The notes beneath the pieces are model-generated. The model saw only the letters and a program-made list of their open reading frames with translations. It made no database searches and was not told where the DNA came from. The translations under genes were made by a program, and so were the position numbers. This document shows, piece after piece, positions 1-24,700 of a DNA stretch of 24,700 bases (positions within the stretch are counted from its first letter, which is position 1; each line of letters opens with the position of its first letter). This DNA comes from a virus, in IMG/VR virus record IMGVR_UViG_3300009177_000110, positions 1-24,700 of that record. The stretch is one strand, 5' to 3'.

Positions 1-2
1 AT

Positions 3-830
3 TGGACGCCAGAACAGGAGCGCGAGCACGCCGGCATGATGCTGGACTACGAACGCCGCCAGCACCTCGCCTGGGCCGCTGCCCGCTCTGCCCTGTCAGC
101 CAGCACCCAACCCGAGGGGAGGGGCGAGGCGCAACGAAGGGTCCACGCGGCCGGTTTGCGAGCGCTCATCCTGAGTATCAGAGACCTTCCGCCCGGCGCT
201 GGCACGGCGGCGATGAAGTCTCTCGACGCGCTTGAGTTCGCCACACCCCCAGACCGGGCCGCTGCCAGTGAAACGAACGGCAGAACCGAACTGGAGCTGG
301 AACAGGCCAGACGGATATTCGACCTTGAGGCTCAGGTGACGAGCCTGATGGAGGAACGCGACATCGAGCGCCGGGCCGCTGCCAGTGCGGAGACAGATTC
401 AGACTGGCCTGTGATGCCGCCGAGCCTTGGGCAATCGCCGGTCCTGTTTGAAGACGGGTACGCAGAAGGCTGGGCTAAGTGTCTCAGCGAGTGCCAAAGA
501 GTCGCTGCGCTGGCAAAGCCGAACGCTTGGACTATTACGGCCCCCGACGGGCGGCACTGGTCTGGTGATAGCCCGCTGAAGGCGGCAGCCGCCGCACAGC
601 GCGACACGATTGACCCCGTGCTTGCGATGGCGCGAATCAACGCGATGGTGGACGAAGAGAACGCCATCCGCGACAAGGAACTGGCGGAAGCTTTCGAGCG
701 CGGGCGGGCGGCTGCGCAGGCGGGGCGGGAGCAGGAGCGAGGCGAGGCTATCAATTCTCTGCTCGCCACCCCACCCAGCCCAGCAGCAGCGCAAGAAAAA
801 GGGGCCCCGCAGGGCCCCTCGAGCATCTAA
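3..830 (+). CDS. Phage hypothetical protein, 5' end cut by window edge
   Basis: This is the only rightward gene, and its frame stays open to the left edge, so the true start probably lies outside; the first ATG inside is at 36. About 276 residues are visible. There are charged, probably coiled-coil stretches (LELEQARRIFDLEAQVTSLMEERD and a C-terminal EERGRAA-type helix) around a central block containing WTITAPDGRHWSGDSPLKAA, a pattern I recall from short phage accessory proteins of unknown role. No catalytic motif or membrane segment is visible. Two exact 17-bp direct repeats (254-270 and 371-387) encode RAAAS twice. Its last codons double as the terminator of the opposing operon, and its TAA stop lies inside a palindrome. 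It converges on the late genes, so it probably belongs to another transcription unit. Function is unknown. Confidence 0.6.
   Translation, partial: WTPEQEREHAGMMLDYERRQHLAWAAARSALSASTQPEGRGEAQRRVHAAGLRALILSIRDLPPGAGTAAMKSLDALEFATPPDRAAASETNGRTELELEQARRIFDLEAQVTSLMEERDIERRAAASAETDSDWPVMPPSLGQSPVLFEDGYAEGWAKCLSECQRVAALAKPNAWTITAPDGRHWSGDSPLKAAAAAQRDTIDPVLAMARINAMVDEENAIRDKELAEAFERGRAAAQAGREQERGEAINSLLATPPSPAAAQEKGAPQGPSSI
793..820 (-). terminator. Intrinsic terminator of the leftward late operon
   Basis: Read on the minus strand, an 8-bp perfect stem (AGGGGCCC / GGGCCCCT, positions 819-812 and 807-800) with loop TGCG runs directly into TTTTCTTGC. This is the classic rho-independent layout. It lies just beyond the last leftward stop codon (853-855). 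It is embedded in the final sense codons of the convergent rightward gene, where it encodes KGAPQGPS. Confidence 0.85.
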
Positions 831-849
831 CTAGCGTCTAGTTAGATGC
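823..849. repeat. Perfect 12-bp inverted repeat carrying stop codons in all six frames
   Basis: GCATCTAACTAG (823-834) and CTAGTTAGATGC (838-849) are perfect complements around a 3-base centre, CGT. The palindrome supplies the TAA stop of the rightward gene. It contains TAA or TAG in every forward frame (828, 832, 839) and, by symmetry, in every reverse frame. In the leftward transcript it forms a first hairpin three bases before the terminator stem. It has no T-tract of its own, so alone it is not a standard terminator. Confidence 0.85.
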
Positions 850-852
850 AGA

Positions 853-1215
853 TCAGACTGCGTCCGGCACCTGATCGTCGGCCGCCTGGCTGGCAGCCTT
901 GACGCGCGCAGCGGCCGCGCTCACCGCGGCGACGGCGTCGGTCACCTCTTGCGGCACGCTGGTGCCCTGCGACTGGATGATGGTCTCGAGGTCGGTGATC
1001 TTCTGCTGCAACCCGGCCGTCTCGGTCACGACCTTGCCCATTTGGGTGGCCGCGGCCTCGAGTTGATCGGTCGCGGCCTTCAGGGCGTCGACGGTTTGCT
1101 GTGCAGTTCCCATGATGATTTCCTTCAGTTCGTTGATGGCTGGAAGCACCCACGGATCCGAGCCGGTGTGGACGGTGATCGGGCCGTGGAAGTGTAGATG
1201 GATCGCGACTGTCAT
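853..1215 (-). CDS. Small coiled-coil phage protein, last gene of the late operon
   Basis: This 120-residue protein begins MTVAIHLHFHGPITVHTG, a short His-rich beta-like segment. A long alanine-rich heptad region follows (about residues 25 to 110, with QLEAAATQMGKVV and LQQKITDLETII), predicting a coiled coil. I chose the ATG at 1215 because it gives an ATGA overlap with the preceding gene, as at several other junctions here, and has AAGG seven bases upstream. The ATG at 1233 (126 residues) is an alternative. It has no signal peptide or membrane segment. It is the final gene before the terminator and lies after the lysis genes, so it may be an accessory or moron gene. Function is not recognised. 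Confidence 0.7.
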   Translation of the reverse strand: MTVAIHLHFHGPITVHTGSDPWVLPAINELKEIIMGTAQQTVDALKAATDQLEAAATQMGKVVTETAGLQQKITDLETIIQSQGTSVPQEVTDAVAAVSAAAARVKAASQAADDQVPDAV

Positions 1216-1877
1216 GGTGTGGCCTTCTGACATTCGGCGACCTCTGTCGCCGCGGTTGTAGCCGGCGGAGCAGCGCAGAAGCGACGCGCCCCGCTGGTCG
1301 CGCTGATGGTGTCACAGTTGCAAGTCAGGCCAGCGGCCGCCTTCTTGCCCGACACGAGCCCGGTCAGCCTGCCGCCCGCGGCGGTGAAGATCGAGCCATT
1401 GATCGTCACCCATCTGTCGGCGACGGGATCCGGCAGCCGCGTGCCGCAGTAGCCCGCCGGCAGAGGATCGAGCGCCGTGGTCGTCAGCCTGGCCAGCGTG
1501 AGCGCGACGCACGCGTCGTAGCGCCATTGCTTGTACCGCAGGATGTCGGTCGGGTCGGTCAGCTTGATCGAATACTGCGCTGACACGGCAGACGCCGCGG
1601 CCTTCGGCGCCGAGGCGGCTTTCAGCTGATCGAGCACCGCGAACGGGTTCACGAGCGTCGAGCAGTTCCGCGTCAGGCACCATTGGTAGACGATCTGCAC
1701 CCAGCGGTCGCCGGCGGCCGTGCGCGACTCGAGGCACCAGCCGACACGGCCCTCGACGAAGGGCGTCTTCACGACGATGTAGTCGGTGCCGGCCTCGCTC
1801 GGGAACACCGAGCTCGGCAGGCATTGCCCGAAGGCAGCCGGCGCGACGAGCGCCAGCAGCAGGAGCCAGCGCTTCAC
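1212..1877 (-). CDS. Secreted cysteine-rich protein of unknown function
   Basis: The 221-residue product starts with a clear Sec signal peptide: KR, then a run of leucines (LLLLALV) and PAAFGQ before Cys19. The sequence around Cys19 (FGQC) is not a good lipobox, so signal peptidase I cleavage and a periplasmic or external location are likely. About ten cysteines, including a CNC pair and WCLTRNC, suggest disulfide bonds formed in the periplasm. The start is a GTG two bases after the previous TGA, with AAGG upstream; the end overlaps the next gene by ATGA. Phage genes exporting proteins beside a lysis cassette are often host-modifying morons or exclusion factors. That role is inference only, as no family was recognised. 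Confidence 0.75.
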   Translation of the reverse strand: MKRWLLLLALVAPAAFGQCLPSSVFPSEAGTDYIVVKTPFVEGRVGWCLESRTAAGDRWVQIVYQWCLTRNCSTLVNPFAVLDQLKAASAPKAAASAVSAQYSIKLTDPTDILRYKQWRYDACVALTLARLTTTALDPLPAGYCGTRLPDPVADRWVTINGSIFTAAGGRLTGLVSGKKAAAGLTCNCDTISATSGARRFCAAPPATTAATEVAECQKATP

Positions 1878-1879
1878 GT

Positions 1880-2125
1880 TCAGCCGCCTTGCTGGCGGGC
1901 GACGTCGGAGTGCAGGCCGGCCAGGTTGGCGCCTGCCTTGTCGAGCATCGCCGCGAGGTCGGCATCGGTCACGCTGCCGTCGGCGACGCGATCGTGAAAG
2001 TCGGTCGCGGCCTGCAGCAGCGTCGACAGGACGGCGCTCGCTGCGGCGCCCTTCGGGCTGAGGGCAGCTGCGGCGGCGCCGGCGGCTGCGATGATCGTGG
2101 TGAATCGGGGATCGAGGCTGTTCAT
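1880..2125 (-). CDS. Small alanine-rich phage protein
   Basis: This is an 81-residue protein with an alanine-rich, hydrophobic N-terminal half (TTIIAAAGAAAAALSPKG...AVLSTLLQAA). Its C-terminal part is polar and helical (FHDRVADGSVTDADLAAMLDKAGANL). The ATG at 2125 has a strong AGGAG seven bases upstream and overlaps the stop of the lipoprotein gene by ATGA, which supports the start and implies coupled translation. The N-terminal half could associate with membrane but is too alanine-rich and proline-broken for a confident transmembrane call. Being next to the lysis genes, an auxiliary lysis role is possible. No family was recognised. Confidence 0.7.
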   Translation of the reverse strand: MNSLDPRFTTIIAAAGAAAAALSPKGAAASAVLSTLLQAATDFHDRVADGSVTDADLAAMLDKAGANLAGLHSDVARQQGG

Positions 2126-2442
2126 TTGCTAGCTCCTGATGCCGGCGGTGAGGGTGGGGCAGCCTGCAGCGCCGCCTGCGCCGCTCTCAGGCTTGCATAC
2201 GTGGCATCGAAGGCCTTCATCGCGTTGACTGCGTCGTTGCCTTTCAGCGCGCCGGCCAGCACCGCGCCACGCGTGGCAGTGATCGAGGCGTCGAGCGCGA
2301 CGGCGGCCTTGTAGGTGGCATCAACGGCTTGCTGGCGCGGGTCGGCCGACGTCGCCGGCGTGCTGGTGCATCCCTCGAGCATGCCGAGCGTGGCGAACGC
2401 GAACGCGCAGGCGAGCAGGAAGCTCACGATTCTGGATTTCAT
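2122..2442 (-). CDS. Lipoprotein next to endolysin, possible outer-membrane spanin
   Basis: The 106-residue product has a lipoprotein signal: MKSR, a hydrophobic core (FLLACAFAFATLGM) and the lipobox LEGC, with Cys25 as the lipidated residue. Thr follows at +2, which favours outer-membrane sorting. The mature part is mostly alpha-helical and alanine-rich, with a Pro/Ser/Ala tail (PPSPPASGAS). The ATG at 2442 has AAAGG six bases upstream. A lipoprotein just after the endolysin in a Gram-negative phage often acts as the Rz1-type o-spanin that fuses inner and outer membranes during lysis. The protein is longer and less proline-rich than typical Rz1, so an exclusion or other lipoprotein is an alternative. 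The lipoprotein call is firm; the role is not. Confidence 0.75.
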   Translation of the reverse strand: MKSRIVSFLLACAFAFATLGMLEGCTSTPATSADPRQQAVDATYKAAVALDASITATRGAVLAGALKGNDAVNAMKAFDATYASLRAAQAALQAAPPSPPASGASK

Positions 2443-2475
2443 GGGGAACCTTTCGGGGGTTGAGGAGCGGCAAGG

Positions 2476-2994
2476 CTACCGCGGGAACTGCGCCAGCGCC
2501 ACCGCGATCGCGTCGCGCGCCGTGAGCCCCTGCCAGAGGCCTTGTTCAGCGCGCCGGCGACGCCGCAGGCCGAGCTCGACGCTCGAGCCTGGCGAGATCC
2601 ACACGGCGAATTGAGCGTAAGCACCCTGGTAGTCGCCGGCGTTGAGCAGGCGCAGCAGCGTCGACGGCTTGCCGTTCTTCAGCCGCATGATGCCATCCTT
2701 GTTCGCGTTGCCGGGCCCGACGTTGAACACGATCGAGACCATGGCATCGAACATCCCTTGTTCGAGCGTCACCTTGACGGTCGCGTTGACGATGCGCTCG
2801 CGCTCGGCGACGTCGCTCGCGAACCGATCGTCGGACTGCTGCTGCGACCAAATCAGCCCCGGACCGATGCCCGGCCCGGTGGCACCCTTGCCGATCGTCC
2901 ATGGCGCGCCGCCGGTCTTCGGATCGGGGTAGCTGACGAGCCGATCGTCCTCGTAGTGCTCGATCAGCGCGAGACCCTCGGCGCTGGTCTTCAT
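2476..2994 (-). CDS. Endolysin, GH24 (T4-type) lysozyme
   Basis: This 172-residue enzyme should cleave the MurNAc-GlcNAc bond of peptidoglycan. The family pattern is clear: the N-terminal helix GLALIEHYED carries catalytic Glu12, followed by YPD (Asp24) and WTIGKGAT (Thr33), the E/D/T triad of T4-type lysozymes. Later come FDAMVSIVFNVGPGN and the C-terminal ELGLRRRRRAEQGLW helix, both typical of phage GH24 proteins. There is no signal peptide or SAR anchor, so release to the periplasm should depend on a holin. The spacing E-11-D-8-T is wider than in T4 lysozyme, and the usual histidine after GxG is replaced by alanine. It overlaps the holin candidate by ATGA. Confidence 0.93.
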   Translation of the reverse strand: MKTSAEGLALIEHYEDDRLVSYPDPKTGGAPWTIGKGATGPGIGPGLIWSQQQSDDRFASDVAERERIVNATVKVTLEQGMFDAMVSIVFNVGPGNANKDGIMRLKNGKPSTLLRLLNAGDYQGAYAQFAVWISPGSSVELGLRRRRRAEQGLWQGLTARDAIAVALAQFPR

Positions 2995-3287
2995 GGCTGC
3001 AGCGGCTGGTCGGTCTTGGGCGGCTTCGTCGGCGCGTTGTTCACCGCGTCGATCATGTCGGCCTTCTGGCCCACGGTGAGCGCGATGTTCTGCTGAACCA
3101 GCTTCAGCGCGGTGCTCACGAACACGAGCACGGCGTTCGCGATCGTCAGCTGCGTCGACGTGAGCACGTGGACATCGGCCAGCGACGCGAGCAGCACATG
3201 CGCGGTGTCACCCAGCCCGGTGAGCAGCAGGATCCACGTGCTGAATTGCTTCAGGATCCTCGAGGGGGCAGCGATCAGTTCCATCAT
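2991..3287 (-). CDS. Holin candidate
   Basis: A 97- or 98-residue membrane protein. Two hydrophobic segments are visible, around residues 16-38 (FSTWILLLTGLGDTAHVLL) and 48-66 (LTIANAVLVFVSTALKLV). A short polar N-terminus precedes them and a proline- and lysine-containing C-terminal tail follows. Size, two-segment topology and position directly before the endolysin fit a holin that forms inner-membrane lesions at lysis. There are tandem ATGs at 3287 and 3284; AAAGG lies three and six bases upstream respectively, slightly favouring the second. The first overlaps the stop of the preceding gene. No holin family was verified by search. Confidence 0.75.
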   Translation of the reverse strand: MMELIAAPSRILKQFSTWILLLTGLGDTAHVLLASLADVHVLTSTQLTIANAVLVFVSTALKLVQQNIALTVGQKADMIDAVNNAPTKPPKTDQPLQP

Positions 3288-3628
3288 GGGCCTTTCGGGT
3301 TGACGCGGGATTGAAACTCGAGCGAGAGCACCCGCTCGCGTAGGGCCTGGTTTGCGGCCAGGAGCTCCGACACACTGCGCTCGGTCGAGCTCAGCCTGAG
3401 CTCGGCCGTAGCGTTCGCCTTGTCCTGAGCGATGAACTGCTTCTCGAGCGACTCCATGCGCTGGAAGATCGCATTGATGCCGAAGGCGATCGCCGGCATC
3501 GCGATGCCCGTGAGCACGAACTGCGCGAGCTTCAACAGGGCGTTGTTCGCGATCGAGTCGAGGCGCATTTCGCCTCGGCGACGGTGGGGCGGTGCGTCGA
3601 GCTCGCCCGGCTCGGTTTCACGTGACAT
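3284..3628 (-). CDS. Membrane-anchored coiled-coil protein, possible inner-membrane spanin
   Basis: A 114-residue protein with a basic N-terminus (HRRRGEMR) and one transmembrane segment (about residues 34-54, QFVLTGIAMPAIAFGINAIF). A charged heptad helix follows (about 55-105, MESLEKQFIAQDKANATAELRLSSTERSVSELL). The positive-inside rule places the coiled coil in the periplasm. That is the layout of Rz-type i-spanins, and it is the first gene of the lysis cassette. An i-spanin partnering the lipoprotein at 2122-2442 is a reasonable inference, although spanins usually follow the endolysin rather than precede the holin. The start has GAAGGAG seven bases upstream, overlapping the stop of the polyvalent gene. 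Confidence 0.72.
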   Translation of the reverse strand: MSRETEPGELDAPPHRRRGEMRLDSIANNALLKLAQFVLTGIAMPAIAFGINAIFQRMESLEKQFIAQDKANATAELRLSSTERSVSELLAANQALRERVLSLEFQSRVNPKGP

Positions 3629-3635
3629 TGCCAGT

Positions 3636-3642
3636 CTCCTTC
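3636..3642 (-). promoter_or_regulatory. Strong ribosome binding site for the first lysis gene
   Basis: GAAGGAG on the minus strand, seven bases before the ATG at 3628. It overlaps the TGA stop (3641-3643) of the giant upstream gene, so lysis genes can be translated independently of it. Confidence 0.7.
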
Positions 3643-6600
3643 AGAACATGCCGGCCTGGCGCGGATCGCCGGCCTGGTCGATCTCGTCAGCCATGCCGCG
3701 GATGTTCTCGGCGATGCGCTTTGGCGCGCGCGCATCGGCCTCGAGCATGTGCATGATCGCTGCCACCTGTGGCGACGCTTCGCCGCCGATCAGCGAGCCC
3801 TGCGCGAGCGCCTGATCGACCTTCTGGCCAGCTTCGCGCGCATCGCTGAAGCGGCGCACCGCCTCGACGAGGTCGGGCACGAAGTCGCGGCCCGCTCGAG
3901 CGCCGGCGTCCAGCAGGTCGCGCAGCCTGGCCACCGCGGGCGCCGCGCGCAGCATGCCGGCCAGCACGTTGCGCACGTTCGCGTCGGTCGACTCGGTCAT
4001 CATCGCGACGAGGTCGACGTCTTGGTACGCTTTCGAGAAGATCGCATTGCGGATCCGGTTCGCACCGCGCTGCGAGAGCTTGCCGTCTGCCGTCATCAGC
4101 TGGCCATGCTCGCTCGGGCTGGCGACGTAGCGCATGAACTGCCGGATGAATTCTTGCGAGCCGCCGGCCAGCTGGCCATCGTCGCCCGTCACAAGGCCCT
4201 CGAGGTCGGGCAGCCTGAGCGCGTCGCTCTTGGCCTGCTCGGCATCGCTCATGCCGGCGACCGAGCTTTCGTTTGCCTGGCGCGCGAATTCGGCGCGATC
4301 GCGATCTCCGAGCGCCTCGCGCACCAGCACCGGACGCTCGTAGCGCGCGACGTCGTTGGAGCTCAACCCGAAGCGCCCGGCGTGCTCCTTGAGCCACTGG
4401 CGATAGTGCTCCGCGTCGCCGGCGGCGTAGGCGCGGCGCAGCGCGATCGTGCGTGCGTTGCCCGACTCGACGACGGCGTCGGATCCGATGATGGGCGCAC
4501 CGTCTGAGGCCTTATAGCTTTCGGCCAGGAGCTCGGGCTTGATGTTGCCGGCCATGCGCGCGATCTGCGCCTCGCTGGCGTCGCGCGAGCGATCGCGCGG
4601 CTGCAGTTCCTTCGGGAAAGCCGGATTCACGCCGAGCGCGTCGTCGTGCGATGTCACCAGCTGGCCAGCGTCGACCAACCGGTAACGGACAGGCACCTCA
4701 ACCCCCCGCTCAGTGGTCGCAATAGTCTGCCGGCCGATCGGGTTGTCGTCTAAAATCGGACGCGGAGGTGCAGAAATGTTGCCAAGATCGTTCCCTGCCG
4801 GGACCGAGTTTTTCGACGTCGAAGGCGTGCCGGTGACTCGTTCAGCCGAGTACGCGGTGCGCGCCTGGGACGCCGATCCGCCGCGCAGGTTCCCGCTCGA
4901 GTCGCTGGCCCGAAACGGCACGCGAGTGCTCGAACCGGCGTTCCGCAAACTCGTCGCCGACCGCCACGCCGCGTCGTAGATCGCCGACTGGCGCGCCTCG
5001 AGGTCGCGCAGCTGCGCCGCCTCTTGCGGTGTGGGATCCCGACCCTCCTTGTCGGCCTGGCGGCGCACCGCCTCGGCCTGCTCATAGAGCGGATGCGCCT
5101 CCTTCTTGGCCGCGATCATTTCCGGGACGTTGACCTGCACCTCGGAGGCGTGGCCATTGACGCGCACGTTCGCCTTGATGTCGCGATACCCGTCGACCGT
5201 CGGCGCCGGCGTGCCCTCGATGAGACTGTTACGCAGGCCCTCGAGCTTGCCGAACTTCGCCTCAAGCGCCTTGATCGCGTCCGGCACCGCGCCGATGTCG
5301 CGCAGGACGATCGTGCCGCGCACCAGATCCTTGATCTGGCTGGCGTCGCCCTTGTAGTCGACGAGGATCTTCTCGGTCGCGCGGCTTGGCACCTTGATCG
5401 GCGCGACGATCACCTGGCGCGTCGCGTCGCCCAGCTGACGCCCGACGGCCTCGAGTGCGCTCCTGTAGATCGGGTGCGCCTGGTCGGCAGCGCGGTACTG
5501 CTTGAGGATCGCCGAATGCACGTCAGCCGGCACGTCGCCTCGAGCAGCCAGGTAGTCGGCCGCGCGGCGCTCGCCGGAGTTGGGCAGGCGCACCGAGTCG
5601 GTTGCCGAGCGCGAAGGCAGGCCCTTGCGCTGCTGGAAGTCCTTGGCCTTCGCGAGCAGCTGCTCGACGGGCAGGTCGACGCGCATGATGTTGATCGGCT
5701 CGCCCCGCTCCGAGGCGACAACCCAGCGATGGTGCCCATCGAGCACGCGATCGTCGCGTGACACGATGATGCGGTTCTTGTCGTCGTAGCGGCCGCCTTC
5801 GACCTCCTTGCGCAAGAAGTCGATGTTCTCGAGGTTGTAGTCCTTCTGGGTCGCCTTCAGGCTCGCGGCCGGCACCGTCTGCTGCTCGGTCTTCACGCCG
5901 GCGGCGTTCAGTTCCTTCACAAACTCGGCCTGCGCGCCCTTGGGCACGACGGGCATGTCGGCCCGCTTGATCCCCTTGCTGTCGCGGAAGAGCTCGGCTA
6001 CACGCTCGCCGGCTTGTCCCCCGGCAGGCTCTGCACCTTGCCGAACGGCTCCGGCCGCTGCATTGCCGTCGGCCCGGGGTTGTTCGCCCCCGGCTGCAGC
6101 TTCGCCGCGAGCGCCTTCTGCAGGTCGCCGTAGGCCCTCGCTGCTGAGATCACCTTGCTGGACTTGAGCCTCACGTGCCTTCCCCTCGTCGATGATGCGC
6201 TGGATCTCACGATCGAACACCCTCGGGCTGTTCTCGTGCTGCTTGCCTGCTCGATCGACGGCGGCCGCATCGTACTGCATGGCCTGCCACGTGTCTTTCG
6301 AGCGGCGCTGCTCTGCCTCGCTGAGCTTGTGAGCCTTCGCCCACTTCGCTTCCGCCTCGGCGCGCGCGATCACGGCGTCGACGGCGCGATCGCTGGTGAT
6401 CTCGTGCACCTCGGGCACCGGGATCGTTTCGACCTCGGCGCCGCTGGGTTCAGGCTTGGCGGCCGGCTGCTTCGGCGGCTCCGGCGCGAGCTTCTCCGCG
6501 CGCTCCCGGAACTTGCCGGCGAGCTCGGTGTCGCTGGTCGCGTCGGCCAGCTTCCGATACTCCGCGGCGCGCTTCGTGTCGCTGTCGCGCTTGCGCTCGG

Positions 6601-7789
6601 CGGCGATCTCGCGGTCGATGTCCTTGATGATCTGCGGGTCGGTCGCCTGATCCCGCAGCGAAGTGAGCTCACGCTCGCGCTTCGTCGCCGGCCGGGTTCC
6701 ACGTGAAACCGCGGGCGCTGGGGCCGGCGCGATGCCTGGAAGCGGCGCTTGCGCGGTCGGCGGCGCCGGCGGCGGGGGAGCCTTCGGAGCGGGCGGCGCC
6801 GGCGGTGCGCCCTTGTCCGGGGTGAACGCCTTCGTCGGGCTGCCCTTCACCGGCTCGTCTGGGCCGAGCGCATAGCGCACCTTCGCCTTGAGCTTGCGCT
6901 CCTTGAAGTTTTGGAGCGCCTTGCGGATCAGCGTCATCGCCGGCAACGGCACGCTGCCACCGCTGAGCAGGTAGGTGCTCATGGTGTCGAGCGCAGTCAG
7001 CAGCGCCGACGCCGTGTTCGACGTGTTCACGGCGCCCGGAACGGCGGTGTAGACATCGCTGGCCAGGTCGCGCACGTCGCGCAGCTGCTCCGCGCCCTTG
7101 CCGCCGAACAGGATCTCGAGGCGGCCGTCGCGATCGAGCTTCTTCACCGCGGCGTTGAGCTTGTCCGCGGAGACCGTCGGATTGCCGCGCTCGTCGCGCA
7201 CGGCGCTCTGCGTGGCCTGCTCCTTCAGCCAGTCGATCGTCTTGCCGCGCAGGTCATTCCACGCCTGCACGCCCTTGTCGCCGGCCGTGGTGAGCGTGCG
7301 GCGAACGTTCGTCAGATCCTCGGCGCTCGCGTTGAGAACCGAGCGATTGAACACGTCGGCGATCGCGGTCTTGCGGTCGCTGCTGCCCTTCTTCAAGCCG
7401 ATCAGGTCGCGGATCACACCCTGATTCTTGAACTCGGCCGCGTAGTCGGCGTACAGCTTGCGCGCCTTCTGGTAGAGCTCGCCGCCGCGGTCCTGCGTCG
7501 ACACGTCAATCGCGGCCTTGAGCTCGCCGGCGAAGTGCGCATTCGTTTCGTCCTTGCCGCCGTTGCTGCCGACTACCTTGCGTAGCTCGTTGAACTCGTC
7601 GAGCGTGAGCTCGCCCGGGATCAGTTCACCGTCCGCGCCGCGCGCCGCTCCTCCCAGCCGCACGAGCTCGTTTTCGGCGGCCCCAATGACCCCGGCGTTA
7701 CCCTTGCTTGACTGCACTTCGTTGAGCTTGCGCACGAGTGTCGGTCGGCACTGGCTCTGAAGTCTCGCCGGCTTCCTTGGCTGCGTCAT
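3641..7789 (-). CDS. Giant polyvalent virion protein, C-terminal part (ParB-like, RelA/SpoT-like, DdrB-ParB-like)
   Basis: The open frame encodes up to 1382 residues. Visible order, numbered from the ATG at 7789: helical region (20-310); Pro/Ala linker (325-360); charged helices (365-540); ParB-like domain (about 609-720) with NRIIVSRDDRVLDGHHRW; RelA/SpoT-like region (about 770-895) with DLVRGTIVLRD, DGYRDIKANVRV and EVQVNV; DdrB-ParB-like domain (about 1015-1190) with ELQPRDRSRD, VESGNARTIALRRAY and YRQWL; and a helical tail. Such domain mixtures define phage polyvalent proteins, packaged in virions and delivered with DNA; P1 DdrB belongs to an antirestriction set. Its place matches T7 gene 16. 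A 4-bp duplication separates it from its N-terminal part, and residues before about 17 are probably out-of-frame. An independent start at 7789 (AAGGA five bases upstream) is possible but weak. Confidence 0.85.
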   Translation of the reverse strand: MTQPRKPARLQSQCRPTLVRKLNEVQSSKGNAGVIGAAENELVRLGGAARGADGELIPGELTLDEFNELRKVVGSNGGKDETNAHFAGELKAAIDVSTQDRGGELYQKARKLYADYAAEFKNQGVIRDLIGLKKGSSDRKTAIADVFNRSVLNASAEDLTNVRRTLTTAGDKGVQAWNDLRGKTIDWLKEQATQSAVRDERGNPTVSADKLNAAVKKLDRDGRLEILFGGKGAEQLRDVRDLASDVYTAVPGAVNTSNTASALLTALDTMSTYLLSGGSVPLPAMTLIRKALQNFKERKLKAKVRYALGPDEPVKGSPTKAFTPDKGAPPAPPAPKAPPPPAPPTAQAPLPGIAPAPAPAVSRGTRPATKRERELTSLRDQATDPQIIKDIDREIAAERKRDSDTKRAAEYRKLADATSDTELAGKFRERAEKLAPEPPKQPAAKPEPSGAEVETIPVPEVHEITSDRAVDAVIARAEAEAKWAKAHKLSEAEQRRSKDTWQAMQYDAAAVDRAGKQHENSPRVFDREIQRIIDEGKAREAQVQQGDLSSEGLRRPAEGARGEAAAGGEQPRADGNAAAGAVRQGAEPAGGQAGERVAELFRDSKGIKRADMPVVPKGAQAEFVKELNAAGVKTEQQTVPAASLKATQKDYNLENIDFLRKEVEGGRYDDKNRIIVSRDDRVLDGHHRWVVASERGEPINIMRVDLPVEQLLAKAKDFQQRKGLPSRSATDSVRLPNSGERRAADYLAARGDVPADVHSAILKQYRAADQAHPIYRSALEAVGRQLGDATRQVIVAPIKVPSRATEKILVDYKGDASQIKDLVRGTIVLRDIGAVPDAIKALEAKFGKLEGLRNSLIEGTPAPTVDGYRDIKANVRVNGHASEVQVNVPEMIAAKKEAHPLYEQAEAVRRQADKEGRDPTPQEAAQLRDLEARQSAIYDAAWRSATSLRNAGSSTRVPFRASDSSGNLRGGSASQARTAYSAERVTGTPSTSKNSVPAGNDLGNISAPPRPILDDNPIGRQTIATTERGVEVPVRYRLVDAGQLVTSHDDALGVNPAFPKELQPRDRSRDASEAQIARMAGNIKPELLAESYKASDGAPIIGSDAVVESGNARTIALRRAYAAGDAEHYRQWLKEHAGRFGLSSNDVARYERPVLVREALGDRDRAEFARQANESSVAGMSDAEQAKSDALRLPDLEGLVTGDDGQLAGGSQEFIRQFMRYVASPSEHGQLMTADGKLSQRGANRIRNAIFSKAYQDVDLVAMMTESTDANVRNVLAGMLRAAPAVARLRDLLDAGARAGRDFVPDLVEAVRRFSDAREAGQKVDQALAQGSLIGGEASPQVAAIMHMLEADARAPKRIAENIRGMADEIDQAGDPRQAGMF

Positions 7790-8888
7790 AGGCGTCCTTG
7801 ATCTCCTGCTTTGCCTTCACGGCTTTGGCCATGATCGGGTCGGTCACGCTCTTGCCGATCGCGGCGTCGTCCAGCGGACCCGCCTCGGTCTGGTCGACGA
7901 AATCGTCGAAGTTTTTCAGCAGCGCGTCGGTCTTGTCCATCTGACGCTCGCGCAGCGGCTTGCCGATCTCGGGGTTCTTGGCGGTCTCCTTCTCGAATTG
8001 CTGCTGCGTGAACGTGCGATCGACATCGCCCTTCGTGACGGGCACCGGCACCGGCAGGTTGGCGGCGCGCTCGCGGCGTTGCGTCGCGATGTCGGTCGCC
8101 TTCGCACCCACGCTGCCGGCCGGCGCTGCCTCTTCCTCGGGCAGCCGCTTGACGACGTCGGTGATCGCCTGCACCGAGCGCGCGAGACCGCCTCGAGCAG
8201 CGCCGGCGGCGTCAGCTGCAGCACCTGGCCGCGCGAGTCCTGCCGTCATGCCCTCGATCGGCCCAATGTGGCCGAGCGTGGCGGGCAGCGACTGCATCGC
8301 CGGCTCGACGGCGGTATCCATCACCTCCTGCCCGGCCGGCGAAATCTCGTCGGTGACGCTGCCACCGCCGGCGACGCGCATGTTCGCGATCGCCGGGCCG
8401 GTGATCGGGTTCGTTTGCAGGCCGCGGCGCACCAGACCCGCGCCGACCTGGCCACCCTTTGCCGCCGCGGCGCCGATCTCGTCGGTCGTGCCGCCGGTCA
8501 GGACGCCGGCCAGGCCGCCCGCAGCCATGCCGAGCGGCGCGCCGGTCAGCTGCGCGAGCATTTCAATGCCGGCCTCGACGGCGCCGACGACCTTCTCCTT
8601 GATGCCGAGCTCGCGCCGCGGCGGCAGCGTGTTCGTCTGCGGCGCCGCGGGCCGGCCCATTTCCTCGGCCGTCGGGATCGCGGCCGCTCCGGTGCGCGGC
8701 GGCGGCGCGGTCACGCCCTGCAGGCCCGTCGGCTGGCCGGGATCGACGTTGGGCAGCGAGCTCTCGACGGTCGGCGCGGCCTCCCATGGCGCATCGGCCG
8801 GAGCCTTCGCGCCGCGCTTGGCCAGGCCGCCGGCCTTCGCCTTCGGTGCCTCTTCGACGATCGGGGCGGATTCCCAGGGATCGGCCAT
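7698..8888 (-). CDS. Giant polyvalent virion protein, N-terminal part, frameshifted
   Basis: The frame encodes 396 residues from the ATG at 8888, one base after the previous stop. It opens with two PWExAP motifs (DPWESAPIVEE, APWEAAPTVES), typical of large internal phage proteins. A Pro/Ala linker follows, then a glycine/alanine-rich, membrane-active-looking stretch (about 95-160, with LTGAPLGMAAGGLAGVLTGG). The last region is helical and charged (about 270-385). The frame ends 47 bases beyond a TCGGTCGG duplication. Deleting one TCGG joins ...TSEPVP to TLVRKLNEVQSS and gives a single ORF from 8888 to 3641 of about 1747 residues. The last dozen or so residues of the present frame are therefore probably artefactual. 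The upstream start at 9056 is rejected because it runs over the preceding gene. Confidence 0.78.
   Translation of the reverse strand: MADPWESAPIVEEAPKAKAGGLAKRGAKAPADAPWEAAPTVESSLPNVDPGQPTGLQGVTAPPPRTGAAAIPTAEEMGRPAAPQTNTLPPRRELGIKEKVVGAVEAGIEMLAQLTGAPLGMAAGGLAGVLTGGTTDEIGAAAAKGGQVGAGLVRRGLQTNPITGPAIANMRVAGGGSVTDEISPAGQEVMDTAVEPAMQSLPATLGHIGPIEGMTAGLARPGAAADAAGAARGGLARSVQAITDVVKRLPEEEAAPAGSVGAKATDIATQRRERAANLPVPVPVTKGDVDRTFTQQQFEKETAKNPEIGKPLRERQMDKTDALLKNFDDFVDQTEAGPLDDAAIGKSVTDPIMAKAVKAKQEIKDAYDAAKEAGETSEPVPTDTRAQAQRSAVKQG
7741..7748. repeat. Tandem 4-bp duplication (TCGG TCGG) causing a frameshift
   Basis: The plus strand reads TCGGTCGG; the minus strand reads CCGACCGA. In the upstream frame the codons are GAG CCA GTG CCG ACC GAC, leading to a stop at 7698. 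With one CCGA removed they become GAG CCA GTG CCG ACA CTC GTG and continue to 3641. This may be a replication slippage event in the phage, or a sequencing or assembly error. Confidence 0.8.
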
Positions 8889-8889
8889 G

Positions 8890-10995
8890 TCAGGGCTTTC
8901 TGCGAGTGTTGCCGTCAGGGTCGACGAACGTGGCGCCGCTCGGCAGCTTGTTGTACGCGGCTGCAGCAGCTGCGCGGTCGCTGGGCAAGCGGAAAGGCGC
9001 ACCGCCAGCCGCAGGTGCGGCGGCAGCCGGTGGCTTCTCGCGCGGCGTGCCGGCACCGGAGTCGCCGCCGACCTTGAACTCCTTGTATCCGTTGTCCGGA
9101 CCGTAGGTGCCCTGCAGCGCGTCCATCTCTTGCTTGTAGACCTCGTAGAAGCGGGTGAGCTTCTTCTTCACGGTCGCCGCGTCGTCGTTGGCGCTCGGGA
9201 TGAACGGAGCCAGGCGCGGGAACTCGCTGGCACTCACCGCAGCGCCGCTGCGATCGTGGATGACCAGCGAGCCGAGGTCGGCGATCGCGGCGCGCGCCTC
9301 CACACCCTTGGGATCCACGCGGTTCAGGATGCCGCCTGGCAGCAGGCCTTTCAGACCCGTGGCGTTCGGATCGGCCTCTTCGCCCTCTTGCGTCGGCAGC
9401 GCACCGATCAACCGCAGCGCACGCTGCACGCGGTTGATGTTCGTGTTGTTCTCGAGCATGGCCTTTTGCGCCGGTGCGGGAACGTCCTTCAGCTTGCCGT
9501 TCGCGCCCCAATCCGACGATGGGTCGAAGCGCTTGGCCAGCGCAAGCATCTTCTCGCGGCGGTTGCCCTTCTGGCTGATCTCCGATGGCTTGAGCGTGCC
9601 GTCCGCCAGGCCCTGCACCGTGATCGCATCGTCCTCGTTGAGCGAGTCGAGCAGATCCTTGCCGGTCAGGCCCTTGGGCGGCATCGGGCCGCCGTCGGCG
9701 ACGCCCTTCGCGGCTTTGCCGGCCTTCGGCGCGCGCAGCAGGCCCTGCGCCTGCAGCTGCTGCGCAGCCTCGTCCTCGTCGATGTCGTTCGCCTCGGCAT
9801 AGTCCTTTACCGCCTGGATGTTGGCGGCCAGGCCGGTCGCCTTCGGGATCGAGCGCTCGCCTTCGATCACTGCGCCAGTCGGCTTGCCGGTCTGCGTGTC
9901 GATGCCGACGAGCTTCTCGTCCTTCTTGACGCTCTTGTATTCGACGCTCTTGGCGGGCATCTTGCCGCGCACCGCATAGAAGGCCTTCGTGAAGTCGTCC
10001 TTCCCGCTGCCGGCCTCCTTCGCGCCCTGCTCGAGCTTCGAGCGCACCTCGGGGTGATCGAGCGCCGTCGAGAGCGTCTGCATCTGCGCGGCGTACTCCA
10101 TCGCCTGATTCAGGTCGATCGCCTTCGGCGGGTCGTCGGGATGGCTCGATCGGTTCTCGGTGATCGGCGCGATGTAGTACCCGGTGGCACCTGGCGGCGC
10201 ACCCTCTTCGGCCACATGCTCGGCGCGATCGACGTCGCCGGCGGTCTTTGCCAGGCCGCTGCGCACGAACACCTTCACCACCGGCAGCACCTTGTTGGGA
10301 TCCGCGGGGTGCGGTACGAGCTTGACGATCTGCTTGCCGACGATCGTGCCGCCGTGCGGGCTGGGTTCGCCGACGCCGACCTGTAGCTCCGGAGCGAAAA
10401 GCACATTCGCGCCGCGCAGCACCGCGCCCTCGTTGCCGTACTGGATCCCGTCGTGGATGTCCGACACGGCTGTCGAGAGCTTCGACGGCTGGCCATCCTT
10501 CGACAGGAGATCGCTCGGGTCGCGGCGCGTCTGAACCATCACGGCGTGATAGAGATCCGCCGGCGAAACTGCGCCGATGTCAACCTTGCCGCTCTGCAGG
10601 TTCATCGCAATGTCCTTCGCGCGCTGCTGCTGCTGCGCGAGCAAAGGCTCGTAGCGCTTGCGCAACAGAGTGTCGCGCGCTCCCGACACTTGCGTTTGGC
10701 GGCCGCGGTAGTCCGCGCCGACGTCCTCGGGAATGTTCTTGATGCCGCCGTACTGCTGGATCAGCCCCTCACCCTCGGAGCGGATGTCCTCGAAAGACTT
10801 GTTGATCGCGTCGAGTGCGCGATCGTCCTCGAGGCGCGCGTCCTGCGCCTTCTGGCGCTCGAGCACCTGATCGGCTTGCAGGCTCGCACGCTTGTCGGCC
10901 TCTTCCGCCAGCTGCTGCCGGCGCATCCCGAGGCCGAGACCGATGCCCGACTCGAGGCCTTGTGCGGCCGCGCCGCCTACGCTCAGGCCGGCCAT
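8890..10995 (-). CDS. Large internal virion protein candidate (gp15-like position)
   Basis: A 701-residue protein with no signal peptide. The N-terminal 120 residues are glutamine- and charge-rich helix (MRRQQLAEEADKRASLQADQVLERQKAQDARLED). A mixed central region (150-380) follows, then a charged helical section. A C-terminal block (about 540-650) contains RVQRALRLIGALPTQEG, AAIADLGSLVIHDRSGAAV, SEFPRLAPFIPS and KKKLTRFYEVYKQEM, a pattern I recall in podophage structural proteins. The tail is Pro/Ala-rich and ends LPSGATFVDPDGN. Its place between the small gp14-like genes and the giant polyvalent gene matches T7 gene 15, an ejection protein packed in the capsid core. It overlaps the upstream stop by TGATG. 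The ejection role is inference from position and composition. Confidence 0.8.
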   Translation of the reverse strand: MAGLSVGGAAAQGLESGIGLGLGMRRQQLAEEADKRASLQADQVLERQKAQDARLEDDRALDAINKSFEDIRSEGEGLIQQYGGIKNIPEDVGADYRGRQTQVSGARDTLLRKRYEPLLAQQQQRAKDIAMNLQSGKVDIGAVSPADLYHAVMVQTRRDPSDLLSKDGQPSKLSTAVSDIHDGIQYGNEGAVLRGANVLFAPELQVGVGEPSPHGGTIVGKQIVKLVPHPADPNKVLPVVKVFVRSGLAKTAGDVDRAEHVAEEGAPPGATGYYIAPITENRSSHPDDPPKAIDLNQAMEYAAQMQTLSTALDHPEVRSKLEQGAKEAGSGKDDFTKAFYAVRGKMPAKSVEYKSVKKDEKLVGIDTQTGKPTGAVIEGERSIPKATGLAANIQAVKDYAEANDIDEDEAAQQLQAQGLLRAPKAGKAAKGVADGGPMPPKGLTGKDLLDSLNEDDAITVQGLADGTLKPSEISQKGNRREKMLALAKRFDPSSDWGANGKLKDVPAPAQKAMLENNTNINRVQRALRLIGALPTQEGEEADPNATGLKGLLPGGILNRVDPKGVEARAAIADLGSLVIHDRSGAAVSASEFPRLAPFIPSANDDAATVKKKLTRFYEVYKQEMDALQGTYGPDNGYKEFKVGGDSGAGTPREKPPAAAAPAAGGAPFRLPSDRAAAAAAYNKLPSGATFVDPDGNTRRKP

Positions 10996-11252
10996 CAGAA
11001 GAGCTCCGCGCCGGCGGCACCGAGAACGCCACCGATCAGCGCGCCGACCGGGCCGCCATAGGCGAACCCGGCAGCAGCGCCGGCCGTCACACCCAACTGC
11101 GTGTTGCCAGCCTTGCGCGCGCGTTCCATCTGCTTGTTGCCGAGCAGGCGCTGCTGCTCCTGGTCGGCTGCCTTGCCCAGCATGTCGGCCGCCTGCTGCT
11201 CTTGCTGGATGCCAGCAGCTGCGAGACCACCGCCGAAACTTCCACGTGCCAT
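10995..11252 (-). CDS. Small glycine-zipper virion protein candidate
   Basis: An 85-residue protein. The first half is glutamine-rich helix (GIQQEQQAADMLGKAADQEQQRLL). The second half is a glycine/alanine-rich hydrophobic segment (GVTAGAAAGFAYGGPVGALIGGVLGAAGAELF) with GxxxG-like spacing, suggesting membrane insertion. The ATG at 11252 was chosen because GAGGAG lies seven bases upstream and overlaps the stop of the previous gene; longer versions in this frame would overlap that gene. Its position before the gp15-like gene suggests a capsid-core or ejection component that could enter the host envelope, as T7 gp14 does. That is an inference. The stop overlaps the next start (TGATG). Confidence 0.75.
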   Translation of the reverse strand: MARGSFGGGLAAAGIQQEQQAADMLGKAADQEQQRLLGNKQMERARKAGNTQLGVTAGAAAGFAYGGPVGALIGGVLGAAGAELF

Positions 11253-11263
11253 CGTCGTGCTCC

Positions 11264-11686
11264 TCAGATTTGCGGTGCGGGGTTGCCGAGCACGTTCTGT
11301 TGCCGCTCGCGCGTGCGCTGGCCGGCGACGTTCTGCGCCGTCACGTCGGCCAGCGATCGCGCCAGGCCATAACTGCGATCGGCCGCCTGCTGCTCCTCGT
11401 CGTCGAGCGTGAGGCCGAGGCCCTTCAGCCGGCGCTGCGTTGCGCCCTGCTGCGCATCGAATGCCTGATTCACCGAGGTGCTCGCCGATGCCATCGCCTT
11501 GTCGACGACGGCCGGATCTTTCGCGTAGCTGATCAGGTCGTTCTCGAACGGCAAGAAGTTGCTGGTCCACTGCGCCCACATATCGCGCGTGAGTGCGGCG
11601 TAGTTCTGGCTCGCGTAGTCCTTCGCACCGGGGTCGATCAGGTACGGGTTCGCGTTGAAGTTGGTCGGGGGTGCAAGGCCTGCCAT
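11264..11686 (-). CDS. Small podophage virion-associated protein
   Basis: A 140-residue, mostly helical protein: N-terminal MAGLAPPTNFNANPYLIDPG, an aromatic segment (MWAQWTSNFLPFENDLISYAKD), then charged helices rich in Gln and Arg (RRLKGLGLTLDDEEQQAADRSYGLARSLADV). The start has GAGG six bases upstream, overlapping the previous stop. The repeated small-helix composition links it to its two neighbours (11696-12364 and 10995-11252). The three together occupy the T7 gene 14 position. A role as internal or ejection protein is inferred; no family domain was recognised. Confidence 0.78.
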   Translation of the reverse strand: MAGLAPPTNFNANPYLIDPGAKDYASQNYAALTRDMWAQWTSNFLPFENDLISYAKDPAVVDKAMASASTSVNQAFDAQQGATQRRLKGLGLTLDDEEQQAADRSYGLARSLADVTAQNVAGQRTRERQQNVLGNPAPQI

Positions 11687-11695
11687 GGGTTCGCC

Positions 11696-12364
11696 TCAGA
11701 AGTTGAGCGCCATATCCTCGTTGCCGTAGGCGAGGCCGGTGCCGAAGCCAGTGCGGCCCAGGTCGGTGTTGCTGAACTTCGCCTGCAGCCCGTCCACGCC
11801 GCCGGTGCCAGGCTTGGCCAGGCCGAGGCCCATGCCGGCGAATTGGCTGGCCAGCTGCACGTTGCCCATGCGGTTGGCGAGCGACTCCTCGGCATCGGCC
11901 TGCGCCTGGCGGCCGCTGCGCGCGGCGATCTCGCTGGTACCCTTGATCGCGCCGGCCTGCTGGCCCTGCCCGAGCGCCATGATGCTGTTCAGGCCCGAGA
12001 CATAGGCGTCGTCGACCTGCTGGTCAGCATTGGCGATCCCCAGGCCCTGCGCGGTCGCCTCGTCCTCGCCCATGCCCGCGATCGCGAGCTTCGCCTTGCT
12101 CGAGCCGAGGCCGCCGGTGCTGGCGAGCCTGCCCTCGAGGCCGGTGCGCGCGCCGGCGAACTGCTGCTCGGTCGACGTGCTGGCCACGCCTTCGGCCGCC
12201 TTGCGGGCCGCAGAGCCTGGCTTTGCGATGTCGGCAATGTGTGAAGCAAGCTGCTTCTGAAGGGGGAGCCAACGCTGCTTGTAGTCCTGAACCTTGTTCA
12301 AGGCTATCTGCACCATAGCGCGCTGCTGCGGTGTCTCGTCGACGTCTTCCTTGCGTCCGCTCAT
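11696..12364 (-). CDS. Internal virion protein candidate (gp14-like position)
   Basis: A 222-residue protein, polar and helical at the N-terminus (RAMVQIALNKVQDYKQRWLPLQKQLASHIADIA). It continues with low-complexity Ala/Gly/Gln-rich sequence (GLGSSKAKLAIAGMGEDEATAQGLGIANADQQV) and ends in a glycine-rich hydrophobic stretch (FAGMGLGLAKPGTGG). Similar Gln/Ala/Gly-rich proteins sit between nozzle and ejection genes in many podophages, so a capsid-core or ejection role is likely. It overlaps the upstream gene by ATGA, indicating translational coupling. No enzymatic motif is visible. Confidence is high for the gene and moderate for the role. Confidence 0.82.
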   Translation of the reverse strand: MSGRKEDVDETPQQRAMVQIALNKVQDYKQRWLPLQKQLASHIADIAKPGSAARKAAEGVASTSTEQQFAGARTGLEGRLASTGGLGSSKAKLAIAGMGEDEATAQGLGIANADQQVDDAYVSGLNSIMALGQGQQAGAIKGTSEIAARSGRQAQADAEESLANRMGNVQLASQFAGMGLGLAKPGTGGVDGLQAKFSNTDLGRTGFGTGLAYGNEDMALNF

Positions 12365-12726
12365 GTGTACCGCCAGAACTCGCGTTTACCCCTCGGCCGC
12401 CACGCTGGGCCGAGCTTGCGAGCCCAGCCTTTGCGCACGGATCGGAATGCGACTGTCGTCGCGGTCAGATCGCGCGCTATCTCGAGCACGGCGGGTTCTG
12501 CGTCAGCGAGTGCACCGAACCGACTGGCCACGGCCAGCAGTACGAAGCACTCGAGCTCGGGCGGATTGTCGCCCGGGCACAGGGTCAGGACAAATAGCCC
12601 GGCCGGCCCGCTGAAACACAGCGCCTTCCCGGCGTGCCAGTCCTCGAGCGCCTCGTCTGCGGCGGCGGGTAGCTTCAGCGCCGGCCACCGCTTGTCGAGA
12701 TCGTCGACGAGGCGGTATTCGTGCAT
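12361..12726 (-). CDS. Small conserved protein at gp13 position, possible GNAT-like fold
   Basis: The 121-residue product reads MHEYRLVDDLDKRWPALKLP at the start. It contains an alternating beta-helix core (GLFVLTLCPGD, ECFVLLAVASR, AVLEIARDLTATTVAFRSVRKGWARKLG). The segment ending in the R-K-G-W-A-R-K-L motif resembles small podophage proteins sometimes described as acetyltransferase-like, but no acetyl-CoA loop is evident. The ATG at 12726 is used because it overlaps the previous stop (TGATG); longer forms in this frame run antisense-like through the LamG gene. In T7, gene 13 lies between the nozzle and the internal proteins, the same relative position. The functional call is tentative. Confidence 0.72.
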   Translation of the reverse strand: MHEYRLVDDLDKRWPALKLPAAADEALEDWHAGKALCFSGPAGLFVLTLCPGDNPPELECFVLLAVASRFGALADAEPAVLEIARDLTATTVAFRSVRKGWARKLGPAWRPRGKREFWRYT

Positions 12727-13451
12727 CACGAATTCGGGAAGGGCGCCACCGCGGGCGTGTAGTTCGCGCCGGCGTATCGGTCGACTCCCGTCGTCCACCG
12801 GAACTCGTCGAGCCAGCCGTTGAAATAGCGCGGCGCGCCCGTGATGAGTGTACCCAGCTGGCAGACGTTGAATACGTTCGTTCGCACGCTGGCGACCGCG
12901 CTCGAGGCCACCATGATGCCGTTCACGTAGATGTAGGCCGTGCTGCCGTGCACTGAGATAGCGATCTGCTGCCAGGATCCCGTCGACACAGCGCCCGGCG
13001 GGCTGTTGAAATCGAAGTTGGTTGTGCCGAGCGTGAGGTTGCGCAGGCTGAAGCGGACCGAGCCGTTCGTGCCGTCGATCTCCCACAGCAGGTCGACGTT
13101 ATTGATCCCGTTGCTCACGCTGAAAACCTCATGGTCCGTCGTCAGCGAGTTGGGATAGATGGCGATCTCGCCCGTGAAGTCACCGGTGCCAATGAGAAAG
13201 CCGCCGCTCGGCGTGCCGGTCACGTAGTCGCCCGAGCCGTCGAGCAGCAGCGAGGATGCACCGAAGAGCTTGTTTGCCGTGTCCAGCTGGGCATTGCCGA
13301 TCGCGGTCCACGTGTTCGCGATCTGATCGGTGATCACCGTACTCGCGTCGCTTCCATCGAAGTGGATCAGCGAGCGCACGTTCGCGAAGAAGGGGTCAGT
13401 CGCCGGCCCCGAAGATCCTGCCGCGAAGAGCGCCGGCGCGCAGGTGAACAT
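12726..13451 (-). CDS. LamG/concanavalin A-like lectin-fold virion protein
   Basis: A 241-residue protein. After a short N-terminus comes a LamG-type beta sandwich: VRSLIHFDGSDASTVITD, a SSLLLDGSGDYV strand, GDFTGEIAIYP, WQQIAISVHGSTAYIYVNGIMVASS, then the closing WLDEFRWTTGVDRY. These are the usual elements of LamG/Laminin_G_3 domains, which bind glycans. It probably forms part of the adsorption apparatus, being just downstream of two fibre-like genes. Its start (DPFFANVRSLIHFDG) and end (DRYAGANYTPAVAPFP) match the second lectin insert of the nozzle protein, implying paralogy. AGGAG lies seven bases before the ATG. Glycan specificity cannot be read from sequence. Confidence 0.85.
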   Translation of the reverse strand: MFTCAPALFAAGSSGPATDPFFANVRSLIHFDGSDASTVITDQIANTWTAIGNAQLDTANKLFGASSLLLDGSGDYVTGTPSGGFLIGTGDFTGEIAIYPNSLTTDHEVFSVSNGINNVDLLWEIDGTNGSVRFSLRNLTLGTTNFDFNSPPGAVSTGSWQQIAISVHGSTAYIYVNGIMVASSAVASVRTNVFNVCQLGTLITGAPRYFNGWLDEFRWTTGVDRYAGANYTPAVAPFPNS

Positions 13452-13951
13452 CAGGCCGCTCCTGCCACGCCGCCGCAGATGATGCGCCCGGCGCTGTCGA
13501 CGTAGCCTGAGATCAGGTTCACCGCGCCGGCCGTTGTCACCCAGGTGGGGATCGTGCCACCGCCGAACTTGAAGATCGCATTGAGCGTGATCGTATGGCC
13601 GCCGCTGCCGTCTTGGATGAGCTCGAAGTTGAGCACCATGCCGGCGTGCAGGTTCGTCGGGTTGAGCGTGAGATTGCCCGTCAGCGTGAGCTCGAAGTTA
13701 TTCGACAGGGCGGCATCGGCCGCATAGGCGCCTGTCACGTTGGCCACCACAGGCTGCACACGCTGGCTCGCCGTGAATTCGTTCTCGTCGGCCAGCTGCG
13801 CGCCGCCCGCGGTGGCCAGCGCGGCAATCTCGGCCGCCGTGATCCGGTAGGTGTTCCACTCGCCGTCGACGAACTTGTCGATCCACACCTCCTCGTCGCC
13901 GTCGACGGGGATGCCGCTTGGCAGTAGCGGAAGGTTGTGCGCCATGGGCAT
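13451..13951 (-). CDS. Tail fibre or adsorption protein with phage beta-domain
   Basis: A 166-residue protein. The N-terminal part (HNLPLLPSGIPVDGDEEVWIDKFVDGEWNTYRITAAEIA) looks like an attachment or adaptor segment. The C-terminal part (about 80-160) has the pattern NNFELTLTGNLTLNPTNL, FELIQDGSGGHTITL and a closing GYVDSAGRIICGG, a beta-domain I recall from many phage fibre and particle proteins. It has no signal peptide. The ATG at 13951 has AGGAG seven bases upstream; a second ATG two codons later is possible. It lies between a coiled-coil/beta protein and the LamG protein, and the three are likely parts of the host-recognition apparatus. Confidence 0.8.
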   Translation of the reverse strand: MPMAHNLPLLPSGIPVDGDEEVWIDKFVDGEWNTYRITAAEIAALATAGGAQLADENEFTASQRVQPVVANVTGAYAADAALSNNFELTLTGNLTLNPTNLHAGMVLNFELIQDGSGGHTITLNAIFKFGGGTIPTWVTTAGAVNLISGYVDSAGRIICGGVAGAA

Positions 13952-13953
13952 GA

Positions 13954-14700
13954 TCAGGCTCCTGATGCTTTGATGATGGCGCCGCCATCGGATGCGATCG
14001 CTGCGCGGCCCTCGTTGTCGTACAGAACGATGTCGCCGCCCTGCGCATCATCGATCAGCGCCTGCGCCAGGCCGTAGGTGATCGGCATGAACGCATCGGT
14101 CGGCTCGAGCGTTGGCAGCTGCACCGCAGCGAAGCCAGCGCCGACCCAGATCGTCGAGCCCGACGTCGCAACGCCGATCGGGATCGAATAGGTGGCCGCG
14201 CTCGGATCCTGCGTCAGCGTGCCGTCGGTGGCGATGTAGATCGCCTCGCCGGTCACAAGCGCGCTTGTCGGCAACGCGAGCGGGCCGCCGCGCTGCACCG
14301 TGATGGGCGTACCCTCGGCGCCGTCGTTCAGCGCGATGCCGATCACCGTGTGGATCATCAGCGGATCCGTCGGGTCCACCCGCGCGACGCGGCTCGGGCC
14401 GGAGACATAGAGCGCATCGAACTTCGAGACGGTAGACGACGCGGCGAGGATGATCGTGTCGGTCGCGCCCAGCTGCGCCTCGATCGCCGAAACCCGCTGC
14501 GTGAGTTGCAGCAGGGCGCGCTGCAGGTTGAGCACACTTTGCGCCGTCGTGCTCGCGTCTGCCACGCTGCCCAGGCGGATGACCTCGGCATCGAGCGCGC
14601 CCAGGCGCTGGCGGATCACGTCGATGCGAATGGCGAGATCGCGGTCGACGCGCTCAGACACGCGCAGCGGGGTCAGCGCTGGATTGCCCAGCGTGGCCAT
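13954..14700 (-). CDS. Coiled-coil plus beta-domain structural protein, fibre-associated
   Basis: A 248-residue protein. Residues about 15-80 are a charged coiled coil (DLAIRIDVIRQRLGALDAEVIRL, NLQRALLQLTQRVSAIEAQL). A beta-rich part follows (about 85-195: FDALYVSGPSRVARVDP, GTPITVQRGGPLALPTSALV, GEAIYIATDGTLT, YSIPIGVATSGSTIWVG), reminiscent of capsid- or fibre-decorating beta barrels. The C-terminal part includes FMPITYGLAQALIDDAQGGDIVLYDNEG. A trimeric fibre or attachment protein fits the layout. It starts directly at the nozzle stop (TAATG overlap), so translation is probably coupled. Family was not verified. Confidence 0.8.
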   Translation of the reverse strand: MATLGNPALTPLRVSERVDRDLAIRIDVIRQRLGALDAEVIRLGSVADASTTAQSVLNLQRALLQLTQRVSAIEAQLGATDTIILAASSTVSKFDALYVSGPSRVARVDPTDPLMIHTVIGIALNDGAEGTPITVQRGGPLALPTSALVTGEAIYIATDGTLTQDPSAATYSIPIGVATSGSTIWVGAGFAAVQLPTLEPTDAFMPITYGLAQALIDDAQGGDIVLYDNEGRAAIASDGGAIIKASGA

Positions 14701-17700
14701 TACTCGATCTCCCCGATGTCCTCGGCCGTCTGGAAGGTCTGCACGCGCGACGTGCCGATGAGCTCCTGCTCGTAGCTCTTCTTCGCCGTCGAGTCGGTCT
14801 GCACGCGAAACTCCTCGTCGCTGGTGGCCACCTTCTCGAACTGCAAGAGGCCGTCCTGATAGCCCCGCACGACGAGGTTGTCGAAGTCGTCAGCCATGAC
14901 GCGCACGAAGCTGGGCGCGTAGGGCGCGGGCACGAGGTTGAGGCGGCCGCGGTACAGGTACGCCATCAGCGAGTCGGGGTCGCCGTCGAACTGATAGATC
15001 GTCATGCCGTCGGGCACCGGCGCCGTGCTCGGCACGGGCAGATACGGCGTGGTCGGCTCGTCGTTCTCGTCGAGCGCCAGGTAGAGCGAGTCCGTCACGG
15101 GGTCGGCGTGCGCGGCGGTCGCGTGATAGGCGAGCTCGATCAGGCCGAACCCGTCGGGCTTGAGGTCCAGCGCGTAGCCGCCGCGCGTGCCACCGATGTC
15201 GCCGCCGCCGCTGTCCTCCGGCCCGTGGATCGGGTAGGGCGTCTCCGGAACCTCGAAGCTGCTGCCGGAGTACCGATCGGCGGCCGTCACGCGCACGTTG
15301 CGCACGCGGTAGTTGACGACGTCGGTCAGCGAGGTGTTGCCCTCGCAGCCGATGATGATCTTGCCGTCGGCGCTCTGCAGTCCGCTGACGTCAAGATTCA
15401 CGGTCAGCACGAGCACGCCGTTGATGTAGAAGCGCACCGGCGGGTTTGCGCCTGCGGGGATCACGAACGCCAGATGCAGGTCGGTGTTCGGGCCGTCGCC
15501 GGCGAACTGATACGTCCCGATCGGTGCGTCGAAGGGCTGCAGGATGACGTTGCCACTCGTCGTGAACCAGGCCGAGAAGAGCTCGTAGCTCAGCGCCTCA
15601 TGCCGCCAGCCGGTGACCATCTGCGAACCGGTGCTGTTGGACAGCGTCGCGTACTGCGAGGTGCCCTCGATGGTGTAGGCCTTCAGAGGATCGCGCACGA
15701 GATGCGGGCCCTCATAGACGAGCGTCGCGATCCCAGCCATGCCGAGCGCGCCCGTGCGGTACTCGTTGCCGACCACGGTCCCGGTGCCCGAAAACTGCGG
15801 CGTCGCATTGAATGGCGACTCGTCGGTCGCCCCTTCGGTGTTCAGCGACAGCAGGATCACGTCATCCCAGAACGGGTCGGACGCCGGCGGCGTCGGAGGG
15901 GTGGGCGTCGTGTCGAAAAAGAAGTGGTAGCAGTCATCGTGCGACACGCCGAGCATGCTCTCGGGTTGCAGCGCCTGCCACTGCTTGCGCGTGAAGATCC
16001 CCTTCGTGAGGTTCGCCGGCGCCGCGACGCCAGCGATGCCCATCAGGCCGTCGGGCGAGGGGAACACCACGCCGAAGCCTGCGACGTAGCTAAGACCTCG
16101 CTTGCTCACGCAGGCCTGCGGAACCTCGAGCTTCGCAGCTGCGTAGTCCGCCGGCGACTGCCCTTGCGCGACATACGGGAACGTGTGCGTCCCGATGATG
16201 ACGGCCGTGTCGATCGCGCCGATCGCGACGATGTCGGTGTCTGTGGTCAGGCGGAACGCCGGCGGCCAGGCGTGCGGCCGGTTCTGCGCGCTGAAACAAA
16301 GCTGGTTGAGTCGGAACCCGACCATGATGCCGTTCGGCAGCGCCAGGATCCCGCGCAGATCGTCGGGAGGCAGCGCCCAGCCCTCGGACTCGAGCGACTC
16401 GCCCAGCTGCGCGTCGGTGAGCGTGTCGATGTAGTCGGCCTGCGCGAGCGGGATCTCGGCGACGAAGCGGAAGATCGAGCCGGTCGGCCCGGTCACTGCG
16501 CGGTAGATCCGCTTCGTCTCGATGCCGTAGTCGATGCTGATGCCGGTCGGCACGCTGACCGAGGTCGTCACGGTCACGCTCACGCCATCGGGCCGCAGGA
16601 TCGTCGCGCTGGCTGGACTCGGTGCGCTCTCCTCGCCGAGATCATTCACCAGCGTGAAGACGTAGCTCGTCGCCACGTTCTGGATCTGCGCGTTCGTCGA
16701 GCCGCTCGCCTGAACGTGGTAGTCGGAGTAGTTGGTCTGGTACTGCGTGGCCGCGTCGTTGCTCGTGCCGTTGGCGAAGCCGCAGTAGTCGCCGTCGGAG
16801 AAGTTGTTCGTCGCTGTCACCGTGGCCAGCACGGTCGCGCCGTTCAGGATCCTTGCGGTCACCGTCTTCGTGCCGTCGACGTTGACCACGGCGTGCACGT
16901 TCATCGTGTACTCGACGCCGGCGCTAAGCGATGGCGAGAGCGCCACGCTGGCCAGCTTGGCGGTGCCGAACTGGACGCCCCAATTGGCCGTTTTCAGGAT
17001 GTAGAGCTTGCCGTCGTTGTCGTACAGCGCGCCGACGCCGTTGCCGGCACCATCGGCGCCCACGATGACGCAGGCCTGGCGGATGCTGGTGTCGCCGGCG
17101 AAGACGAAATTGTCGTTGACGTCGAGCACGAGCACGCCCGACACGCCGAAGTTGCGGAAGGCGTAGGCCTCCTGGCCAGGGTCTCGGTTCTCGTCGTACT
17201 TGCTGATGTAGAAGCCGCTGCCTTGCGTCACCTCGGCATAGCGGGCACCGATCAGCGCCGGGTTCACCGACCAGGCCGTCGCGAGCGATGCGTTGTCATC
17301 GAGCGTGTCGATCGAGAATGTGTTCGGCGTCGAGTCGACGCCCACGACGAGGGTCGGTGCCGATCCAGGCTCGGGCACGCCGATCGGGCGCGTCACGGAC
17401 GGGGGCGTGCCCCCTGGCGACTGGAACGCGAGCGAGTAGTCGGTCCATCGCGGTTGTTCATACTCGTCGGGGCCGGTCAGGTAGACGCGAAACGTCGTGT
17501 CGCCCGGGATCGGGCTGCGCGCGACGTCGACGTCGGTCTCCCAGGCCATCCACCGGTCATTGAGCAGGTAGATCGTCAGCGGCGCGATCGCCAGCCGCTC
17601 GATCTCGAGGAACTGACGCCAGGCCTCGAGGTCGCCCGACTGCAGCCGGGCATTGATCGCGCGCTGCGCGCCGTTGGGAGGCAGCGCTCGAGGCGTGAGG

Positions 17701-17741
17701 CGCGGCGCTTCGCCGCGAAACGATTCGAGTGCGATCCGCAT
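14700..17741 (-). CDS. Tail nozzle (tail tubular B-like) protein with lectin-like insertions
   Basis: A 1013-residue protein. The N-terminus (SFRGEAPRLTPRALPPNGAQ, then NARLQSGDLEAWRQF) is the usual opening of podophage nozzle proteins. The nozzle-type core continues at about 350-610: VFTLVNDLGEESAPSP, LRGILALPNGIMVGFRLNQL, FSAQNRPHAWP, GTHTFPYVAQGQSP and PSPDGLMGI. Two insertions are visible. A first beta-sandwich lies at about 136-345 (SGVLVLDVNDNFVFAGDTS, GALYDNDGKLYILKTANWG, TMNVHAVVNVDGTKTVTARI). A LamG-like domain lies at about 621-837 (VRFYINGVLVLTVNLDV, RVRNVRVTAADRYSG), after a TTPTPPTPPA linker. The nozzle caps the short tail tube and carries receptor-binding parts, and this one is longer than T7 gp12 because of the inserts. 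It is the largest intact gene here. Confidence 0.85.
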   Translation of the reverse strand: MRIALESFRGEAPRLTPRALPPNGAQRAINARLQSGDLEAWRQFLEIERLAIAPLTIYLLNDRWMAWETDVDVARSPIPGDTTFRVYLTGPDEYEQPRWTDYSLAFQSPGGTPPSVTRPIGVPEPGSAPTLVVGVDSTPNTFSIDTLDDNASLATAWSVNPALIGARYAEVTQGSGFYISKYDENRDPGQEAYAFRNFGVSGVLVLDVNDNFVFAGDTSIRQACVIVGADGAGNGVGALYDNDGKLYILKTANWGVQFGTAKLASVALSPSLSAGVEYTMNVHAVVNVDGTKTVTARILNGATVLATVTATNNFSDGDYCGFANGTSNDAATQYQTNYSDYHVQASGSTNAQIQNVATSYVFTLVNDLGEESAPSPASATILRPDGVSVTVTTSVSVPTGISIDYGIETKRIYRAVTGPTGSIFRFVAEIPLAQADYIDTLTDAQLGESLESEGWALPPDDLRGILALPNGIMVGFRLNQLCFSAQNRPHAWPPAFRLTTDTDIVAIGAIDTAVIIGTHTFPYVAQGQSPADYAAAKLEVPQACVSKRGLSYVAGFGVVFPSPDGLMGIAGVAAPANLTKGIFTRKQWQALQPESMLGVSHDDCYHFFFDTTPTPPTPPASDPFWDDVILLSLNTEGATDESPFNATPQFSGTGTVVGNEYRTGALGMAGIATLVYEGPHLVRDPLKAYTIEGTSQYATLSNSTGSQMVTGWRHEALSYELFSAWFTTSGNVILQPFDAPIGTYQFAGDGPNTDLHLAFVIPAGANPPVRFYINGVLVLTVNLDVSGLQSADGKIIIGCEGNTSLTDVVNYRVRNVRVTAADRYSGSSFEVPETPYPIHGPEDSGGGDIGGTRGGYALDLKPDGFGLIELAYHATAAHADPVTDSLYLALDENDEPTTPYLPVPSTAPVPDGMTIYQFDGDPDSLMAYLYRGRLNLVPAPYAPSFVRVMADDFDNLVVRGYQDGLLQFEKVATSDEEFRVQTDSTAKKSYEQELIGTSRVQTFQTAEDIGEIE

Positions 17742-17744
17742 GGC

Positions 17745-17975
17745 TCAGGGGAACGAGACGCCCGAGCCCCACGGGATCATGATCGTCAGCACATTGGACG
17801 TCTCGCCGGTGCCCGCGCTCACGTTGAGCGTGTCGCCCTGCACGATGTCGATCACGTCGAACTGACCGGCCGTGCCGACGTCCTCGCCTTGGAAGCGCCA
17901 TTGCAGGCCGATGGGGAACCCGCCCTCGGTCTCCTCGGGGGCCGGCGGGCCGGGAGTGAAAGAGAAGCCAGGCAT
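17745..17975 (-). CDS. Small phage protein between adaptor and nozzle genes
   Basis: A 76-residue protein beginning MPGFSFTPGPPAPEETEGGFPIG, a Pro/Gly-rich arm. A compact beta-like portion follows (LQWRFQGEDVGTAGQFDVIDIVQGDTLNVS and NVLTIMIPWGSGVSF). It starts at the adaptor stop (TAATG overlap) and ends three bases before the nozzle start. Small virion proteins at this location are common in podophages, but I do not recognise a family. A tail-junction or decoration role is possible. Confidence 0.72.
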   Translation of the reverse strand: MPGFSFTPGPPAPEETEGGFPIGLQWRFQGEDVGTAGQFDVIDIVQGDTLNVSAGTGETSNVLTIMIPWGSGVSFP

Positions 17976-18634
17976 TACATCCTCCCGACGATGAATGGCG
18001 CCTTTTTGGCGATGAAGGTGCCGACCTGGTAGTCGCGCTGTTCGTCCGCCCGCGCGTTGCCGATGCCGGCCTGGAATTCGGCGCGCTTGAGCAGCGCCCC
18101 CTGCGGGTCACTCCATGGCTGCCCCTTGATCTCCAGCAGGTAGGCGAGTGCACCTTTTTGCAGCACCTGGTCATAGCGCGCGAGCAGCGTGTCGGGCACG
18201 GAATTGCAGTTGAGCACCGGCTGCAGCACGAGCGTGACGTCGAGCACATACACCTTGTTGGGCGGCGGGTTGAGCGCGATCGCGCCGTTCGGGATGTAGG
18301 CGTAGCGGATCGGCGCGCCGTTGGGCGGCGTTGGCAGCCATCCGCCTTGCGGCGAAGCGCGCAGGTTCCACGGCGCTTGATTGCCCTGGCCAGTGCTGTT
18401 GCGCGCGCTGATCGCCTTGATGCCGATCACCTCGAGGTCTGCGTCGCTGCCGAAGTTGTAGATCGCCTGGTCGATCTCGGTCAGGCAATCGCGCAGCGTG
18501 AACCGCAGCCAGCGCGATTCGTGGCAGAACTGGCGCGCGGCGCGGTTGTACGCACGGATGAGCGTGGCAGTCGGCGCTTTGCGCACGATCTGCGCGATGT
18601 CCGGCAGCAGCTGGAAGATCGGGATCTGAGCCAT
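17975..18634 (-). CDS. Tail tubular A-like / head-to-tail adaptor protein
   Basis: A 219-residue protein. The N-terminal helical part (QLLPDIAQIVRKAPTATLIRAYNRAARQFCHESRWLR) has the pattern of podophage adaptor or tail-tubular proteins, in which such helices contact the portal. A beta-containing middle follows (NFGSDADLEVIGIKAIS, KVYVLDVTLVLQP), and a C-terminal helical part (ALLKRAEFQAGIGNARADEQRDY) closes the chain. It lies two genes before the nozzle, as expected for the adaptor ring between portal and nozzle. It follows another adaptor-like gene with one base between. The role is inferred from pattern and synteny. Confidence 0.75.
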   Translation of the reverse strand: MAQIPIFQLLPDIAQIVRKAPTATLIRAYNRAARQFCHESRWLRFTLRDCLTEIDQAIYNFGSDADLEVIGIKAISARNSTGQGNQAPWNLRASPQGGWLPTPPNGAPIRYAYIPNGAIALNPPPNKVYVLDVTLVLQPVLNCNSVPDTLLARYDQVLQKGALAYLLEIKGQPWSDPQGALLKRAEFQAGIGNARADEQRDYQVGTFIAKKAPFIVGRM

Positions 18635-18635
18635 G

Positions 18636-19277
18636 CTATTCGCCCGTGTTGGCCGAGACCTTCGGCGCGACCTGCACCTGCGCAGCGCTCGTGATGCCGA
18701 TCGCCTGCAGCCCCTTCTGATGCCAATACTCTGACTTCACGGTGTCGCCCTTGCGGCTCGTCTCCGCGTAGGCGCGGTGCAGCGTGAAGGCGTAGACGGC
18801 GTACTTGTACGTGTCGACCAGCACGAGCTCGTCGGCCTCGTCGTCCAGCTTGGGCGGCACCGCGGCGTACAGCGCGAGCGCCGAGCCTGCGCCGTTGTTC
18901 GGCGGCGTGACGTCAAAGCGCAGCGGGTCGCGCGGGTCGGCGCACCAGTGCTGCACGTCGCGCTCGCCGGTGGCCGCCTGCCAGAATCGATTCTCCTCGT
19001 CGAGGAGCTCCTTGTCGCAAAGCGTGATCGCGCGCTTTGAGACGGCGTTCTGCGTCAGGTCGAGGATGCCCAGGCCGCCCTCGGGGAGCGCCTGGTTCGT
19101 GCCGGCGACCATCGGGATGAAATCGCGCAGCGTGTAGGCGTCGCGTTTGTAGTTGGAGACCATGATCTGCGCATCGGACACGAAGCCGAGCATCTGCGGG
19201 TCGCTGTAGGTCGCGAGATCGTCGTCGATCAACGTCGAGCGCGCGTCGCTCATAACGTCCGATGCGAGCACGCTCAT
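18636..19277 (-). CDS. Adaptor-like protein (podophage DUF6682-like)
   Basis: A 213-residue protein whose N-terminus (ASDVMSDARSTLIDDDLATYSDPQMLGFVSDAQ) matches the start I recall for DUF6682-type podophage adaptor proteins. The middle (RDPLRFDVTPPNNGAGSALALYAAVPPKL) is typical of tail-tubular A proteins. The C-terminal helices (LVDTYKYAVYAFTLHRAYAET, SEYWHQKGLQAIG) also fit. AAGG lies nine bases before the ATG. It is tandem with a second adaptor-like gene of similar length, so the head-tail junction may use two rings. The assignment is by pattern memory and was not searched. Confidence 0.78.
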   Translation of the reverse strand: MSVLASDVMSDARSTLIDDDLATYSDPQMLGFVSDAQIMVSNYKRDAYTLRDFIPMVAGTNQALPEGGLGILDLTQNAVSKRAITLCDKELLDEENRFWQAATGERDVQHWCADPRDPLRFDVTPPNNGAGSALALYAAVPPKLDDEADELVLVDTYKYAVYAFTLHRAYAETSRKGDTVKSEYWHQKGLQAIGITSAAQVQVAPKVSANTGE

Positions 19278-19281
19278 GGTG

Positions 19282-19746
19282 TCAGGCCTTGCTCAGGCCG
19301 CCGGCGGCAGCTGCCTTGCGCTGGCGCGTCGCGCCGGCGCCAGCCTTCGGCAGTTCGATGCCGGCCAGCTTCGCGATCGCGACGCGGACCTCGGCCTCGC
19401 TCAGTTCCGGGTCGATCGGCTCGCTGAACTCCTCCATCGCGAACTCGAGGAGCTCCTCCTTCGACGCGGTCGACAGATCCAGCGGCGGGAGCTCCTCGAG
19501 CGGCTGGCTCATGACGACCTGGCGGCGCTTGTGCTGCGACAGGCCGGCGAGGTAGTTCATGCGCTCCTCGAGCGTCGCGTCGAGCGCGCCGTGATAGGGG
19601 CGGAAGTTGGGCTTGCGCGCGATGAGCGGCACATTCGGGCGGATGACGCCGTCGTCTCGAATGAGCCACGGGACGTCCTTGTTCTGGCGCGTCTTGCTGC
19701 GGTTCGCGGCGACGCGTTCCTCTTGGGCTTCGGTCATTTCAGCCAT
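19282..19746 (-). CDS. Hypothetical virion-region protein
   Basis: A 154-residue, highly charged protein. The N-terminus is polar (EAQEERVAANRSKTRQNKD), followed by a compact part (VPWLIRDDGVIRPNVPLIARKPNFRPYHGAL). The acidic C-terminal helix (LLEFAMEEFSEPIDPELSEAEVRVAIAKLAGI) resembles a small helix-extension-helix-like module, and the tail is basic (RQRKAAAAGG). GGAG lies eight bases before the ATG. It sits between the capsid and adaptor genes, where head-completion proteins are usual. No family is recognised. The basic tail could contact DNA, but this is speculation. Confidence 0.72.
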   Translation of the reverse strand: MAEMTEAQEERVAANRSKTRQNKDVPWLIRDDGVIRPNVPLIARKPNFRPYHGALDATLEERMNYLAGLSQHKRRQVVMSQPLEELPPLDLSTASKEELLEFAMEEFSEPIDPELSEAEVRVAIAKLAGIELPKAGAGATRQRKAAAAGGLSKA

Positions 19747-19784
19747 GGATTTAGCTCCGGGTGGCAGTTGATGGGGTGCGCCGG

Positions 19785-19937
19785 TTAGGCGCGCTTCGTG
19801 GGCTTCTTCTTCGGGGCCTTCTTCATGGCCTTGGGCATCTGCTTGGCGTCCATCTTCATGTCCGCTTTGCTGCCCTCCTTGTAGCCCTTGTCCTTGTCGG
19901 CGGCGCTCTTCTCGAACGCCTTCGGCATCTTGCCCAT
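19785..19937 (-). CDS. Lysine-rich 50-residue peptide
   Basis: A short gene of 50 codons plus stop (ATG at 19937, TAA at 19785-19787). The product starts MGKMPKAFEKSAADKDKGYK and ends MKKAPKKKPTKRA. It is about one-third lysine, strongly basic, without hydrophobic segments, and has MPKA twice. A GGAG Shine-Dalgarno sequence lies seven bases upstream, just after a UUCG hairpin. Position between capsid and adaptor genes suggests a virion component. A polycationic peptide of this kind may bind packaged DNA or the capsid interior, which is an inference. Histone-like low-complexity tails are an alternative comparison, but no family is claimed. Confidence 0.72.
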   Translation of the reverse strand: MGKMPKAFEKSAADKDKGYKEGSKADMKMDAKQMPKAMKKAPKKKPTKRA

Positions 19938-19962
19938 GCTGGTGCTCCGATCAGGTTGAAGA

Positions 19963-19982
19963 GGCAGGCCCGAAGGCCTGCC
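19963..19982 (-). terminator. UUCG-tetraloop hairpin, possible attenuator or mRNA stabiliser
   Basis: On the minus strand GGCAGGCC-TTCG-GGCCTGCC forms a perfect 8-bp stem with the very stable C(UUCG)G loop, followed by TCTTCAACC. It lies six bases after the stop of the 69-residue gene and before the lysine-rich peptide gene. The weak U-rich tail suggests partial termination or RNA processing rather than a full stop. Confidence 0.7.
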
Positions 19983-19988
19983 GGTGGA

Positions 19989-20198
19989 TCAGCTGCCGGC
20001 CGGCGAGGTGCCCGGCGTGAGCGCGCGCTTGAACGGGCCCGAGGTGCTGCCACCGCCGCCCGGCTGATTGCCGAGGGGGTTGTTCGGGTAGCGCGCCTTG
20101 GCCTTGCCGTCGTTCTTCTGACGGTCCGAATTGATGATGTCGGGGGTCTCCTTGACGGGCATGTCCTTGCCGTACACGGAGGGGAAGCTGGTCTTCAT
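19989..20198 (-). CDS. Small polar phage protein after the capsid gene
   Basis: A 69-residue protein beginning MKTSFPSVYGKDMPVKETPD. It is polar and probably disordered, with Asn/Lys-rich and Gly-rich parts (DRQKNDGKAKARYPNNPLG, QPGGGGSTSGPFK). It has no hydrophobic core or enzymatic motif. GAAGGAG seven bases upstream is among the strongest ribosome binding sites in the window, suggesting abundant synthesis. It lies immediately downstream of the major capsid gene and is bracketed by two hairpins. A capsid decoration, head-completion or assembly role is plausible, but no family was recognised. Confidence 0.78.
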   Translation of the reverse strand: MKTSFPSVYGKDMPVKETPDIINSDRQKNDGKAKARYPNNPLGNQPGGGGSTSGPFKRALTPGTSPAGS

Positions 20199-20205
20199 CG
20201 CGAAG

Positions 20206-20212
20206 CTCCTTC
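20206..20212 (-). promoter_or_regulatory. Strong ribosome binding site of the 69-residue gene
   Basis: GAAGGAG on the minus strand, seven bases before the ATG at 20198. It fixes the start and predicts high expression. Confidence 0.7.
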
Positions 20213-20230
20213 AATGGTTGACGTGACGCA

Positions 20231-20254
20231 GGGGGAGAGCTTACGCTCTCCCCC
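20231..20254 (-). terminator. GNRA-tetraloop hairpin after the major capsid gene
   Basis: On the minus strand GGGGGAGAGC-GTAA-GCTCTCCCCC forms a perfect 10-bp stem closed by a GTAA (GNRA) loop. It lies 21 bases after the capsid stop codon. No T-tract follows, so it may protect the capsid mRNA 3' end, act as a processing signal, or terminate only partly. Confidence 0.75.
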
Positions 20255-20275
20255 CGACTCGCGCGAATGCGCCGA

Positions 20276-21208
20276 TCAGCCGCGGCTGACGATCGCGGTG
20301 CCGACGTAGCTCGGCTCGACGACCTCGAACCCGTAGACCATCAGCCCCTGCACGAGGTAGCCGAAATCGTTCGGGTTGTCGATCATCCGGAGCTCGGTGA
20401 TCTGCGACGCGAAGGTGAGGCCGGCACTGTGGCCGAACATCACATAGGTCGCAGCGGTCGCGGGGCTGTTCTGCGTCAGCAGGCTCCGCGACTGGTACAC
20501 CGTGAACCGGTCGATCTCGCCGACCTTGCCGTTCCGCAGGATCGAGATCCCGTCGCCGGCCAGGCTGGCGATCTTCAGGTCGGATCGCTTGATGCGACTG
20601 ATCATCCACGGCGGCAGGACGATCCACCGGCCCTCGTCGTCGACGTTCTGCTCGTCGAGCACCTGGCCGCAATCGACCATGAAGTCGATCACGTTGGTGA
20701 CGCTCACCGAGCGCGGCGCTGCGGCGGTGCCGAGGTTGATGTCGTTGCTGTCGGCGCCGGCGTTCGCGCCGGAGTTGTCGGCCGAAACGTCCGCGGGGAT
20801 CGTCTCGAGCATGTCGGCATCGGCGGCGATCCGCAGCTTGATGCTGCCGTCGTTCGCGAAGATGTCGGCCATGTCGAGGTCGCTCTGACGAGCGTCGACG
20901 GTCGACACGGCCACGGCGAAGCTCTTGCCGTTGTCGATCGACAGGGTCACCGAGTTGCGGGCCGGGTACTCGTTCGTCAGGCCCTGGCCGATCACGTAGT
21001 CGCTCACCGTCACGTCCGGCACAGTCCGGATGATGACGTTCGCGCCCATGCCCGTGATGTCGCCCTCGTAGTCGGTCGAGGCGATCTCACCGAAGACCGT
21101 GGTCTTGTAGAACTTTTCGACCAGCTTGCCCGAGAAAATCTCGGGATCGTAGTTGACGGTGCCGCTCGGACCATAGTCCGGCACACCGCTCGCGCGTGGG
21201 AAGCTCAT
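20276..21208 (-). CDS. Major capsid protein
   Basis: A 310-residue protein. The N-terminus (FPRASGVPDYGPSGTVNYDP, then EIFSGKLVEKFYKTTVFG) and the following EIASTDYEGDI, ANVIIRTVPDVTVSDYVIG and LTLSIDNGKSFAVAV-type strands match a podophage coat family of HK97 fold as I recall it. The middle has QSDLDMADIFANDGSIKLRIAADADM and the end WIVLPPWMISRI, GKVGEIDRFTVYQS and YVMFGHSAGLTFASQI. Length fits the family. It follows the scaffold gene, the usual order, and TAGGAG lies six bases before the ATG. The protein forms the icosahedral shell. The presence of downstream hairpins fits high and distinct expression. Confidence 0.9.
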   Translation of the reverse strand: MSFPRASGVPDYGPSGTVNYDPEIFSGKLVEKFYKTTVFGEIASTDYEGDITGMGANVIIRTVPDVTVSDYVIGQGLTNEYPARNSVTLSIDNGKSFAVAVSTVDARQSDLDMADIFANDGSIKLRIAADADMLETIPADVSADNSGANAGADSNDINLGTAAAPRSVSVTNVIDFMVDCGQVLDEQNVDDEGRWIVLPPWMISRIKRSDLKIASLAGDGISILRNGKVGEIDRFTVYQSRSLLTQNSPATAATYVMFGHSAGLTFASQITELRMIDNPNDFGYLVQGLMVYGFEVVEPSYVGTAIVSRG

Positions 21209-21214
21209 GGCTTG

Positions 21215-21220
21215 CTCCTA
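21215..21220 (-). promoter_or_regulatory. Ribosome binding site of the major capsid gene
   Basis: TAGGAG on the minus strand, six bases before the ATG at 21208. It is a near-consensus Shine-Dalgarno sequence with optimal spacing, fitting the most abundant virion protein. Confidence 0.7.
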
Positions 21221-21252
21221 GGGTGTGGTGCACCCCAGCAGCCTTGCGGCGG

Positions 21253-22272
21253 CTAGGGCTTGGGCAGCCGCAGCCTCGCCTCGAACTCTGCACGCTCCTG
21301 CGCCGTCACGAACCGCGGGTCTCGCGGGTTCCGGACCGTCGCCGCACGCTTGGAATAGTCGCGGATCTCTTCCCTGCTCGGGTAGCCCTTGCCGCCGGTG
21401 GCTGGCGGGGTGTTTCCACCACCGCCGTCGCCGCCTGCGCCGCCCTTGGGGACGGCCGGCGGCTCCGGGAGCTTGGTCTTCGTCTTCAGGAAGTCGCGGA
21501 AGACATTGGCCACGCCAGTCGCGTTGCCCGCCTTTTGAAGGCGAGACAGTCGTTTCTGATGCGTTTCACCATCCTCGTTCTTGCCGTTCAGCCAAGTGAG
21601 CCACGCGTCCTCGGCGTCGATCTCTTGGTAGTTCGGCACCAGCCGCTCGAGCTCTTCAAAGAACCGGGCTTCGACCTGCTTCGCCTTGTTGGCGTCGTCG
21701 GTCTTGGCCTTCTCCTTGAGCGGCTTCACCTCGGCGTCGATCAGCTGCTGCGCCTGCTCACGCGCTGCCGTTTGAGCGGCGCGCGCCATGGCCTCGCATT
21801 GAACTTCGCCGAAGCTCTCGATCTGTTCCGGAGTGAAAAACGCGGTGAGGTCAATCTTCCCTTTTCCATCGGCAGGGCGAGTAGCAAGCTGCTGCTCGAG
21901 CTCCTGCACGCGTGTGGTCAGCGATTCGTGTTGGCGATCGCGCTGCGCGAGGTCTTCTCGATGATCCGTGCGCAACTTCTCGTTGATGCCTTGCATCACG
22001 CGGAAGCGTTCGCGCCAGTAGACCGGATCGTTTTCACGATCGGCGGGCTGGGCCGGTGCGGCGGGCGGGGCAGGAGGAGTGCCGGCGGGCGGCGTGGTTT
22101 CGCCTTCAGTTGTGGCGGCTGCGGCCGGCGCGTTCGGCTCGGGGGCCGGGGGCGTGCCTGCTGCTGCGGTGCGTTGCTTCGCGCGCTCGTCGAGTCTGGC
22201 ATTGACGCCATCCATCTGACGCTGAATCGCGCGGGGCAGCTTTGTTTCGAGGTTGGAGACTGTCGGTTGCAT
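21253..22272 (-). CDS. Capsid assembly scaffolding protein
   Basis: About 339 residues. The N-terminal helix (NLETKLPRAIQRQMDGVNAR) is followed by a long Pro/Ala/Thr linker. Next comes DPVYWRERFRVMQGINEKLR leading into a coiled coil (QRDRQHESLTTRVQELEQQL). A charged helical middle follows (FFTPEQIESFGEVQCEAMARA, AEVKPLKEKAKTDDANKAKQ), then a Gly-rich linker and a basic C-terminus (RNPRDPRFVTAQERAEFEAR). The abundance of charge, coiled coil and low complexity, together with its place directly before the coat gene, identify a scaffold that organises procapsid assembly and then leaves. The ATG at 22272 is preferred because GGAG lies nine bases upstream; a GTG at 22287 in the same frame would make that GGAG coding. 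Confidence 0.85.
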   Translation of the reverse strand: MQPTVSNLETKLPRAIQRQMDGVNARLDERAKQRTAAAGTPPAPEPNAPAAAATTEGETTPPAGTPPAPPAAPAQPADRENDPVYWRERFRVMQGINEKLRTDHREDLAQRDRQHESLTTRVQELEQQLATRPADGKGKIDLTAFFTPEQIESFGEVQCEAMARAAQTAAREQAQQLIDAEVKPLKEKAKTDDANKAKQVEARFFEELERLVPNYQEIDAEDAWLTWLNGKNEDGETHQKRLSRLQKAGNATGVANVFRDFLKTKTKLPEPPAVPKGGAGGDGGGGNTPPATGGKGYPSREEIRDYSKRAATVRNPRDPRFVTAQERAEFEARLRLPKP

Positions 22273-22281
22273 CGGGGGTTG

Positions 22282-22285
22282 CTCC
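22282..22285 (-). promoter_or_regulatory. Ribosome binding site deciding the scaffold start
   Basis: GGAG on the minus strand, nine bases before the ATG at 22272. No comparable site precedes the alternative GTG at 22287. Confidence 0.5.
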
Positions 22286-22331
22286 ACGATCCGCAGGATG
22301 ATCTGCTGGGGTTCGCTGGGTTGCGGGATGG

Positions 22332-22622
22332 CTAATCAGGCACGGCCATGTGATTGACGATCGGAATGCGTCCGACGGACGCGGGCGGCCGTTTCGGTGG
22401 CGTCGGCTGGCCGGTCGTCGCGCTCACGCCGAGGAGACCGATGATGTCCTCGAGCTCGAGCGCGCGGCCTTGCTGCCGATAGAGCGCTTCACCGATGGCG
22501 CGCCGGTTGCTCTGATCGAGATCCGCAAGCCGTTGCTGAAGCACTGCAACCAAAAGGCGCCCCTCGGCCATTGCGCCAACGCGGCGCAGAACCTCGAGGT
22601 CTTGATGGGTGAGTGCTGCCAT
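22332..22622 (-). CDS. Small helical protein upstream of scaffold
   Basis: A 96-residue protein (MAALTHQDLEVLRRVGAMAE...). It is almost entirely helical to about residue 60 (GRLLVAVLQQRLADLDQSNRRAIGEALYRQQGRALELEDIIGLL). A Pro-rich polar tail follows (TTGQPTPPKRPPASVGRIP). Neither the ATG at 22622 nor an in-frame TTG at 22658 has a clear Shine-Dalgarno sequence; the ATG is chosen by convention. It lies between the repeat-bearing protein and the scaffold, where podophages often have small assembly or accessory proteins. Function is not recognised. Confidence 0.65.
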   Translation of the reverse strand: MAALTHQDLEVLRRVGAMAEGRLLVAVLQQRLADLDQSNRRAIGEALYRQQGRALELEDIIGLLGVSATTGQPTPPKRPPASVGRIPIVNHMAVPD

Positions 22623-22663
22623 GGGCGCGATTCTGGCCGCGGCGCCTGGCGCGTGCAAATGAG

Positions 22664-24700
22664 CTAGTCGGCGTCGAGGTCGATCTGATCATCCATCGGC
22701 AGCATGTCGCGTAGCGCATCGTCAAGCGGATCGGGCTCGATCTGGATCGGCCCGCGAGCAGCCGGCAGGATGGCATGCAGCGCGTCGTGCAGCGGATCGC
22801 GCAGCGCCGGGAGCTCCGGCGGCGTCTGCAGCTGGGCCAGCTGGTCGCGCAGCTGGTCGATCTGCGCCTGCATGGACGCGCGGAGCTCCTCGATCGCCGC
22901 CGGCGCCACTTCCGGTTTTGCGACCGGTGCGGAGGGCGTTTCGGCCACCGCCGCCGGGGCGATGCTTGCATCGGGCAGCAGCGGTGCCGGTTCCGGCGTG
23001 AACGAAGGCGGCGCCAGGCCTCGAGCGAGCAGGCCGAGCAGCAGCGGGCTCGCCTCGGCCTTCGGCGTGGCCGGCTCTTCGTCCTTCTTCTTGCGCTTCG
23101 TCGGCCGGAATTGGACGTTGGGCAGCTTGCGCTTGATCACGCCACCACCGCGCGCGATCAGCTTCGGATCGGTGGCGATGCCGCCTGGCCGCTCGCAAGT
23201 CGCGCTATCGCTGAAGGCGACCGAGTCCTGCGCCACCGCGGTGAAGGTCTGATTCCCGAGCGCCGCGATCGCGCTGTCGCTCAGGGTGATCGAGTCGGAC
23301 GCTGCAGCGACGATCGACACCGAGGCGGCGGCCGCGTCGTCGAAGGCGATCGAGTCGGATGCGCTGGCCGCGTGATTCAGGCTTGCCTGCGCGCTGTCGG
23401 TCAGCGTGATGCTGTCCTCGGCCACCGCGATGACGCCACCGGTCACGATGCTGCCGATCGCGCTGTCGGTGAAGCTGATCGTGTCGGTGCCGTCGGCCGG
23501 CAGCGTCACGCCGGAGACCGCGGAGTCGCTGAACGTCACGCTGTCGGTCGCCGCGGCGATCTGCGTGAGCGCGCCGATCGCGCTGTCGCTGAAGGTCACC
23601 GTGTCCGCGCCAGCTGCGACGGCCTGGATGGCGGCCGCGCTCGAGTCGGAGAACGAGACCGTATCGCTGCCCGTGGCAACTAGCGAGCTCTGCGCGCTCG
23701 CCGAATCGCTGAAGCTGACCGTGTCGGATGCCGCCGAGACCAAGCTCGAGATCGTCACCGCCGAATCGCTGAAGGAGACGGTATCGGTCGCCGCGGAGAC
23801 GAGGCTCGAGATCGCGACGGCCGAGTCGCTGAACGACAGGGTATCGGCCGCGACTGCGATCTGCGACACGCCGGCGACGGCGCTGTCGCTGAAGGTGACC
23901 GAATCGGTGCCGACGCTGATCCTGTTGGTCGCCGAGATCGCGCTGTCTGTGAAGGCGACCGTGTCGGCGGCCACCGTCACGAGCGTGCTGATCGCGACCG
24001 CACTGTCGGAGAACGTCACCGAGTCGGATGCGCTCGCGAAGTGGCCGCTTGTCGCCGACCGCAGCGTGAACGGGTCGAACATGCCCGCCGGCGTGTAGCT
24101 GGCGACGTCGAGGCCGAACCAGCCCGCCGGCGTCTCGGCGATGTTGCGCGGCACGCGGCGGGGCAGCGCCGGCGTGCCGTAGACCGTCTGCGGGATGATC
24201 GCCGAGCGCGGCCGGAACAGATATGGCTGACTGCCGATCCCGTTCACCAGACCATAGCCGCGCACATACCCCTGCTTCACCGGGAAGAAGCGGCCATAGG
24301 TGCCGTTCGTCTGCGCGGCGTCGGTCGTCACGCCCGGATAGGTCTCCGAGCTCCATGTCCAAGTGCCGGCGACGTTGGTGAGGTAGTAGAGCGTGTTCGT
24401 GCCGACGTACACGACGAACCGGTCGTCGACGTCGTCGTACAGGACCGCGCTCCATGATCCGGCCGACGGCGCGGTGCCAGCTGCCGAGAGAGCGGTGTAG
24501 TCGTTCGCCGTGAGGTTGCTGCAGTCGAGCAGGCTCGCGGTGCCGGCGCCGCGCCACAGGATCAGCGCGATGTTTCGCTTGCTGTCGAGCGCCGAGAAGT
24601 ATTCGCCGGCGGTGAGCACCGTCTTGCCGGTGAAGACCGTCGTCGCATCGCTCGCGATGTCGTACGACTGGATCGTCGCCAGGCTGGGCGGGTACTTCGC
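22664..24700 (-). CDS. Large repeat-bearing virion protein, 5' end cut by window edge
   Basis: At least 678 residues; the frame is open to the right edge, so the GTG at 24619 is not necessarily the start. The visible N-terminal part is aromatic and beta-rich (DDRFVVYVGTNTLYYLTNVAGTWTWSSETYPG), perhaps a propeller or sandwich. Fourteen 20-residue repeats follow (24028-23201) with consensus D-[ST]-[VIL]-x-[FL]-[ST]-D-S-A. After a basic patch (RPTKRKKKD) comes a Pro/Ala linker, a short coiled coil (IEELRASMQAQIDQLRDQLAQL), two DPLxDALxxxLP motifs and an acidic end (MDDQIDLDAD). Its position before the scaffold suggests a head or fibre component. Repeats may form an extended beta-rich stalk; family is not identified. 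Confidence 0.8.
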   Translation of the reverse strand, partial: AKYPPSLATIQSYDIASDATTVFTGKTVLTAGEYFSALDSKRNIALILWRGAGTASLLDCSNLTANDYTALSAAGTAPSAGSWSAVLYDDVDDRFVVYVGTNTLYYLTNVAGTWTWSSETYPGVTTDAAQTNGTYGRFFPVKQGYVRGYGLVNGIGSQPYLFRPRSAIIPQTVYGTPALPRRVPRNIAETPAGWFGLDVASYTPAGMFDPFTLRSATSGHFASASDSVTFSDSAVAISTLVTVAADTVAFTDSAISATNRISVGTDSVTFSDSAVAGVSQIAVAADTLSFSDSAVAISSLVSAATDTVSFSDSAVTISSLVSAASDTVSFSDSASAQSSLVATGSDTVSFSDSSAAAIQAVAAGADTVTFSDSAIGALTQIAAATDSVTFSDSAVSGVTLPADGTDTISFTDSAIGSIVTGGVIAVAEDSITLTDSAQASLNHAASASDSIAFDDAAAASVSIVAAASDSITLSDSAIAALGNQTFTAVAQDSVAFSDSATCERPGGIATDPKLIARGGGVIKRKLPNVQFRPTKRKKKDEEPATPKAEASPLLLGLLARGLAPPSFTPEPAPLLPDASIAPAAVAETPSAPVAKPEVAPAAIEELRASMQAQIDQLRDQLAQLQTPPELPALRDPLHDALHAILPAARGPIQIEPDPLDDALRDMLPMDDQIDLDAD
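23201..24028 (-). repeat. Fourteen-copy 60-bp (20-residue) degenerate tandem repeat
   Basis: Each unit encodes about 20 residues built on D-S/T-V-x-F-S-D-S-A followed by 10-11 variable small or hydrophobic residues. Examples are SDTVSFSDSASAQSSLVATG and TDSVTFSDSAVAGVSQIAVA. Fourteen copies are readable; copies 10 and 13 carry three extra residues. Codons differ between copies, so the array is old or under protein-level selection, not a recent DNA expansion. Confidence 0.9.

Follow-up and report, generated by a model that had tools for sequence, protein, structure and literature searches.

A podoviral ejection-protein gene with a DdrB-type C-terminal extension, read as two overlapping frames

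The window analyzed here, a stand-alone IMG/VR virus record of 24.7 kb, contains a leftward gene for a podovirus ejection (internal virion) protein, the type being probably that of P22 gp16. The gene is read as two overlapping frames, and it is highly probable that a single gene, composed of this ejection protein and a polyvalent extension, has been split by one lesion within positions 7739-7748. The split itself carries little weight, a broken gene being ordinary as a finding; the identity of the gene is more useful, and what deserves to be retained is its domain fusion.

Two frames of one gene

The two leftward frames, termed A and B, overlap by 92 nt (7698-7789), as stated in the first-pass annotation of this DNA. 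The passage from A to B corresponds to a shift of +1, equivalently -2 or +4, and can be obtained by the gain of one or four nucleotides or by the loss of two. An alternative, longer frame A would start with GTG at 9056 and overlap the upstream gene, while a purine-rich AAGGA is located 6 nt upstream of the first ATG of frame B (7789). The region comprises the following features:

8890-10995, minus strand: upstream neighbour (701 aa), occupying the place of a further ejection protein (phrog_601; gene order as AH02 gp12-gp13)
8888-7698, minus strand: frame A, ATG at 8888, 396 aa
8888-7701, minus strand: frame A as N-terminal part of the ejection protein (AH02 gp13 and ctnlZ23 matches up to residue 380-383; codon log-odds positive until about 7745)
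7789-3641, minus strand: frame B, 1382 aa
7789-7739, minus strand: stretch of frame B between its first ATG and the lesion, open, yet non-coding by codon usage
7748-7739, minus strand: lesion site, 10 nt (12 nt in 126 of 146 relatives)
7741-7748, no strand assigned: TCGGTCGG doublet, a chance-frequency feature
7738-6850, minus strand: about 300 aa of frame B that complete the ejection protein, 34-48% identity to relatives
7700-7698, minus strand: premature stop of frame A
6007-5615, minus strand: DGHHRW-motif region, matching phrog_2859 (E 2e-21, frame-B residues 602-721)
5482-5099, minus strand: RelA/SpoT-type nucleotide pyrophosphokinase-like region (phmmer E 3e-10, frame-B residues 770-897)
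4735-3644, minus strand: DdrB-type C-terminal region (ddrB-ParB, PF18763, at frame-B residues 1028-1158; 64% identity to L088 over 364 aa)

Frame A matches gp13 of Pseudomonas phage AH02 as well as the ctnlZ23 protein, and frame B matches the rest of the same two proteins. Searching the phage collection directly with DNA yielded no match, and exact 18-mers flanking the lesion led to no near-identical contig (one search returned none, another three contigs, none of them homologous). Single-sequence protein scans of IMG/VR did not yield relatives either, and small profiles were required, which we derived from AH02 gp13, ctnlZ23 and an Acinetobacter plasmid homologue. With these profiles 479 and 186 relatives were confirmed in IMG/VR, the best 80 of each being retained, and eight in bacterial genomes. 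The resulting set comprised 173 loci, 166 of which carry both halves; these partly overlap or repeat each other and represent 146 distinct sequences.

Among the matches listed, both halves reside in a single ORF in every one of the 166 loci, i.e., in all 146 distinct sequences, and the same arrangement is seen in the annotated records for AH02 gp13, ctnlZ23 and pAS6-2. While 165 of the loci were scored as single ORFs straightaway, the remaining one (L100) was inspected by hand and rejected as a two-ORF relative, as the tblastn match had overrun an upstream stop and both halves share one frame. Homologues existing as two separate, overlapping genes, which the first-pass annotation had named among the observations that would speak against its reading, were thus looked for and found in none of the 166 loci among the matches listed.

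Codon usage leads to the same picture. A log-odds model, for which 14 other genes of the window served as the training set, placed the best switch point from A to B at 7739-7742, and the change is so clean that the broken frame exceeds chance. Frame A is native up to residue ~383, its final ~13 residues being out of frame, whereas frame B scores as non-coding from ATG 7789 to the lesion and is still coding throughout the remaining ~1365 codons. When the entire minus strand of the 24.7 kb was scanned, 7739-7742 was the sole frame change away from gene boundaries; a second irregularity, at 19785-20210, was rejected because it consists of two small genes. Frames A and B are therefore halves of one gene, in line with the earlier proposal of one ancestral gene with a single frame lesion. 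The intact coding of frame B downstream, together with the lack of any other unexplained switch, argues that the lesion is recent or artificial. More generally, a single gene may appear as two neighbouring ORFs in an assembled phage contig and is then liable to be mis-annotated as two genes.

Position and nature of the lesion

The lesion site is bounded by two conserved anchors, the codon for Val-380 of frame A (7749-7751; context ...GE..xPV, conserved among relatives) and a conserved Leu codon (7736-7738) at the conserved, hydrophobic start of a helix, which reads LVRKL in the window and LVTKL in L088, a relative described below. From this point to ...NAGVI..AE.ELVRLGG the two proteins align without gaps. 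Among the matches listed, the anchors are separated by four residues (12 nt) in 126 of the 146 distinct relatives, by 14-18 residues in 19 and by two residues in one, the distant L006; the 40 best-scoring relatives have a gap of four residues in 37 cases and of 18 in three. With 10 nt where relatives keep 12, the window is short by two nucleotides and not long by four. As the best relative among the matches listed is 48% identical to the window protein, the ancestral spacing is deduced by homology, and because the linker is longer in about 14% of the relatives, the deletion may also have been larger.

Most simply, then, a net loss of two nucleotides within 7739-7748 would have shifted the frame, so that frame A would stop 13 codons past the lesion. 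As written, the product would be a truncated N-terminal fragment of 396 aa, probably non-functional, and the C-terminal fragment would be made, at most, via fortuitous internal initiation at ATG 7789; the split gene has presumably lost its function. The two alternatives raised in the first-pass annotation, mutation or sequence error, are both retained: the lesion would be either an assembly or sequencing artefact, towards which we lean slightly, or a recent null mutation in this phage or prophage copy. Long-read errors do not typically take the form of a two-base deficit outside a homopolymer, and for this reason a true mutation, e.g., in a decaying prophage, is kept in consideration. In phages where this was tested, ejection proteins are necessary for infectivity (PMC8954989); this requirement for the family, combined with a single lesion and intact downstream codons, points to a lesion that is either recent or artefactual.

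The same TCGGTCGG that had been reported at 7741-7748 is indeed present there and had been interpreted as a tandem duplication of TCGG. The location of that event agrees with the lesion site, while its mechanism is not supported, two nucleotides being missing and not four extra. A gain of TCGG through slippage, possibly reversible, is very unlikely: removal of one unit of the doublet also restores the frame, but it would leave an anchor gap of two residues, and thereby imply an ancestor with a linker that, among the matches listed, only the distant L006 has, and the codon switch falls at the 3' edge of the doublet and not within it. Furthermore, doublets of this kind occur at chance frequency. 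The 24.7 kb contain 87 separate arrays of 4-bp units, whereas 60 first-order Markov simulations gave 97.6 on average (range 70-120). For any 92-nt stretch, the probability of at least one such array is about 0.28; the 8-mer TCGGTCGG, either strand being counted, recurs at 1546 and 14096. Two copies of a 4-mer are a poor phase-variation tract, and with two units at chance frequency and all relatives in frame the site does not resemble a slipped-strand contingency locus. The suggested on/off switch is consequently not supported, also because none of the relatives found shows an "off" state and codon usage changes frame (7739-7742) where the doublet has its 3' edge on the coding strand; as every relative found has the gene whole, an ordinary mutation or an assembly error is the better explanation.

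Programmed recoding from A to B, whether by +1, by -2 or by a 4-nt hop between identical CCG proline codons, would yield the full protein at a fixed ratio. The frames overlap, each is coding on its own side of the junction, the CCG codons lie 4 nt apart and would permit re-pairing, and Mu-like tail assembly chaperone genes provide a precedent for -2 shifting in other phages. Nevertheless, recoding is very improbable here, since none of the 166 relatives among the matches listed uses it and neither overlap nor shift is conserved, no classical slippery heptamer or homopolymer was seen at the junction, and we know of no two products made in a ratio from a gene of this kind. Still further from what we would expect is that the split is maintained deliberately by recoding at CCG-ACC-GAC, which would give a short ejection protein and, in smaller amounts, a full-length one with RelA/SpoT-like and DdrB effectors; a toxin-like extension would then be present on only some of the packaged copies. 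A true gene fission into two proteins, the C-terminal one started at ATG 7789 behind AAGGA, could draw on this plausible ribosome-binding site and on a frame B that is intact to 3641, but is hardly credible given that 7789-7740 is non-coding in frame B by codon usage and that the break is located inside a continuous domain common to all relatives.

The ejection protein and its extension

Ejection proteins are normally carried inside the virus particle and assist the entry of DNA into the bacterium. The ejection region matches AH02 gp13 strongly and the "DNA transfer protein" of Aeromonas phage 4_4512 weakly (E 3e-5), and homology to annotated DNA-transfer or internal virion proteins covers its full length. 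It has no Pfam family of its own, and its profile (A3) gave no significant match against the PDB; with no solved structure matched, the label "P22 gp16-like" is based on gene order and record annotation. An N-terminal SLT transglycosylase or "internal virion protein with endolysin" domain was present in 5-6 of 19 relatives tested. The earlier view of a predicted virion-internal protein is supported.

Behind the ejection part, the extension would be arranged as a ParB-like region, a RelA/SpoT-like region and a DdrB-type ParB domain. The first of these, the DGHHRW-motif region (5615-6007), had no Pfam match above cut-off and is regarded by us as putatively ParB-like. For the second, the (p)ppApp synthetase Tas1 (6ox6) is the nearest relative with a solved structure, and the alignment of 5099-5482 (minus strand) to Tas1 shows conserved K/R, D, GY and EVQ motifs. 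Five phage records match this region weakly to moderately, a scan of IMG/VR gave no relatives, and a single-sequence structure model was poor (mean pLDDT 49.6) and was set aside. The DdrB-type domain scores 133.3 bits for PF18763 (cut-off 27.6), by which the earlier reading as an antirestriction-type protein has been borne out for the C-terminus. Frame B therefore combines several unrelated effector domains (RelA/SpoT-like, phrog_2859 region, DdrB), and the term "polyvalent", originally applied to the whole gene, is appropriate for the C-terminal extension with its Tas1-like and DdrB-type regions.

Two other observations concern further proteins of the window. The protein encoded at 22664-24619 (minus strand) contains about 15 degenerate DSVTFSDSAV-type repeats and weakly matches phrog_12240. 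A 241-aa protein (12726-13451, minus strand) and part of a 1013-aa protein (14700-17741, minus strand) share LamG-like sequence as judged by eye (YINGVLV / RVRNVRVTAADRYSG vs. YVNGIMV / EFRWTTGVDRYAG), which suggests a repeated lectin-like module in virion proteins.

Comparison with known systems

AH02 gp13 (MZ501271) and the ctnlZ23 protein (UOF80810) resemble the window protein in that both halves are homologous, colinear and placed after other ejection proteins. They differ from it, at 31-40% identity, in being encoded by a single ORF and in lacking the polyvalent C-terminal extension. The closest architecture among the matches listed was found in L088, a Burkholderiales MAG contig (CALMQI010000252.1) with one intact ORF of 1795 aa (4519-9903) that unites the ejection and DdrB halves, the last 364 aa being 64% identical to the window. 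Its middle slot is occupied by a zeta-toxin domain (7753-8549; PF06414, E 3e-8), whereas the window has the ParB-like and RelA/SpoT-like regions in this place, an apparent case of effector swapping. Within the stored DNA, L088 is the only one among the 173 loci (best-80 sets included) with a DdrB region, fused in the same ORF, and since its middle slot is different, the extension is uncommon and, it seems, a module added to an ejection protein that is itself common. This suggests that, in short-tailed phages, a protein delivered with the DNA serves as carrier of exchangeable effector domains.

According to Iyer et al. (2017; PMC5512222), DdrB-ParB as well as RelA/SpoT domains occur in phage polyvalent proteins, and phage P1 packages its DdrB in the head. 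The window protein has a DdrB-type ParB domain and a RelA/SpoT-type region in common with these proteins (PMC5512222); unlike them, it carries the extension behind an ejection-protein N-terminus, and a metallopeptidase domain was not detected in it. With the Tas1 toxin domain (6ox6) it shares the RelA/SpoT-type region and its conserved motifs, about 128 residues being aligned at E 3e-10, a likeness at the level of sequence; in contrast to Tas1, the window region would be delivered, if at all, by the virion and not by a type VI system.
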